Shown here: positions 1-64,000 of the stretch, one piece after another
Layout: every line of letters starts with the position of its first letter
Numbering within the stretch: position 1 is the first letter of the stretch
Origin: Roseomonas aerilata DSM 19363
GTDB lineage: Bacteria; Pseudomonadota; Alphaproteobacteria; Acetobacterales; Acetobacteraceae
DNA: 64,000 nucleotides
Reading direction: 5' to 3'
Assembly: GCF_000711725.1 (NCBI RefSeq)
Contig: NZ_JONP01000002.1
Coordinates: 186,001-250,000 of the forward strand
The notes under the pieces: model-generated
What the model saw: the letters and a program-made list of their open reading frames with translations, nothing else
What the model was told of the DNA's origin: nothing
Databases searched by the model: none
Position numbers and translations under genes: made by a program

Positions 1-794
1 TGGTACAGGCCCATGATCCGGCCGAGATACATCGGGTTGCCGTGCAGCCGCGTGCCGGGCGTGCCCTCCGCCATTTCCTCGGGCCGGCAGAACTGGGCGT
101 TGAAGGGCACGACATGGTGCGTGGGGATGACCGCCCCTTCCACCACCACCGTGTTGGAGCCGGACGAGCGCATGCCGAGGATCTCGTCGCCGCCCCAGTC
201 CTTCACGATCGTGAACTCGCCCCGCGGCACGACGACCAGCACGGATTCAGGCGGCTCGCCTTCGCGCTGCAGCATCGCCGTGCCGATGAAATGCGTCGCG
301 TGCGGCACGCCGGAGGAGTAGTTCCAGCGCCCCTCGATCCGGTAGCCGCCCGGTACGGGCGTCGCGGTCCCGAGCGGCAGCGCGCGGTGCGGCGCGACAA
401 AGTGGCCGGTCTCGCCGAAGAACTCGGCCTGCGCCCGCTCCGGCCAGTGGGAGGCGATGAGGAAGGCGTGCGACGCGGCGAGGGTGAGGCACCAGCCCAC
501 GCCGGGATCTCCGCGCGAGATCTCGACCATGGTGCGGAAGAAGACGGCGGGCGGGAACTCGTAGCCGCCGAACATCCGCGGCTGGGTGATGCGGTAGAAG
601 CCCATCCGCTCGAATGTATCGTGCAGGTCGGGGGCATAGGTGCCAAGCTCCTCGTGCTCCGCCTGGCGGTCCCGCAGCATGGGGCGGAGCGAGACGGCGC
701 GACGGATGAGCTCGCCCGGCGTCAGCCCGGGTTCCGGGAGGGGGAGCGAGACCTTAGGCGCGGCCTTCGCGTGGCCGAGTGCGGTGAGGTGCAT
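1..794 (-). CDS. Flavin-dependent monooxygenase / acyl-CoA dehydrogenase-like protein, 3' end outside window
   Basis: Reading leftward from an ATG at 794, about 264 codons stay open to the window edge, so the C-terminus is missing. The protein begins MHLTALGHAK. It has an N-terminal helical segment with the pattern 'FERMGFYRITQPRMFGGYEF', then 'VEISRGDPGVGWCLTLAASH' and a central beta domain. This is the layout of the acyl-CoA dehydrogenase fold as used by group D flavin monooxygenases (HsaA, HpaB-type C2, DszC), which hydroxylate aromatic or related substrates with reduced FMN/FAD from a partner reductase. A true acyl-CoA dehydrogenase is the alternative: the catalytic base lies in the missing part, so the choice cannot be made here. 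No reductase gene is in view. An operator-like palindrome lies about 120 bp upstream. Confidence 0.75.
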   Translation of the reverse strand, partial: MHLTALGHAKAAPKVSLPLPEPGLTPGELIRRAVSLRPMLRDRQAEHEELGTYAPDLHDTFERMGFYRITQPRMFGGYEFPPAVFFRTMVEISRGDPGVGWCLTLAASHAFLIASHWPERAQAEFFGETGHFVAPHRALPLGTATPVPGGYRIEGRWNYSSGVPHATHFIGTAMLQREGEPPESVLVVVPRGEFTIVKDWGGDEILGMRSSGSNTVVVEGAVIPTHHVVPFNAQFCRPEEMAEGTPGTRLHGNPMYLGRIMGLY

Positions 795-913
795 GAAACG
801 CTCCCTTCGCGATGACGGGACACCCCAGGCGCGTCCCCGCGTATATTCTTATCTATCCGTCAGTCGGTACAGCGCATCGAATTGTTGGAGGCTAGGATGG
901 CGTCGGCGCGGGT

Positions 914-930
914 GTCAATTTTTCATTGAC
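914..930. promoter_or_regulatory. Perfect inverted repeat, candidate operator
   Basis: GTCAAT-TTTTC-ATTGAC is a perfect 6-bp inverted repeat with a 5-bp centre in an otherwise very GC-rich region. It lies about 120 bp upstream of the leftward monooxygenase-like gene. It could bind a dimeric regulator of that gene, but none is encoded nearby. A small hairpin is the alternative. Confidence 0.35.
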
Positions 931-1174
931 CCTTCACCGGCGCAGCGCCGGCCGGCCGGCCGGGGAATGCTTTCGAACAGCCTTGCCGGCAACGACGAGC
1001 GCCGCCCCGACGCTCTCGGGGCGGTGATCCACGTTCCCGGCCTGCGGGAACCGTCTCTCAGACAGTCAGGTTATCCCGGCGAACATGCGAACCGACACAC
1101 CGCGGCGACGCGGCTGCGCCGGGATGCTGCTTCTGGAGACCGCGCCGGGGGCGGTTGTCCGAAGTGGAGCGGAC

Positions 1175-1196
1175 GGGGCGGGACAACCCCCGCCCC
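1175..1196 (-). terminator. Candidate hairpin downstream of aapJ
   Basis: GGGGCGGG (1175-1182) pairs perfectly with CCCGCCCC (1189-1196) around a 6-nt loop, 7 nt beyond the aapJ stop codon. There is no T-tract on the leftward strand, so this may be a weak or Rho-assisted terminator, or a 3'-end stabiliser. Confidence 0.4.
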
Positions 1197-1203
1197 GCCA
1201 GCC

Positions 1204-2256
1204 TCAACGCATGGCCGGCGCGTAGATCAGCCCGCCCTGGCTCCAGAGCCGGTTCACGCCTCGGTCGATCCCGATCGGCGTCAGGTTGCGCGCGAAGATC
1301 TCGCTGTAATTGCCGACCTGGCGCACGGCCTCATAGGCCCAGCGGTCGTTCAGGCCGAGCATGGTGCCGAAATTGCCCGTCACGCCCAGCAGGCGCTGCG
1401 TGTTGGGGTCGGTGCTGCGGAGCTTCTCGGCGAGGTTGGCGCTCGTCACGCCCTGCTCCTCCGCCTCGATGAGGGAGAAGAGGGTCCAGCGCACGATCTC
1501 CAGCCAGCGCTGGTCGCCCTGGGCGACGACGGGGGAGTAGGGCTCCTTGCTCAGCACCTCCGGCAGCAGCACGAAGTCGTCAGGGTTGGGCGCGCGCAGC
1601 CGCGTGCCCGCCAGCGCCGCGCGGTCCCAGTTGAAGGCGTCACAGCGGCCGTTGAACAGCGCGTCGAAGATCTGCTCGAGGTTTTGGAAGACAAGCGGAT
1701 TGAGGCGGATGTTGTTCGTGCGCGCGAAGTCGGCCACGACCAGCTCGTTGGTCGATCCCGTCTGGACGCAGACCGAGGCGCCGTCGAGCTGCGCCGCGCG
1801 CTCCAGCCCCGGCGACTTCCGCGCGAGGAAGCCGGCGCCGTCGTAGAAGGCGATGCCGACGAATTCGAGGCCGAGCTGGATGTCGCGCTGGAAGGTCCAG
1901 GTGGTGTTGCGCGAGAGAACGTCGATCTCGCCGGACTGGAGCGCCGTGAAGCGCTGCTGCGCGGAATAGGCCTGATAGCGCACCTTGTTCGCGTCGCCGA
2001 GCACGGCGGCGGCGAGCGCCCGGCAGAAGTCCACGTCGAAGCCCGACCAGCCGCCCTGGCTGTTGGGCGTGGAGAAGCCGGGCGTGCCCTGCGAGACGCC
2101 GCAGCGGACGTAGTCGCGGCTCTTCACCCCGTCGAAGATCGGCGTGGCGCCGCGGGAGACGGCGGCGGGGGCCGGCGCCGGGGCCTGCGCCCTCGCGGGC
2201 GTGCCGAAGGCGAGCAGCGCGGCGCCGAGCGCGCCGAGCATCGGGGCGAATCGCAT
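1204..2256 (-). CDS. aapJ: AapJ/BztA-type periplasmic amino-acid-binding protein
   Basis: 350 residues with a signal peptide (MRFAPMLGALGAALLAFGTPARAQ). The mature protein is a family 3 solute-binding protein. Hallmarks of the AapJ/BztA branch are 'RGVKSRDYVRCGVSQG'-like opening residues, 'GFDVDFCRALAAAV', 'QRFTALQSGEIDVLSRNTTWT', 'CVQTGSTNEL' and 'RWAYEAVRQVGNYSEIF'. This family binds general L-amino acids for an AapQMP membrane complex, but no aapQ, aapM or aapP gene follows here, so the receptor is an orphan or works with permeases elsewhere. It is the last gene of a leftward group (dsbA-like, kynA, dadA, aapJ) with a 65-bp gap after dadA, which suggests a role in amino-acid uptake linked to tryptophan or D-amino-acid use. 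Confidence 0.88.
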   Translation of the reverse strand: MRFAPMLGALGAALLAFGTPARAQAPAPAPAAVSRGATPIFDGVKSRDYVRCGVSQGTPGFSTPNSQGGWSGFDVDFCRALAAAVLGDANKVRYQAYSAQQRFTALQSGEIDVLSRNTTWTFQRDIQLGLEFVGIAFYDGAGFLARKSPGLERAAQLDGASVCVQTGSTNELVVADFARTNNIRLNPLVFQNLEQIFDALFNGRCDAFNWDRAALAGTRLRAPNPDDFVLLPEVLSKEPYSPVVAQGDQRWLEIVRWTLFSLIEAEEQGVTSANLAEKLRSTDPNTQRLLGVTGNFGTMLGLNDRWAYEAVRQVGNYSEIFARNLTPIGIDRGVNRLWSQGGLIYAPAMR

Positions 2257-2321
2257 TCTTGTCTCTTCCCTGTCCAGGTTCGCATCATCCTGACCGGCGC
2301 GCCCCGCGCCGGGAAGGCCGG

Positions 2322-3572
2322 TCAGGCGGCGAAACCATCCATCGGGATCGGCGGTGCCCGTCCGGCGAGCAGATCCGTCACCACCCGTGCCGAACCCATG
2401 GCCAGGGTGAAGCCGAGCGCGCCGTGGCCAATGTTGAGGTGCAGGTTCGGCAGCCCGCGCACCGGTCCGAGGATCGGCAGGGCAGTGGGGGTGGCCGGCC
2501 GCAGCCCGGCCCAGGGCCGCAGCGTCTTCCAGTCCGCCGCATCCGGGAAAGCCTCCCGCGCCTGCCGCACGAGAAGGTCGAGGCGCGAGAGGTCGAAGCG
2601 CGTGTCGTAGCCAACCAGGTCCGCCATCCCCGCCACCCGCAGGTCACGGCCGAGGCGGGCATAGACGACCTTGCGCGCGAAGTCGGTGATGCTGATGCGC
2701 GGCGCCGCCTCGTCCGAGGCGATGGGAAGGGTGAGGCTGTATCCCTTCAGCGGGTAGAGCGGCGGGCGGATGCCGAGCGGCGCCAGCAGCCGCGTGCTGC
2801 CAGCGCCCATGGCCAGCACGACCGCGTCCGCCTCCTCCACGCCCGCATCCGTCAGCACGCCGACGACGCGGCCGCCCACCGCGAGGATCTGCCGCACCTC
2901 CGTGCCGAAGGCGAAGGTGACGCCGAGATTGCCGCCGCGCATCGCCGCCTCCAGCCCCGCGCAGAAGAGGCGGCACTCGGCCGCGTCCTCGCCGCGCGTC
3001 AGGATGCCGCCGCAGATGCGGTGCGCGATGCCCGCGAGCGACGGTTCCGTCATCAGGCATTGATCGCGCGAGAGCGGCTCCTGCTCGCTGCCGAGCGATC
3101 GCTGGTAGTCCACCAGGCGGCGCGCGGCCTCGAATCCGATCGTATCGGAATAGACGACGAGCTTGCCGGCGTGCCGGAAGGAGCACTCGATCGCCTCGTC
3201 GCCGATCACCGCCCGCGTCAGGTCGCGCGAGAGGAAGGAGAGGAGAAGCAAGCGGCGCGTGGTGCGGTCCGCCGTTCCCGCGTTGCAGGCGGCAAGGAAG
3301 CGCGCCCCCCAGGCCCATTGCGCGGGGTCGAGGCGCGGGCGGAAGCGCACGGGGCTGTCCCGGTCCAGCAACCAGCTCGGCAGCTTGCCGATGACGCCCG
3401 GCCCCGCCAGGGGCGCGACATAGGAGTAGGAGAGTTGCCCACCATTCGCGTGGCTGCTCTCCAGCGCGACGCCCCCGCGGCGCTCCAGCACCGTGACGGC
3501 GTGGCCGTCCCGCGCCAAGAGATAGGCGGCGGCAAGCCCCGTGACGCCGGCACCGAGGACGAGGACCTTCAT
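2322..3572 (-). CDS. dadA: D-amino-acid dehydrogenase (FAD, DadA family)
   Basis: 416 residues, the usual DadA length. The N-terminus is the dinucleotide-binding strand 'MKVLVLGAGVTGLAAAYLLA' followed by 'TVLERRGGVALESSHANGGQ', which is typical of DadA. The C-terminal 'WAGLRPATPTALPILGPVRG' and 'NIGHGALGFTLAMGSARVV' complete the FAD site. The family oxidises D-amino acids to 2-oxo acids and ammonia and passes electrons to the respiratory chain. It starts 33 bp after tryptophan dioxygenase and in the same direction, so the two are probably co-transcribed. No alanine racemase (dadX) is adjacent, so the true substrate could be another D-amino acid or an imino acid. Confidence 0.9.
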   Translation of the reverse strand: MKVLVLGAGVTGLAAAYLLARDGHAVTVLERRGGVALESSHANGGQLSYSYVAPLAGPGVIGKLPSWLLDRDSPVRFRPRLDPAQWAWGARFLAACNAGTADRTTRRLLLLSFLSRDLTRAVIGDEAIECSFRHAGKLVVYSDTIGFEAARRLVDYQRSLGSEQEPLSRDQCLMTEPSLAGIAHRICGGILTRGEDAAECRLFCAGLEAAMRGGNLGVTFAFGTEVRQILAVGGRVVGVLTDAGVEEADAVVLAMGAGSTRLLAPLGIRPPLYPLKGYSLTLPIASDEAAPRISITDFARKVVYARLGRDLRVAGMADLVGYDTRFDLSRLDLLVRQAREAFPDAADWKTLRPWAGLRPATPTALPILGPVRGLPNLHLNIGHGALGFTLAMGSARVVTDLLAGRAPPIPMDGFAA

Positions 3573-3605
3573 GCGGGGATCATCGCCCGCCCCGGGGTCG
3601 CGCGG

Positions 3606-4463
3606 CTAGAGGCGGCCGCGCACCGTCCACAACTCAGGGAAGAAACGGCGCTCCAGCGCTCGCCGCAGATAGGCAACGCCGGCCGAGCCGCCGGTGCCCG
3701 TCCGCATGCCGATGACGCGCTCCACCGTGGTCACGTGGCGAAAGCGCCACTGCTGGAAGGCGTCCTCCAGGTCCACCAGTTCCTCGGCTAGCTCGTAGAG
3801 GTCGAAATACTCGTTGCTGTTGCGGTAGATGACCGCCCAGGCCTCCACCACCCCCTCGTTCTCGACATGGCGCTCCGAGGGGTTGGCGATCAGCACGGAA
3901 TCGGGAACCGGGATGCCACGGCGTGCCACCAGGCGCAGCGCCTCCTGATACAGGGACGGCGCGTCGAAGGCGGCGCGCAGCCGCGCGGTCAGCGCCGCGT
4001 CATGCGCGTGGGGCTTGAGCATGAACTCGTCCCGTGCGCCCAGCAGGATCTCCATCAGCCGGTACTGCCAGGACTGGAAGCCCGAGGACTGGCCGAGCAC
4101 GTCGCGGAAGGCGAGGTAGTCGGCCGGCGTCATGGTCGAGAGCACGTCCCAGGCCTCCACGAGCTGGCGCTGGATGCGGGAGACACGGGCCAGTCCCTTG
4201 AAGGCCGGGCGCAGGTCGCCCACCCGCACGCAGGCCGTCGCCACCTCCAGCTCGCGGATGATGAGCTTCATCCAGAGTTCCTGGACGTGGTGGATGACGA
4301 TGAAGAGCAGCTCGTCGTGGTGCTCCGACAGCGGCTTCTGCGCGGAAAGAAGCGTGTCGAGGTCGAGATAGGCGCCGTAGGACATGCGGCGGGAGAAATC
4401 GGTGGCGAGGCCCGCCCCCTCCTCCCGCGCGTGCTCGGGGCCCTTGCCGTCCGCGTCAGCCAC
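3606..4463 (-). CDS. kynA: Tryptophan 2,3-dioxygenase
   Basis: 285 residues. Heme dioxygenase that opens the indole ring of L-tryptophan to N-formylkynurenine, the first step of the kynurenine pathway. Diagnostic segments are 'MSYGAYLDLDTLLSAQKPLS', 'FIVIHHVQELWMKLIIRELE', 'SSGFQSWQYRLMEILLG', and near the C-terminus 'RFRHVTTVERVIGMRTGTGG', which contains the proximal heme histidine and the GTGGS substrate loop. The start overlaps the end of the DsbA-like gene by 8 bp, implying translational coupling. An internal ATG at the MSYGAYL segment would give a shorter protein. Neither kynurenine formamidase nor kynureninase lies in the window. Confidence 0.95.
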   Translation of the reverse strand: MADADGKGPEHAREEGAGLATDFSRRMSYGAYLDLDTLLSAQKPLSEHHDELLFIVIHHVQELWMKLIIRELEVATACVRVGDLRPAFKGLARVSRIQRQLVEAWDVLSTMTPADYLAFRDVLGQSSGFQSWQYRLMEILLGARDEFMLKPHAHDAALTARLRAAFDAPSLYQEALRLVARRGIPVPDSVLIANPSERHVENEGVVEAWAVIYRNSNEYFDLYELAEELVDLEDAFQQWRFRHVTTVERVIGMRTGTGGSAGVAYLRRALERRFFPELWTVRGRL

Positions 4464-5208
4464 GGCGACGGGCCTCCGCCACCAGGCGCTGCAACTCGGG
4501 CAACTCCACCGCGCCGGGCACCAACGTGTCGCCGATGACGAGGGCCGGCGTGCCCTCCAGCTGCAGGCGCTGGGCGAGCGCGATGTTCGCCTCCAGCCGG
4601 GCCTGGATGGCGGGGTCTTCCATGTCGCGGCGCAGGCGCGGCCAGTCGAGGCCGGCGCGCTGGGCCTCGGCCTGGATCACCGCCTCGGTTGGCTCGGTGC
4701 GCAGCTTCAGCAAGGCGTCGTAGAGCGGCTCGTACTTGCCCTGGCGCTGGGCGGCGAGCAGCGCGCGGCTGGCGAGGACGCTGTTGGGCCCGAGGATCGG
4801 CAGGTCTTTCATCACCACCCGGATGTTGCCGTCCCGCTGCAGGAGTGCCTGCATGTTCGGGTAGAGCGCCTTGCAGTAGGTGCAGCGGGCGTCGAAGAAC
4901 TCGACGATGGTGACGTCTCCCCGCGGGTTGCCCTTGATGGGGTCGCGCGCGTCGTTGAACAGCGCGTCGCGGCTGGCGGCCAGCGCGGCGCGGCGGGCGC
5001 CTTCCTGCTCGTTCCGCTGGGCCTCCTGCATGGCCCCGATGGCGTCGCGCAGGATGGAGGGGTCGGTCCGCAGCGCCTCGCGCAGGATGCCCACGATCTC
5101 CTCCCGCTGGCGGGGGGTGAAGCCGGGCGCCTCCTGCGCCTGGGCCGGCCCGGGGCCCCAGGGCGTGCAGAGGGCCAGGAATGCCCCGATCATCAGGATG
5201 CGCTTCAT
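4456..5208 (-). CDS. DsbA-family periplasmic thiol:disulfide oxidoreductase
   Basis: 250 residues with an N-terminal signal peptide (cleavage probably after AQA near residue 24). An alpha-helical N-terminal region (about 30-90) precedes a thioredoxin fold with the active site C109-T-Y-C112 ('FFDARCTYCKALYP') and the cis-proline loop 'EGTPALVIGD'. It resembles the DsbA/Com1/ScsC-like group with an N-terminal extension rather than classical DsbA (CPHC), so it may be an isomerase or oxidase of exported proteins. It is the first gene of the leftward group that continues with kynA, which it overlaps by 8 bp; the functional link is not obvious. Its promoter should lie in the 242-bp divergent gap before 5451. 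Confidence 0.85.
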   Translation of the reverse strand: MKRILMIGAFLALCTPWGPGPAQAQEAPGFTPRQREEIVGILREALRTDPSILRDAIGAMQEAQRNEQEGARRAALAASRDALFNDARDPIKGNPRGDVTIVEFFDARCTYCKALYPNMQALLQRDGNIRVVMKDLPILGPNSVLASRALLAAQRQGKYEPLYDALLKLRTEPTEAVIQAEAQRAGLDWPRLRRDMEDPAIQARLEANIALAQRLQLEGTPALVIGDTLVPGAVELPELQRLVAEARRRG

Positions 5209-5450
5209 CGATACCCGTCCTCTCGCCGGCGGTGGCGGCCGGCCGTCCCTGGGCCCAAGCCTATCACGGCACGGCGCCGGTCACAGCCGCCGGCCGCGCT
5301 CGCCCTGGAACCCGCATTTCAGCCCCTGTCCGGGCCGGAAGGTTCCCGTTTCCGCCCCCGCGGCCGCCCCCGCCCCCTTGCGTCCAGGGCGCGGCCGGTG
5401 CCAGGAACGCGGCGATGACGATCACGGCGGCAGGGAGGTCGCGGGACCAT

Positions 5451-6809
5451 ATGGCAGGCAAGAGCGGCTTCGCCCGGGGCGCCACCGCCCGCCATCCGGC
5501 CGCGGCGGCCCTGCTGGCGCTGGTGGCGCTCGCGGGCTGCTCCACCGTGGACCGGGTGAGCAACGCCCTGACCGGCGGCCCCTCCCTCCAGCCGGGGCAG
5601 CAGGGCTATGTCCGCGGCTTCCTCGGCAATGTGGCGGCGGAGGACCCCCGCGCGGCGCTCGTCGCGCGCGACATCCTCTCGGCCGGCGGCTCGGCTGCCG
5701 ATGCGGCTGTCGCGGCGGGCTTCGCGCTCTCCGTCACCCTCCCCTCCCGCGCCGGACTCGGCGGCGGCGGCGCCTGCCTCGGCTACGACGCGCGCCGCAA
5801 CGAGATCGAGGCCTTCCTCTTCCAGCCGGGCGCGCGCATCGGCGTGCCGCGCGGGGCGGACCGGCCGGCGGCGGTGCCGATGATGGCGCGCGGCCTCTTC
5901 GCCCTGCATGCCCGCGAGGGCCGGTTGCCCTTTGAGGCCACCATCGCCCCGGCCGAGCGCCTGGCGCGGCTCGGCACCCCCGTCTCGCGCGCGCTCGCGG
6001 CCGATTTCGCGGCGGTCTCGGCGCCCCTGATGGCCGATCCCGTCACCCGCGCCGCTTTCGGTGGCACGAGCGGCGGGCTCGGCGAGGGCGACCAGCTAAC
6101 CCAGTCCGACCTCGCCACCACGCTCGGCCAGATCCGCACGGCCGGGGTTGGCGACTTCCACCAGGGCGGCCTTGCCCGCCGCGTGGAGGAGGGCAGCGCG
6201 GCGGCCGGCGGCTCTCTCACCGTGCCCGAGATGCGCGCCGCCGTGCCCCAGGCGGTGACGCCCGTGCAGGAACGGCTCGGCGACGATACGCTTGCCGTGC
6301 TGCCAGCCTCGGTGGATGGCGGGGCGACGCTGGCGGCCTTCCGCGCCGCCGCCGCCGGGCAGGCTGCGCCCGTCGCGGGCGGAAGCTTCGGCGCCAGCAC
6401 CTCCCTTGTGGTGCAGGACCGGGAGGGCGGCGCGGTGGCCTGCGCCTTCACCATGAACAACCTCTTCGGCACCGGGCGGATGGTGCCGGGCATGGGCTTC
6501 CTGCTGGCCGCCGCGCCGAACATGGGCAGCGTGCAGGCGCCGCCGCTGGGGGCGATCCTGGTCGCCAATCTCAGCGTGAAGGCGATGCGCTACGCCGGCG
6601 CGGGCTCGGGCCAGGGCGCGGCGCCGGCCGCGGCGGGCATCCCGGCCGGGCTTCACCTCCGGCGGCGCGCGCCGCTCGCCCAGGCGGTCGCGGCGGTGCC
6701 CGAGCCGGGCCGCGCCGTCGCCATCACCTGCCAGGGCACAGTGACGGCCGACCGCTGCTCGGCGGTCGCCGACCCGCGCGGCTTCGGTCTCGCCACCGGA
6801 AGCGAGTGA
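5451..6809 (+). CDS. Compact gamma-glutamyltransferase-like lipoprotein, possibly lacking the usual nucleophile
   Basis: 452 residues from the ATG at 5451; an ATG at 5415 is an alternative. The start chosen places a lipoprotein signal at the N-terminus ending LVALAGC. The body is GGT-like: 'DPRAALVARDILSAGGSAADAAVAAGFAL', 'GLGGGGACLGYD', 'DLATTLGQIRTAG', and 'FTMNNLFGTGRMVPGMGFLL'. In ordinary GGTs the autocatalytic threonine starts a TTHxSVVD motif. The aligned segment here reads ASTSLVVQ (about residues 314-321), so the nucleophile and following His are not conserved. The C-terminal subunit region is also short (about 138 residues against about 190), and the usual SSMSP motif is not visible. 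It may be an unprocessed binding or scaffold protein, or use a shifted Ser/Thr. It lies directly upstream of an aminotransferase. Confidence 0.7.
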   Translation: MAGKSGFARGATARHPAAAALLALVALAGCSTVDRVSNALTGGPSLQPGQQGYVRGFLGNVAAEDPRAALVARDILSAGGSAADAAVAAGFALSVTLPSRAGLGGGGACLGYDARRNEIEAFLFQPGARIGVPRGADRPAAVPMMARGLFALHAREGRLPFEATIAPAERLARLGTPVSRALAADFAAVSAPLMADPVTRAAFGGTSGGLGEGDQLTQSDLATTLGQIRTAGVGDFHQGGLARRVEEGSAAAGGSLTVPEMRAAVPQAVTPVQERLGDDTLAVLPASVDGGATLAAFRAAAAGQAAPVAGGSFGASTSLVVQDREGGAVACAFTMNNLFGTGRMVPGMGFLLAAAPNMGSVQAPPLGAILVANLSVKAMRYAGAGSGQGAAPAAAGIPAGLHLRRRAPLAQAVAAVPEPGRAVAITCQGTVTADRCSAVADPRGFGLATGSE

Positions 6810-6810
6810 G

Positions 6811-7980
6811 TTGCAGGGCCTGAAGGTGGGGCGGGGCGCGAACACCCCGCCCTTTCTCGTCATGGACGTGATCGCCGCCGCCAACGCGCGCGCTGCCGCC
6901 ATCGCGCCCGGGGAGCCTGGCATCCTCCGGATGGAGGTCGGTCAGCCCGGCACCGGTGCCCCGCGCGGCGCGGCCGAGGCCGCCATCCGCGCCCTGCGCG
7001 ATGGCCACCCCATGGGCTACACGGAGGCCTTCGGGCTGCGCTCGCTGCGAGAGCGGATCGCCGGGCGCTATGCCCAGCATTACGGCACGACGGTTCCGGC
7101 CGAGCGGATCGCGGTGACGGTCGGGGCATCGGGCGCCTTCCCCCTCGCCTTTCTCGCGGCCTTCGACACCGGGGACCGGGTGGCCATGGCCGCCCCCTAC
7201 TACCCCCCTTACGTGAACATCCTGACCGCCCTCGGCATGGTCCCGCAGATCCTGCCCTGCGACGCCAGCACCCGCTTCCAGCCCACCGTCGCCATGCTGG
7301 AGGCGCTCGACCCGCGCCCCACGGGGCTGATCGTGGCCAGCCCCTGCAACCCCGCCGGCACCATGCTCGCCCCAGACGAGCTGGCCGCCATCGCGCGCTG
7401 GTGCCACGCGAACGGCGTGCGGCTGATCTCGGACGAGATCTATCACGGCCTCTCCTACGACGTGCCGGAGGCAACGGCGGCCGCGCACTCGCCGAGCGCG
7501 ATCGTGGTGAACAGCTTCTCGAAATACTTCTCCATGACCGGCTGGCGCATCGGCTGGCTCGTCCTGCCGGAAGACCTGGTGCGGCCAGTAGAGCGGCTGG
7601 CGCAGAACATGTTCATCTCCGCCCCCCACGTTGCCCAGGTGGCGGCCGAGGCGGCCTTCGACTGCGTGGACGAACTGGAGGCGAACCGCGCCACCTATCG
7701 CCGCTCGCGCGACCTGCTGCTGGCGGGGCTGCCGGCGGCCGGCTTCGACCGGATCGCCCAGGCGGACGGCGCCTTCTACATCTGGGCCGATATCGGCCAC
7801 CTGACGAATGACAGCCCGGCCTTCTGCGCGCGCATGCTGGCGGAGGCTGGCATCGCCGCCACCCCCGGCGTCGATTTTGACAGCGGGCGTGGGGCCCGTT
7901 TCTTGCGTTTCAGCTATTGCGGGCCGGAGGCCGACATGGCCGAGGCACCCGCCCGCCTGCGCCGCTGGCTCGGAACCTGA
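6811..7980 (+). CDS. PLP-dependent class I/II aminotransferase
   Basis: 389 residues, fold type I. It carries the nucleotide and PLP features of AspC/AlaT-like enzymes: 'GYTEAFGLRSLRERIAGRY', 'TVGASGAFPLAF', 'APYYPPYVNIL', 'ASPCNPAGTML' (Asn and Pro contacts), 'LISDEIYHGLSY' (Asp to the pyridine nitrogen), 'NSFSKYFSMTGWRIGW' (Schiff-base Lys in SFSKY) and 'FLRFSYCG' (carboxylate Arg). Substrate is not predictable from sequence. The start is a TTG one base after the preceding TGA. The first in-frame ATG (6862) would remove the usual N-terminal strand, so I prefer TTG. Coupled to the GGT-like gene. Confidence 0.88.
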   Translation: MQGLKVGRGANTPPFLVMDVIAAANARAAAIAPGEPGILRMEVGQPGTGAPRGAAEAAIRALRDGHPMGYTEAFGLRSLRERIAGRYAQHYGTTVPAERIAVTVGASGAFPLAFLAAFDTGDRVAMAAPYYPPYVNILTALGMVPQILPCDASTRFQPTVAMLEALDPRPTGLIVASPCNPAGTMLAPDELAAIARWCHANGVRLISDEIYHGLSYDVPEATAAAHSPSAIVVNSFSKYFSMTGWRIGWLVLPEDLVRPVERLAQNMFISAPHVAQVAAEAAFDCVDELEANRATYRRSRDLLLAGLPAAGFDRIAQADGAFYIWADIGHLTNDSPAFCARMLAEAGIAATPGVDFDSGRGARFLRFSYCGPEADMAEAPARLRRWLGT

Positions 7981-8013
7981 GCCGGGGCCAGGGGACCTCT
8001 AGGGAACCATCAC

Positions 8014-8979
8014 ATGAACCGCCGATCCCTCCTTGCCCTGCCGGGGCTCGCCGCCCTCGCGCGGCCGGCTATCGCCCAGTCGCAGGCACGCCCCGTGCGG
8101 CTGATCGTGCCCTTCCCGGCGGGCGGGGCGACCGACGCGGTGTCGCGCCTTTTCGCGCCGCTCCTGGGCCAGCGCCTGGGCACGACCGTGGTCATCGAGA
8201 ATCGCCCCGGCGCGGGCGGCGTCCCGGCGGCCGAGGTGGTGGTGCGCGCGCCGCCGGACGGGCTGACGCTGCTGCTCGCCACCTCCTCCATCCACTCCAC
8301 CGCGCCGGCCACCGGCGCCAACCTGCCTTACAACGTCGAGACCGACTTCACGCCGCTCGCGCTCATCGGCGCCTCGCCCTCGCTCGTGCTCGTCTCCACC
8401 ACCGTGCCGGTGAATGATCTCCGTGGCTTCATCGCCTGGGCCAAGGCGCGGCGCGGGGGGGTGAACTACGGCTCCTCGGGCGTCGCCACCACGCCGCACC
8501 TGAATGGGGCACTGCTCGACAGCCTGGCGGATCTCGGAATGGTGCACGTGCCCTATCGCGGCACCGGCGCCGTCTATACCGAGCTGCGGCGGGGCGACGT
8601 GCACGTGCTGCTGGACGTGCCGGCCACGGCGGCAACCCATATCCAGGCGGGCACGGTCAAGGCACTGGCCGTGACCTCCGCCGCGCCGACGCCGCTGGCG
8701 CCGGGAATACCGACCGGCGAGGCCGCGGGCCTGCCCGGCCTCGTCTCCGAGACCTGGTTCGGCATCTTCGGCCCGGCGCACATGCCGCCCGCCGTCGCGC
8801 AGCGGATCACCGAGGCCTCGGATGCCGCCATGGGCGATGCCGATCTCAAGGCACGGCTGCTCGGCCTGGGGGTGGAGCCCCGCGCCGGCGACGGGAACGC
8901 GCTGGCCGCGGCGGCGCGGACGGAGCGGGAGCGCTGGACCGAGCTGGTCCAGCGCCTCGGCATCCGCGCGACAGACTGA
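8014..8979 (+). CDS. Bug-family (TctC) tripartite tricarboxylate receptor
   Basis: 321 residues. N-terminal signal peptide MNRRSLLALPGLAALARPAIAQ, then the Bug fold: 'VRLIVPFPAGGATDAVSRLF', 'VVIENRPGAGGVPAAEVVV', 'HVPYRGTGAVYTELRRGDVH' and 'ETWFGIFGPAHMPPAVAQRI'. Such receptors bind carboxylates or amino acids in the periplasm. No TctA/TctB membrane genes are nearby, the usual situation for orphan Bug proteins. The gene follows the aminotransferase by 33 bp on the same strand and may be co-transcribed. The ligand is unknown. Confidence 0.9.
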   Translation: MNRRSLLALPGLAALARPAIAQSQARPVRLIVPFPAGGATDAVSRLFAPLLGQRLGTTVVIENRPGAGGVPAAEVVVRAPPDGLTLLLATSSIHSTAPATGANLPYNVETDFTPLALIGASPSLVLVSTTVPVNDLRGFIAWAKARRGGVNYGSSGVATTPHLNGALLDSLADLGMVHVPYRGTGAVYTELRRGDVHVLLDVPATAATHIQAGTVKALAVTSAAPTPLAPGIPTGEAAGLPGLVSETWFGIFGPAHMPPAVAQRITEASDAAMGDADLKARLLGLGVEPRAGDGNALAAAARTERERWTELVQRLGIRATD

Positions 8980-8996
8980 GGCCGCGCGGGGCGGCC
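8980..8996. terminator. Small hairpin at a convergent junction
   Basis: GGCCGC-gcggg-GCGGCC forms a 6-bp perfect stem in the 19-bp gap between the convergent Bug receptor and shikimate dehydrogenase genes. It could serve both as a weak bidirectional terminator. There is no T-tract. Confidence 0.35.
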
Positions 8997-8998
8997 GC

Positions 8999-9847
8999 TT
9001 ACTTCACATGCGCGGCGAAGGCGGCGTCGATGACGCCCGCCGGCGCCTGCCGGCCGGTGAAGAGGGTGAAGCCGTCCTCCGCCTGCCCGACCGACATGGC
9101 CCGCCCGGGCATGATCGCGCAGCCGAGCGCCGTCGCGGCCGCCAGCAGCGGCGTTACGGGCGGGTGGTAGACGGCGTCCGCCACCCACATGGAGCCGCGG
9201 AGCAGGGTGGGATCCACGGGGCTGGAGGTGTCAGGCAGCATCCCGGCGGGGGAGGCGTTCACCACGCCCACGGCGCCCTCCATGGCGGCGGCGATGCCGC
9301 CAGCCGGCAGGAAGCGCCCGCCACCCCAGCCCGAGGCCTCCCCGGCAAGGGAGGCGGCGCGGGCGGGGTCCTGATCCACCACGCGCACCTCGGGAACGCC
9401 TGCCTTCGCCAGCGACCATGCGATGGCGCGTCCGGCGCCGCCCGCACCGATCAGCACGGCGGGGCCAGCCTTCACCGCCTCCCCCACCGTGCCCAGCAGG
9501 CCCGACAGGAAGCCCGTCGCGTCGGTGTTGTGGCCGGTCAGCCAGCCGTCGCGCACGGTGATGAGGTTCACCGCGCCCACCTGCTGGGCGCCGGGGGCCA
9601 GCGCGTCGAGGAAGGGGATGACCGCCTGCTTGTAGGGAAAGGTGACATTGATCCCCGCAAAGCCGATCAGCCGCACCCCGTCGAGGATGCGGCCGATGAC
9701 CTCGGGCGTGGCGCCCGCCACGTCGATCAGGTGGTAGCGGACATCGAGCCCCGTGGCGGCGCCGGCCGCCTCCATCATCGCCGGAGCGGCGGAATGGGAG
9801 ATCGGGTGGCCGAGCAAGCCGAGCAGGACCCGGTTGGAACTGGCCAT
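8999..9847 (-). CDS. aroE: Shikimate (or quinate/shikimate) dehydrogenase
   Basis: 282 residues. It reduces 3-dehydroshikimate to shikimate with NADPH, or works in the reverse, catabolic direction in quinate-type paralogs. Visible motifs are the substrate loop 'GLLGHPISHSAAPAMMEAAG', the catalytic lysine in 'GINVTFPYKQAV', the aspartate in 'GHNTDATGFLSGL', and a Rossmann segment 'VLIGAGGAGRAIAWSLA'. C-terminal 'MSVGQAEDGFTLFTG' matches the Gln-containing end motif. The N-terminal loop is HPISHSAAP rather than NPISHSKSP, so a degradative paralog with different cofactor preference is possible. It is transcribed with argJ, starting 4 bp after its stop codon. Confidence 0.85.
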   Translation of the reverse strand: MASSNRVLLGLLGHPISHSAAPAMMEAAGAATGLDVRYHLIDVAGATPEVIGRILDGVRLIGFAGINVTFPYKQAVIPFLDALAPGAQQVGAVNLITVRDGWLTGHNTDATGFLSGLLGTVGEAVKAGPAVLIGAGGAGRAIAWSLAKAGVPEVRVVDQDPARAASLAGEASGWGGGRFLPAGGIAAAMEGAVGVVNASPAGMLPDTSSPVDPTLLRGSMWVADAVYHPPVTPLLAAATALGCAIMPGRAMSVGQAEDGFTLFTGRQAPAGVIDAAFAAHVK

Positions 9848-9851
9848 CGCC

Positions 9852-11081
9852 TCAGGACCGGTAGGAGCCGTTGATGTCGATGTAGCCGTGGGTCAGGTCG
9901 CAGGTCCAAACGGTGGACTCACCCTTGCCCAGGCCGAGATCGACCTCGATGTCGATCTCCCGCCCCTTCATGTGGGTCACGACCGGGCCCTCGTCGTAGC
10001 CCTCGACCACGCCACCGTCCTTGGCCATCCAGGTGCCGCCGACGGCGACCGAGAGGCGATCCCGGTCCGCCGGCTCGCCGGCCTTGCCCACGGCCATGAC
10101 GATGCGGCCCCAGTTAGCGTCCTCGCCGGCAATGGCGGTCTTCACCAGGGGCGAGTTGGCGATGGCCATGGCCACCCGCTTGGCCGAATTGTCGGAGACG
10201 GCCCCGCGCACCGTCACCTTCACCAGCTTCTGCGCCCCCTCCCCGTCCCGCACCACCTGCAGGGCGAGGTCCAGCAGCAGGGCATCGAGCTGCGTCTGGA
10301 AATCGTCCAGCGCCTCGCCCGGGAAGGCGGAGACGCGATCGTTCCCGGCCTGCCCCGTGGCGAAGAGCAGCACGGTGTCGGAGGTGGAGGTGTCGCTATC
10401 GACCGTCGTGCGGTTGAAGCTCGCCTCCACCCCGCGGCGCAGCGCCGATTGCAGGGCAGCGGCGGGGATGGCGGCGTCGGTGGCCACGAAGCACAGCATC
10501 GTCGCCATGTCCGGCGCCACCATGCCGCTGCCCTTAGCGACGCCGAGGATCGTGACCTTCGTGCCGTGGATCGTCGCGGTGCGGGCGGACGCCTTGGGGA
10601 AGGTGTCGGTGGTCATGATGCCGCGCGCGGCATCGGCCCAGCCCGTCTCCTTCAGCGAGGCGTGCAGCGCCGGCAGGGCGGCGGCCAGCTTCTCGTGCGG
10701 CATCACCTGGCCGATGACGCCGGTGCTGGCGAGGAACACCTCGGAGGTCTCGCACCCGGCGAGCGAGGCCGCGGCAGCGGCGGTCGCCTCGCAGGCCACC
10801 ACGCCGGCCCGGCCGGTGAAGACATTGGCGTTGCCGGCATTCACCACCAGGGCGCGCGCGGCCTCGCCCTTCAGCGCCGTGCGGCACCAGTCCACCGGGG
10901 CGCCGGGGCACTTGTTGCTCGTGAAGACGCCCGCGACGGTCGTGCCCGGGGCGAACTCCATCATCATGACGTCGGGCCGGCCCTGGTAGCGCAGGCCGGC
11001 GGCGGCGACGCCCAGCCGCACGCCCTTCAGCGGCGGCAGGGGCGGCAGCTCGACCCGGAGGGGGGAGACGGGGATGTCCAT
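9852..11081 (-). CDS. argJ: Bifunctional glutamate N-acetyltransferase / amino-acid N-acetyltransferase
   Basis: 409 residues, normal ArgJ length. It transfers the acetyl group from N-acetylornithine to glutamate (and may use acetyl-CoA) in cyclic arginine synthesis. The self-cleavage site is visible as 'KGSGMVAPDMATMLCFVATD', with Thr194 becoming the nucleophile of the beta chain. Other family segments are 'NAGNANVFTG' and 'GVIGQVMPHEKL', and the C-terminal 'GYIDINGSYRS' is nearly invariant. The order is PpiC-type isomerase (11098), argJ, aroE, all leftward with 16 and 4 bp gaps, so it is a likely operon. Confidence 0.96.
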   Translation of the reverse strand: MDIPVSPLRVELPPLPPLKGVRLGVAAAGLRYQGRPDVMMMEFAPGTTVAGVFTSNKCPGAPVDWCRTALKGEAARALVVNAGNANVFTGRAGVVACEATAAAAASLAGCETSEVFLASTGVIGQVMPHEKLAAALPALHASLKETGWADAARGIMTTDTFPKASARTATIHGTKVTILGVAKGSGMVAPDMATMLCFVATDAAIPAAALQSALRRGVEASFNRTTVDSDTSTSDTVLLFATGQAGNDRVSAFPGEALDDFQTQLDALLLDLALQVVRDGEGAQKLVKVTVRGAVSDNSAKRVAMAIANSPLVKTAIAGEDANWGRIVMAVGKAGEPADRDRLSVAVGGTWMAKDGGVVEGYDEGPVVTHMKGREIDIEVDLGLGKGESTVWTCDLTHGYIDINGSYRS

Positions 11082-11097
11082 CGCCTACCTCCTCCGC

Positions 11098-12045
11098 TCA
11101 GCGCCGCGGGGCCGAGGAGGGAGCCGGCGCGGCGGCCGGCGGGGTCGCGCCCTCCATCAGCCCGGGCGCCCGAATCGGCGAACCGTCGAGGTTGAAACGC
11201 TCGACGCGAGCGGCGTTGCGGATGCGCTCGACCGCGCCGTTCACCGTCTCCTCGAAGGCGGACTGGCGGAGCGCCTCCTGGCTGTCCTCGAAGCTGGCGG
11301 CCGGCGCCGTGCGGCGCTCCTCCAGCTTGATGACATGCCAGCCGAAGGCGGTGCGCACGGGGGCGGGGCTGATCTGGCCGGGCTGGAGAGCGAAGGCGGC
11401 TTCGGCAAATTCAGGGATCATGTCGGACTTCTTGAAGAAGCCGAGATCGCCGCCCTGCTCGGCGCCAGGGCCGGTGGAGCGGCGCTTGGCGATCTCGGCG
11501 AAGTCGGCGCCGGGGCGGCGGACCTCCTCCAGCGCCTCTCGCGCTGCGGCCTCGGTCGGCACGAGGATGTGCCGGGCGTGAATCTCCTCCTCGCCCTGGC
11601 GGGTGGCCGATTCGCGGTCGTAGCGGGCGCGCAGGGCCCCCTCGGTCAGCGCCGGCGCCACCTCGCGGCGGAGAAGGGCCTGCTGCAGCTCCTGGTCGGT
11701 GGCGCGGGCGATGCGGCGCTGCACCTCCGGGTCCCGCTCCAGCCCCTCGGCGCGGGCGCGGGCGACGATGGCCTTCTGGGCCACCAGCTGGTCCACGATT
11801 AGGGGGAAGATCATCGCCGGGGGGGCATTCTTCAGCTCGTCAGGCAGCTCGGCGGCGGCGTCGCGCACGTCGGAGAGGCGGATCTCCTGCCCCTCCACCC
11901 GCGCCACCACGGGGTCGGCTGGCTGGGGAGAAGCCGCCTGGGGCGCGGCGGAGGCGGGCGGTGCCGCCGGCGCCTGGGCGAGGGCAAGCCCGGCCGAGAG
12001 CAGGCAGGCGGGGAGGGCGGCGGCGGAGAGGAGAAGGCGGCGCAT
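11098..12045 (-). CDS. Periplasmic PpiC/SurA-type peptidyl-prolyl isomerase
   Basis: 315 residues from the ATG at 12045, which begins a signal peptide ([24 protein letters not shown]). A low-complexity Ala/Pro linker follows. The N-terminal helical chaperone part (about 45-140) precedes a parvulin domain (about 150-245): '[21 protein letters not shown]', '[24 protein letters not shown]', '[12 protein letters not shown]'. The C-terminal tail is Ala/Pro-rich. Family role is folding of outer-membrane or periplasmic proteins. It is placed divergently from secA and upstream of argJ, so protein export and arginine genes share a promoter region, which is common in alphaproteobacteria. Open frame continues upstream over the secA start, but I reject that extension because the signal peptide fixes the start. 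Confidence 0.9.
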
Positions 12046-12166
12046 CGGGGGGAAGCCTCGGCGGAAAGGGGCGCAACATGGCGGAGGGGGGGCCCGCTCA
12101 CAAGGCGGCCGCGTGGCCGGGGCATCACGAGGCGGCGTCCTGCAGCCCCTTCCCCCCCGGCATTCG

Positions 12167-12195
12167 TTGACCCGCCGCCCCCCCTTCCCTATCTC
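12167..12195 (+). promoter_or_regulatory. Predicted sigma70 promoter of secA
   Basis: TTGACC (12167-12172) and TATCTC (12190-12195) are separated by exactly 17 bp in the divergent gap before secA. This is one of the few good -35/-10 pairs visible in the window. Transcription would start near 12202, leaving about 105 nt of leader. The gap (12046-12307) holds no other feature that I can support. Confidence 0.5.
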
Positions 12196-12307
12196 TGCGC
12201 CTGCACGCAGGGCCCTGTCAGGCCCCCCTCCTGCCGGCCGCCCCGCGGTCCTTCCGGTGGCGGCCCCCAGGCGATGCCCAGGCCTGCCCCGGAGACCTCC
12301 TGACCCT

Positions 12308-15040
<2,733 letters not shown>

Positions 15041-15105
15041 TGGCCCGCAACTTCGAGGTCCGCGCGCGTTGATGAGGTAGCGCGGAACGAAGAAGGCGAA
15101 GCAGG

Positions 15106-15237
15106 ATGCTTGATTCACCCCTGATTGGGCTCGCCGCCCTCGCCGTGATCATCGTGGTGCTGGTGGTGCTCCAGCGGCTCGAATTCTTAAGCGTCTTCTC
15201 CCGCCGGCGCCGCGATCAGCCGCCGCGGGAGGATTGA
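15106..15237 (+). CDS. 43-residue single-span membrane protein
   Basis: ATG at 15106, preceded by purine-rich 'gaaggcgaagcagg' as a ribosome-binding site, 65 bp after secA on the same strand. The product begins MLDSPLIG, has one hydrophobic span (about residues 6-22, rich in Leu, Val, Ile and Ala), and a cytoplasmic tail with Arg-Arg-Arg-Arg followed by an acidic end (PRED). I recognise no family. Its location suggests a small export- or envelope-related protein made with SecA. It ends 18 bp before repeat copy A. Coding status rests on the RBS, the coherent topology and the stop position just before the repeat. Confidence 0.5.
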   Translation: MLDSPLIGLAALAVIIVVLVVLQRLEFLSVFSRRRRDQPPRED

Positions 15238-15254
15238 GGGCCGTTCGGCGACCG

Positions 15255-15504
15255 CCAGAGAGGGCTCTGCCCTCTCCGGCACCTCACCCGCCAAGGGCCT
15301 GAGGCCCTTGGAACCCCATCTGGCTTTCGCGGGTGCGGTGATCGGAGGCCGGCTCCTCGCCGGTGCTCTTCCTGTGTGTGCAGTCGCCTCGGGTCCACGA
15401 CCCGAGGCGCACCGGTTGCAGAACCGCCCTAAACTTGAAGAAGAAGATGATGGAGGGGGGTCCGGGGAGAGGAAGAATTCTTTCTTCCTCTCCCCGGAGT
15501 CACC
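15255..15504 (+). repeat. Four-hairpin dispersed repeat, copy A (long-spacer class)
   Basis: Four inverted repeats in order. a: GAGAGGGC/GCCCTCTC (15258-15276). b: CCAAGGGCCT/AGGCCCTTGG (15291-15311). c: CGCCTCGGGTC/GACCCGAGGCG (15385-15409). d: a perfect 16-bp stem (15462-15477 with 15482-15497) around a GAATTC-containing loop. A conserved GTCACC ends the element at 15499-15504. The b-to-c spacer is 73 nt and shares sequence with copies C and D. It fills the gap between the 43-residue gene (18 bp before) and the convergent DJ-1 gene (stop 19 bp after). No T-tract follows stem d in the forward direction. Confidence 0.9.
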
Positions 15505-15522
15505 CACGCCACCCGCTCAAAA

Positions 15523-16086
15523 TCAGGCCGCCACCGCCCGCGGCGTGGTGCGGGACACGGCATCAACCATCTTCTCGCAGAAAGCGGGCAGGTCCTGCGG
15601 GTTCCGCGAGGTGACGAAGTTGCCGTCCACCACGCAGGTCTCGTCCACCCAGATCGCCCCGGCGTTGCGCAGGTCGGTCTTGAGCGAGGGGTAGGAGGTC
15701 ATGCGCCGCCCCTTCACCGCCCCGGCCTCGATCAGCGACCAGGGGCTGTGGCAGATCGCCGCGATCGGCTTACTGGCCTCGGTGAAGGCGCGGACGAAGG
15801 CGACGGCCGCCTCGTTCATGCGCAGCTTGTCAGGGTTGGTGGTGCCGCCCGGCAGGACCAGGGCGTCGAAGGCGTCGGCGTGGGCATCGGCCAGTTCCAC
15901 ATCCACCGCGATCCTCTCGGCGGGGTTCACGTCCCCGTCCATCGACTGGATCTCGCCGAGCTTCAACGACACCACGGCCGCATCCATCCCCGCCTCTTTC
16001 AGGGCCTTCAGCGGTTCGGTCAGTTCAACCCGCTCGACCCCATCCGTCGCCAGGATCGCAACCCTGCGGTGCGTTGCTTCGGCCAT
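15523..16086 (-). CDS. DJ-1/PfpI family protein (YajL/YhbO-like)
   Basis: 187 residues from the ATG at 16086, chosen because 'aaggaatg' precedes it and family homology begins at 'RRVAILATDGVE'. The catalytic cysteine lies in the nucleophile elbow 'PIAAICHSPWSLIEAGAVKG', with the usual acidic residue in 'DGVERVELTEPLKALKEAG'. 'DALVLPGGTTNPDKLR' is also typical. Family members act as glyoxalase III or deglycase-type stress proteins, and some were named intracellular proteases. It is monocistronic: repeat copy A lies past its stop and the ABC operon beyond its start runs the same way but is separated by about 118 bp. Confidence 0.9.
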   Translation of the reverse strand: MAEATHRRVAILATDGVERVELTEPLKALKEAGMDAAVVSLKLGEIQSMDGDVNPAERIAVDVELADAHADAFDALVLPGGTTNPDKLRMNEAAVAFVRAFTEASKPIAAICHSPWSLIEAGAVKGRRMTSYPSLKTDLRNAGAIWVDETCVVDGNFVTSRNPQDLPAFCEKMVDAVSRTTPRAVAA

Positions 16087-16204
16087 GTCGCATTCCTTCC
16101 TTGCCAAACGGCAGCGGGGCTGGCGCATGACGCCAACCCTTGCGCCCGATAGAACGGCCGGCGGCAACGGAGGTTTGGCCGGGGATGGCGGAACGACGCC
16201 GCGA

Positions 16205-16954
16205 TTACTTCCCAGACCAGTGGACGAAGCGTTTCTCCATCAGGAGGAAAAGAAGGTTGAGCGCGTAGCCGAGCGCGCCAGCGACGAAGATGGCGCCGTA
16301 CATCAGCCCGCTCTCGAACAGCATCTGCGCGTTGATCACCCGCTGGCCGAGGCCGTCGGTGGAGCCGATGAACATCTCCGCCACCACGACGATGACCAGC
16401 GCCAGCGACACGCCCTGGCGCATGCCGACGAGGATCTGCGGCAGGGCCTCCCAGACGAGCACGTCCACCAGGATGCGGGCCGGCCCCGCGCCCATCACGC
16501 GCGCGGCCAGCACGCGGGTGCGGCGGGCGTTCATCACGCCGTAGGCGGCGTTGAAGAGGATCACGAGGGCCGCGCCGAAGGCGGCCACCGCGATCTTGGT
16601 CGCCTCCCCCGTGCCGAAGAGCACGAGGAAGAGCGGGAACAAGGCGGAGGCCGGGGTGGAGCGGAAGAAGTCCACCACGAACTCCACGGCGCGGTAGAGG
16701 CGTTCCCGCGCACCGAGCGCGACGCCCAGCGGCACACCAATGGCGGAGGCGATGGCGAAGGAGAGCAGCGTGCGCGCGACCGTGCGCCAGAGGTCATGCG
16801 CCAGCGTGCCCGTCGAGAGCGCCGCCCAGGTGTCGCGCGCCGTCTCGGCCGGCGAGGGCAGCAGCACCGGGTCTGCCACGCCGAGCAGCACCGCCACCTG
16901 CCAGAGCGCGATGAAGGCGAGCGCGCCGAGGACGGGCGGAAGCAGCGCGCGCAT
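16205..16954 (-). CDS. ABC importer permease (SsuC/TauC/ThiX type)
   Basis: 249-residue multi-span inner-membrane protein starting at the ATG at 16954, which overlaps the stop of the ATPase gene as ATGA. Six hydrophobic segments are visible. The cytoplasmic EAA-type loop reads 'AARVMGAGPARILVDVLVWEALPQILVGMRQG', which contacts the ATPase. Typical of the nitrate/sulfonate/taurine and thiamine-precursor importer family. It is the last gene of VOC protein - receptor - ATPase - permease, all overlapping or close, so the complex is complete. Confidence 0.92.
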   Translation of the reverse strand: MRALLPPVLGALAFIALWQVAVLLGVADPVLLPSPAETARDTWAALSTGTLAHDLWRTVARTLLSFAIASAIGVPLGVALGARERLYRAVEFVVDFFRSTPASALFPLFLVLFGTGEATKIAVAAFGAALVILFNAAYGVMNARRTRVLAARVMGAGPARILVDVLVWEALPQILVGMRQGVSLALVIVVVAEMFIGSTDGLGQRVINAQMLFESGLMYGAIFVAGALGYALNLLFLLMEKRFVHWSGK

Positions 16955-17742
16955 CAGGCGGCTTCCGGCCGCGAGCGCACGGCGGCGGTGAAGACATCGA
17001 GGCAACGCCGCTTGATCGCGACGAATTCGGGAGAGGAAAGCGTCGCGGCATCGCGTGGCCAGGCCAGCGGCACGGGCACGTCGTCCACGATGCGGGAGGG
17101 CCTGCGGGTCAGCATCAGCACGCGGTCCGACAGAGCGATGGACTCCTCGAGGTCGTGGGAGACGAGCATGGCCGTGATGCGGTTCTCCTTCAGCACGCGA
17201 CCGAGGAGTTCCCGTAGGGAGAGGGTCGTCTCGTAGTCGAGCGCCGAGAAGGGCTCGTCGAGGAACAGCACCTCCGGCTCCACCGCCAGGGCGCGCATGA
17301 CCGAGACGAGCTGCTGCTGCCCGCCGGAGAGCTCATAGGGGTAGCGGTTGAGGTCGAAGCGCACGTCGAAGGCGGCGACCAGCGCCTCCAGCCGCCGCTC
17401 CACCTGCGAGCGCGGCTGGCGCATCAGGCGCAGCGGATAGCGGATGTTGTCGGCCGCGCGCTTCCAGGGAAGCAGCGCCTCCCGATAGTTCTGGAAGACA
17501 TAGCCGATGCGGGCCTCCCGCACCGTGCGGCCATCGAACAGCACGGTGCCGGAATCGGCCTCCAGCAACCCCGCCATCATGTTGATGAGCGTGGACTTTC
17601 CGCAGCCATTCGGCCCGAAGACCGAGAGGATGTCGCCGCGGCGAAGGTCCAGGTCCAGCCCGGCATGCACGGGCTGGCCACGGAAGGCCTTGGAGAGGCC
17701 GCGGACGCTGACCGCGGCCTCCCGGGGGGAGATGACGTTCAC
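16954..17742 (-). CDS. ABC importer ATPase (SsuB/TauB type)
   Basis: 262 residues from a GTG at 17742 that overlaps the receptor stop codon as GTGA. Walker A 'GPNGCGKSTLINMMAG', Q-loop 'GYVFQNYREALLPWK', signature 'YELSGGQQQLVSVMRAL', Walker B 'EVLFLDEPFSALDYET' and switch His 'AMLVSHDLEES' are intact. It energises uptake by the adjacent permease. The open frame continues for 430 codons upstream through the receptor gene in a different frame from it; that part is a shadow, and the GTG gives the family length. Confidence 0.93.
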   Translation of the reverse strand: MNVISPREAAVSVRGLSKAFRGQPVHAGLDLDLRRGDILSVFGPNGCGKSTLINMMAGLLEADSGTVLFDGRTVREARIGYVFQNYREALLPWKRAADNIRYPLRLMRQPRSQVERRLEALVAAFDVRFDLNRYPYELSGGQQQLVSVMRALAVEPEVLFLDEPFSALDYETTLSLRELLGRVLKENRITAMLVSHDLEESIALSDRVLMLTRRPSRIVDDVPVPLAWPRDAATLSSPEFVAIKRRCLDVFTAAVRSRPEAA

Positions 17743-18701
17743 AGGGGCCGCAGGAAGAGCTTCACGTCGATCGCGCTCCGCACGACGCCCTGGGCGACGG
17801 CGAGGTCCACGAACTTCTGGAAGTCCGCGACCTCCTGCGGGGACATGTCCTTCACCATCGCGAAGTTCACCAGCGGGATGGTCGGCGCGAGCTCCGCGGA
17901 GGTCTGCATGAAGGGCACCAGCAGGTCGCGCACGGAGGGATCGCTCTTGATGGTGGCGCAGGCCTTGCCCCAGGCACCGGCGAAGCGCGCCGCGACCTCC
18001 GGCTTGGCATCGAGGAACTTGCCCGTCAGCGCGGCGCCGGCCGCCCAGGCCTGCGCATCGGGGCGGCCGATGAGGTGGGTGGCGATCACCCCCGCCTCCA
18101 GCCGCCGCGCGGCGCCCTGACGCTCGGCAATGGTGGCCTGCGGCTCCAGCGTATAGGCGGCGTCGAAGGTGCCGGCCGCCAGGGCGCCGACATGCACGCC
18201 CATCTGTTGCTCCGACAGCGTGTAGTCGCGCCCCTCCTGGAGTCCGACGGAAGCGAGCACGGCGCGCGCGGCGGACATGTTGGCAGGCCCGGGGGCAGAG
18301 AGGATCTTCGCGCCCTTGAGGTCGCGCAGGGTGGTCGCGTTCCAGCCCGGCCGCACGACGAACTGCTCCATCCGGAAGCGGTCGCTCTGGCCGTTCAGCG
18401 CGAAGTAGATCGCCGTGTTCGCGCGGCGGGCGTTGATGTTTGCGCCCTCCAGCGTCACGAGGTTGGAGGCGCCGTCGAGGTCGCCCGCCACCATCGCCTG
18501 CACGATCAGCGGCGCGGCCTGCAGCGGCACGGCCTCTACCGCCAGCCCAGCCTCGGTGAAGAAGCCGCGCTCCCGCGCGACGTAGAAGGGCAGCGCGGAG
18601 GAAACGTTGAAGACGCCGATCTTCACCGCATCCGCCGCCATCGCCGCGCGGGCGAGGAAGGGCGTGGCGAGGGCGGCGCCGAGCAGGGTGCGACGATTCA
18701 T
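17739..18701 (-). CDS. ABC importer substrate-binding protein (NMT1/SsuA-like)
   Basis: 320 residues from ATG 18701; a GTG at 18716 that overlaps the VOC stop is an alternative and would add five residues before the signal peptide. Signal peptide MNRRTLLGAALATPFLARAAMA. The mature part has the NMT1 fold: 'VKIGVFNVSSALPFYVARERGFFTEAGLAVEAVP', 'MVAGDLDGASNLVTLEGA', 'AAGTFDAAYTLEPQATIAER'. Ligands for the family include sulfonates, nitrate, aromatic sulfonates and pyrimidine precursors; nothing in the sequence decides. The linked VOC-fold protein suggests an aromatic or dioxygenase-processed compound. Confidence 0.88.
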   Translation of the reverse strand: MNRRTLLGAALATPFLARAAMAADAVKIGVFNVSSALPFYVARERGFFTEAGLAVEAVPLQAAPLIVQAMVAGDLDGASNLVTLEGANINARRANTAIYFALNGQSDRFRMEQFVVRPGWNATTLRDLKGAKILSAPGPANMSAARAVLASVGLQEGRDYTLSEQQMGVHVGALAAGTFDAAYTLEPQATIAERQGAARRLEAGVIATHLIGRPDAQAWAAGAALTGKFLDAKPEVAARFAGAWGKACATIKSDPSVRDLLVPFMQTSAELAPTIPLVNFAMVKDMSPQEVADFQKFVDLAVAQGVVRSAIDVKLFLRPL

Positions 18702-18712
18702 TGGGGGCGGCC

Positions 18713-19213
18713 TCACGAGAGCTTCGGGTAGGTCTGGGGATCGAAGAAGCTGCTGCCGGCGACGTAGCGGCGCCCGTCGGACATGTCGGGCGGCGCGCCC
18801 GCCTCGGAGGCGCCGTCGAAGGTGAGTTCGAGCTGCACGCCGGAGGGGTCGTAGACGAAGAGCTGCCAGAGGGTGGTGCCGGGCACGAGGAACTCCCGCC
18901 AGTCCAGTCCCGCCTTCCGAAAGCGCTCGACGAAGGCGTGGTAGCCGCGGCAGGCGAGGGAGACGTGGTCGATCGCGGCCGTGCCCTGGGGCGCCACGCC
19001 CTCGGGCCCGAGCGCCGGCCCGCCGGCATAGACATGCAGCAGGGCCTGCCCGCCCGGCAGCGGCACGGAGAGCCAGGCGCCGGGATAGCCGAAGTCGGGG
19101 CGATGGGCTTCAGCGAGGCCCAGCACGCCCTTGTAGAAGGCGAGGGTGGCGGCGAGGTCGCTGGTCTTGACGGCCACGTGGAACAGGCCGGCGACGAGGG
19201 GCGTGTCAGACAT
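18713..19213 (-). CDS. VOC-superfamily (glyoxalase/extradiol dioxygenase fold) protein
   Basis: 166 residues. Two beta-alpha-beta-beta-beta modules: 'LFHVAVKTSDLAATLAFYKGVLGL' with a probable metal His, and 'IDHVSLACRGYHAFVERFRKAGLDWRE' with another His, followed by 'LFVYDPSGVQLELTFDG' carrying the metal Glu. These are the usual VOC metal ligands, so it could be a glyoxalase, isomerase or ring-cleaving dioxygenase. It is the first gene of the leftward ABC operon and ends 12 bp before the receptor start, so it probably acts on the imported compound. Confidence 0.85.
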   Translation of the reverse strand: MSDTPLVAGLFHVAVKTSDLAATLAFYKGVLGLAEAHRPDFGYPGAWLSVPLPGGQALLHVYAGGPALGPEGVAPQGTAAIDHVSLACRGYHAFVERFRKAGLDWREFLVPGTTLWQLFVYDPSGVQLELTFDGASEAGAPPDMSDGRRYVAGSSFFDPQTYPKLS

Positions 19214-19427
19214 CAGGGGGCGCGATCCGTGAAAAGCCCCATGCTGAGGGCAATCGACGTGCCACGGGAAGCGCGGGCTTAGGGCCCCGGCCCGCCCGCT
19301 TCGCGGTCAGGCAGCGCCGGGACTGGCGCAATCCTGGGCAGGAGCGGTGCCGGCGGGCCCCGGGGGCACCCGACAAGGCGGTTGGCCCGTCCTATGCTGA
19401 GGGGGTTCCTCGACCCAGGGCCCGACC

Positions 19428-20183
19428 ATGACCGCAGCACCCCCTTCCCTCCCCACGCGCCGCCGGGGCATCGCGCGCGGCGGCCGCGCCCTTTACGGCG
19501 CACCGCTCGGCATCCTCATGCTGGAGGCGCGCTTCCCCCGCATCCACGGCGACATGGGCAATGGCGGCACCTGGCCCTTCCCGGTTCTCTACCGCGTCGT
19601 GCGCGGCGCGAGCCCCGAGAAGGTGGTGCTGGAGGGGGCCCGCGGCCTGCTGCCGGACTTCCTGGAGGCCGCGCGCGAGCTGGTGGCCCAGGGCGCGGAG
19701 GCCATCACCACCAATTGCGGCTTCCTCTCCCTCTTCCAGCGGGAGATCGCGGCGGCGGTGGGCGTGCCGGTGGCCACCAGCAGTCTCATGCAGGTGCCCT
19801 GGGTGCAGGCGATGCTGCCGCCCGGCCAGCGCGTCGGGCTCGTCACCGTCTCCGGCGGTAGCCTCTCGCCCGCGCATCTCGAGGCCGCCGGCGTGCCCCT
19901 CGACATCCCCATGGAGGGCACCGAGAGCGGGCGCGAGTTCTTCCGCGTCCTGATCAAGGCCGAGAAGGACGACATGGACGTGGACCTCGCCGAAAGGGAC
20001 GTGGTCGAGGCCGCCGAGCGCCTCGTCGCGCGCCATCCGGAGGTCGGCGCCATCGTGCTCGAATGCACGAACATGCCGCCCTATGCCGCGGCCGTGCAGC
20101 GGGCCACGGGCCGGCCGGTCTACGACATCTACGCCATGATCACCTATTTCCACGCCGGCATCCGGCCGCGCGACTTCGCCTGA
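19428..20183 (+). CDS. Aspartate/glutamate/hydantoin racemase family protein
   Basis: 251 residues. The two catalytic cysteines expected of the Asp/Glu racemase fold are visible in 'AITTNCGFLSLFQRE' and 'AIVLECTNMPPYAAAVQ'. 'GILMLEARFPRIHGDMGN' and 'VPVATSSLMQVPWVQ' are also family-like. Such proteins racemise aspartate, glutamate or hydantoins, or act as maleate isomerase or malonate decarboxylase relatives. The TTNCGF form is common in a branch found beside Bug receptors, and a Bug gene follows 25 bp downstream, so the imported ligand may be its substrate. It is divergent from the VOC gene, with a 214-bp gap holding no motif I can support. Confidence 0.85.
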   Translation: MTAAPPSLPTRRRGIARGGRALYGAPLGILMLEARFPRIHGDMGNGGTWPFPVLYRVVRGASPEKVVLEGARGLLPDFLEAARELVAQGAEAITTNCGFLSLFQREIAAAVGVPVATSSLMQVPWVQAMLPPGQRVGLVTVSGGSLSPAHLEAAGVPLDIPMEGTESGREFFRVLIKAEKDDMDVDLAERDVVEAAERLVARHPEVGAIVLECTNMPPYAAAVQRATGRPVYDIYAMITYFHAGIRPRDFA

Positions 20184-20208
20184 GGCAACACCGATGGAGG
20201 CCCCGCCC

Positions 20209-21192
20209 ATGCTCCGCCGAACCGCGCTCGCCCTCGCGGCACTCGCCCTCGCGCTTCCCGCCGCGGCACAGGAGGCGCCCTGGCCTAACCGGCCCATCAC
20301 CATCATGGGCGGCTTTCCCAACGGCTCCGGCGTGGACATCTACGCGCGCAAGCTGGCGGAGCCGCTGACCCGCGCGCTGGGCGTGCCCGTCGTGGTGGAC
20401 AACCGCACGGGCGCGGGCGGCAACATTGCCTCCGAATACGTCGCCCGCGCGCGGCCGGACGGCTACACCTTCCTGCTGGCGACCGCGGGCACGCACGCCA
20501 TCAACGCAACCCTCTACAAGTCGCTCCCCTTCGATCCGTTGCGGGACGTGACGCATATCGCCATCCTCGGCGACGTGCCGAACGTGCTGCTGGTCAGCCC
20601 CGAGCACTCCCCCAACCTCCGCACCTGCCGCGACCTGATCGCGGCGGCCAAGGCCAAGCCGGGCGGCCTCGCCTACGCCTCCACCGGCAACGGGGCGTCG
20701 ACGCACCTCTCGGCGGTGCAGTTCGCCGTCGCCGCGGGCATCGACGTGCTGCACGTGCCCTATCGCGGGCAGGGACCAGCGATGGTCTCCCTGCTGGCCG
20801 GGGAGTCCGCCTTCTTCTTCAACCAGAGCGGGCCGAGCATCGCGCCGGTGCAGCAGGGCCAGCTCCGCGCCCTCGGCGTGACCACGCGCGCCCGCCTGGC
20901 TCCGCTGCCGGACGTTCCGACGATCGAGCAGGCCTGCGGCCTGCCGGGCTTCGAGAGCAGCACCTGGTACGGCCTGATCGCCCCGCCCCACCTGCCCGCC
21001 CCCATCCAGGCCCGCATGGCCAAGGAAGTGGCGCGCATCATCGCGCAGCCGGACTTCGTCACCTGGCTAACGGACAACCAGGGCATCACCCCGCCGGCCG
21101 ATCCGGGGCCGGAGGCCTTGCGCCGCATCCAGGAGGCGGATATCGCGCGCTGGGGGGAGATCGTGCGGCGCTCGGGGGCGCAGGTGGACTGA
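20209..21192 (+). CDS. Bug-family (TctC) solute receptor
   Basis: 327 residues from the ATG at 20209. This start is preferred over the ATG at 20194 because GGAGG (20196-20200) sits 8 nt before it and the signal peptide MLRRTALALAALALALPAAAQ begins there. Bug fold segments: 'PITIMGGFPNGSGVDIYARKL', 'VVVDNRTGAGGNIASEYVA', 'LHVPYRGQGPAMVSLLAGES' and 'STWYGLIAPPHLPAPIQARM'. It is likely co-transcribed with the racemase. No TctAB partner is near. Confidence 0.92.
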   Translation: MLRRTALALAALALALPAAAQEAPWPNRPITIMGGFPNGSGVDIYARKLAEPLTRALGVPVVVDNRTGAGGNIASEYVARARPDGYTFLLATAGTHAINATLYKSLPFDPLRDVTHIAILGDVPNVLLVSPEHSPNLRTCRDLIAAAKAKPGGLAYASTGNGASTHLSAVQFAVAAGIDVLHVPYRGQGPAMVSLLAGESAFFFNQSGPSIAPVQQGQLRALGVTTRARLAPLPDVPTIEQACGLPGFESSTWYGLIAPPHLPAPIQARMAKEVARIIAQPDFVTWLTDNQGITPPADPGPEALRRIQEADIARWGEIVRRSGAQVD

Positions 21193-21246
21193 TCCCGGGT
21201 CCGCTCGGGAAGGCCCTCTCCCGGCATCCGGGGCAGGGCCATCTCC

Positions 21247-21290
21247 GGCCGGGGCGGATGCGATGCCCGGGGAATTACTCCGCCCCGGCC
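21247..21290. terminator. Long GC inverted repeat between convergent genes
   Basis: GGCCGGGGCGG (21247-21257) is perfectly complementary to CCGCCCCGGCC (21280-21290), an 11-bp stem with a 22-nt loop. It lies between the ends of the Bug receptor gene (21192) and the convergent basic-protein gene (21297), so a bidirectional terminator is the simplest reading. No T-tract. The sequence is unrelated to the four-hairpin dispersed repeat. Confidence 0.45.
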
Positions 21291-21296
21291 CTCCGC

Positions 21297-21659
21297 TCAG
21301 TCCTTCTTCGTCTCGGCATTCCGCTTCCGCGTCGCCGCCGCCTTCCTTGCGGAGGCCGAGCGCTGCTCCGGCGTGCGGGAGGAGGCGGCCTTCTTGGCCG
21401 AGGCAGAGCGCATCGCCGCCGGCCGCGCCGCCGAGGCAGCCCCGCCACGCTCCCCGCCAGTGCGGGAGGGCTGCGTGTTCATCGGCTTGCCGCGGCCGGA
21501 GCCGCTCTTCTTGCCGCCGCCCGTCTCCTTGTTAACGGTGGCCCAGGCCCGCGCTTCGGCCTCCTCCACCGGGATGCCGCGCTTCTCGTAGCCCTCCTCG
21601 ATATGTGCGGCCATGCGCTTCTGCTTGTCTGTATAGGCGGACTTGTCACCACGGGGCAT
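21297..21659 (-). CDS. Small Lys/Ala-rich basic protein, 'plasmid stabilization' type
   Basis: 120 residues from the ATG at 21659, with 'gagaggag' as RBS. The N-terminal 50 residues match a small conserved module (MPRGDKSAYTDKQKRMAAHI, then EEGYEKRGIPVEEAEARAWA). It is followed by Gly/Lys linkers and a C-terminal repeat-like region of Ser-Ala-x-Lys-Ala-Ala units and a KKD end, resembling a histone-H1-like tail. Proteins with this N-terminus are often labelled plasmid stabilization proteins in rhizobia and relatives, without firm function. Nucleic-acid binding is plausible from composition. Divergent from the CobW gene across a 140-bp gap that contains TATATAA (21751-21757). Confidence 0.7.
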   Translation of the reverse strand: MPRGDKSAYTDKQKRMAAHIEEGYEKRGIPVEEAEARAWATVNKETGGGKKSGSGRGKPMNTQPSRTGGERGGAASAARPAAMRSASAKKAASSRTPEQRSASARKAAATRKRNAETKKD

Positions 21660-21799
21660 CGTTGCGCTCCTCTCGGGCGATGATGCCGGAACAACGCAGG
21701 AACCCCGCGGGCGGTTGGGCACCCCCCATGGCCCCGACCCCCCGCGCTACTATATAACGCGGCCAGGTCACGACCTCTCCCTTCCCGAGGCTCCCCATC

Positions 21800-22771
21800 A
21801 TGTCCGAAACCCTGCCCGTCCCCGTCACCGTCCTCACCGGCTATCTCGGCGCCGGCAAGACCACCCTCCTCAACCGCATCCTCACCGAGAACCACGGCCG
21901 CAAGTTCGCGGTAGTGATCAACGAGTTCGGCGAGATGGGCGTGGACCAGGACCTCGTCATCGACGCCGACGAGGAGGTCTTCGAGATGAACAACGGGTGC
22001 ATCTGCTGCACCGTGCGCGGCGACCTCATCCGCATCCTCGGCGGGCTGATGCGCCGCAAGGACAAGTTCGACGGTATCATCGTGGAGACCACGGGTCTCG
22101 CGAACCCCGCCCCCGTCGCCCAGACCTTCTTCGTGGACGAGGACGTGAAGCGCGCGACGCGGCTGGACGCCATCGTCACGGTGGTGGATGCCAAGCACCT
22201 GCTGAGCCGCCTGGGCGACAGCCCGGAGGCCGAGGAGCAGGTGGCCTTCGCCGACGTCATCGTGCTGAACAAGATGGACCTGGTGACGACCGAGGAAGCG
22301 GACGAGGTCGAGCGCCGTATCCGCGCCATCAACCCGACCGTCGAAATCCGCCGCGCTACCAAGTCCGACGTGCCGCTCGACGCCGTCATCGGCCGCGACG
22401 CCTTCCGCCTGGACCGCATCCTCGCGCGCGAGCCGGAATTCCTCTCGGGCGACGACGAGCACAGCCACGACAGCGCCGTGCAGTCCGTCTCCTTCGAGGT
22501 GGATCAGCCCATCGACGCCGAGAAGTTCAATGCCTGGATCGGCGAGCTGCTGCAGACCAAGGGCCAGGACCTGCTGCGCACGAAGGGCATCCTGCACTAC
22601 GCCGGCGACGACCGCCGCTTCGCCTTCCAGGCCGTGCACATGATTGCGGATGGCGACTACATCGGCCCCTGGAAGGAGGGCGATCCGCGCAAGTCCCGCA
22701 TCGTCTTCATCGGCCGCGACCTGAACCGCCCGCGGCTGCGGCGCGGCTTCGAATCCACGGTGGCCGCCTGA
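21800..22771 (+). CDS. CobW/COG0523 family GTPase (metal chaperone)
   Basis: 323 residues. Walker A '[20 protein letters not shown]', the CxCC metal-binding motif in '[15 protein letters not shown]', Walker B-like '[18 protein letters not shown]', and the guanine motif 'NKMD' are all present. The C-terminal CobW_C domain spans about residues 235-323 ('[19 protein letters not shown]', '[20 protein letters not shown]'). A His-poor linker with 'DDEHSHDS' could bind metal. Family members deliver zinc, cobalt or other metals to enzymes. The gene abuts a WD40 protein start (TGA immediately followed by ATG), a pairing I regard as functional. Confidence 0.92.
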
Positions 22772-23812
22772 ATGTCCGGCGTCGCGGAAGCGGACTTCCT
22801 GCTCGATCAGCGCGGCACCGGGCGCGAGCTCGGCGCCTGGGTGGTGGGCGCGGTCTTCGGGCGGGAGGGCCGCACGGCCGGCTTCGCGCTCTCGGATGGC
22901 ACGGTGCACCTTGCCGCCACCGCCGACCACGCGGGCGAGTGGAGGCGGCTGGAGGCGCATGAGGGCGCCGCCCTCTCGCTCGCGCCCGATTATGCGGAGG
23001 GCCTGCTCTCGGGTGGCGACGACGGCAAGCTGCTGCGCATCGCGCCCGACGGCACGACGGAGACGGTGGCCGATTTCGGCACCATGAAGTGGGTGGACCA
23101 CGTCACCACCCACGCGTCCGGCCTGCGCGCGGCAGCGGTGGGCAAGAACGTCCACCTGTTGGACGGCAAGGGCGCGAAGCTGAAGGTCTTCGGCCCGCAT
23201 CCCTCCACCGTCGGCGGCATCGCCATCGACGCGAAGGGCAAGCGCGTCTTCGCCTCGCACTACAACGGCGTCTCTTCCTGGTTCGTCGCGGCCAAGGAGG
23301 ACAAGCCGCGCGTGCTGGAATGGAAGGGCAGCCACCACGCCGTCGCCGTCGCGCCCGACGGGCAGGCGGTGGTGACGGCGATGCAGGAGAACGCGCTGCA
23401 CGGCTGGCGCCTAACCGACAGCCAGCACATGCGCATGTCCGGCTATCCCGCGAAGACGCAGTCCATCGCCTTCACCGCCAAGGGGCGCTGGCTGGCCTCC
23501 TCCGGCGCGGATTCCGTCGTGCTCTGGCCCTTTTTCGGCGGCGGCCCGATGGGCAAGGCGCCGACGGAGATTGCGGGCGGCGATCAGGTCATCTGCACGC
23601 GCGTCGCCTGCCATCCGCAGCACGAGGTGGTGGTCGCGGGCTTCGCCGATGGCTTGGTGCTGATGGCCGAGATCGGCTCGGGCAAGGTGGTGCCGATCGC
23701 GGCACCCGGGCGCGGCTCCGTCTCCGCCCTGTCATGGAACGCGGCAGGAACGCATCTCGCCTTCGGCACGGAAACGGGCTTCGCGGCGCTTCTGGACTTG
23801 GCGAAGCGCTGA
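22772..23812 (+). CDS. WD40-repeat beta-propeller protein paired with CobW
   Basis: 346 residues with no signal peptide, so cytoplasmic. Several degenerate WD40-like blades, for example 'SLAPDYAEGLLSGGDDGKLLRIA', 'AVAVAPDGQAVVTAMQENALHGW', 'SIAFTAKGRWLASSGADSVVLWP' and 'ALSWNAAGTHLAFGTETGFAALL', fit a seven-blade propeller. It starts directly on the stop of the CobW gene, so translation is probably coupled. Inference: it is a protein-interaction partner that scaffolds or selects the client of the GTPase. No catalytic residues can be assigned. Confidence 0.85.
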   Translation: MSGVAEADFLLDQRGTGRELGAWVVGAVFGREGRTAGFALSDGTVHLAATADHAGEWRRLEAHEGAALSLAPDYAEGLLSGGDDGKLLRIAPDGTTETVADFGTMKWVDHVTTHASGLRAAAVGKNVHLLDGKGAKLKVFGPHPSTVGGIAIDAKGKRVFASHYNGVSSWFVAAKEDKPRVLEWKGSHHAVAVAPDGQAVVTAMQENALHGWRLTDSQHMRMSGYPAKTQSIAFTAKGRWLASSGADSVVLWPFFGGGPMGKAPTEIAGGDQVICTRVACHPQHEVVVAGFADGLVLMAEIGSGKVVPIAAPGRGSVSALSWNAAGTHLAFGTETGFAALLDLAKR

Positions 23813-23834
23813 CGCGTCCCCACCCTTCCCGGCC

Positions 23835-24656
23835 ATGAGCGATCGCATCACCACACCCCATCTTTCTATCCCGCGCCTCGGCTTCGGCACCTGGCGGCTT
23901 TCCGGCGCCGAGTGCCAGGCTGCCGTCGAATCTGCGCTCGGCCTCGGCTACCGCGCCGTGGACACGGCGGAGATGTACGGGAACGAGGAGCCGGTCGGCG
24001 CCGGCCTCAAGGCCTCTGGCCTGTCGCGCGGCGAGATCTTCCTCACCAGCAAGGTCTGGTGGGAGAATCTCGGCCGCATCCGCCAGCACTGCGAGGCCTC
24101 GCTCTCGCGCCTCGGCACCGACTACCTCGACCTCTACCTTATCCACTGGCCCTCGCCCGACATCGACGTGGCGCAGGCGATGCACGACCTCGCGCGGCTG
24201 CGCGAGGAGGGGCTCGCGCGCGCGGTGGGCGTCGCGAACTTCCCCGCGGGCCTGCTCAAGCGCGCCATCGAGACCGGCGTGCCGATCGCGGCGAACCAGG
24301 TCGAGTACCACGCCCTTCTCTCGCAGGACCGTTTGCTGGAGGTCACCCGCGCGCAGGGCATCGTGCTGACCGCTTATGCCCCACTCGCCCAGGGGCGCCT
24401 GGCCTCGGACCCGCGGATCGGCGCCATCGCCGGGCGGCACGGCGTGACGGCCGCCCAGGTGGCCCTCGCCTGGCTGCTACGGCAGGACGGGGTGAACGCC
24501 ATCCCGAAGGCGTCGCGGCCCGAGACGCAGAAGGCCAATCTCGAGGCCCTCGCTCTGGCCGCGAAGCTGACGGACACGGATGTGGCGGAGATTGACGCGC
24601 TGCCGAAGGATCAGCGTTTCGTGAACCCGCCCTTCGCGCCCGACTGGGCGGCCTGA
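23835..24656 (+). CDS. Aldo/keto reductase (AKR5-like)
   Basis: 273 residues. The catalytic tetrad is visible: Asp and Tyr in 'RAVDTAEMYGNEEPVG', Lys in 'IFLTSKVWWENL' and His in 'DYLDLYLIHWPSPD'. The NADPH segment 'IPKASRPETQKANLEALAL' is at the C-terminus. The family reduces aldehydes and ketones such as methylglyoxal and 2,5-diketo-D-gluconate. It starts 22 bp after the WD40 gene on the same strand and may be part of that transcript, without an evident functional link. Confidence 0.92.
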   Translation: MSDRITTPHLSIPRLGFGTWRLSGAECQAAVESALGLGYRAVDTAEMYGNEEPVGAGLKASGLSRGEIFLTSKVWWENLGRIRQHCEASLSRLGTDYLDLYLIHWPSPDIDVAQAMHDLARLREEGLARAVGVANFPAGLLKRAIETGVPIAANQVEYHALLSQDRLLEVTRAQGIVLTAYAPLAQGRLASDPRIGAIAGRHGVTAAQVALAWLLRQDGVNAIPKASRPETQKANLEALALAAKLTDTDVAEIDALPKDQRFVNPPFAPDWAA

Positions 24657-24699
24657 CGGGGAGTACCTGACGGGGTCTGCCCTGCCCCCGCCCGTCCAC

Positions 24700-25074
24700 T
24701 CAGGTGTAGCGAACAGGATTATCCCAGCCAGCCGGCGTGATGCAGAAATGCACGGCCGGGCGAAGCACCGCCTCGCTCTCGTTGGACGGAACCTCGGTCT
24801 CCTCGACAGGCCGGGGCGCCGGCCGCGCGGCGTGGCGCCGGGCCTGTGCGGGAGCCGCGGCCCGCTGCTGCGGCCGGGCGACAGGGCGCTGCGCCACGCG
24901 CTTATGAGCGCCGACCTGGGCGCTCACATGGCGCCGGATGACCGCTGTCGCAGCCGTGATGGGAGCAGCGGCATCGCAGACCGTTGCGTTGACGAAGGCA
25001 GGCGTATCGGCGGCCTGCGCGACCGGGGACAAGACCAGGAAGCCGAAGAGTGCGAACGCGCCGATCTTCATCAT
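24700..25074 (-). CDS. Small secreted Ala/Arg/Pro-rich protein of unknown function
   Basis: 124 residues. Signal peptide MMKIGAFALFGFLVLSPVAQA (a second Met directly follows the first, so the start is uncertain by one codon). The mature part has one Cys near residue 33 and another in the C-terminal 'AVHFCITPAGWDNP', flanking a basic Arg/Ala/Pro-rich linker. A disulfide between the two is possible after export. I recognise no family. Convergent with the aldo-keto reductase and divergent from the DUF3775 gene. Confidence 0.6.
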   Translation of the reverse strand: MMKIGAFALFGFLVLSPVAQAADTPAFVNATVCDAAAPITAATAVIRRHVSAQVGAHKRVAQRPVARPQQRAAAPAQARRHAARPAPRPVEETEVPSNESEAVLRPAVHFCITPAGWDNPVRYT

Positions 25075-25237
25075 TGCAGTGCCCCTCGGCCAAACAATTT
25101 CAGTGACTTACGAAAAGGTCTTGAATCAACCTCGCGGAATGAACGCCGAGTCGGGAGCTTGGGTTTCGCGCAGCCGAAGGCCGGTTCAGGCGTTGGGCCG
25201 GCGACAGCAACTCACACAGGCATTCGGGACCCCTTCG

Positions 25238-25654
25238 ATGAGCGACAAACCCGGTGGAATCCCTGGCCCGCCCGAGAACGAGGATGGCGAGGTCGATCTC
25301 GGCATCAGCCTCCCGGCCGTGGCCAATATCATTGATGCCGCCCGCGCCTCGGAGGAGGCCGAGGACGACGAGGACGCCGATACCGACCCCGTCGGCAAGG
25401 CTGACCCGGAGGCAGAGGACCTGGAGACACAACTTGGCGAGCTGAACGATGAGGAGCAGTGCTCCCTCATTGCGCTCGCCTGGGTGGGCCGTGGCGACTA
25501 CGAGCCGGACGAGTGGGAGGAGGCGCTGAACCTCGCGCGGGAGCGGCACGAGGCCGATCCGGCGGGCTACCTCACCAGCTTCGACCTGCTAGGCGACCTC
25601 CTGGCCGAGGGCCTGGCCGCCTTCGGCATCGTGGTGGAGGAGATCGAGCGCTAG
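25238..25654 (+). CDS. DUF3775-type acidic cytoplasmic protein
   Basis: 138 residues from the ATG at 25238 (MSDKPGGIPGPP); the frame is open upstream but without family-like sequence. A strongly acidic region (EEAEDDEDADTDP) precedes a helical C-terminal part, 'LGELNDEEQCSLIALAWVGR', 'EWEEALNLARER' and 'YLTSFDLLGDLLAEGLAAFG', the recognisable DUF3775 module. Function unknown. Its TAG stop overlaps the TAG stop of the convergent DUF1194 gene in the palindrome CTAG. Confidence 0.75.
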   Translation: MSDKPGGIPGPPENEDGEVDLGISLPAVANIIDAARASEEAEDDEDADTDPVGKADPEAEDLETQLGELNDEEQCSLIALAWVGRGDYEPDEWEEALNLARERHEADPAGYLTSFDLLGDLLAEGLAAFGIVVEEIER

Positions 25655-26364
25655 CCGATCGCGGGCCCGGGCAGCCCCGCGATCTCGCGCACGAGCTTGC
25701 GACGCACGGCGTTGCCGAAGGCCTCGAAATCCTCGGCGGCGATGAGGAAGGCGCCATCCCCGCCGATGACGGAGTCCCGGTAGTACTGGTCGAGCGGGAT
25801 CGGAGAGGGGCGCCCGAAGGTCGGCCGGTCGTTTATGATCGGCAGCCCGTTGACCGTGATCCCCTCGGCCACCAGCCGGTCCCGCACGCCCTCCACGGGC
25901 ATGCCGCTGTTGTTCACGCCGTCGCCGGAGACATCCACCACACTTCGGGTGCCCTCGAAGGGCGATTCCGTCAGCGTGCGCAGCGCGAAGTCCAGCCCGC
26001 CCGAAATCGAGGTCCAGGAGAGGGCGACGCGCGGCGCGCGCGCGAGGGTATCGGCCCAGGCCGTGGCCTCTGCGGGGGCCGAGATGCGCGTCCACGGGAT
26101 CACCAGCCGCTGGTAGTCCGCCCCCGCCCATTCGACATAGGCGAGCGCGATGGCGCCCGTCATGCCCGCACGGATTGCCTCCATCACGCGGGGATCGGTC
26201 ACGGCGCTGCGATATCCCTCCCGCTGCAGCCGCGCCTCGTCCTCGTCGATGGAGCGGGAGACATCCACCGCCAGGACGAGCAGCAGGTCCACCGCCTCCT
26301 CGGCCCGCGCCTCCCACGGAAGAAGCGCGGCACCGCCCGCCGCCAGAACCGACCGACGCCGCAT
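25651..26364 (-). CDS. DUF1194 (von Willebrand A-like) exported protein
   Basis: 237 residues from the ATG at 26364, which starts a signal peptide with paired arginines (MRRRSVLAAGGAALLPWEARA). The VWA-like domain opens 'VDLLLVLAVDVSRSIDEDEA', giving a MIDAS-type DxSxS, and continues 'IALAYVEWAGADYQRLVIPW', 'SISGGLDFALRTL' and 'RSVVDVSGDGVNNSG' with the later MIDAS Thr/Asp positions. Likely a periplasmic metal-dependent adhesion or interaction protein. No partner ATPase (MoxR) is adjacent. Confidence 0.85.
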   Translation of the reverse strand: MRRRSVLAAGGAALLPWEARAEEAVDLLLVLAVDVSRSIDEDEARLQREGYRSAVTDPRVMEAIRAGMTGAIALAYVEWAGADYQRLVIPWTRISAPAEATAWADTLARAPRVALSWTSISGGLDFALRTLTESPFEGTRSVVDVSGDGVNNSGMPVEGVRDRLVAEGITVNGLPIINDRPTFGRPSPIPLDQYYRDSVIGGDGAFLIAAEDFEAFGNAVRRKLVREIAGLPGPAIG

Positions 26365-26436
26365 GGCGCATGCCCCTCCCGCAACCGCTGATCGGCAATC
26401 ACACCAGGGCCTACACGCCCGGCGCAATGCTTTTCG

Positions 26437-27114
26437 TTAGGCAGCGCCGTCCGGCAGCAGCACCGCGGGCCGCGTCGCAGGGTCGGGCGCCCAGCCACCC
26501 GGCGCCGGCCGCAGCAGCGGCGCCGCAAAGCACGCGCAGACCGGGACCGCCGCGGGCCAGGCAGGCACCCAGCGGTCGCCCTGCGCCATCGCGACGCACA
26601 GCCCCACAGGCACGATGCCCGCCCGCTCCAGCAACGCCATCCCCGCGAGCGCCGAGCTGCCGGTGCTGATCACGTCGTCCACCAGCAGCACGCGCCGCCC
26701 CGCCAGCCGGCCCAGGATGCGCGGATCAAGCCACATCCGCCGCTCCCCCGGCGTGGTGGAGGAGGAGACGGGAACCGAGAGCGCCTCCTCGTACCAGCGC
26801 TTGCGTGAATAGCCGGCCGCCACCCAGTTCGGGTGCCCCAGCGCCTCCGCAACCAGTGGCGCCAGGGCGTGGCCGAGGGTGGGCAGGCCGCAAACGACCT
26901 CCGCCCCCAGCGGCCGCGCCGCTTCGGCCATCCAGCACGCCAAGCGCCGGAGGACAGCGAAGGAGGCCTGGTTGACGATCAGCCCCGTGACCGCCACCCC
27001 GCCATAGTCCCGCAGCGGCAGGCGCAGCGCGCTGCCGTCCGGCATGGGCAGGGCCGCGCTGTCCCGATGGGGCGGCGCGTCGGGCGCCGGTTCGAATCCT
27101 TGCCAAAACTCCAT
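26437..27114 (-). CDS. Phosphoribosyltransferase-domain protein
   Basis: 225 residues. The PRPP-binding loop is unmistakable, 'RRVLLVDDVISTGSSALAGM', preceded by a flexible-loop region and 'GLPTLGHALAPLVAEALGHP'. The ATG at 27114 (MEFWQGFEPAP) is the chosen start; an open extension upstream has no such homology. Purine or orotate-type transferases have this loop, but the rest does not match apt, hpt or pyrE well. Substrate unassigned. It lies 72 bp from the DUF1194 gene start and is divergent from the peptide-importer operon. Confidence 0.82.
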   Translation of the reverse strand: MEFWQGFEPAPDAPPHRDSAALPMPDGSALRLPLRDYGGVAVTGLIVNQASFAVLRRLACWMAEAARPLGAEVVCGLPTLGHALAPLVAEALGHPNWVAAGYSRKRWYEEALSVPVSSSTTPGERRMWLDPRILGRLAGRRVLLVDDVISTGSSALAGMALLERAGIVPVGLCVAMAQGDRWVPAWPAAVPVCACFAAPLLRPAPGGWAPDPATRPAVLLPDGAA

Positions 27115-27239
27115 GAACGGCGCTTGGCACGCGGGATGCCCCTGGTCCAGCCTGGGTTCCAGCCCAGCTTCCAGCCGGGGTGGGGCCTTGCGGGCTGGCC
27201 GCGCCTCGGGCATCCGCCCGCGATCACCGGAGACAGAGC

Positions 27240-28838
27240 ATGATCCCCCGCCGCCACCTCCTCGCCGCCTCCGGCGCCGCCTTCCTCTCCTGGAACGCGG
27301 CGATCCGGGCGGCGCACGCCCAGACGCCCCCCGGCGTCATCGTCATGGCGAAGCAGATCGACGACATCATCACGCTCGATCCCGCCGAGAGCTTCGAGTA
27401 CACGGCGCAGGAGATCGCGGGGAACGTCTACCAGAAGCTCGTCACCACCCCGAACGACGATCCCTCCCGCCTCGCCGGCGACCTCGCCGAGAGCTGGACC
27501 GCGAGCGACGACGCGCGGACCTTCACCTTCCGCCTCAAGCCCGGCCAGAAGTTCGCCAGCGGCAAGGAGGCGACCGCGGAGGACGTCGTCTACTCCCTCC
27601 AGCGCGTGGTGGCGCTGAACAAGGCCCCGGCCTTCATCATCAACCAGTTCGGCTTCACCAAGGACAACATGGCGGCGACGATCCGTGCCACGGATCCGCG
27701 CACGGTGGTGCTGACCACCGCCGAGCCGACCGCCACCTCGTTCCTCCTCTACTGCCTCTCCGCCGCCGTCGGCAGCATCGTGGAGAAGGCCACCGTCACC
27801 GCCCGCGCGCAGGGGGACGACTGGGGCAACGCCTGGATGAAGGGCAATTCCGCGGGCTCCGGCGCCTACAGCGTCGTCTCCTGGCGCGCGAGCGAGGCGG
27901 TGACGCTGCAGGCCAACCCCAACGCCGCCCATAGCCCCGCCACGCGCCGCATCATCATGCGCCACGTCGCCGATCCTTCCGCGCAGCTTCTCGGCCTTCA
28001 GCGGGGCGACTACGACATCGCGCGCAACCTCGCCTCCGACCAGATCAAGACGCTGAGCACGGACAACCGCTACACCGTGGTCACGCAGAGGAAGGCGAGC
28101 CTTCTCTACGTCGCGATGAACCAGAAGAACCCCATCCTGGCGAAGCCGGGGGTGCGGCAGGCGATCAAGATGGCCATCGACTACGAGGGCATCCAGCGCA
28201 ACATCGTCCCGAACAACTACGCCGTGCACCAGGCCTTCCTGCCCGAGGGCCTGCCCGGCGCGCTGACCGAGAAGCCCTTCAAGCTGGATGTCGCCGGCGC
28301 CAAGCGCCTGCTGGCCGAGGCGGGGCACCCCGACGGCTTCGAGTGCGCCTTCGACTTCTTCTCCGGCGCGCCGGTGGGCGACATCGCCCAGGCCCTGCAG
28401 GCGAACCTCGCGGCCATCGGCATCCGCCCGCGCATGCTGCCGGGAGAGATGCGCTCGGTCATCACCAAGACCCGCGCGCGCCAGCACGACCTCGCGCTGC
28501 TGCGCTGGGGCTCGGACTATTTTGACCCGCACAGCAACGCCGAGGCCTTCAGCATGAACCCCGACAACGGGGACGATGCGCGGAACAAGACCCTCGCCTG
28601 GCGCTCGGCCTGGGCCATCCCGGAGCTGACCGCCCGCACCCAGGCCGCCGTGCGCGAGACCGACACGGCGAAGCGCGTCGCGATGTACGAGGCCATCCAG
28701 CGCGACCACCAGAAGGAGAGCCCTTTCGCAGTGATGCTGCAGGAGCTGGAGGTGGCGGTGACGCGCAACAGCGTGCGCGGGCTGCAGATCGGCGTGCTGA
28801 GCGACCGCACCAGCTACGCCCCGATCGCCAAGGCCTGA
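27240..28838 (+). CDS. ABC importer family 5 solute-binding protein (DppA/OppA-like)
   Basis: 532 residues from the ATG at 27240. Tat-like or Sec signal peptide MIPRRHLLAASGAAFLSWNA followed by AHAQ. Family 5 features: 'ITLDPAESFEYTAQEIAGNVYQKLV', 'LAESWTASDDARTFTFRLKPGQKFASG' and 'TAEDVVYSLQRVV'. It binds oligopeptides, nickel or related solutes in the periplasm. First gene of a five-gene importer operon (27240-32466) in which each later gene starts at or on the previous stop. Confidence 0.93.
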   Translation: MIPRRHLLAASGAAFLSWNAAIRAAHAQTPPGVIVMAKQIDDIITLDPAESFEYTAQEIAGNVYQKLVTTPNDDPSRLAGDLAESWTASDDARTFTFRLKPGQKFASGKEATAEDVVYSLQRVVALNKAPAFIINQFGFTKDNMAATIRATDPRTVVLTTAEPTATSFLLYCLSAAVGSIVEKATVTARAQGDDWGNAWMKGNSAGSGAYSVVSWRASEAVTLQANPNAAHSPATRRIIMRHVADPSAQLLGLQRGDYDIARNLASDQIKTLSTDNRYTVVTQRKASLLYVAMNQKNPILAKPGVRQAIKMAIDYEGIQRNIVPNNYAVHQAFLPEGLPGALTEKPFKLDVAGAKRLLAEAGHPDGFECAFDFFSGAPVGDIAQALQANLAAIGIRPRMLPGEMRSVITKTRARQHDLALLRWGSDYFDPHSNAEAFSMNPDNGDDARNKTLAWRSAWAIPELTARTQAAVRETDTAKRVAMYEAIQRDHQKESPFAVMLQELEVAVTRNSVRGLQIGVLSDRTSYAPIAKA

Positions 28839-28842
28839 TCGG

Positions 28843-29859
28843 TTGCTGCGGGCGCGCCTCGGGGCGCTGGCGGCCACCGCCGCCAGCATCCCCATCACCC
28901 TTCTCGGCCTCGCCGTGGTCACCTTCTTCATCGGCCGCGTCGTGCCGATCGACCCCGTGCTGGCCGTCGTGGGGGACCGCGCGCCCGCGGACGTGGTGGC
29001 GCGCACGCGGCTGGAGCTCGGCCTCGACCAGCCCCTCTACGCGCAGTTCTGGCGCTACCTGACCGACATCGTCACCGGCAATCTCGGCCGCTCGGTGATG
29101 ACCTCCAATCCCGTCTGGGAGGACATCGCCCGCTACTTCCCCGCCACCTTCGAGCTGGCGACGCTGGCGATCATCGTGGCCAGCATCATCGGCATCGGCC
29201 TAGGCGTCCTCGCCGCCACCCGGCAGGGCTCCTGGGTGGACCAGGCGGTGCGCGTCTTCTGCCTCGCCGGCCATTCCCTGCCGGTCTTCGTCCTCGCCCT
29301 CGTCTCGTTGCTCGTCTTCTACGCCTGGCTCGGCTGGCTGCCCGGCCCGGGGCGGCAGGGGATCGTCTACCAGGACATGGTGGAGACCCGCACAGGGCTG
29401 ATGACGGTGGACGCGGCGCTGGCCGGCGACTGGCCGGCCTTCTGGGACGCCGTCGCGCACCTCATCCAGCCCGCGGGCGTGCTCTGCCTCTTCTCGCTTG
29501 CCTATATCGCCCGCATGACGCGCGCCTTCATGCTGGCGGAGCTGCGCGCCGAATACGTGACCACCGCCCGCGCCAAGGGTCTCTCTTGGTCCCGCATCGT
29601 CTGGCGCCACGCCTTCCGCAACACCGCCGTGCCGCTGGTGACCGTGATCTTCCTCACCTATGCCGGGTTGCTCGAAGGCGCGGTGCTGACCGAGACGATC
29701 TTCGCCTGGCCGGGCCTCGGCCAGTATCTCACGGTCTCGCTGCTCAACGCCGACATGAACGCGGTGCTCGGCGCCACCCTCGTCGTCGGGCTCATCTACG
29801 TCGTGCTGAACCTGCTGGCCGACCTGCTCTATCGCCTCATGGATCCCCGTACGCGATGA
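28843..29859 (+). CDS. ABC importer permease (DppB/OppB type)
   Basis: 338 residues. The start is a TTG at 28843, 4 bp after the receptor stop; no ATG or GTG occurs before the first membrane segment (AASIPITLLGLAVVTFFIGR), so TTG is the only sensible start. Six spans and the EAA loop 'EYVTTARAKGLSWSRIVWRHAFRNTAVP' are present. Forms the transmembrane channel together with the next product. Stop overlaps the next ATG as ATGA. Confidence 0.9.
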   Translation: MLRARLGALAATAASIPITLLGLAVVTFFIGRVVPIDPVLAVVGDRAPADVVARTRLELGLDQPLYAQFWRYLTDIVTGNLGRSVMTSNPVWEDIARYFPATFELATLAIIVASIIGIGLGVLAATRQGSWVDQAVRVFCLAGHSLPVFVLALVSLLVFYAWLGWLPGPGRQGIVYQDMVETRTGLMTVDAALAGDWPAFWDAVAHLIQPAGVLCLFSLAYIARMTRAFMLAELRAEYVTTARAKGLSWSRIVWRHAFRNTAVPLVTVIFLTYAGLLEGAVLTETIFAWPGLGQYLTVSLLNADMNAVLGATLVVGLIYVVLNLLADLLYRLMDPRTR

Positions 29860-30872
29860 GCGACCCCGCTTCCCCCATCGCCGATGCCGCGACCGCCACC
29901 GCGGCGCTGGAGCCGATCGCGCCCGATGCCGTGCCGGAAGCCGCCGGCGCGCCTCCCCCGCCGCAGGAGGGCGCCGCTTCCGGCCGCCGCGCCTGGCTGC
30001 TGACGGAGGCGCCGGCCTCCCGCGCCCAGGCCGCCTGGGGTCGCCGCTACCAGGCTTGGCTCGCCTTCCGCCGCAACCCCCTAGCCATGGCGGGCCTCGG
30101 GGTTATCCTGGTGATGCTCCTGCTGATCCTGCTGGCGCCGGTGCTGGCGACGCACGATCCCGGCATTCAGGAACTCGGCAATCGCCTCGCCGCCCCCTCC
30201 GCCGCCCACCTGCTGGGTACGGACGAGCTGGGCCGCGACGTCTGGTCCCGCCTTCTCTATGGCGGGCGCATCACACTCGGTATGGTGCTGGCGGTGGTGC
30301 TGCTGGTTGCCCCCATCGGTCTGCTCGTCGGCTGCGTCGCCGGCTATGCGGGCGGGCTCTGGGACCGCCTGCTGATGCGGGTGACGGACGTCTTCCTCGC
30401 CTTCCCGCGCCTCATCCTCGCGCTGGCCTTCGTCGCCGCCATGGGGCCGGGGGTGGAGAGCGCGGTGATCGCCATCGCGCTGACCGCCTGGCCGCCCTAT
30501 GCCCGCCTCGCGCGGGCGGAGACACTGACGATCCGCCGCACGGACTACGTCGCCGCCGCGCGCATGACCGGCGCATCCCCCGCGCGCGTCGTGCTGCGCC
30601 ATGTGCTGCCGATGTGCCTGCCCTCCCTCGTCGTGCGCGTGACGCTGGACATGTCCTCCATCATCCTCACCGCGGCCGGCCTCGGCTTCCTCGGCCTCGG
30701 CGCGCAGCCGCCGCTGCCGGAATGGGGCACGATGATCGCGACCGCGCGCCGCTTCATCCTCGAGCAGTGGTGGGTGGCGGTCATGCCGGGCATCGCGATC
30801 TTCTCGGCTTCCCTTGCCTTCAACCTGCTGGGCGACGGCCTCCGCGACGTGCTGGACCCGAAGCAGCGATGA
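29856..30872 (+). CDS. ABC importer permease (DppC/OppC type)
   Basis: 338 residues. An Ala/Pro-rich cytoplasmic N-terminus of about 65 residues (longer than most DppC) precedes the OppC opening 'WLAFRRNPLAMAGLGVILVM'. The periplasmic 'AHLLGTDELGRDVWSRLLYGGRI' is the DppC/OppC hallmark, and the EAA loop reads 'DYVAAARMTGASPARVVLRHVLP'. ATGA overlaps link it to both neighbours. The N-terminal extension has no known role. Confidence 0.93.
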   Translation: MSDPASPIADAATATAALEPIAPDAVPEAAGAPPPPQEGAASGRRAWLLTEAPASRAQAAWGRRYQAWLAFRRNPLAMAGLGVILVMLLLILLAPVLATHDPGIQELGNRLAAPSAAHLLGTDELGRDVWSRLLYGGRITLGMVLAVVLLVAPIGLLVGCVAGYAGGLWDRLLMRVTDVFLAFPRLILALAFVAAMGPGVESAVIAIALTAWPPYARLARAETLTIRRTDYVAAARMTGASPARVVLRHVLPMCLPSLVVRVTLDMSSIILTAAGLGFLGLGAQPPLPEWGTMIATARRFILEQWWVAVMPGIAIFSASLAFNLLGDGLRDVLDPKQR

Positions 30873-31732
30873 GCGCCCCCCTTCTGGCCGGCGAACCCCT
30901 GGTGGCCGTCCGCAACCTCCACGTCGATTTCCCCTCGGCCACGGGCGTCACCCAGGCCGTGCGCGGCGTCTCCTTCGCCATCGGGCGGGAAAAGCTCGGC
31001 ATCGTCGGCGAGAGCGGCTCGGGCAAGTCCGTCACCGGCCGCGCGCTGATGGGCCTGCTGCCGGGCTCGGCGCGCGTGCGGGCCGACGTGCTCCGCTTCG
31101 GCACCACCGACATCCTGCATGCCAGCGAGCGCGAGATGCGCGGCCTGCGCGGCGGCCGCATCGGGCTGATCCTGCAGGACCCGAAATACAGCCTCAATCC
31201 CGTGATGACGGCGGGCGCCCAGATTGCGGAGGCCCTGCGGGCCCATACCCGCCTCGGCCGGCGGGAGGCGCGCGACGCCGCCCTCGCCCTGCTCGAATCC
31301 GTGCAGATCCGCGATCCCCGCCGCGTGCACGATGCCTACCCGCACGAGCTCTCCGGCGGCATGGGCCAGCGCGTGATGATCGCAATGATGCTGGCCCCCA
31401 ACCCCGAGCTGCTGATCGCGGACGAACCCACCTCCGCCCTCGATGCCAGCGTGCAGGCCGAGATCCTTCGCCTGATCGAGGAGCTGGTGGACAGCCGCGG
31501 CATGGCCCTGATGCTCATCAGCCACGACCTGCCCCTCGTCTCCCGCTTCTGCGACCGCGTGGCCGTCATGTATGCGGGTCAGGTGATGGAGGAACTGCCC
31601 GCCGCCGACCTTCACCGCGCCACCCACGCCTACACGCGCGGCCTGCTCGAATGCCTGCCCTCGCTCACCCAGAAGCGGGAGCGCCTCGCGACGCTCAAGC
31701 GCGACCCCGCCTGGCTGGCGCCCCGCACATGA
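30869..31732 (+). CDS. ABC importer ATPase (DppD/OppD type)
   Basis: 287 residues. Walker A 'GIVGESGSGKSVTGRALMGL', Q-loop 'GLILQDPKYSLNPVMT', signature 'HELSGGMGQRVMIAMML', Walker B 'ELLIADEPTSALDASVQ', switch His 'LMLISHDLPLV'. The C-terminus is shorter than in E. coli DppD and lacks the four-cysteine iron-sulfur motif seen in some family members. Starts at 30869 in an ATGA overlap. Confidence 0.93.
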   Translation: MSAPLLAGEPLVAVRNLHVDFPSATGVTQAVRGVSFAIGREKLGIVGESGSGKSVTGRALMGLLPGSARVRADVLRFGTTDILHASEREMRGLRGGRIGLILQDPKYSLNPVMTAGAQIAEALRAHTRLGRREARDAALALLESVQIRDPRRVHDAYPHELSGGMGQRVMIAMMLAPNPELLIADEPTSALDASVQAEILRLIEELVDSRGMALMLISHDLPLVSRFCDRVAVMYAGQVMEELPAADLHRATHAYTRGLLECLPSLTQKRERLATLKRDPAWLAPRT

Positions 31733-32466
31733 TCGACATTGGGAACCTCGACGTTCGCTTCGGAGCCAACCACGTCCTGCGCGGCGTCTCCTTCCGCGTC
31801 GCCCCCGGCGAGACCTTCGGCCTGGTGGGCGAGAGCGGAAGCGGCAAGTCCACCGTGCTGCGCGCCGTCGCCGGGCTGGTCACGGAATGGACCGGCCGCA
31901 TCGCCGTGGACGGCAAGCCGCTCGGCCAGAAGCGTGACCGCGCCTTCTACCGTCTCGTGCAGATGGTCTTCCAGGACCCCTACGGCTCGCTCCACCCGCG
32001 CCAGACGGTGGACCGCATCCTGTCGGAGCCGCTGGCCGTGCACGGCTTCACCGACGCCGACGCCCGCATCCCCCGCGCGCTGGAGGAGGTGGCCCTGCCC
32101 CGCGCCGCGCGCTTCCGCTACCCGCACCAGCTCTCGGGCGGGCAGCGCCAGCGCGTGGCCATCGCCCGCGCGCTGATCGCCGACCCCCGCGTGCTGCTGC
32201 TGGACGAACCGACCAGCGCCCTCGACGTCTCCGTGCAGGCGGAGGTGCTGAACCTCCTGGCCGATCTCCGCGCAGCGCGGGGCCTCACCTGCATCCTCGT
32301 CTCGCACAACCTCGCGGTCGTCGCGCATCTCTGCGGCCGGCTCGCGGTCATGCAGGGCGGCCGCATCGTGGAGGAGCTGGACGAGGCCTCGCTGCGCGCC
32401 GGCCGCGCCGCCCACCCGCACACGAGGGACCTCATCCGCCTCTCGCGGGACCTCGAGGAAGCCTAG
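31729..32466 (+). CDS. ABC importer ATPase (DppF/OppF type)
   Basis: 245 residues. Walker A 'GLVGESGSGKSTVLRAVAGL', Q-loop 'QMVFQDPYGSLHPRQTV' (typical DppF/NikE), signature 'HQLSGGQRQRVAIARAL', Walker B 'RVLLLDEPTSALDVSVQ', switch His 'CILVSHNLAVV'. Shorter than E. coli DppF (about 330) because the C-terminal extension is missing, as is common when each ATPase serves one importer. Stop codon overlaps the convergent acetyltransferase stop within CTAG. Confidence 0.93.
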   Translation: MIDIGNLDVRFGANHVLRGVSFRVAPGETFGLVGESGSGKSTVLRAVAGLVTEWTGRIAVDGKPLGQKRDRAFYRLVQMVFQDPYGSLHPRQTVDRILSEPLAVHGFTDADARIPRALEEVALPRAARFRYPHQLSGGQRQRVAIARALIADPRVLLLDEPTSALDVSVQAEVLNLLADLRAARGLTCILVSHNLAVVAHLCGRLAVMQGGRIVEELDEASLRAGRAAHPHTRDLIRLSRDLEEA

Positions 32467-33017
32467 GAAAGCCGCCGCACCACCCGCGCCGGGTTGCCCA
32501 CCGCCAGCACGCCCGCCGGCAGGTCGCGGTTCACTACCGCGCCCGCCCCCACCACCGTGTCGTCCCCAATTGTGACCCCCGGCAGCATGATGCATCCGCC
32601 GCCGAGCCAGACATTGCGCCCGATGGTCACGGGATGCGCGCTCTCAATCCCCGCCGCGCGCGGCCCTGGCTCCAAGGGGTGGGTCGCGGTGTAGATCTGT
32701 ACCGAGGGCGCCACCTGGCAGCTGTCGCCGAGCGTGATCGGCGCGCAATCGAGGAAGACGCAGTCGAAGTTGACGTAGCAGTTCGCCCCGATGCGGATGT
32801 TGCTCCCGTAGTCGCAGCGAAAGCCCGGCATCACCTGGGTGGCCGGCCCGATGGACCCCAGCAACTCCTCCAGCACCGCGCGGCGCGCCGGCTCGTCCTC
32901 GGGCGGCAGGGCATCCATCCGCTGCACGAGGGCGCGGGCACGCTGGCGCTCCGCCAGCAGAAGAGGGTCCATGCCGTTATAGGGCAGCCCACTCAGCATC
33001 TTCTCGCGTTCGGTCAT
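32463..33017 (-). CDS. Maltose/galactoside O-acetyltransferase-like (left-handed beta-helix)
   Basis: 184 residues, the length of Maa/NodL/LacA enzymes. 'REKMLSGLPYNGMDPLLLAERQRARALV' is the family N-terminus. Hexapeptide repeats follow: 'NIRIGANCYVNFDCVFLD', 'PITLGDSCQVAPSVQIYTATHP' (catalytic His), 'PVTIGRNVWLGGGCIMLPGV' and 'DDTVVGAGAVVNRDLPAGVL'. Acetyl-CoA-dependent transfer to a sugar hydroxyl is the family reaction. The ATG at 33017 is used; an upstream extension lacks homology. Divergent from the urea importer. Confidence 0.93.
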   Translation of the reverse strand: MTEREKMLSGLPYNGMDPLLLAERQRARALVQRMDALPPEDEPARRAVLEELLGSIGPATQVMPGFRCDYGSNIRIGANCYVNFDCVFLDCAPITLGDSCQVAPSVQIYTATHPLEPGPRAAGIESAHPVTIGRNVWLGGGCIMLPGVTIGDDTVVGAGAVVNRDLPAGVLAVGNPARVVRRLS

Positions 33018-33196
33018 GCGGCACTCTCCCGCGGTTCGCCCGTCCGCGCCAAGGCCATCCATGCCGGCCACCACTCGACCACCCAGCAAACAGGCAACCG
33101 CCAGGGAATCCGAGCTTCCTGCCGAATGATGGCGCAGGGCTGCTCACGCAAGCGCCACATCGGCCGCCAGGCCGGGGCTGGATGCTGCCTGGGAAT

Positions 33197-33212
33197 TGGC
33201 ATGCTTCTCGCA
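33197..33212 (+). promoter_or_regulatory. Predicted sigma54 (RpoN) promoter of the urt operon
   Basis: TGGCATGCTTCTCGCA matches the RpoN consensus TGGCACG-N4-TTGCA at 10 of 12 fixed positions, with the invariant GG and GC at the exact 12-bp spacing. Transcription would begin near 33222, about 60 nt before urtA. Urea importers are commonly under NtrC/RpoN nitrogen control. I did not find a clean NtrC dimer site upstream within the 264-bp divergent gap. Confidence 0.5.
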
Positions 33213-33281
33213 ACCCCGTGACCGTCCGGCCAGTCGCGGGGAGATCCGCGGGCGCACCGGCCCATCTGGGACGACAAGAAG

Positions 33282-34517
33282 ATGACGCTCTCCCTCACCC
33301 GCCGCGCCGCGCTGGCCGGCCTGGGTGGCGCGCTGGCGATGCCGGCGATCCGCCCCTCCTTCGCCCAAGGGGCGCCCATCAAGGTCGGCGTCCTCCACTC
33401 CCTCTCCGGCACCATGGCGATCAGCGAGACGGCGCTGCGCGACACGGTGCTGATGATGATCGAGTGGGCGAACGCCCAGGGCGGCGTGCTCGGCCGCAAG
33501 CTGGAGCCGGTGGTGGTGGACCCCGCCTCCAACTGGCCCCTGTTTGCCGAGAAAGCGCGGGAGCTTCTCGCGGTCTCGAAGGTGGACGTCACCTTCGGCT
33601 GCTGGACCTCCGTCTCCCGCAAGTCCGTCCTGCCGGTCTTCGAGGAGCTGAACGGCCTCCTCTTCTACCCCGTTCAGTACGAGGGTGAGGAGCAGAGCAA
33701 GAACGTCTTCTACACCGGCGCAGCGCCGAACCAGCAGGCGATCCCGGCCGTGGAATACCTGATGGGCAAGGATGGCGGCGAGGCCAAGCGCATCGTCCTG
33801 CTCGGCACGGACTACGTCTATCCGCGCACCACCAACCGCATCCTGCGCGCCTTCCTGATCAGCAAGGGCATCCCCGAAAGCGACATCATGGAGGAGTACA
33901 CGCCCTTCGGTCATTCCGACTGGCAGGGCATCGTCTCCCGCGTGAAGACCTTCGCCAACCAGGGCAAGCGCACCGCCATCGTCTCCACCATCAACGGCGA
34001 CGCCAACGTCCCCTTCTACCGCGAGCTCGGCAACCAGGGCATCAAGGCCGAGGACATCCCCTGCGTGGCGTTCTCCGTCGGCGAGGAGGAGCTGGCGGGC
34101 ATCGACACCAAGCCGCTCGTCGGCCACCTCGCGGCCTGGAACTACTTCATGTCCGTGCCCGGCAAGCCGAATGACGACTTCAAGGCGATGTGGCGCGCCT
34201 ACATCAAGAACGACAAGCGCGTGACGAACGACCCGATGGAGGCCACCTACACCGGCTTCCGCATGTGGATGCAGGCCGTGCAGAAGGCTGGCACCACCGC
34301 GGTCAATCCCGTGCGCCAGGCGATGTACGGCCAGAAGGTGATGGCCCCCTGCGGCTACGAGGAGGAGATGCGCCCCAACCATCACCTCACCAAGCCCGTG
34401 ATGATCGGCGAGATCCAGGAGAACGGCCAGTTCAACATCGTCTACAAGACGCCGAACGCCATCCCCGCCGAGAACTGGTCCCCCTTCATCCCCGAGAACG
34501 CCAGCCGCCGCGGCTGA
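33282..34517 (+). CDS. urtA: Urea ABC importer substrate-binding protein
   Basis: 411 residues. Signal with paired arginines (MTLSLTRRAALAGLGGALAM) ending near SFAQ. The UrtA body is clear: 'IKVGVLHSLSGTMAISETAL', 'LMMIEWANAQGGVLGRKLEP', 'VTFGCWTSVSRKSVLPVFEE', 'LLFYPVQYEGEEQSKNVFYT', 'LLGTDYVYPRTTNRILRAFL', and 'MAPCGYEEEMRPNHHLTKPV'. It captures urea or short amides in the periplasm. First of five rightward genes urtABCDE that complete the importer. Neither urease nor urea amidolyase genes follow in this window. Confidence 0.96.
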   Translation: MTLSLTRRAALAGLGGALAMPAIRPSFAQGAPIKVGVLHSLSGTMAISETALRDTVLMMIEWANAQGGVLGRKLEPVVVDPASNWPLFAEKARELLAVSKVDVTFGCWTSVSRKSVLPVFEELNGLLFYPVQYEGEEQSKNVFYTGAAPNQQAIPAVEYLMGKDGGEAKRIVLLGTDYVYPRTTNRILRAFLISKGIPESDIMEEYTPFGHSDWQGIVSRVKTFANQGKRTAIVSTINGDANVPFYRELGNQGIKAEDIPCVAFSVGEEELAGIDTKPLVGHLAAWNYFMSVPGKPNDDFKAMWRAYIKNDKRVTNDPMEATYTGFRMWMQAVQKAGTTAVNPVRQAMYGQKVMAPCGYEEEMRPNHHLTKPVMIGEIQENGQFNIVYKTPNAIPAENWSPFIPENASRRG

Positions 34518-34566
34518 CGTGAAGGAGCGGGCGGCGGGGCCCCTTACCTCGCCGCCCATCCGTAAG

Positions 34567-36120
34567 ATGGCACGCCTCGTCCTCCTCCTCGTGCTTCTCC
34601 TGGCCGCGGCGCGTCCCGCCGCGGCGCAGGACGCCTATCTCGACGCGCTCCCCGGCCTCGCGGGCGGCTTCGGCGCCCAGGCGGAGGCGGTGGAACGCCT
34701 TGGCGCGGGCGGCGACCCGCGCGCCCTCGCCGTGCTCCGCGCCCTCTCCGAAGGGCGGCTTATGAAGCGCGACAGCACGGTCATCCTCGACGGCACCGAC
34801 GCCGCGACCGGCCAGGCGCTCGACGTCACCGGCGCCGATACGGTCCGCATCAACAACCGCGTCCGCTCCGCCCTTCGCGGAGCGCTGGGCCGCTTGCAGC
34901 TCGTCTCCACCAACCCCGACGAGCGCTTCGCCGCCGCTGAATCCGTCTTCCGCAGCCGGAGCGCCGAGAACATCCCCGGCCTCGAGGCCGCCATCGCGCG
35001 CGAGACGGTGCCGCGCGTGAAGGAGCGTCAAGAACTGGCACTGGCCGCCTCCCGCCTCGTGGCCCCCGAGGCGGCCGCGCGCCGCCAGGGCATCGCCACC
35101 CTCGGCGGCGCCTCCTCCGAGGACGCGCGCGCCCTGCTGCTGGAAGCCCGCGGCGCCAACCCCGACCTCGCCGTCGAGATCGACGCCGCCGTCGCCTCCA
35201 TCGACACGCGCCTGACCTTCAAGCGCGCCGCCGAAACCCTCTTCCAGGGTCTCTCCCTCGGCTCCGTCCTCCTGCTGGCGGCGCTGGGCCTAGCCATCAC
35301 CTTCGGCGTCATGGGCGTGATCAACATGGCCCATGGCGAGTTCGTCATGCTCGGCGCCTACACCACCTTCGTGGTGCAGGAGGCCCTCCGTGGCATCCCC
35401 TGGCTGCTGCCCTGGTCCCTGCCCCTATCGGTCCCCGCCGCCTTCCTCGTCGCCGGCCTCGCGGGCGCGGCGCTGGAGCGCGGGCTGATCCGCCACCTCT
35501 ACGGCCGCCCGCTGGAAACCCTGCTGATGACCTTCGGCGTCGGCATGATCCTCCAGCAGGCCGTGCGCCTGGCCTTCGGCGCACAGAACCGCGAAGTGAT
35601 CTCGCCGGCCTGGATGCAGGGCACGCTCTCGCTCCCCGGCGGCATCCTCATCACCCAGAACCGGCTCTGGGTCATCGTCTTCGCGATCCTCGTCCTTCTC
35701 CTCGCCATCGCCGCCATCCGCCTCACGCGCTTCGGGTTGGAGATGCGCGCCGTGGTGCAGAACCGCCGCATCGCCGCCACAATGGGCATCCGCACCGGCC
35801 GGGTGGACGCGCTGACCTTCGCCTTCGGCTCGGGCATCGCCGGCATGGCAGGGGTCGCGCTGAGCCAGATCGACAACGTCTCCCCCAACCTCGGCACCGG
35901 CTACATCATCGACAGCTTCATGGTCGTCGTCTTCGGCGGCGTTGGTTCCCTCGTGGGCACCCTGGTCGGCTCCATGGGGCTGGGCGTGCTGAACAAGGTG
36001 ATCGAGCCCTGGGCGGGCGCGGTGCTGGCCAAGGTGGCCGTGCTCGTCATCATCATGCTCTTTATCCAGCGCCGCCCGCGCGGCCTCTTCGCCCTCAAGG
36101 GCCGGGCGGCTGACGCATGA
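34567..36120 (+). CDS. urtB: Urea ABC importer permease UrtB with periplasmic N-terminal domain
   Basis: 517 residues from ATG 34567, which begins the signal sequence MARLVLLLVLLLAAARPAAAQ; a GTG at 34519 just after the urtA stop would add 16 polar residues and is less likely. A roughly 210-residue periplasmic region characteristic of UrtB precedes the membrane domain that opens 'TLFQGLSLGSVLLLAALGLAITFGVMGVINMA'. 'HGEFVMLGAYTTF', 'VVQNRRIAATMGIRTGRVDALTFAFGSGI' and 'VVVFGGVGSLVGTLVG' are the LivH-like signatures. Ends in an ATGA overlap with urtC. Confidence 0.95.
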   Translation: MARLVLLLVLLLAAARPAAAQDAYLDALPGLAGGFGAQAEAVERLGAGGDPRALAVLRALSEGRLMKRDSTVILDGTDAATGQALDVTGADTVRINNRVRSALRGALGRLQLVSTNPDERFAAAESVFRSRSAENIPGLEAAIARETVPRVKERQELALAASRLVAPEAAARRQGIATLGGASSEDARALLLEARGANPDLAVEIDAAVASIDTRLTFKRAAETLFQGLSLGSVLLLAALGLAITFGVMGVINMAHGEFVMLGAYTTFVVQEALRGIPWLLPWSLPLSVPAAFLVAGLAGAALERGLIRHLYGRPLETLLMTFGVGMILQQAVRLAFGAQNREVISPAWMQGTLSLPGGILITQNRLWVIVFAILVLLLAIAAIRLTRFGLEMRAVVQNRRIAATMGIRTGRVDALTFAFGSGIAGMAGVALSQIDNVSPNLGTGYIIDSFMVVVFGGVGSLVGTLVGSMGLGVLNKVIEPWAGAVLAKVAVLVIIMLFIQRRPRGLFALKGRAADA

Positions 36121-37214
36121 GCGAGATCACCGCCACCCCCGTGCCCCGCGGTATCCCGCCCCGTCTGCTCGTGCGGGGAGCCATCCTCGCGGGCATCGCC
36201 CTGCTGGCGGCGCTGCCGCTCCTCAACCTCCTCCCCGCCGGCAGCGCGCTCCGCGTCTCGGACTTCACCGTCGCCGTCACGGGCAAGTGGATCTGCTACG
36301 CGGTGCTGGCGCTCGCGATCGACCTCGCCTGGGGTTATGCGGGCATCCTCTCCCTCGGCCACGGCGCCTTTTTCGCGCTGGGCGGCTACGCGATGGGCAT
36401 GCACCTCATGCGGCTCATCGGGCCGCGCGGCGTCTACGGGCACCCGGTGCTGCCGGACTTCATGGTCTTCCTCGGCTACCGCGAGCTTCCGTGGTACTGG
36501 CTCGGCTTCGAGCACTTCCCCTACGCGATCCTCATGGCGCTGCTCGTGCCGGGCGCGCTCGCCTTCGTCGTCGGCTGGCTCTCCTTCCGCAGCCGCATCA
36601 CCGGCGTTTACTTCTCCATCCTGACGCAGGCGATGACCTACGCCCTCATGCTCGCCTTCTTCCGCAACGACATGGGCTTCGGCGGCAACAACGGCTTTAC
36701 CGACTTCAAGGAGCTGCTAGGCGTGCCGCTCAATACGCAGGCCGCGCGCTCCGGCCTCTTCTACGCCGCCCTCGCGCTGTTGGCGGGCTCGCTCTTCCTC
36801 TGCCGCCACATCGTCTCCACCAAGCTCGGCCGCGTGCTCGTTGCGGTGCGGGACGCCGAGAGCCGCGTGCGCTTCCTCGGCTACTCCGTCACCTCCTTCA
36901 AGCTCACTGTCTTCACCCTTTCCGGGATGATGGCCGGACTGGCCGGCGCCCTCTACGTGCCGCTCGTCGGCATCATCAACCCCGGCGAGTTCGCCCCGGG
37001 CAACTCGATCGAGGCGGTGATCTGGGTCGCCGTCGGCGGGCGCGGCACGCTCATCGGCGCGGTGCTCGGCGCCTTCTCCGTCAATGCCGTGAAGACCTGG
37101 CTTACCTCCTTCGCGCCGGACCTCTGGCTCTTCGTCCTCGGCGGCCTCTTCGTCGCCGTCACCCTGCTGCTGCCCCAGGGGCTGGTCGGTCTGTTTCGGA
37201 GGCGCGCGCGGTGA
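36117..37214 (+). CDS. urtC: Urea ABC importer permease UrtC
   Basis: 365 residues of LivM type. 'YAVLALAIDLAWGYAGILSLGHGAFFALGGYAMG' and 'RFLGYSVTSFKLTVFTLSGMMAGLAGALYVP' are typical, as is 'WVAVGGRGTLIGAVLGAFSVN'. Nine to ten hydrophobic spans are visible. It pairs with UrtB in the inner membrane. Start overlaps the urtB stop (ATGA), and its own stop overlaps the urtD GTG (GTGA). Confidence 0.96.
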   Translation: MSEITATPVPRGIPPRLLVRGAILAGIALLAALPLLNLLPAGSALRVSDFTVAVTGKWICYAVLALAIDLAWGYAGILSLGHGAFFALGGYAMGMHLMRLIGPRGVYGHPVLPDFMVFLGYRELPWYWLGFEHFPYAILMALLVPGALAFVVGWLSFRSRITGVYFSILTQAMTYALMLAFFRNDMGFGGNNGFTDFKELLGVPLNTQAARSGLFYAALALLAGSLFLCRHIVSTKLGRVLVAVRDAESRVRFLGYSVTSFKLTVFTLSGMMAGLAGALYVPLVGIINPGEFAPGNSIEAVIWVAVGGRGTLIGAVLGAFSVNAVKTWLTSFAPDLWLFVLGGLFVAVTLLLPQGLVGLFRRRAR

Positions 37215-37951
37215 CGAAGCGGCAGGGCCTCTACCTCGATGGCGTCTCGGTCGTCTTCGACGGCTTCCGCGCGCTCAACAATCTCTCCCTCATCGTCGAT
37301 CCCGGCGAGCTGCGCGCCGTCATCGGCCCCAACGGCGCGGGGAAGACGACGATGATGGACGTCATCACCGGCAAGACCCGCCCCACCGCTGGCACCGTGA
37401 AGTTCGGCGACCACGACCTCACGCGCATGGACGAGGCCGCCATCGCCAATCTCGGCATCGGCCGCAAGTTCCAGAAGCCGACCGTCTTCGACGCGCTGAC
37501 CGTCTTCGAGAACCTCGAACTCGCGCTCAAGGCCCCGCGCGACCCGCTCTCCTGCCTTCGCTGGCGCCTCAACACCCTCTCCCGCGCGCGGATCGAAGCG
37601 GTGCTGGAGGAGATCGGCCTCACCGCCCGTGCGGCGGACCTCGCCGGCGTCCTCTCCCACGGCCAGCGGCAGTGGCTGGAGATCGGCATGCTGCTGATGC
37701 AGGACCCCGAGTTGCTGCTGGTGGACGAGCCCGTGGCCGGCATGACCGACCAGGAAACCGAGCAGACCGCCGCCCTTCTCCGCCGTATCGCGGGCCTCCG
37801 CAGCGTGGTGGTGGTGGAGCACGACCTCGAATTCGTCCGCGCCCTCGGCGAGAAGGTCACGGTCCTGCACGAGGGCACGATGCTGTCGGAGGGCTCCATC
37901 GACGCCGTGCAGAACGACCCCCGCGTCATCGAAGTCTATCTGGGGCGCTGA
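37211..37951 (+). CDS. urtD: Urea ABC importer ATPase UrtD
   Basis: 246 residues from the GTG at 37211. LivG-type ATPase: Walker A 'GPNGAGKTTMMDVITGKTRP', Q-loop 'GIGRKFQKPTVFDALTVFEN' (typical UrtD), signature-like 'VLSHGQRQWLEIGMLLMQDP' (SHGQ variant common in UrtD), Walker B 'LLLVDEPVAGMTDQETEQTA' and switch His 'VVVVEHDLEFV'. Coupled to urtC by a GTGA overlap. Confidence 0.96.
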   Translation: MTKRQGLYLDGVSVVFDGFRALNNLSLIVDPGELRAVIGPNGAGKTTMMDVITGKTRPTAGTVKFGDHDLTRMDEAAIANLGIGRKFQKPTVFDALTVFENLELALKAPRDPLSCLRWRLNTLSRARIEAVLEEIGLTARAADLAGVLSHGQRQWLEIGMLLMQDPELLLVDEPVAGMTDQETEQTAALLRRIAGLRSVVVVEHDLEFVRALGEKVTVLHEGTMLSEGSIDAVQNDPRVIEVYLGR

Positions 37952-37954
37952 CGA

Positions 37955-38647
37955 ATGCTCAGGGCCACCGGCATCCGCCTCTCCTACGGCGCCAGCCTCT
38001 GCCTCCGCGGCGTGGACCTCGCGGCCGATTCCGGGCTCATCACCTGCGTCCTCGGACGCAACGGCGTCGGCAAATCATCGCTCATGCGCTCCGTCATGGG
38101 GGTGGAGCGCATCTCCGCCGGCCGCATCGAGTGGGAGGGGCGCGACATCGCCAACCTCTCCCCCGCCGACCGCGCCCGCGCGGGCATCGGCTACGTCCCC
38201 CAGGGGCGGGAGATCTTTCCTTTCCTCACCGTGCAGGAAAACCTTGAAACCGCCCTCGCCGCCGCCCCGCGCGGAGCCAAAGTGTCGTCGGAGGTCTTCG
38301 ACCTCTTCCCCATCCTCCGCCAGTTCCTGCGGCGGCGCGGCGGCGACCTCTCGGGCGGGCAGCAGCAGCAGCTGGCCATCGCGCGCGCCCTCACCGCCCG
38401 CCCCCGCCTGCTCATCCTCGACGAGCCCACCGAGGGCATCCAGCCCTCCGTCATCAAGGACATCGCCCGCGTCATCCGCCACCTCGCGCGGGATCGGAAC
38501 ATGGCCGTGGTGCTGGTCGAGCAATACTACGAGTTCGCCCGCGACCTGGCCGACCGCATCACCGTCATGGTCCGCGGCGAGGTCGCGCTGGAAGGCGAGG
38601 TCGGCGCGCTTGAGGAGGAATCGGTCCGCCGCCTGCTGACCGTCTGA
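37955..38647 (+). CDS. urtE: Urea ABC importer ATPase UrtE
   Basis: 230 residues, LivF type. 'CVLGRNGVGKSSLMRSVMGV' (Walker A with the UrtE-typical NGVGKS), 'GIGYVPQGREIFPFLTVQEN', 'GGDLSGGQQQQLAIARALTA', 'LLILDEPTEGIQPSVIKDI' and 'VLVEQYYEFARDLADRITVM' are all diagnostic. It starts 4 bp after urtD and completes the importer. Confidence 0.97.
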   Translation: MLRATGIRLSYGASLCLRGVDLAADSGLITCVLGRNGVGKSSLMRSVMGVERISAGRIEWEGRDIANLSPADRARAGIGYVPQGREIFPFLTVQENLETALAAAPRGAKVSSEVFDLFPILRQFLRRRGGDLSGGQQQQLAIARALTARPRLLILDEPTEGIQPSVIKDIARVIRHLARDRNMAVVLVEQYYEFARDLADRITVMVRGEVALEGEVGALEEESVRRLLTV

Positions 38648-38695
38648 GAGGGGGATGGCGCGTCGGCGATCCACACGGCGTGCAGGGGGCGGGGC

Positions 38696-38715
38696 GGAGG
38701 GCCGGGGGGCCTTCC
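38696..38715 (+). terminator. Candidate hairpin after urtE
   Basis: GGAGGGCC (38696-38703) pairs with GGCCTTCC (38708-38715), one G-T wobble, with a GGGG loop, about 50 nt beyond the urtE stop. No T-tract. It may mark the operon end, before the next rightward gene at 38778. Confidence 0.35.
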
Positions 38716-38777
38716 GCTCATGCCCAAACCGGGGCCGCCCGCCCGCGTTCCCCGCCCGGCACTCGAAGGGGCGGTTC

Positions 38778-39485
38778 ATGTCAGAGGAAAAGCGGGTCGC
38801 GCTGGTCACCGGCGGCTCCAGGGGCATCGGGCGCGGCATCGCCCAGCGGCTGGCCGCCGATGGCTGGCACGTCGTCACCGCCGACACCGAGCCCGAGGGC
38901 CCCGCCGAGGCCGCCCGCCACCTCCGCGCCGACATCTCCGACGAGGCCGCCGTCCGCACCCTCATCGACGGCATCGCGGCCACCGAGGCTCGGCTGGATG
39001 GCCTCGTCTGCAACGCCGGCATCATGGTGCGAAAGCCGCTGCGCGACCTGTCGCTCGCGGACTGGTCCCGCGTGATCGGCACCAACCTCACCAGCACCTA
39101 CCTGCTCGCCCGCGCCGCCGAACCCATGCTCCGTGCCGCCAGGGGCGCTATCGTCACCATCGCCTCCACCCGCGCCCACCAGTCGGAACCGGATACGGAA
39201 AGCTACGCCGCCTCCAAGGGCGGCCTGCTCGCCCTCACCCATGCCCTGGCCATCAGCCTCGGCCCTGAGGTGCGCGCCAACGTCATCTCCCCTGGCTGGA
39301 TCAACGTGCGCGACGAGAAGCTGAGCGAGCGCGACAACGCCCAGCACCCCGCCGGCCGCGTCGGCCGCCCGGCCGACATCGCCGCCCTCGCCGCCTGGCT
39401 CCTCAGCCCCGAGAGCGGCTTCGTCACCGGCGCCGAGTTCGTGTCGGACGGGGGGATGACGCGGAAGATGATCTACGAGGAGTAA
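38778..39485 (+). CDS. Short-chain dehydrogenase/reductase
   Basis: 235 residues from ATG 38778 with 'gaagggg' upstream. Classical SDR: 'VALVTGGSRGIGRGIAQRLA' (TGxxxGxG), 'LDGLVCNAGIM' (NAG), catalytic Ser in 'GAIVTIASTRAH', YxxxK in 'SYAASKGGLLALTHALA', and 'SGFVTGAEFVSDGGMT'. Substrate unknown. Ends 13 bp before repeat copy B. Possibly transcribed on its own, since a hairpin separates it from urtE. Confidence 0.92.
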   Translation: MSEEKRVALVTGGSRGIGRGIAQRLAADGWHVVTADTEPEGPAEAARHLRADISDEAAVRTLIDGIAATEARLDGLVCNAGIMVRKPLRDLSLADWSRVIGTNLTSTYLLARAAEPMLRAARGAIVTIASTRAHQSEPDTESYAASKGGLLALTHALAISLGPEVRANVISPGWINVRDEKLSERDNAQHPAGRVGRPADIAALAAWLLSPESGFVTGAEFVSDGGMTRKMIYEE

Positions 39486-39497
39486 CGCGGGTGGCTC

Positions 39498-41875
<2,378 letters not shown>

Positions 41876-41929
41876 ACGGCTCTACCAGCAGCGAGCTGAG
41901 CCACTGTTTCGGTCCGGGCCGACGGCGCT

Positions 41930-42178
41930 GGTGACGCCGGGGAGAGAAAGAAAGAATTCTTCCTCTCCCCGGACCCCTCACCATCATCTTTTTCTTTGAG
42001 TTAGGGATGCTTTGCGGCCGGTGCGCCTCGGGTCACTGACCCGAGGCGACTGCACGCGCCGGATGGGTGCCCAGAAAGAACCGGCCCCTAATCACCCTAT
42101 CCGCGAAAGCCAGATGGGAATCCAAGGGTCTCAGGCCCTTGGCGGGTGAGGTTCCGGAGAGGGCAGCGCCCTCTCTGG
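41930..42178 (-). repeat. Four-hairpin dispersed repeat, copy C (long-spacer class, reverse orientation)
   Basis: In inverse order on the plus strand. d: 41937-41972, outer 10 bp CCGGGGAGAG/CTCTCCCCGG perfect, with GAATTC inside but extra A-rich bases in the apical part. c: CGCCTCGGGTC/GACCCGAGGCG (42024-42048). b: 42122-42142 with a G-T pair. a: GAGAGGGC/GCCCTCTC (42157-42175), loop AGC instead of TCT. The c-to-b spacer is 73 nt and shares 'ATCTGGCTTTCGCGG' with copy A. A T-rich stretch (41987-41997) follows stem d in the rightward direction. Fills most of the gap between pobA and the convergent SDR. Confidence 0.9.
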
Positions 42179-42218
42179 CGCCGCCAGCCCTCGTAGTGGG
42201 TATCTCCCCCGAACCACC

Positions 42219-42980
42219 TCAGATCACCACGCCGCCGCTGACATGGATCACCTGCCCCGTGACGTAGCCCGCGCCCGGCGAGGCCAGGAAGGCCACCGCC
42301 GCCGCCACGTCCGCCGGCGTGCCCAGCCGACGCATGGGGATGCGCGGCAGCACGGCGTCCCAGGCCGCGGGGTCCAGCGCCGCGTGGGCGCCCGCGTCCT
42401 TGCGGGTGAAGCCCGGCGCCACCGCGTTCACCGTCACCGCCGGCGCCCATTCGAGGGCCAGCGCCCGCACCAGTGCCTCCGTGCCTGCCTTGGCGGCGGC
42501 GCTGGCGGGGAACACGGTCGTGTCCGTCCGGAACAGATGCGCGACGAAGGAGGAGACGGCGATCATCCGTGCGTCGCGCCCTTCATCCCCTGCCCTGCGC
42601 AGATGAGGCCCCGCCGCGCGGGCCAGCCGCAGGAAGCCCCAGAGGACGGTGTCGGCGCTGCGGGCGAAATCCTCGTCCGTCAGGGCAGAGACGGGGGTGC
42701 GGTCCGCGAAGCCCGCATTGGCCACCACGATATCCAGGCCGCCGAAGGCGGTGGCCGCCTCCTCCACCAGCCGCGCGGGGGTGGAGGCGTCCGTCAGGTC
42801 GCCCATCAGCACGAGGGCCGCGGCGCCGGCCGCGCGCAACTCGGCGGCCACGGCCTCCGCGCCTTCCCGGTTGCGGCGCGCATGCACCGCGATGGCCGCG
42901 CCGGGCAGCGCCATGGCGCGCGCCACTGCCGCCCCGATCCCGCTCGAAGCCCCCGTCACCAGGATCCGCCGCTCTGCCAT
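42219..42980 (-). CDS. SDR-family protein with the catalytic tyrosine replaced by serine
   Basis: 253 residues from the ATG at 42980. 'RILVTGASSGIGAAVARAMA' and 'LDIVVANAGFADR' are normal SDR cofactor motifs, and 'YVTGQVIHVSGGVVI' is the usual C-terminus. The active-site segment reads 'VFPASAAAKAGTEALVRALA', so the YxxxK motif is Ser160-x3-Lys164. The codon at 42503-42501 is AGC, not a Tyr codon. The expected general acid is missing, so the protein may be inactive, binding-only or use a water network. A one-base sequence error cannot convert AGC to TAC or TAT (two changes are needed). Divergent from the 2-hydroxyacid dehydrogenase. Confidence 0.88.
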   Translation of the reverse strand: MAERRILVTGASSGIGAAVARAMALPGAAIAVHARRNREGAEAVAAELRAAGAAALVLMGDLTDASTPARLVEEAATAFGGLDIVVANAGFADRTPVSALTDEDFARSADTVLWGFLRLARAAGPHLRRAGDEGRDARMIAVSSFVAHLFRTDTTVFPASAAAKAGTEALVRALALEWAPAVTVNAVAPGFTRKDAGAHAALDPAAWDAVLPRIPMRRLGTPADVAAAVAFLASPGAGYVTGQVIHVSGGVVI

Positions 42981-43081
42981 CCGCCATTTCCCCCGTACCA
43001 CGCCTCTGGCCGCGCCCCTGATGGACGGCGGCGCCCCTGCCCCCCAGGATGCCGCGCCACGGAAAAATGAGGGAGAGGCGC

Positions 43082-44089
43082 ATGGCGATCACGGTGATGC
43101 AGGCGGAGGGCCTCTATCCCGACGACACGGTGGAGCAGGCGGTGCTGGGCCCTGATGTCCGCATCCTGCAACCCGTCGTCGGCAGCCTGGCGGAGGTGCC
43201 GGACGCCCTCTGCGCAGAGGTGGAGGGTCTCTTCGTCTTCCGCGACTGGCTGAAAGCCGCCGACATCGCCCGCTTCCCCCGCCTGCGCTGCGTGGTCCGC
43301 ATGGGCGTCGGCTACGATCGGCTGGACCGGCCGGCGCTGGCGGCGCGGGGCGTCACGGTCTGCAACCTGCCGGACTACGGCACGACGGAGGTGGCCGACC
43401 ACGCCATCAGCCTCGCCCTTGCCCTTCGCCGCGGGCTGCTGCTGCACCACGACGCGCAGCGCGCCAGCCCGCCCGCCGCCTGGGCGCCCATCGAGTCGCC
43501 ACTGATCCAGCGGCCTTCGACCCGTGTCTTCGGCGTGCTCGGCCTCGGGCGGATCGGCACGGCCGCAGCGCTCCGGGCGAAGGCCTTCGGCTGGAAAGTG
43601 GTCTTCCACGACCCCTACCGGCCCAACGGGACGGAGCTCGCCCTCGGGATCGAGCGCGCCCGCACGATCGAAGAGCTCTTCACCCGGGCCGACACCCTCT
43701 CCCTGCACACGCCGCTGACCCGCAGCACCCGCGGCCTGGTGGATGCCCGCCTCCTCGGCCTGATGCCACCTGGCGCGGTGGTGGTGAACACCGCTCGCGG
43801 TCCGATCCTCGACCTGGACGCGCTGGAGGGCGCCTTGCGGGACGGCTCGCTCGCAGGGGCCGGCCTCGACGTCCTGCCGGAGGAGCCGCCGGGGCCGGTG
43901 GTCCACCCCTTGCTTAATGCCTACCGGGAGGGACAGCCCTGGCTGTCGGGGCGACTCATCGTCACCCCCCACAGCGCCTTCCATTCGCCGGAGGCCCTGC
44001 TCGATATCCGTCTCAAAAGTGCCGAAACGATGCGGGATGTGCTGCTGGAGGGCCGACTGACGAATGTTGTGAGACCGGAAGATGATTAG
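43082..44089 (+). CDS. D-2-hydroxyacid dehydrogenase (CtBP/phosphoglycerate dehydrogenase-like)
   Basis: 335 residues from ATG 43082. NAD-binding 'VFGVLGLGRIGTAAALRAKAFG', catalytic Arg in 'VVNTARGPILDLDALEGAL', Glu in 'GLDVLPEEPPG' and His in 'VTPHSAFHSPEALLDIR' are all visible. 'MGVGYDRLDRPALAARGVTVCNLPDYGTTEVAD' resembles the CtBP-like branch of bacterial 2-hydroxyacid dehydrogenases. Reduces a 2-oxo acid, substrate unassigned. Last gene before the GC drop at the capsule-lipid locus. Confidence 0.92.
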   Translation: MAITVMQAEGLYPDDTVEQAVLGPDVRILQPVVGSLAEVPDALCAEVEGLFVFRDWLKAADIARFPRLRCVVRMGVGYDRLDRPALAARGVTVCNLPDYGTTEVADHAISLALALRRGLLLHHDAQRASPPAAWAPIESPLIQRPSTRVFGVLGLGRIGTAAALRAKAFGWKVVFHDPYRPNGTELALGIERARTIEELFTRADTLSLHTPLTRSTRGLVDARLLGLMPPGAVVVNTARGPILDLDALEGALRDGSLAGAGLDVLPEEPPGPVVHPLLNAYREGQPWLSGRLIVTPHSAFHSPEALLDIRLKSAETMRDVLLEGRLTNVVRPEDD

Positions 44090-44268
44090 CAACCGTGCTA
44101 TAACAAGATTGTGATGAAAGTTTGTTTCGACCTCCGTGCGATTGATCGCGATGATCTGTGCCTAGAAGCCCCGCTTCATTGGTTATTTCCGAAATTCGGT
44201 TGAACTCGGTAGCGATCAGGCGTGGCCTTGCGATAAACAGAAGTTGAAAGCTCCGAGGGGATCGAGCA
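44090..44268. other. AT-richer leader before the capsule-lipid locus
   Basis: 179 bp with far lower GC than any neighbouring stretch. It contains TATAAC at 44099-44104 and many A/T runs, but I could not pair a -10 with a good -35, so no promoter is called. It must hold the control region for the rightward glycosyltransferase-PKS genes. No coding frame is supported. Confidence 0.5.
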
Positions 44269-45609
44269 GTGCCGCGAGGCAAGGGGAGCGCAGACCCGAT
44301 AGTGCGGCCTATCAACCGCATGCCGCACATCGTTCTCGACGTCTCCCGTCTGCTGGCCTGCGGCTCCAAGGCGGCGCCTTCCGGGATCGATCGGGTGGAG
44401 ATGGCCTATGCCCGCCACTGGGCAGACGCGCCGGAGGGCAGCTGCACCTTCGTCGCGCAGGCCATGCTAGGCGACTACGTGGCCCTGCCGTTCCGGGCGG
44501 TCCTCGGCCTCATCGCCTCCCTCACCGAGGCCTGGGCGCAGGGCGACCCGACCGGGGCCCAGGCGCGCCGGGCCCGGCGGCTGGCGGTCGCGCTGCGCTG
44601 GCGCGTCATGGCCGGCATGGGCCAGCGCGAGCTGGCCAGGCGCCTGCGCCAGCCGGGGCCGAAGACCTTCCTTCTCGTCTCCCATCGGGCGCTGGAGCGG
44701 GAGCGGCCGATCCAGGCGATGCGCGAGGCCGGCTGCAGCTTCGTGCCCCTCATCCACGACCTGATCCCCGCCACCCATCCCGAATACGCCCGGCCAGGCC
44801 AGTCGGAGCGGCATCTGCGTCGCATCCGCACCACTGCGGCGCTGTCGGACGCGATCGTGGTCAACTCCGCCCATACGGAGGCGGCGCTCCACCCGCATCT
44901 GCGCGCCCGCGGCACCCCTCCGGAGGTGCTGGTGGCGCCGCTCGGCATCGATCCGCTGCCCGCCCCCACCATGGCCCTGCCGGCCGAGCCCTTCTTCGTG
45001 GTTCTCGGCACGATCGAGCCGCGCAAGAACCACCTTCTCCTGCTGCACCTCTGGCGCGACCTCGCGGCGCAGATGGGGGGCAAGGTGCCCCACCTCGTGA
45101 TCGTCGGCCGCCGCGGCTGGGAGAACGAGAACGTCATCGACATCCTCGAGCGCTGCGACGCCCTGCGCGGCGTGGTGCGCGAGGTCGGCCAGGTTCCCGA
45201 CCGCGAGGTGTGGGAGCTGCTGCGCGGCGCCCGCGCGCTCCTCTTCCCCTCCTTCGCCGAGGGCTACGGCCTGCCACTGGCAGAATCCCTCGCGCTCGGC
45301 GTACCTGCCATCTGCTCGGACCTGCCCGCCCTGCGCGAGGTCGGCGGCGCGGTGCCGGACTACCTTGACCCGCTGGACGGGCTTGCCTGGCGGAAGGCAA
45401 TCCTCGATTACGCGGCCACCGACAGCGCCGCCCGCCGCGCGCAGCTCGGCCGGCTCTCGGGCTGGACGGCGCCGCGCTGGGAAACGCATTTCGAGATGGT
45501 CGACGACATGCTCGCCAGGCTGGCCCACCAACCCTTCCGCGCCACGGTCCGCGCGCCCGTGCTCGGGCGGCTCCGCGGCCTCGTCCGCTCCGGCGGGGCC
45601 GCCACCTGA
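44269..45609 (+). CDS. GT4-type family 1 glycosyltransferase
   Basis: 446 residues from the GTG at 44269, which has 'gagggg' 9 nt before it; an ATG at 44320 that begins 'MPHIVLDVSRLLACG' is an alternative and also fits the family. The N-terminal domain has 'PSGIDRVEMAYARHW', the GT4 pattern in which a donor is used on capsule or O-chain sugars. The C-terminal domain shows 'FFVVLGTIEPRKNHLLLLHL', 'LVIVGRRGWENENV' and 'LLFPSFAEGYGLPLAESLALGVP', with the nucleotide-sugar E-x7-E. First gene of the locus; the PKS starts 25 bp after its stop. It could glycosylate the lipid product. Confidence 0.9.
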   Translation: MPRGKGSADPIVRPINRMPHIVLDVSRLLACGSKAAPSGIDRVEMAYARHWADAPEGSCTFVAQAMLGDYVALPFRAVLGLIASLTEAWAQGDPTGAQARRARRLAVALRWRVMAGMGQRELARRLRQPGPKTFLLVSHRALERERPIQAMREAGCSFVPLIHDLIPATHPEYARPGQSERHLRRIRTTAALSDAIVVNSAHTEAALHPHLRARGTPPEVLVAPLGIDPLPAPTMALPAEPFFVVLGTIEPRKNHLLLLHLWRDLAAQMGGKVPHLVIVGRRGWENENVIDILERCDALRGVVREVGQVPDREVWELLRGARALLFPSFAEGYGLPLAESLALGVPAICSDLPALREVGGAVPDYLDPLDGLAWRKAILDYAATDSAARRAQLGRLSGWTAPRWETHFEMVDDMLARLAHQPFRATVRAPVLGRLRGLVRSGGAAT

Positions 45610-45634
45610 GCCCCGTGCCGGGCAGGGCCACCCG

Positions 45635-48600
45635 GTGAGACGCGCCGAAGGAGGGCCATCGCGCGCCCAGGGCGGCGCGGCAGGCTCCCTTTCCAAAACG
45701 ACACAGCCAGGGCCGACCCGCGCCGGCCGTGCCTCCCAGCGGGCCGCGCCCGAGCCGATCGCCATCGTCGGCGCCGCTTGCCGCTTCCCGGGCGCGCCGG
45801 ACCTCGAAGCCTTCTGGTCCCTTCTCGAGGCCGGGGAGGACGCCGTCGGCACCCTGCCGGCCGACCGCTTCAGCCTCGACCTGTTCCACCATCCCCGCCG
45901 GGGCGAGCCCGGCCGGTCCTACAGCTTCGCCGCCGGCCATATCGGCGACGTCGCGGGCTTCGACGCCGCGCATTTCGGCCTCTCCCCGCGCGAGATGGCC
46001 GAGGCCGACCCGCAGCAGCGCCTCCTGCTCGAAGTGGCGTCCGAGGCGCTGGAGGATGCCGGCTGGCCCGCCAGCACCGTCGCCGGGAGGGAGATCGGCG
46101 TCTTCGTCGGCGGCTCCTCGACCGACTATGCGGAGCTGCGCCTCTCCGATCCCTCCGGGGCGGACCGGCACTTCATGACCGGCAACACCCTTTCGATCCT
46201 CGGGAACCGGATCACCAACGTCTTCGACCTGCGCGGTGGTGCGCAGACGATCGACACCGCCTGCTCCTCCTCCCTCGTCGCGCTGTCCCTCGCGGTGGAC
46301 GCGCTGCGGGCCGGGCGGGTGGAGGCGGCGCTCGTCGGCGGCGTGCAGCTCCTCCTCTCGCCCTACGCCTTCATCGGCTTCTCGCGGGCCGCCATGCTCT
46401 CCCCGACCGGCCGCTGCCGCGCCTTCGCGGCGGGAGCGGACGGCTATGTGCGCGGGGAGGGCGCGGGGATGGTCGTCCTCAAGCCCCTCTCGGCCGCCCT
46501 CGCGGCCGGGGACGAGGTGCGTGGCGTGATCCTCGCGGCCGGGGTGAACACGGTCGGCCGCTCCATCGGCCTCTCCCTGCCCGATCCCCGCTCCCAGTCC
46601 ACCCTGCTCCGTCGCGTGCTGGCCGAGTCCGGCCTGCAGCCCGGACGCGTCGCCTATTTCGAGGCGCACGGCACCGGCACCCAGGCCGGCGACCCCGTGG
46701 AGGCCGCGGCGATCGGCGAGGTCCTCTCGGGCGCCGCGCGGGCGGAGGCGCTGCCGATCGGCTCCGTGAAGTCGAATATCGGCCACCTGGAGACCGCCTC
46801 CGGCATGGCCGGGCTGCTCAAGGCTCTGCTGATGCTGGAGAAGCGGGTCATTCCGCCCAGCCTCCACTTCGAGGCGCCGAACCCGCGCATCGACTTCGGT
46901 GCCCTCAACATCCGCGTGCCCACCGCGCCCGAGTGCCTGCCTGGCCGCGAGCCGGTGATCGGGGTGAACTCCTTCGGCTTCGGGGGCACCAACGCCTCCC
47001 TCCTCCTTGCACCGCCGCCCGCCCCGCGCCGGCGCATGCCGGAGGCGGAGGGCGAGATGCCGCCGCTCATCCTCTCCAGCCGCTCCGCCGCCACCCTGCC
47101 CCGCGCGGCCGGCGCCTGGGCCGCGGCGCTCCGGGCCGAGCCGGCCCGCGCGCCGGCCCTGCTGCGCGGCCTCGCCCGGCACCGCGACCTCGGCCCGCAC
47201 CGCCTCGTCCTGCGCGGCGATGCTCCTGAAGCCCTGGCGGCGGGGCTGGAGGCTTTCGCGGCGGGGGAGCCGGTGGGCGCGCACGGCGCCGTCCCCGCCG
47301 GCGCCTTCGGGCACGGCATCGCCTTTGCCTTCTCCGGCAACGGCGCGCAGTTCCCCGGCATGGCGCGCCAGGCCATGGCGCATTCCCGCCCCTTCCGGGA
47401 GGCGGTGAAGGCCGCCGATGCCGAACTCGCACCCCGCCTTGGCTGGTCCGTCGCCGCCGCGCTGGCGGAGGGGCTGACCGCCGAGGCCCTCGCCGCCACC
47501 GAGGTCGCCCAGCCCGCCCTCTTCGCCGCCCAGCACGGGCTGGTTGCCGCCCTCGCCGGGGAGGGGATCGAGCCCGCCATGGTGCTCGGCCATTCCGTCG
47601 GCGAGGTGGCGGCGGCGCTGGCGGCGGGCATCCTGGACCTGCCCGCGGCCGCCCGGCTGATCGTCGCCCGCTCCACCGCGCAGGGGCGCACGCGCGGGCG
47701 GGGCCGCATGGCCGCCTTCAGCGCCACCGAGGCAGAGGCCGCGCCGCTGCTGGCCGAGTGCGGCCCGGGCCTGGAGATCGCCGCCCGCAACGCGCCTCGC
47801 GCCCTCACCATCGCGGGGCCCGCCGCCGCGATCGAGCGCCTGGCCGCCGCCGCCCGCCGGCAGCGCCTGACCCTCGTCGTGCTCGACCTCGACTACGCCT
47901 TCCACTCCGCCGCCATGGACGAGGTCGCGGACGAACTGGCAGCCTCTCTGGAAGGGCTGCGCCCCGCCGCGCCCCGCCTGCCCTTCCTTTCCGCCGTCAC
48001 CGGCTCGGCGCTGGAGGCGCCGGCGGATGCAACCTACTGGTGGCGCAACCTCCGCGCGCCCGTGCGCTTCGCCGAGGCCGCCCTCGAGGCCGCGCGCCAT
48101 GGGGCGGGGCTGGTGATCGAGATCGGCCCCCACCCGATCCTGCAATCCTACCTGCGGGAGGCGATGCGCGCGGCCAAGTCGAGCGCCCCGGTCCTCGCCA
48201 GCCTCTCCCGCCGCGACCCGCCCGGCGACCCCGTCCCCGCCATTGCCGACCGCGCAACGGCGCTCGGCGCCGACCCGCGCCGCGCGCCCTCCTTCGCCGG
48301 CCCGGCCCTGCGCCGCGGCCTGCCGCCCACCTCCTATGCCCGCGCGCGCCACTGGTTCCCCGCAACGCCCGAGGCAGCGCGGCTGCACGACCCCGTGCTC
48401 GACCACCCGCTACTCGGCTTCCGGCGCGATGCCGGGCCGGAGGGCGGGGCGGCGCTCTGGACGCGGGCCCTCGACACCGACCTCATGCCCTGGCTCGCCG
48501 ACCACCGGCTGGGCGAGGACGCGGTGCTCCCCGCCGCCGCCATGGCGGAGATGGCGCTCGCCGCCGCCGCCCTCCGCTTCCCCGAGGCCGAGGCGCTGGA

Positions 48601-51600
48601 ACTCTCCGCCCTGCAGATCCTGAGGCCGCTGCCCATCCCCGGCAGCGGTCCCGAGGCGGGCAGCCAGGAACTGCGCTTCCGCCTGGCCGACGACGGCACC
48701 TTCCGCCTCGAATCCCGCCGCCGGATGAGCGGCGAGGCCTGGTCCCTCAACGCCCGCGGCCTGCTGCGCGCGGTCGGCGCGGAGGCCCTGCCCGATCCCG
48801 CCCCGTCCCTCTCGCCCGGCGGGCGCCGGGTGGAGGAGGCGGCGCTGCACGCCACCGCCGCGCGCTGCGGCCTCGCCTACGGCCCCGCCTTCCGCCCGGT
48901 GCGCCACGTGCTGCTGGCGGGTGAGGGCGCGGCGGCCGAGGTGGCGCTGGAACTGCCGCCCGCCGCCCCGCCCGATGACGGCTTCCTCCTCCACCCCGTG
49001 CGGCTGGACGGCGCCATGCAGGGCCTGATCGCCCTCCTGGCCGACCGGCAGGGCCCCGGGGCAGCCGCCTCCGGGGAGGCGCTGGTGCCGGTGCGCTTCG
49101 AGCGCCTGGTGGCCCGGCGCGGCGCCGGTCCGGCCGTGCGCGCCGGCCTCGCGCTCACCTATGTCGGCCAGCGCGCGGCCGAGGCGCGGCTCGTGCTCGC
49201 CGACGCCGCTGGCCGCCCGGTGGCGGTGGCCGAGGGCGTCTGGTTCCAGCGCGCCCGCCTCGGCCGCGCGGCCACCGAGCCCGCCGTCTTCCGCCTGGAG
49301 GACCGGGCGGCGCCCGATCCCACTCTGCCGCCCCCCTCGCCCGACCTCGACGCCGCCCTCGCCGCGGCCGAGGCGCGCGACGACGCGCTGGACCTTTCCG
49401 AGTCCGCCCTTCTGCTGGAGGCCTATGTCGCCTCCGCCGCCACCCGTGCCCTGGCACGCGGGGCCGCGCCCGGCGGCACCATCATCCCGACCAATCCCTA
49501 TGCCGCGACGATGCTCCGCGCCTTGGAGGAGGACGGGTTGGCCGCCCGGGACGGCCATGCCTGGCATCTGCTGCCCGGCGAGGACCTGCCCGCGCCCGAG
49601 GATATCTGGCTCTCGGTGCTGACGGAGCGCCCGGTCCTCGCGCAGGACCTCGCGGCCCTGGCCTTGGCGGCCGAGCGCCTGCCGGAAGCCCTCGCCGGCC
49701 GACTGCCGCCGGAAGCCGCGCCGCTTGCCCTTTCCGACGAATCGGCTTCCTACGTCCTCGTCTCCGGGGTGCTGGCGGAAGCGGCGGGCGCGATCGCGGC
49801 GGCCTGGCCGGCGGAGCGGCCGCTGCGCGTGCTCGACCTCGGCGGACCGGCCCTCACCATCGCCCTCTCGGCCCGCCTCGCGCGCTCCGGCCGCCGCATC
49901 CTGCACATCCTCGCGGGCGAGGCCCGCCCACTGCCACCGCCGCATGAGACGGCCGAGGTCTCGACCATCGAGTGGCAGCCCGGCGCGGGCAACCCGGCCC
50001 CGATGGTGGACCTCGTGGTCGGCCTCCAGGGCCCGTTCCTGGACGGGGCGGGGCCGGGCGTCCTGCCGGACTTGGCGGCCGCCCTCGCGGAGGGCGGCGC
50101 GCTCCTTCTCGCCGCGCCGCAACCGGGGCGGATGACGGAGTTCCTGCGCGGGCAGGACCCGGCGAACCCCTCGCGGCCCATCCTGCCGGGCGCCGCTGCC
50201 TGGCAGGGGGCGCTGGAGGCCGATGGCTGGCTCGCCGCGCGCGTCCGGCCCCTCCGCACCTCGCCCATCCCCGCGCTGCTCGTCGCGGCCCGCCGCCCGC
50301 CGTCCCATCCCGCCCTCCCCCGCGCGGAGGAGAAGCGCTTCGTCCTCGTCGGCGATGCCGGCGCGACGCCGCTCGCGGAGGCGCTCGGTCTCGCGCTCGG
50401 CGGCGCCGGCGCCACGGTGGAGCGGCACCGGCTGGAGGACGCCCAGGCCCTGCCGCCCCGCGCGCTGCGCGGCGCCGCGGTGATCGCCCTGGCCAGCCCC
50501 CAGCCGGCGGCGCTGGCCACCACGCTCGCGGGCATCGTCCGGCTGGCCGAGGCCGCCGCCGGTTCCGCCTCCGGCCTCACCATCCTCGCCCAGGGCGACG
50601 CCAGCACGCCAGAGGCCGAGGCCATCCGCGCGCTCGGCCGGGTGCTGGCGAACGAGATGCCGGACCTCGCGCCGCGCCGCATCCTCGTGGACGCCGCCCT
50701 CGCCCCCCCGGCCGCCGCGCGCCGGGCCCTGGCGGAGATCGTCTCGCCAGGGGCGGAGCCGGAACTGCTGCTCGGCCTTCTCTCCCGCCGGGTGCCGCGC
50801 GTGGCGCTGGGCTTGCCTGCCGGCCCCGCCCGGGCGTCGCGCCTCGCGATCCGCCAGCCCGGCGCCCTCTCCTCCCTCGCCTGGGAACCGATGGAGCCGC
50901 TGCCCACCCCTGGCCCCGGCGAGGTGCGGCTACGGGTGGAAGCCTCCGGCCTTAATTTCCGCGACCTGATGTGGGCCCAGGGCCTGCTGCCGGAGGAGAC
51001 GCTGAAGGACGGCTTCGCCGGCGCCGGCCTGGGGATGGAATGCGCGGGCGTGGTGGAGGCCGCGGGCCCTGGCACGGGCTTCCACCCGGGCACGCGGGTC
51101 TTCGGCTTCGCCCCGCGCGCCCTGGCCAGCCGGGCGCTGACCCGCGCCCAGGCGCTGGCCACAATCCCTGAGGGAATGACGTTCACTGCCGCCGCCACCA
51201 TCCCCGTGGCCTTCCTCACCGCCGTCTACGCGCTGGAAACCCTCGCCCGCCTCGGCCCCGGGGAGCGCGTGCTGATCCACGGCGGCGCGGGGGCCGTGGG
51301 GCTCGCGGCGCTCCAGGTGGCCCAGGCCGCCGGGGCGGAGGTGGCGATGACCGCCGGCACCGAGGCGCGCCGCGCCTTCCTGCGCGCGGCGGGCGCTGAC
51401 CTCGTGCTCGACAGCCGCTCGGGCGGCTTCGACGACGCGCTGCGCCGCCACTGGCCGGAGGGGGTTGACGTCGTGCTGAACTCCCTCGCCGGGGAGGCGA
51501 TGGAGCGCTCGCTCGCCCTCGTGAAGCCCTTCGGCCGCTTCCTGGAACTCGGCAAGCGCGACTACGCGGAGGACCGGCGCATCGCGGTACGTCCTTTCCG

Positions 51601-53053
51601 CCGCAACGTCACCTATTTCGGCGTGGACGTGGACCAGCTCCCGAGCGCCCGCCCGGCCGAAGCGGCGCGGCTGCTCGAATCGATCCGCGGGCGGCTGGCC
51701 GGCGGTAGCTTCCGTCCCCTGCCCTATTCCCGCCGCGGCGCCGAGGAGGTGGAGGGCGCCTTCCGCCTCCTCCAGGCGGGCGGGCATATCGGCAAGATCG
51801 TCGTTCTCCCGCCCCGTGAGGAAGCGCCGCCCCCCGTACCCTGGGCCCCCGGCTCGGGTACCATCATCGTCACCGGCGGCACCTCGGGCTTCGGGCTCGA
51901 GGCCGCGAAGTGGCTCGCCGCCCGCGGCGCCGCGCGCCTGGCCCTCGTCTCCCGCAGCGGCCCCGCCGCGCCGGGGCTGGGTGAGGCGATGACGGCGCTG
52001 TCGGCCCTCGGCGCCCGTGCCAGCGCCCATGCGGTGGACGCGGCCGATGGTGCGGCGCTGAAGTCCCTGCTCGAAACCCTCCGCGCGGAGGGCCCCGTCA
52101 CGGGCGTGGTCCACGCGGCGGCGGTCTTCGACGACGGGGCGGCCAGCGGCATGGACGCGGCCCGCTTCGCCCGCAGCCTCGCGCCCAAGATCGAGGCGGC
52201 GGAGAACCTCGACCGGCTGACGGCGGCGGACCCGATCGACCTCTTCCTCCTCTTCTCCTCGGCCACCACGCCGCTCGGCAATCCCGGCCAGGCGAACTAC
52301 GTCGCCGCCAATGCCGGGCTGGAGGCGCTGGCCCGCCGCCGCCGCGCGCGCGGACGGCCGGCGCTCACGGTGCTCTGGGGTCCGGTCGCCGATGCCGGCG
52401 TGCTGGCGCGGGAAGCCGGCACCGCCCGCACCCTCGCCCGCCGCCTCGGCGTGGAGCCGATGCCCGCGCATGAGGCGCTCGATGCCCTGCCCGAGCTGAT
52501 GGCGGGCGGCGCGCCCGTCGTCGCCCTCGCGCGCCTGTCCTGGAAGCGGGCCGGCGCCGCACTGCCCGTCCTGCGCGAGCCCGCCTTCGCCGCCCTGCGC
52601 GCGGGCAACGAGGATACGGATGCCGGCATCGCCGACATGCGCGCCCATCTCGCCGCCCTTCCCACCGCTGAGGCCGGGGCGCTGCTCGTCAGGATCGGCA
52701 CGGAGGAGCTCGCCCGCATCCTCCGCCTGCCCGCCGAGAGCATCGCGCCGGACGCGCCCGTGGCCCGGCTCGGCCTCGACAGCCTCGGCGGGCTGGAGCT
52801 GCGCGGCGCGCTGGAGGCGCGGCTGGGCATGCCCGTGCCGCTCTCGGCCGTGACGGAGGACCTGACCGTCGCGGGCCTTGCCGCGCGCATGGTGGAGGGC
52901 CTGTCTGGCGGCGCGCGGGAGGCGCAGCTCGACGTGCTGCTCGAGAACTTCGAGCCCGGCACCCCGTTCCCGCCGCTCTTGCCCGAGAAACCTACTCTGT
53001 CCAATAGAATGTCCCAGGCCATGACCGGCGAGGCGAGGGAGACAGAAGGGTGA
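45635..53053 (+). CDS. RkpA-like iterative type I polyketide/fatty-acid synthase
   Basis: 2472 residues from an in-frame GTG at 45635, the first plausible start after the GT stop; the first 39 residues are disordered-looking. Domain order, with active residues: KS about 40-460 (Cys210 in TACSSS, His345 in EAHGTGT, His384 in KSNIGH); AT about 560-845 (Ser654 in GHSVGE, then YAFH at 754, closer to malonyl-type HAFH); DH about 915-1170 (His957, Asp1125); a degenerate methyltransferase-like region about 1260-1560 (LRVLDLGGPALTIAL near 1397); ER about 1735-2060 (HGGAGAVGLAALQ near 1882); KR about 2070-2290 (Ser2209, Tyr2222); ACP (Ser2383 in GLDSLGG). One fully reducing module, so it probably acts iteratively to make a saturated chain. 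There is no thioesterase, so release needs the adjacent oxoamine synthase. Overlaps that gene as GTGA. Confidence 0.95.
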   Translation: MRRAEGGPSRAQGGAAGSLSKTTQPGPTRAGRASQRAAPEPIAIVGAACRFPGAPDLEAFWSLLEAGEDAVGTLPADRFSLDLFHHPRRGEPGRSYSFAAGHIGDVAGFDAAHFGLSPREMAEADPQQRLLLEVASEALEDAGWPASTVAGREIGVFVGGSSTDYAELRLSDPSGADRHFMTGNTLSILGNRITNVFDLRGGAQTIDTACSSSLVALSLAVDALRAGRVEAALVGGVQLLLSPYAFIGFSRAAMLSPTGRCRAFAAGADGYVRGEGAGMVVLKPLSAALAAGDEVRGVILAAGVNTVGRSIGLSLPDPRSQSTLLRRVLAESGLQPGRVAYFEAHGTGTQAGDPVEAAAIGEVLSGAARAEALPIGSVKSNIGHLETASGMAGLLKALLMLEKRVIPPSLHFEAPNPRIDFGALNIRVPTAPECLPGREPVIGVNSFGFGGTNASLLLAPPPAPRRRMPEAEGEMPPLILSSRSAATLPRAAGAWAAALRAEPARAPALLRGLARHRDLGPHRLVLRGDAPEALAAGLEAFAAGEPVGAHGAVPAGAFGHGIAFAFSGNGAQFPGMARQAMAHSRPFREAVKAADAELAPRLGWSVAAALAEGLTAEALAATEVAQPALFAAQHGLVAALAGEGIEPAMVLGHSVGEVAAALAAGILDLPAAARLIVARSTAQGRTRGRGRMAAFSATEAEAAPLLAECGPGLEIAARNAPRALTIAGPAAAIERLAAAARRQRLTLVVLDLDYAFHSAAMDEVADELAASLEGLRPAAPRLPFLSAVTGSALEAPADATYWWRNLRAPVRFAEAALEAARHGAGLVIEIGPHPILQSYLREAMRAAKSSAPVLASLSRRDPPGDPVPAIADRATALGADPRRAPSFAGPALRRGLPPTSYARARHWFPATPEAARLHDPVLDHPLLGFRRDAGPEGGAALWTRALDTDLMPWLADHRLGEDAVLPAAAMAEMALAAAALRFPEAEALELSALQILRPLPIPGSGPEAGSQELRFRLADDGTFRLESRRRMSGEAWSLNARGLLRAVGAEALPDPAPSLSPGGRRVEEAALHATAARCGLAYGPAFRPVRHVLLAGEGAAAEVALELPPAAPPDDGFLLHPVRLDGAMQGLIALLADRQGPGAAASGEALVPVRFERLVARRGAGPAVRAGLALTYVGQRAAEARLVLADAAGRPVAVAEGVWFQRARLGRAATEPAVFRLEDRAAPDPTLPPPSPDLDAALAAAEARDDALDLSESALLLEAYVASAATRALARGAAPGGTIIPTNPYAATMLRALEEDGLAARDGHAWHLLPGEDLPAPEDIWLSVLTERPVLAQDLAALALAAERLPEALAGRLPPEAAPLALSDESASYVLVSGVLAEAAGAIAAAWPAERPLRVLDLGGPALTIALSARLARSGRRILHILAGEARPLPPPHETAEVSTIEWQPGAGNPAPMVDLVVGLQGPFLDGAGPGVLPDLAAALAEGGALLLAAPQPGRMTEFLRGQDPANPSRPILPGAAAWQGALEADGWLAARVRPLRTSPIPALLVAARRPPSHPALPRAEEKRFVLVGDAGATPLAEALGLALGGAGATVERHRLEDAQALPPRALRGAAVIALASPQPAALATTLAGIVRLAEAAAGSASGLTILAQGDASTPEAEAIRALGRVLANEMPDLAPRRILVDAALAPPAAARRALAEIVSPGAEPELLLGLLSRRVPRVALGLPAGPARASRLAIRQPGALSSLAWEPMEPLPTPGPGEVRLRVEASGLNFRDLMWAQGLLPEETLKDGFAGAGLGMECAGVVEAAGPGTGFHPGTRVFGFAPRALASRALTRAQALATIPEGMTFTAAATIPVAFLTAVYALETLARLGPGERVLIHGGAGAVGLAALQVAQAAGAEVAMTAGTEARRAFLRAAGADLVLDSRSGGFDDALRRHWPEGVDVVLNSLAGEAMERSLALVKPFGRFLELGKRDYAEDRRIAVRPFRRNVTYFGVDVDQLPSARPAEAARLLESIRGRLAGGSFRPLPYSRRGAEEVEGAFRLLQAGGHIGKIVVLPPREEAPPPVPWAPGSGTIIVTGGTSGFGLEAAKWLAARGAARLALVSRSGPAAPGLGEAMTALSALGARASAHAVDAADGAALKSLLETLRAEGPVTGVVHAAAVFDDGAASGMDAARFARSLAPKIEAAENLDRLTAADPIDLFLLFSSATTPLGNPGQANYVAANAGLEALARRRRARGRPALTVLWGPVADAGVLAREAGTARTLARRLGVEPMPAHEALDALPELMAGGAPVVALARLSWKRAGAALPVLREPAFAALRAGNEDTDAGIADMRAHLAALPTAEAGALLVRIGTEELARILRLPAESIAPDAPVARLGLDSLGGLELRGALEARLGMPVPLSAVTEDLTVAGLAARMVEGLSGGAREAQLDVLLENFEPGTPFPPLLPEKPTLSNRMSQAMTGEARETEG

Positions 53054-54369
53054 CCCAAGGCATCGGCCTTTCCGCGGCGGCGCGCCTCGCCCTCCTGCAA
53101 CGCCTCTCCAAGCGCCGCGCGCGGCAGGAGGAGAGCGGGGCGGAGAGCGGCGCGCGCTCCTTCGGCGACCTGCCGGCGCTGCGCGACTTCGAGCTGATGA
53201 AGACGGCTATGGAGGCGCTCGACCTCCCCAACCCCTTCTTCCGGCCGCATGAGGGCCTGGCGGCCGACACCACGCGGATCGGCGGCGCGGAATACCTGAA
53301 CTTTTCCTCCTACAACTACCTCGGCCTGAACGGAGACCCGCGCATCAAGGCCGCGGCCCATGCGGCGATCGACCGCTACGGCGTCTCCGCCTCGGCGTCG
53401 CGCGTCGTCTCGGGCGAGCGGCCACCGCACGCGGCGCTGGAGGCGGCGCTGGCCGTTCATTACGGCACGGAAGCCGCGCTCTGCCTCGTCTCCGGCCACG
53501 CGACCAACGTTACGGTCATTGGGCACCTCATGGGCCCGCGCGACGTGATCCTGCACGACGCGATGATCCACAATTCCTGCGTGGAGGGCGCCCGCCTCTC
53601 GGGCGCGCGCCGCATCGCTTTCGCGCACAACGACCCGCAGGCGGCCGAGCGCGAGCTGGCCGCCGCCCGCCGCGGCGCCGCCCGCGCGCTGATCGTCATC
53701 GAGGGCCACTACTCGATGGACGGCGACGTGCCGGACCTCGCCCGCTTCGTCGAGATCGCCCGCCGCCACGACGCCTGGCTGATGGTGGACGAGGCACATT
53801 CGGTGGGCGTGCTCGGCCCCACCGGCCGCGGCATCTTCGAGCTGCAGGGCGTCGATCCCGCCGGCGTCGATATCTGGATGGGCACGCTGTCCAAGACGCT
53901 CTCCTCCTGCGGCGGCTACATCGCGGCGCGGCGCCAGCTCATCGACTGGCTGCGCCACACCGCCCCGGGCTTCGTCTATTCCGTCGGGCTCGCGCCGGTG
54001 CTCGCGGCCTCGGCCCTCGAATCGCTCCGCGTGCTGGCGGAGGAGCCCTGGCGCGTGGCCCGGCTGAACGCCAACGCCACCCGGCTGCGGGACGCACTGC
54101 GGGCGCGGGGCCTGGATGCCGGCGCATCGGCCGGGCATGCCATCGTGCCGCTGATGACCGGCTCCTCCGTGCGCGCCGGGCGGCTCTCGGCGGAACTGTT
54201 CGCGGGGGGCATCAACGTCCAGCCCATCACCTTCCCCGCCGTGCCCGAGCGCGCGGCGCGGCTCCGCTTCTTCGTCTCCTCCGAGCACACGGAGGAAGGG
54301 ATTGATCGTGCGGCGGAGGTCGTCGCCCGCGCCTGCGCCGGCCTCGCGCCCGCGGAGCTGGCGGGCTGA
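53050..54369 (+). CDS. Alpha-oxoamine synthase (RkpG/BioF/KBL/SPT-like)
   Basis: 439 residues from the GTG at 53050, overlapping the PKS stop. PLP fold type I: 'YLNFSSYNYLGLNGDPRIKAA', 'SASASRVVSGERPPHAALEAAL' and 'CLVSGHATNVTVIGHLMGPR'; Asp247 in 'MVDEAHSVGVLG' and the Schiff-base Lys282 in 'GTLSKTLSSCGGYIAARR'. An N-terminal extension of about 75 residues precedes the core. The family condenses an amino acid with an acyl thioester, releasing CO2, to give an amino ketone. Here the acyl donor is likely to be the PKS ACP, so this enzyme would offload the chain. Amino-acid choice (Gly, Ala, Ser) cannot be read from the sequence. Confidence 0.93.
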   Translation: MTQGIGLSAAARLALLQRLSKRRARQEESGAESGARSFGDLPALRDFELMKTAMEALDLPNPFFRPHEGLAADTTRIGGAEYLNFSSYNYLGLNGDPRIKAAAHAAIDRYGVSASASRVVSGERPPHAALEAALAVHYGTEAALCLVSGHATNVTVIGHLMGPRDVILHDAMIHNSCVEGARLSGARRIAFAHNDPQAAERELAAARRGAARALIVIEGHYSMDGDVPDLARFVEIARRHDAWLMVDEAHSVGVLGPTGRGIFELQGVDPAGVDIWMGTLSKTLSSCGGYIAARRQLIDWLRHTAPGFVYSVGLAPVLAASALESLRVLAEEPWRVARLNANATRLRDALRARGLDAGASAGHAIVPLMTGSSVRAGRLSAELFAGGINVQPITFPAVPERAARLRFFVSSEHTEEGIDRAAEVVARACAGLAPAELAG

Positions 54370-55181
54370 CAGGGGCGGCACCCCGCCTCGCCCTCCTCAC
54401 CCTGGCCAGCGCCGCGAGCGCCGAGGCCGTGGCGGCGTTCGCCGCCCGCTACCGGGAGAGCCTCGCCCTCGTCGGGCTCTCCAACCCCTATCGCCGGAAT
54501 GCGGGGGGATCGCTCGGCCAGGCCTGGCGGCATCTCCGGCGTTCGGGGCCGGGCCTGCTCGCCTACCTCGCGGTGAATATGTCGCTGCCGCGGATCGCCG
54601 GGCTGCTCTCGCCCGGCCTCGGCCCGCTTGCGCGAAGCCTCGGCGGCCGGGGCGTGCCCGTGGTCACGGTGGAGGACGTGAACGGCCCCGCTTTCGCGGA
54701 GACCCTACGCGCCTCGGGGGCGGAGCTGATCGTCACCTTCCACTTCGACCAGATCCTCTCGGCCGCGACGCTCGGCATTCCCCCGCTTGGCGGCATCAAC
54801 GTCCACCCCTCCCTTCTCCCGCACCACCGGGGGCCCATGCCGACCTTCTGGGCGGGGATGGAGCCGGCGCCCGCCCATGGGGTCACGATCCACCGCCTCG
54901 TGCCGAGGATCGACGCGGGTCCGATCCTCGCCCAGAAGGCGGTGGACCTTCCGCGGGGGGTCACGGTCTCGGCCGCGGCGCGACTCCTCCATCAGGCCGC
55001 AGTGCCGCTCGCGGGCGAGGTCCTGCCCCGCCTCGCAGCCGGCACCGCGGCGGAGTGGCTGGCCGAGGCGCTGCCCTACCGCCCCTTTCCCACGCGCGCG
55101 ACGTTGCGCGAGGCCCGCCGGCGGGGCCTGCGTCTCTTTGACGCCGCGGATTTGCGCGCAGCCCTGCGCGCGCGGCTTTGA
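54366..55181 (+). CDS. Formyltransferase-fold protein (Fmt/GART-like), probable CTG start
   Basis: 271 residues if translation begins at the CTG at 54366, which overlaps the synthase stop codon as CTGA and has GGAG (54354-54357) 8 nt before it. The first GTG (54429) would give 250 residues but would cut off the N-terminal strand 'RLALLTLASAASAEAVAAFA'. The catalytic block is intact: 'GINVHPSLLPHHRGPMPTFW' (Asn, His, SLLPxxRG) and the Asp in 'LVPRIDAGPILAQK'. Related enzymes transfer formyl from 10-formyltetrahydrofolate to an amino group. Directly downstream of the oxoamine synthase, it may formylate the amino ketone or a derived amine. A sugar-amine formyltransferase (as in capsule sugars) is the main alternative. 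Confidence 0.8.
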   Translation: MTGAAPRLALLTLASAASAEAVAAFAARYRESLALVGLSNPYRRNAGGSLGQAWRHLRRSGPGLLAYLAVNMSLPRIAGLLSPGLGPLARSLGGRGVPVVTVEDVNGPAFAETLRASGAELIVTFHFDQILSAATLGIPPLGGINVHPSLLPHHRGPMPTFWAGMEPAPAHGVTIHRLVPRIDAGPILAQKAVDLPRGVTVSAAARLLHQAAVPLAGEVLPRLAAGTAAEWLAEALPYRPFPTRATLREARRRGLRLFDAADLRAALRARL

Positions 55182-55303
55182 TCCCCGGCCAGAGCGCTTC
55201 GAAGGGGCTTCGTTCCGAAACGGCAACACGGCAGCAAGGAAAGCCCCGCTACACCCGGCAACGCAGGATTGTCGCCGCGCTGCGGCCCGAATATGGAGGA
55301 TGG

Positions 55304-56569
55304 GTGCCTCAGCAAATCCAAGATGCCGTGCGGCCGAGGCGATTTCTCTTCCTGCAGGGTCCGATCACCCCCTTCTTCGACGAGGTCGGCGCCGAGCTGA
55401 GGCGGCTCGGCCACGGGGTTCACCGGATCAACTTCTGCCTCGGCGACAAGCTCGCCTGGCGCAGCCCCGGGGCGGAGGACTTCACCGCCCGCCCGGAGAC
55501 CTGGCCCGCCTTCATCGCGGCCTTCCTCGACCGCCACGCCATCACCGACATCGTGCTGCTCGGCGAGCAGCGCTTCTACCACCGGGAGGCGATCGCGGCG
55601 GCGAAGGCGCGCGGCCTCACGGTGGTGGCCACCGACTTCGGCTACCTCCGCCCCGACTGGATCACCTTCGAGCTGGACGGCATGAACCGGGAGAGCCGCT
55701 TCCCGCGCGAGCCCGAGGCCGTCGTCGCCCTGGCCGAGACCCTGCCGCCCCTCGACCTAGCCCAGCGCCACCGGGACAGCTTCCTCAACCAGGCGACCTG
55801 GGACGTGGCCTACCACCTGGCAAACCTTATCCCGGGGCCCTTCCGCCACTACGCCAGCCACCAGATCTACCACCCGGTCCAGGTCTATCTCGGCACCCTG
55901 CTGCGCCTGATCATGCGGCGGCGCGCCAACCGACGGTCGGACGCCATTATCGGCCGGCTCAAGCAGGAAGGACGGCCGCTCTTCCTCATGGCGATGCAGA
56001 TGGAGACCGACTTCTCCGTCCGCGCCTACTCCCGCTACCCCGACCTCGACACGGCGATCGAGGAGGTCATCACCTCCTTCGCTGCCCATGCCCCGCCGGC
56101 CGCGCAGCTTCTGGTGAAGGTCCACCCGCTGGACCCCGCGGTGAAGAACTGGGGCCGCCGGGTAGCCCGGACGGCGCGGCGGGCCGGGGTGGCGGGGCGC
56201 GTCCACTACCTCGGCGGCGGCAACCTGGGCAGCATCACCGAGAGCGTGCAGGGCGTCGTCACCATCAACAGCACCGTCGGCCTGCGCGCCATCGTGGACC
56301 GGCTGCCGACCCTCGCGCTCGGCGACGCGATCTACAAGATCCCGGGCCTGACCCATGGCGGATCCCTGGATAGCTTCTGGACCGAAGGCCATCCGCCGGA
56401 CCCGGTGCTGCGAGAAGCCTTCCTGCGCGGCATCGGCCACTGCCTGCACATCCGCGGCGTCTACTACGCCCGCCCCGGCCTGGATGCGGCGGTCGAGGCA
56501 GCGGCGCACCGCCTGCACCACGGGCTGGTCAACCAACCCGTGCTGGAACCACCGCCGCTCTCATTCTGA
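55304..56569 (+). CDS. KpsS/RkpJ-type capsule polysaccharide protein (predicted beta-Kdo transferase)
   Basis: 421 residues from the GTG at 55304, with GGAGG only 4 nt before it; a TTG at 55178 overlapping the previous stop would give 463 residues, but the added 42 are not family-like. 'RRFLFLQGPITPFFDEVGAELRRLGHGVHRINFCLGDKLAW' (two segments), 'AMQMETDFSVRAYSRYPDLD', 'LLVKVHPLDPAVKNWG' and 'GVVTINSTVGLRAIVDRLP' match KpsS/RkpJ. In group 2 capsules KpsS and KpsC build the beta-Kdo linker on a phospholipid anchor. Its place here suggests the locus serves a capsule whose lipid end is made by the upstream PKS and synthase. No KpsC, KpsM or KpsT gene lies in the window. Confidence 0.88.
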   Translation: MPQQIQDAVRPRRFLFLQGPITPFFDEVGAELRRLGHGVHRINFCLGDKLAWRSPGAEDFTARPETWPAFIAAFLDRHAITDIVLLGEQRFYHREAIAAAKARGLTVVATDFGYLRPDWITFELDGMNRESRFPREPEAVVALAETLPPLDLAQRHRDSFLNQATWDVAYHLANLIPGPFRHYASHQIYHPVQVYLGTLLRLIMRRRANRRSDAIIGRLKQEGRPLFLMAMQMETDFSVRAYSRYPDLDTAIEEVITSFAAHAPPAAQLLVKVHPLDPAVKNWGRRVARTARRAGVAGRVHYLGGGNLGSITESVQGVVTINSTVGLRAIVDRLPTLALGDAIYKIPGLTHGGSLDSFWTEGHPPDPVLREAFLRGIGHCLHIRGVYYARPGLDAAVEAAAHRLHHGLVNQPVLEPPPLSF

Positions 56570-56612
56570 AGCCTGAGTTAGACAGGGCTCTCTTTTTACC
56601 GTGTCGGCGCTT

Positions 56613-56855
56613 GTGGCCCTGGGGAGAGGAAGTAAGGAATTCTTCCTCTCCCCAGACCCCTCACCATCATCTTTTTCTTCGCGTTGAGATGCTTTGCGGT
56701 CGGTGCGCCTCGGGTCACCGACCCGAGGCGACTGCACGCGCAGGAAGGGCGCGCAAAGAACCGGCCCGATCACAGCATCCGCGCCAGCCAGACGGGGATC
56801 CAAGGGCCTCAGGCCCTTGGCGGGTGAGGCCTGGAGAGGGCAGCGCCCTCTCCAG
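56613..56855 (-). repeat. Four-hairpin dispersed repeat, copy D (long-spacer class), overlapping a coding end
   Basis: On the plus strand: d, CTGGGGAGAGGAAG with CTTCCTCTCCCCAG (56619-56655), 14 bp with the outer second pair changed from C-G to T-A relative to A and B on both sides; c, CGCCTCGGGTC/GACCCGAGGCG (56706-56730); b, perfect CCAAGGGCCT/AGGCCCTTGG (56800-56820); a, CTGGAGAGGGC/GCCCTCTCCAG (56831-56855). Spacer between c and b is 69 nt. Hairpins a and b lie within the 3' end of the ATP-grasp gene, whose TGA falls in hairpin b. A T-rich run (56671-56677) follows stem d rightward. Confidence 0.9.
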
Positions 56856-58131
56856 GAGCCGCAAGCGCCGGCAGCCATCCCAGGTTGCGCAGCCTCTCCC
56901 TCTCCCCCGAGAGGAACCGGTCCCCGATATCGCCGCGCCAGCGCAGTTCCGGCGCCACCACGTTGCGCGCCCGGGCCCGTGCGGCTTCCTGGGCTTCCTG
57001 CACAGTGGCCCCCGTGCCCGTCACGATCATCAGGTGGCCTGACCGGCGCCGCCCGAGGAGTTGGCCGCCTTCCTGGCGCATGTCCACGAAGTGGTAGCCC
57101 TCCAGTTCGGCGCCCTCCACCGGGTGGAGAAAGAAGACCGGCGGGTCCTCCTCGGGCGTGGTGGTCGGATGGTGATCGGGGAAGGGCGGCACGGTCAGCA
57201 CGATGGCGACGGAGAAGCCCGGCCGGGTCGCGAAGCGTCGGGGTTTGCGCGGCGCGGCCATGCGGCCCAGCAGGTCGCCCCAGCCCTCGGGTTGGAGGGC
57301 GGCGAGCACCGCGAAGCCGGGATTGCCGAAGCGGCAGGTGAACTCCAGCGGCCAGACGCCCCGCTCGTTCACGATGAGGTTCAGGTTGACGTAGCCGACA
57401 TGCCCTGCGGCGGCGAAGCGCGGCGCCACGCGGTCCAGCGTCGCGGCGAAGAGCGCCTCCGAGTCCTCGTAGGAGGCGAGGGTACCCATCTCGCCCGTCA
57501 TCTCCCCCATCTCACCGGGGAAGAAACGCTTGTGCTCGAAGTCGATGCAGGCCGGGCGCAGGAAGGCGGTGCCGTCGAAATAGGCGCCGACGCCGACCTC
57601 CACGCCCTCGATCCGCTCCATCAGCAGCACCCGCCCCTCGCCCGCGCGGCGGAGCATGAAGGCGACGTCCAGCCCCTCCGGATGGTCACCGACGAAGGTG
57701 TTGCGGCCGACCTCGTCGTGTTTGAGCACGTAGCGGCCGGGATGCTCCCGAAGCCAGTCGAGCGCGGCCGGGGCGTTCTCGAAGGACATGCTCTCCGCGA
57801 TGGCGAGGCCCGCCTCGCGCAGCACCGACTGGCCGAAATCCCGCTCCTGCTCCAGGCGGTCGCCGAACTCGCTGCCGCCGACCACGCGATAACCCTCGGC
57901 GCGCAGCGCGTCCTGTACGGCGCCGCGCCCGATGCGCTCGAAGAAGACGATCCCGTCTCGCCCGACCCAGTCCAGTTCCGCCCGCCAGTCGGGCACGGTG
58001 TCGATCAGGCCGCCGAAGGCGCGGTCCCCCGGAGGATCCTCGGCGTGGACGCGCACCTCGTGCCCCTCGCGCTGCAGGGCGAGATAGACGTCGCCGAGAT
58101 AGGCGCGTGGCCCGATGCCCAGAATCCGCAT
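56809..58131 (-). CDS. PurD-like ATP-grasp protein with a repeat-encoded tail
   Basis: 440 residues. The ATP-grasp core is recognisable: 'RYVLKHDEVGRNTFVGDHPE', 'VLLMERIEGVEVGVGAYFDG', 'AAGHVGYVNLNLIVNERGVWPLEFTCRFGNPG' (metal/ATP Glu and Asn). The C-terminal part resembles the PurD end. But the N-terminus 'MRILGIGPRAYLGDVYLALQ' is not the PurD glycine-rich loop, so a carboxylate-amine ligase other than GAR synthetase is likely. The last residues (about 14-16, Gly/Ala/Pro/Arg-rich, ending PRA) are translated from repeat copy D. The ancestral stop was probably upstream of the element. Leftward, convergent with the KpsS-type gene. Confidence 0.8.
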   Translation of the reverse strand: MRILGIGPRAYLGDVYLALQREGHEVRVHAEDPPGDRAFGGLIDTVPDWRAELDWVGRDGIVFFERIGRGAVQDALRAEGYRVVGGSEFGDRLEQERDFGQSVLREAGLAIAESMSFENAPAALDWLREHPGRYVLKHDEVGRNTFVGDHPEGLDVAFMLRRAGEGRVLLMERIEGVEVGVGAYFDGTAFLRPACIDFEHKRFFPGEMGEMTGEMGTLASYEDSEALFAATLDRVAPRFAAAGHVGYVNLNLIVNERGVWPLEFTCRFGNPGFAVLAALQPEGWGDLLGRMAAPRKPRRFATRPGFSVAIVLTVPPFPDHHPTTTPEEDPPVFFLHPVEGAELEGYHFVDMRQEGGQLLGRRRSGHLMIVTGTGATVQEAQEAARARARNVVAPELRWRGDIGDRFLSGERERLRNLGWLPALAAPGEGAALSRPHPPRA

Positions 58132-58240
58132 GCCCGCTCCGCTCCCTGCCGGTGCTCAGTCCCTTGCGGCAACGACGATCCGGCATCCCGGTTCCCCGGC
58201 GCCGCCCGCAAGGGAGCGCCGGGGAGGATGGGGCGGCCGC

Positions 58241-59446
58241 TCAGGCCAGCTCCGCCCCCCGCCGCTCCGGAATGAGCAGCAGCAGCGCGAGAACGTCCAG
58301 CGCGTAGAGCGCGGCGAGCGCGGCAATGGCCGTCTCGAAGCCGTAGGCGCCGGCCAGCGCCGCCACCGCCACGGGCCCGAAGCCGCCCACGGCGCGGCCG
58401 ATGTTGAACAGCACGTTCTGCGCCGTCGCGCGCACCGCCGTGGGGTAGAGCTCGCTCATCAGCGCGCCGTAGCCGCCGAGCATGCCGTTGACGAAGAAGC
58501 CCATTACCGCGCCGCCGATCAGCAGCGCCGTCGCATCCGTCAGGCGCGAGTAGACCACCACCATGACAGCCGCGCCGACCATGTAGGAGAGGAAGGCGGG
58601 CCGCCGCCCGAGCCGGTCCGCGAGATGCCCGAAGGCGAAGATGCCGACGGCCATGCCGAGGATGGTCACGGCGGTCCAGACCGCCGACTGCGTCAGCCCG
58701 TAGCCGAACCGGCTGTTGAGGTAGTTCGGCAGCCAGATCATCACGCCGTAGTAGCCGAAGTTCTGCACGGAGCAGAGGATCACCATGCCGAGGCTGATCC
58801 GCGTGGTCGCCGCATCCTTTACCAGCAGGCGGAGCGGAAAGCCCTCCCCCACCGCCTTCGCGCTGCGGGCGGTGAACAGCTCCGGCTCGTGCAGCGTGCG
58901 CCGGATTCCCCAGGCCACGAAGGCCGGCAGGACGCCGACCGCGAACATGCCGCGCCAGCCGATGATGGGCAGCAGCAGCGGCGTCGCCAGCGCGGCCAGC
59001 AGCACGCCGGCCTGCCAGCCGAGGCCGACATAGGAGGAGGCCCGCGCCCGCTTCGACGCCGGCCAGGTCTCGGCGACCAGCGCCATGCCGATGCCGAACT
59101 CCCCGCCCAGCCCGATGCCCGCGATGGTGCGGTAGGCCAGCAGGTCCCAGTAGCCCTGGGCCAGCGCGCAGAGCCCGGTGAAAACGGCGAAGAGCACGAT
59201 CGTCCAGGTCAGCACCCTGACGCGCCCCAGGCGGTCCGACAGCATGCCGAAGATCAGCCCGCCGATCACCGCCCCCACCAGCGTGCCGGTGACGAGGGAG
59301 GCCGCCTCGGCCTGGCCGAGCCCGAGTTCCCCCGCGATGGCACGGAGCATGAAGCCGAGGATCAGCAGGTCGAAGCCGTCCATGGCATAGCCGACGGCCG
59401 AGCCCCAGAGCGCCTTGCGGGCCTCGGGCGTGACAGGTTCTTCCAC
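58241..59446 (-). CDS. MFS transporter (aromatic acid/sugar-type symporter family)
   Basis: 401 residues, about 12 hydrophobic spans. The loop-2 motif is 'GMLSDRLGRVRVLTWT', and the N-terminal 'YAMDGFDLLILGFMLRAIAG' has the Asp-Gly-Phe-Asp found in aromatic-acid and dicarboxylate symporters. 'RTIAGIGLGGEFGIGMALVAE' is the motif of span 4-5. Central loop 'RRTLHEPELFTARSAK'. Ligand not deducible. The upstream ATP-grasp gene runs the same way with a 109-bp gap; promoter probably in that gap's reverse side, before 59446. Confidence 0.88.
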   Translation of the reverse strand: MEEPVTPEARKALWGSAVGYAMDGFDLLILGFMLRAIAGELGLGQAEAASLVTGTLVGAVIGGLIFGMLSDRLGRVRVLTWTIVLFAVFTGLCALAQGYWDLLAYRTIAGIGLGGEFGIGMALVAETWPASKRARASSYVGLGWQAGVLLAALATPLLLPIIGWRGMFAVGVLPAFVAWGIRRTLHEPELFTARSAKAVGEGFPLRLLVKDAATTRISLGMVILCSVQNFGYYGVMIWLPNYLNSRFGYGLTQSAVWTAVTILGMAVGIFAFGHLADRLGRRPAFLSYMVGAAVMVVVYSRLTDATALLIGGAVMGFFVNGMLGGYGALMSELYPTAVRATAQNVLFNIGRAVGGFGPVAVAALAGAYGFETAIAALAALYALDVLALLLLIPERRGAELA

Positions 59447-59505
59447 TTTTTTTCTCTCTTCCGTGCGGGCCGGCGATCATCGCCCGCCGGCCGGAAGCGG
59501 CCTTA

Positions 59506-60579
59506 TCAGGCGACCTTGTCCGCCAGCAATCCGACCGCCAGCCCATAATTCATCGGCGAGTTGTAGCGCCGGATCACCCGCAGGTTCGGAAGGCCGAGGA
59601 AGACCTGCCCCGAGCTGCGCGTCGGCACGGCCAGCGAGGCCTCGGTATCGGTCGCGGGCAGGGGCGACCCGTCCGCCCGCCGCCAGCCCATCCGCGCCCA
59701 CTCGGCCATCGAGCGCCGGCTCTCGGTGTCCACCCGCTCGATGTCGAAGCCGGCGGGGGGGCGGGCCTCCATCGCCCAGCCCTTGTCCGTCTGCCAGCCG
59801 CTGCGGGCGAGGTAGTTGGCGATCGAGCCCAGCGCGTCGGCTCGGCTGCCCCAGATGTCCTTGCGCCCGTCGCCGTCGAAGTCCACGGCCAGCCGCTCGA
59901 AGCTCGTCGGCATGAACTGCGGGTGCCCCATGGCACCGGCCCAGGAACCGCGCATCCCCTCGGCCGAGACGTGCCCGGCGTCGATGATCCGCAGCGCCGA
60001 GATCAGCTCCCCCTTGAAGAAGGCCGCGCGACGGCCCTCCCAGGCGAGCGTCGCCAGCGCCTCCACCACGTTGAAGCCGCCCGTGTTGGTGCCGTAGTTC
60101 GTCTCCATCCCCCAGATGGCGACAATCACCCGGGGGGAGACGCCGTAGCGGCCCTGAATGCTCTCGAGCAGCGCGCGGTTCTCGGCATAGGCGCGGCGGC
60201 CGCTCTCGATCCGCGTCTGGCTGACGATGCGGTCGCGGTACTGCTCCCAGCTCAGCACCCCCTCGGGCTGCTTGCGGTCCAGCTCCAGCACGCGGGCCAG
60301 GGGGCGGACGCCGCCGAGGGCGCGCTGAACCGTCGCCTGCGAAACCCCGGCCCGCCGGGCATCGGCGCGCAGCCCGACGAGAAAGGTGTCGAAGCCCGCC
60401 GCATCGGCCACGACCTGATCGGGCGAGGCGGTGATCGTGGTCACGGGCGCCGGCGCCGGCACGGGCGCCGCCACGGGTGCTACCGGGGCGGCCATGGCCG
60501 CCGGCGCGGTGCGGGAGGAGGAAGCGCAGCCGGCGAGGATCGGGCCGGCGCTGGCGAGGAGGAGGCGGCGGGAGAGCAT
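59506..60579 (-). CDS. MltB-family lytic murein transglycosylase lipoprotein
   Basis: 357 residues. Signal peptide with lipobox 'PILAGC' (Cys18), then an Ala/Pro/Val linker to about residue 50. The lytic transglycosylase domain shows 'VRPLARVLELDRKQPE', 'SPRVIVAIWGMETNYGTNTG' with catalytic Glu159, 'GSWAGAMGHPQFMPTSF' and 'AVDFDGDGRKDIW'. C-terminal 'LRVIRRYNSPMNYGLAVGLLADKV' is typical of the family (no peptidoglycan-binding domain). Cleaves peptidoglycan glycan strands from the outer membrane. Divergent from rlpA, another envelope enzyme, across 423 bp. Confidence 0.93.
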   Translation of the reverse strand: MLSRRLLLASAGPILAGCASSSRTAPAAMAAPVAPVAAPVPAPAPVTTITASPDQVVADAAGFDTFLVGLRADARRAGVSQATVQRALGGVRPLARVLELDRKQPEGVLSWEQYRDRIVSQTRIESGRRAYAENRALLESIQGRYGVSPRVIVAIWGMETNYGTNTGGFNVVEALATLAWEGRRAAFFKGELISALRIIDAGHVSAEGMRGSWAGAMGHPQFMPTSFERLAVDFDGDGRKDIWGSRADALGSIANYLARSGWQTDKGWAMEARPPAGFDIERVDTESRRSMAEWARMGWRRADGSPLPATDTEASLAVPTRSSGQVFLGLPNLRVIRRYNSPMNYGLAVGLLADKVA

Positions 60580-61002
60580 GGGGGCGAGACTTGGCAGGAG
60601 CCCGCCGCGTGCGCAACGGCTTCAGTGCACTCCGCGCCAAATCCCACTCTATTCATTGCAAAACCGTTTATTAACAATCGTCTTGGTGGCACATCCATGG
60701 GGTCCAGGCGCCGGGTCGGGGGTTGCCACGGGCGCTTCAAGCCCATACCAGGGATCGCGCAGCTCGCCATGGAACTCTTCCGATGGCGGAACAAACCGTC
60801 CTTTCGCTGGTCAACGGCGCAGGGGCAGCCTCGCTGAAAGTCTTCCTGCTTTCGGCCCCTCTTTCGCCCGCCGCGGCCGCCCTCTTAGGGAGCGCGCCGC
60901 CCCGGGCCTCAAGGAGACGCCGCAGATGGCCCTTCCCCTCCCCGCCGCCCACCTCCGCCAGAGCATCCCGCCTGCTGGGCGCCGCTGGGCGGGATTGGCG
61001 GC
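60580..61002. other. Divergent control region between mltB-like and rlpA genes
   Basis: 423 bp without a gene I can support. An AT-rich island (about 60640-60690) stands out against the GC-rich background and could hold the promoters of either gene. No -35/-10 pair with proper spacing was found. A short frame from 60784 reads into the rlpA gene in another frame and looks spurious. Confidence 0.5.
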
Positions 61003-61500
61003 TTGAGGGCGGCCCTCCGCCGCGCGGCCCCGGCCTGCGCCGCGCTCGGCCTTTCCGCCCTCGTCGCCTGCGCCCCGCCGATGGAGGAGGGGCCGGTGAC
61101 CGCCGCCGCCCCGCCGCCGCGCGAGGAGCCGGTGCCGCCGCAGGATCCGGCGGTGGCCCTGCTGGAGCAGCAAGGCCTGCGGCCGGCGGGTGAGCAGCAG
61201 CTCGGCGATGCCTCCTATTACGGGCCGGAGTTCACGGGTCGGCGAATGGCGAACGGGCGCCGCTTCGACCCGGGCTCCATCTCCGTCGCCCACCGCACCC
61301 TTCCCTTCGGCACGAAGGTGCTCGTGACCCACCTCGGCAACGGCCGCTCGGCCATGGCAACGGTGGAGGACCGCGGCCCCTTCATCCGCGGCCGCATCAT
61401 CGACCTCAGCCCGCGCCTGGCGGAGCGGCTTGGCATGCGGCAGGAAGGCGTCGCGGCCGTCGAGGTGCAGCCCGTCGAGGTGGCCGAGGCGCCGAACTAG
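61003..61500 (+). CDS. rlpA: RlpA-like septal ring lytic transglycosylase lipoprotein
   Basis: 165 residues from the TTG at 61003, the only start that keeps the lipoprotein signal (ending LVAC, Cys23). A Pro/Glu-rich linker precedes the double-psi beta-barrel: 'GDASYYGPEFTGRRMANGRRFDPGSISVAHRTLPFGTKVLVTHLGNGRSAMATVEDRGPFIRGRIIDLS' in two halves, including the catalytic Glu-Asp pair region 'VEDRGPF' and 'IDLSPRLAERLGM'. No SPOR domain is present, so it is a short form. Function: cleavage of denuded glycan strands at the septum. Stops 33 bp before repeat copy E. Confidence 0.9.
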   Translation: MRAALRRAAPACAALGLSALVACAPPMEEGPVTAAAPPPREEPVPPQDPAVALLEQQGLRPAGEQQLGDASYYGPEFTGRRMANGRRFDPGSISVAHRTLPFGTKVLVTHLGNGRSAMATVEDRGPFIRGRIIDLSPRLAERLGMRQEGVAAVEVQPVEVAEAPN

Positions 61501-61532
61501 AGGCAGCCCTGAAGGGGTTCCCACCTTCTGCC

Positions 61533-61741
61533 CGAGAGAGGGCGCTGCCCTCTCCGGATCTCACCCGCCAGGCGCCTGAGGCCGCTGGATCCTCATCTGG
61601 CGGTCGCGGAACCTTCCTTCACGTTCAGTCGCCTCGGGTCGATGACCTGAGGCGCACCATCCGCCGAGCATTCCAAGCAGGCAGAAAAAGATGAGTGGGG
61701 GTCTGGGGGGAGAGAATTCATTCTCTCCCCCCAGCGTCACC
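61533..61741 (+). repeat. Four-hairpin dispersed repeat, copy E (short-spacer class, most diverged)
   Basis: a: GAGAGGGC/GCCCTCTC (61536-61554). b: decayed, 61568-61588, 8 of 10 pairs. c: CGCCTCGGGTC with GACCTGAGGCG (61630-61654), one G-T pair. d: 14 bp CTGGGGGGAGAGAA/TTCTCTCCCCCCAG (61703-61734), GAATTC retained, with compensatory changes relative to A and B. Spacer b-to-c 41 nt, as in copy B. It lies after rlpA but, unlike the others, the next gene is on the same strand (start 61996). Confidence 0.85.
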
Positions 61742-61952
61742 AGCGCTGCCCCGTAACGATGCGGGTCTGCCGGTGCAGACCACCACGGGAGCACCGCGCA
61801 TGACCTTCGAAGCCCGTTCATCCGAGCGCTCGCCTCGCGACAGCAGGCGGCGGATTTCTGCCTCCGGACAGCCGGCATGGTCCTGACCTTCGCGGCGCTG
61901 GTGCTTCTCTCCCCCACCCGCCTTGACCACGCCCTCACGGGTTGACCAGGTT

Positions 61953-61969
61953 GGTAAGGCTGCCTTACC
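61953..61969. promoter_or_regulatory. Operator-like perfect palindrome before the FAD monooxygenase
   Basis: GGTAAGG-CTG-CCTTACC is a perfect 7-bp inverted repeat with 3-bp centre, 27 bp before the GTG start. A TTGACC (61942-61947) lies just upstream, so a regulator bound here would overlap the promoter. MarR/TetR-type dimers bind such sites. No regulator gene is in the window. Confidence 0.45.
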
Positions 61970-61995
61970 GTTCCTGCAAATAGGGGAGGAAAGGC

Positions 61996-63651
61996 GTGCA
62001 GGAGCCGGAGCGCATCCCTGTCCTGATCGCGGGCGGCGGCCCCTGCGGGTTGATGCTGGCCATCGAGCTCGCCCGTCGTAGGGTGGGCGTGGTGCTGGTG
62101 GACGACAAGCCCGGCACCGCCTTCAACCCCCAGGCCAACGCCACCCAGGCGCGCACGATGGAGCACTACCGGCGCCTGGGCTTCGCGGACGAGATCCGCG
62201 CGCTGGGAATGCCCGACGACTACCCCACGGACATCGCCTATTTCACCCGCTTCGCCGGCTATGAGCTGGCGCGCTTCAAGCTGCCCTCGGCGAAGGAGGC
62301 GCGCGCGCGGGTTTCGGGTCTCTCCGGCTCCTGGAGCGCGGCGGAGCTGCCGCACCGCGTCTCGCAGAAGTTCGTCGAGCGCGTCCTGCGCGAGAAGGCG
62401 CAGGCGGCGGGGGCCACTCTACTCTACGGCTGGCGCCTCGACGGGTTCGAGGAAGGAGCCGGGGGTGTCGCGGCCGCCATCGAGGCGGTGGACGGCTCGG
62501 CGCGGCGGGAGCTGCACGCGGACTACCTCGTCGGCGCGGACGGGCCGCGCAGCCCCGTCCGCTCCCGCCTCGGCATTCGCTACGCCGGCTCCTCGGGCGT
62601 TGCGCGGGACTTCATGGGCGGGCGGATGTACGCCCTCTATCTTCGCTGCCCCGCCTTCTACGACGTGGTGCCCCACGCGAAAGCCTGGATGAACGTCACC
62701 TATAACCGCGACCGCCGGGCCTTCATGGCGGCGGTGGACGGGGCCGCGGAGTTCGCCTTCCACACCCAGCTGCGCGACGGCGAGGACGAGGAGGCGATCA
62801 CCGAGGCCCAGGCGCGCGCGATGTTCGAGCGCGCGGTGGGCCGCTCCGTCCCGGCCGAGATCCTCTCCCGCACCGCCTGGACCGCGGGGCATGCGCTGGT
62901 GGCGGAAAGCTTCGGGCGCGGGCGCGTGCTGATCGCCGGCGATGCCGCGCATCTTTTCACGCCGGCGGGCGGCCTCGGCTACAACACCGCGGTCGAGGAC
63001 GCGGTGAACCTCGGCTGGAAGCTCGCATCCGTTGTGAAGGGTATCGCGGCCCCCGCGCTGCTCGACAGCTACGGGCTGGAGCGCGGGGCGCTCGCCCGGC
63101 GGAACACGGCCTACGCGCGGGAGCTCGCGGATTCCCTCGCCTACCGCCCGGCGGATCCGGCGCTTGAGAGCGACACGCCCAAGGGCGAGGCCGCGCGTCG
63201 GGAGGCCGGGGAGCATCTCGGCGCCCATGCGCGGCGCGAGTTCAACATTCCCGGCATCACCTTCGGCGGGCGCTACGACGGCTCCCCCATTATCGTCCCG
63301 GACGGCACCGCACCGCCGCCCGACGCCATGAACCGCTACGAGCCCACGGCCTGCCCCGGCGGGCGCCCGCCGCATGCCTGGCTCGGCGAGGGACGATCGC
63401 TCTACGACCTCTTCGGACCGGAATGGACGCTGCTGCGCCTCGGCCCTGCTCCAGCGAAGGGCTTCTCCCGCGCGGCGGCCGTGGCGGGCCTGGACCTGCG
63501 GGTGGTGGAACCCGGTGGCGGGGAGGCGCTGCGCGACCTCTACGGCCGCGACCTCGTCCTTATCCGCCCGGACCATATCGTGGCCTGGCGCGGGAACGAT
63601 GCGGGGCAGGCGCCGGCCGTGCTGGCCCAGGCCGCGGGACTTGCCGCCTAA
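61996..63651 (+). CDS. FAD-dependent aromatic-ring-type monooxygenase (PheA/TfdB/MhpA family)
   Basis: 551 residues from the GTG at 61996, with strong 'aggggagg' RBS. N-terminal FAD site 'IPVLIAGGGPCGLMLAIELA', 'DYLVGADGPRSPVRSRLGI' (DG motif), and 'VLIAGDAAHLFTPAGGLGYNTAVEDAVNLGWKLA' (GD motif). A C-terminal thioredoxin-like region (about residues 460-551) is typical of phenol hydroxylase and MhpA relatives. Substrate unassigned. It is followed by a Bug receptor start, so the pair may import and hydroxylate a carboxylated aromatic. Confidence 0.92.
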   Translation: MQEPERIPVLIAGGGPCGLMLAIELARRRVGVVLVDDKPGTAFNPQANATQARTMEHYRRLGFADEIRALGMPDDYPTDIAYFTRFAGYELARFKLPSAKEARARVSGLSGSWSAAELPHRVSQKFVERVLREKAQAAGATLLYGWRLDGFEEGAGGVAAAIEAVDGSARRELHADYLVGADGPRSPVRSRLGIRYAGSSGVARDFMGGRMYALYLRCPAFYDVVPHAKAWMNVTYNRDRRAFMAAVDGAAEFAFHTQLRDGEDEEAITEAQARAMFERAVGRSVPAEILSRTAWTAGHALVAESFGRGRVLIAGDAAHLFTPAGGLGYNTAVEDAVNLGWKLASVVKGIAAPALLDSYGLERGALARRNTAYARELADSLAYRPADPALESDTPKGEAARREAGEHLGAHARREFNIPGITFGGRYDGSPIIVPDGTAPPPDAMNRYEPTACPGGRPPHAWLGEGRSLYDLFGPEWTLLRLGPAPAKGFSRAAAVAGLDLRVVEPGGGEALRDLYGRDLVLIRPDHIVAWRGNDAGQAPAVLAQAAGLAA

Positions 63652-63695
63652 GGCGTGGCCGCGGGCGGCGGCCCCGGGCTAGCCTGAGCCACGCC
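63652..63695 (+). terminator. Inverted repeat directly after the FAD monooxygenase
   Basis: GGCGTGGC (63652-63659) and GCCACGCC (63688-63695) form a perfect 8-bp stem starting on the base after the TAA stop. The loop is 28 nt and itself GC-rich. A second, shorter inverted repeat (GCCGGT/ACCGGC, 63721-63740) precedes the RBS of the next gene. No T-tract. Confidence 0.4.
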
Positions 63696-63758
63696 ATCGT
63701 CGATCGAAGAAAGAAACCCGGCCGGTTGCTCCAGACCGGCTAACAGGGAGGGACCAGG

Positions 63759-64000
63759 ATGACGCATCGCAAGGGCTTCGGGCGAAGGCAGTTTGGCAGG
63801 GCGGCAGGCTTGCTGCCGCTCGCGGCGCTCGCGCCCCGCGGGGCGGCGGCCCAGGGGTCCGGCTCGCGCATCCCGGACGGGCCCGTGACGGTCGTCGTTC
63901 CCTATACCCCGGGCACCGGACCGGACATCCTGGGGCGGCTCGTCTCGGCGCCGCTGCAGCAGGCCTTCGGGCAGCCGGTGGTGGTGGACAACCGGGCGGG
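63759..64000 (+). CDS. Bug-family (TctC) solute receptor, 3' end outside window
   Basis: 80 codons are visible from ATG 63759, with 'agggaggg' before it. The signal peptide has a twin-arginine-like start (GRRQFGRAAGLLPLAALA) ending near AAAQ. Then 'GPVTVVVPYTPGTGPDILGR' and 'QPVVVDNRAG', the Bug fold opening. Same direction as the FAD monooxygenase, 107 bp after it. Confidence 0.9.
   Translation, partial: MTHRKGFGRRQFGRAAGLLPLAALAPRGAAAQGSGSRIPDGPVTVVVPYTPGTGPDILGRLVSAPLQQAFGQPVVVDNRA

Follow-up and report, generated by a model that had tools for sequence, protein, structure and literature searches.

The PurD-like gene and repeat copy D

The window analysed here is a stretch of 64,000 nucleotides from the genome of Roseomonas aerilata DSM 19363 (G000), where it occupies bases 186001-250000 of contig C2. 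It contains a gene for a PurD-like protein, whose 3' end lies within one copy (copy D) of a palindromic repeat, and a convergent KpsS-like gene, which stops before this copy. Further copies (A, B, C and E) are located elsewhere in the window. The features are as follows:

15258..15522, plus strand: repeat copy A (sequence)
39493..39721, plus strand: repeat copy B; site without repeat in two relatives, G009 and G008 (sequence)
41923..42188, minus strand: repeat copy C; site without repeat in the same two relatives, G009 and G008 (sequence)
55178..56569, plus strand: KpsS-like gene, convergent neighbour (ORF; NCBIfam KpsS model 9.6e-54, below its cut-off)
56606..56869, minus strand: repeat copy D, 264 bp including both inverted ends (sequence; one of 91 copies)
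56606..56617, minus strand: right inverted end GCCACAAGCGCC (sequence; fold)
56619..56655, minus strand: hairpin d, CTGGGGAGAGGAAG...CTTCCTCTCCCCAG (fold and sequence)
56706..56730, minus strand: hairpin c, CGCCTCGGGTC...GACCCGAGGCG (fold and sequence)
56800..56820, minus strand: hairpin b, CCAAGGGCC-TGA-GGCCCTTGG (fold, sequence, two-sided changes at three of nine stem positions)
56809..58131, minus strand: PurD-like gene of the GARS-fold ATP-grasp type (ORF; Pfam GARS_A 8e-11; GAR synthetases as top fold matches)
56809..56811, minus strand: TGA stop codon of the PurD-like gene, identical with the loop of hairpin b (ORF, RNA fold, sequence)
56812..56868, minus strand: 19 repeat-encoded codons, ALAAPGEGAALSRPHPPRA (sequence; ortholog comparison)
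56831..56855, minus strand: hairpin a, CTGGAGAGGGCGCTGCCCTCTCCAG, translated through (fold and sequence)
56858..56869, minus strand: left inverted end GGCGCTTGCGGC, translated (sequence; paired with the right inverted end in the RNA fold)
61536..61746, plus strand: repeat copy E (sequence)

The PurD-like reading frame extends from 58131 to 56809 and encodes 440 amino acids, ending at the TGA at 56811-56809. Beside the Pfam GARS_A match, a match to the NCBIfam purD model below its cut-off was obtained. A fold search gave GAR synthetases as the best matches, and the best solved GAR synthetase covers residues 33-408 of the protein. The frame passes through hairpin a of copy D, and its stop is the TGA that makes up the three-nucleotide loop of hairpin b. 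The reading frame, the RNA fold and the comparison with orthologs thus agree with the original prediction that the stop codon and the C-terminal tail of this gene originate from the repeat. The predicted passage through hairpin a and the stop in the apex of hairpin b were likewise found; the predicted tail length of 14-16 residues was not, since the inverted end GGCGCTTGCGGC (56869..56858) is translated too and the tail therefore comprises 19 residues. In the AlphaFold model, residues 425-440 have pLDDT values below 50 (mean of the whole model 88.9), and the tail is probably disordered.

The RNA fold of copy D has an energy of -166.3 kcal/mol (z -8.85), and none of 200 shuffled sequences was as low. 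In this fold, the inverted ends are paired, hairpins a to d are formed and UGA is the 3-nt loop of hairpin b. A comparison of 59 distinct sequences, which excluded the 30 of 91 copies whose triplet at this offset differs, revealed 15 two-sided changes in stem b at three of nine stem positions (mean of 1000 shuffles 4.6, maximum 10). These counts are inflated by the kinship of the copies, and gene conversion could also give such changes. It seems that in the repeat the structure is kept rather than the peptide.

The repeat family in the genome and in relatives

At least 91 copies of the repeat, some of them partial, are present in the genome when the long DNA matches and the places with the hairpin b pattern are merged. 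This is a lower bound which refers to the fetched stretches only; the whole contig C2, for instance, has 15 copies, of which 12 are listed. The DNA search alone gave at least 40 long matches, and the hairpin b pattern (25 bases, up to three mismatches) occurred at 85 places (reversed-pattern control: 0). In accordance with the original prediction, the TGA of the apex is also present in the b hairpins of other copies, namely at 81 of the 85 places, a share that is biased upward because TGA is part of the search pattern. In 90 of the 91 copies, the stretch bounded by hairpins a and d has 186-265 bp, and the remaining copy is cut by a contig end. The copies are unevenly distributed, with 24 on C7 (257 kb) and 17 on C13 (160 kb), compared to two on C3 (304 kb) and three on C1 (599 kb). 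The clustering on C7 and C13 possibly reflects a second replicon or an island. When the PurD-like protein was used as query, the same genome gave two additional matches restricted to the last 25 and 39 residues, which are other copies of the repeat.

Among the genomes searched, the repeat gave at least 12 matches in each of G000, G001, G005, G006, G010, G012 and G014, one long match in G007 and one or two short matches each in G002, G004 and G011. At a threshold of 1e-5, no match was obtained in G003, G008, G009 and G013. Among plasmid sequences, a single partial match was obtained, in Roseomonas mucosa, and a search of the 64 kb window with Rfam at gathering score gave no match. The part comprising hairpins a and b was found alone in three other genera (G024, G027, G028). 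This pair or a look-alike also occurs 3' of the trmB stop in G003 (L217) and 3' of the amidohydrolase stop in G012 (L229). The full repeat may be built from modules such as the hairpin a-b pair. A small GTGAACGCGCAGCGTTCATCCCGCC-like palindrome with a stop codon of its own was seen between hairpins a and b at the end of the RND gene of Roseomonas sp. KE2513 (L348) and on C13 near 60160.

Recent jumps of the repeat were considered and rejected for contig C2, as KE2513 has counterparts of all nine copies that lie in aligned blocks, a partial one in one case. The tenth copy of this contig, at 278923, is located where the synteny with KE2513 ends. Literature searches on palindromic, inverted or intergenic repeats of Roseomonas and Acetobacteraceae gave no description of this family, which apparently has not been described so far.

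C-termini of PurD-like orthologs

The nearest relative with respect to the PurD-like gene is G010, i.e. Roseomonas sp. KE2513. Its gene carries the repeat at the same place, with the same frame and the same stop, and its tail ALAAPGEGAALSGPHPPRT differs from ALAAPGEGAALSRPHPPRA at two positions, both tails comprising 19 residues. Six other orthologs of the genus (L003-L008) lack the tail and end 0-4 residues past the GWLP column. A named genome collection, in which five of these six recur, yielded 44 PurD-like loci; all were translated except L157, which runs off its contig, giving 43 proteins. With KE2513 included, 20 loci have an identity of at least 67% and a C-terminus that can be read; the truncated L179 gives no C-terminus. 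Apart from KE2513, 16 of these 19 orthologs end 0-4 residues past GWLP, and the remaining three carry unrelated extensions of 8, 11 and 19 residues. At 37-50% identity, 22 further loci have unrelated tails of 0-21 residues, with the maximum of 21 in L169; the C-terminus of PurD-like proteins is therefore free to vary. Only KE2513, the closest relative, has the 19-residue tail in common with the window. Hence, the comparison that had been proposed as a check came out in favour of the prediction, as orthologs without the repeat do not share the residues of the tail.

Position of the repeat relative to genes

Gene directions were taken from the best-scoring codon frame on each flank, including doubtful flanks. 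On this basis, the flanking gene is directed towards the repeat on the left in 81 of 91 copies and on the right in 76, and the junctions are convergent in 68 of the 91 copies, tandem in 21 and divergent in two. Where both flanks were called with confidence, 53 of 62 junctions are convergent, eight tandem and one divergent. For comparison, a crude gene caller on contig C2 found 36 of 256 junctions to be convergent, with 9 of 15 repeat copies at convergent junctions. The codon score and the crude caller disagree on some copies; at copy B, the codon score alone calls a right-hand gene on the minus strand.

Most left genes end before the repeat: the stop lies 4-48 bases before hairpin a in 63 of 71 confidently called cases, in a scan that is blind to stops more than 60 bases upstream of hairpin a. 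Five left genes were called at the TGA of hairpin b, and four of them are credible on reading, namely those for the PurD-like protein, TrmB, an amidohydrolase and an RND transporter. A search for other genes ending in the same hairpin, as proposed with the prediction, was thus successful in three further cases, all of them on C13. The four repeat-encoded tails have GEGAALSGPHPPRA or similar forms in common. It had further been supposed that an insertion near a stop codon could routinely create such tails. This view did not hold, as only four of 81 inward left genes in this genome and one of 81 in three relatives use this stop. In each of the relatives, 30 loci were read (out of 56, 40 and 188 places), with 27 left genes directed towards the repeat; the stop in hairpin b is used by 1/27, 0/27 and 0/27 of them. 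The single case (L277) is a call, and six further inward genes were called with stops at offsets of 84 to 1107. Judging from these reading frames, the creation of tails by the repeat is real but uncommon.

Several other candidates for stops inside the repeat were rejected. C21_39396 has an open frame of only 35 amino acids, C13_87733 and C13_70874 have a non-coding score, the anchors of C12_95356 and C2_247536 are misplaced, so that the genes end before the repeat, C5_246111 has an offset of 1 from an anchor that also looks misplaced, and the frame of C13_60160 is ambiguous. For genes entering from the right, none was verified to stop inside the repeat; C19_67268, C13_46422 and C13_4, which lies at a contig edge, are calls only. 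At the right end, 21-24 bases past hairpin d, a stop triplet occupies a fixed place in 26 of 91 copies (25 TGA, one TAA) and is the stop of the right-hand gene in 14 of these 26 copies, not in the other 12. A role of this right-tip TGA as a supplier of stops is not supported: at C2:278923, one of the 14, KE2513 has the same stop without a full copy, and the stop there is therefore the gene's own.

TGA triplets occur in different frames in the inverted ends and in hairpin b. A function of the repeat as a three-frame stop cassette that caps genes was nevertheless rejected, because closure is no commoner than in dinucleotide shuffles. In 86 copies (five of the 91, with doubtful anchors or frames, were left out), closure of all three frames within 70 nt was found in 0/86 from the left (3.2% of shuffles) and in 0/86 from the right (1.9%). 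Within 110 nt, the shares were 8.1% vs 9.4% in shuffles from the left and 9.3% vs 6.4% from the right. On average, the next stop is somewhat nearer than in the shuffles (113 vs 129 from the left, 123 vs 146 from the right).

Filled and empty sites

The clearest comparison of sites with and without the repeat is provided by trmB. In all 13 other genomes of the genus, TrmB ends three residues past the motif WVW, WIW or, in G013, WSF, whereas in G000 and G010 the protein extends 20 residues past this motif. Between trmB and rimP, the spacing is short in G009, G008, G004, G001 and G012, and the repeat occupies this place in G000 and G010; the gene order is the same with and without it. On the far side of the repeat, homology restarts at AATGCTTGTA, in G004 directly after the T of the TAA stop; this junction was assigned by eye from a match of 10 bases. 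It therefore appears that the trmB stop codon was the point of insertion.

Around copies B and C, at 39481-39759 and 41900-42217 of the window, the flanks are collinear with those of G009 and G008, which lack the repeat alone; the empty sites have 10-71 bases between the matched flanks. Read by eye, copy B begins directly after the stop of the left gene. At site C, G008 (L241) has a short hairpin and an A-run which resemble the hairpin d end of the repeat. At trmB, B and C, the junction sequences have diverged too far for a target-site duplication to be recognized by eye.

The tails of the amidohydrolase and of the RND transporter are less telling because the C-termini of the relatives vary anyway; 13 other RND loci, for example, end in varied tails. 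The end of the RND protein is repeat-encoded in both G000 and KE2513, and that of KE2513 ends earlier, at a TGA in the small extra palindrome between hairpins a and b.

Origin of copy D and fate of the tail

These observations are very probably best explained by a non-coding repeat that was joined to the end of the PurD-like gene and supplies both its tail and its stop codon, the tail being tolerated rather than selected. The repeat would have joined the gene exactly where the orthologs end, i.e. after GWLP, whereby the old stop was lost from the frame. Translation, which presumably takes place in the cell as the reading frame predicts, would run on through the inverted end and hairpin a to the first in-frame stop of the repeat, the TGA of hairpin b. 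The outcome would be a probably disordered tail of 19 residues.

Copy D itself may have arisen by insertion, as the sites at trmB, B and C suggest. It is less probable, although a serious possibility, that the repeat was already in place and that the PurD-like gene became fused to it, losing its native stop, through a rearrangement or deletion. No empty site for D was found among the relatives. The PurD-like gene lies next to the KpsS-like gene in G000 and G010, and in G009 the two are found on separate contigs (C67, C109); with respect to this synteny breakpoint, D may therefore be the product of an insertion or of a rearrangement. The sequence past the KpsS-like stop is not common to G009, and the copy at C2:278923 likewise sits at an end of synteny with KE2513, which both would fit such a fusion. 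However, trmB has the appearance of a clean insertion in an unchanged gene order, and at sites B and C the flanks are in order with the repeat alone being extra. An artefact, i.e. a sequencing error or a wrong frame with the true stop elsewhere, would have to be thought of in a draft genome of 151 contigs, but KE2513 has the same frame and stop in a separate assembly and three further genes end likewise, so that this is hardly conceivable.

Once joined to the gene, the tail looks neutral in the comparison of codons. Between G000 and G010, the tails of three genes differ by 10 amino-acid and three silent codon changes in 58 codons, compared to 30 amino-acid and 83 silent differences in 600 codons of the cores of the same genes (Fisher p 0.00056). 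The excess of amino-acid over silent changes in the tails speaks against a selected C-terminal extension that was recruited from the repeat as an interaction motif or as a localisation or degradation tag, and so do the premature end of the RND tail of KE2513 at another TGA and the low model confidence, which makes the tail probably disordered. Such a role is very improbable, even though a GEGAALSGPHPPRA-like peptide ends four unrelated proteins and the frame is kept in KE2513 for three of the four. Somewhat less remote, but still unlikely, is a role of the stop codon in the loop: the terminating ribosome would melt hairpins a and b and alter the stability of the mRNA 3' end or termination. The TGA does form the loop of hairpin b, the two-sided changes in stem b exceed the shuffle mean (15 vs 4.6), and ribosomes of E. 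coli stall at REPs that lie within 15 nt of a stop, according to an earlier study cited in PMC12306157. On the other hand, only four of 81 facing genes stop at this place, and hairpin b and its TGA are kept in most copies and hence not for this arrangement. A broader idea is that an undescribed Roseomonas repeat prefers insertion at or beside stop codons between convergent genes, that common GEGAALSGPHPPRA-like C-terminal peptides on unrelated proteins are a by-product, and that ribosomes stopping in the loop of hairpin b open both hairpins and thereby set the fate of the mRNA 3' end; taken as a whole, we consider it improbable.

With the tolerated tail as the preferred reading, the repeat provides a checkable case of a mobile palindrome that rewrites protein C-termini, with filled and empty sites and a displaced old stop. 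A similar peptide is carried by four unrelated proteins, and for annotators this is a warning that C-terminal residues in common here represent translation of the repeat and not homology. Those who study repeats at 3' ends may also be interested in the repeat family itself and in how strongly it favours convergent gene ends.

Comparison with known repeat systems

The repeat resembles the GTAG/CGTC-tagged REPs, which are described in PMC3733652 as high-copy palindromes near the 3' ends of genes that favour convergent and unidirectional junctions and whose ends often give flanking genes a stop codon. It is likewise a high-copy palindrome beside gene 3' ends with a preference for convergent junctions, and this REP-like property concerns the position only. 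The single hairpins have 21-37 bp (20-40 bp and a GTAG or CGTC tag in REPs), and of 87 copies, 52 have AGTC and 22 have CGTC as the four bases beside hairpin c. In contrast to the 20-40 bp of a REP, as given in that paper, the whole unit from hairpin a to hairpin d comprises about 190-265 bp, and unlike in the REPs described there the stop is provided by the TGA of a hairpin loop. A RAYT-type transposase (Y1_Tnp, PF01797) was found in none of 15 genomes of the genus, with the control being positive in 5 of 14; the repeat is thus without the Y1 transposase that characterizes RAYT-borne REPs and REPINs.

In its short and non-coding nature and in its terminal inverted repeats (264 bp at D with the ends GGCGCTTGCGGC and GCCACAAGCGCC), the repeat corresponds to a MITE, although these ends are degenerate among the copies. 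The presence of the repeat at sites that are empty in relatives (trmB-rimP, B and C) corresponds to this class as well. RPE, ERIC, NEMIS, YPAL and other bacterial MITEs are fused in frame to genes, according to PMC2229807, and the Roseomonas repeat is likewise a small palindrome translated within a host protein. RPEs are in-frame inserts within genes in that account, whereas the repeat described here ends the protein.

Further close descriptions, albeit from a different host, are those of QMITE1 and QMITE2 of Coxiella burnetii in PMC5896051. Both elements lie where functional genes end; QMITE1 overlaps these genes by 2-50 bp, and QMITE2 has about 190 bp and 7-9 bp direct repeats. In one strain, QMITE2 presumably encodes the 33 C-terminal residues of EnhC. 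Like these elements, to which it is likened by description, the Roseomonas repeat is situated at gene 3' ends and supplies C-terminal residues. Direct repeats like those of QMITE2 were not resolved at its junctions, which are too diverged by eye. The mechanism as such is ordinary, since stop codons and C-termini derived from REPs and MITEs are already reported in PMC3733652 and PMC5896051.
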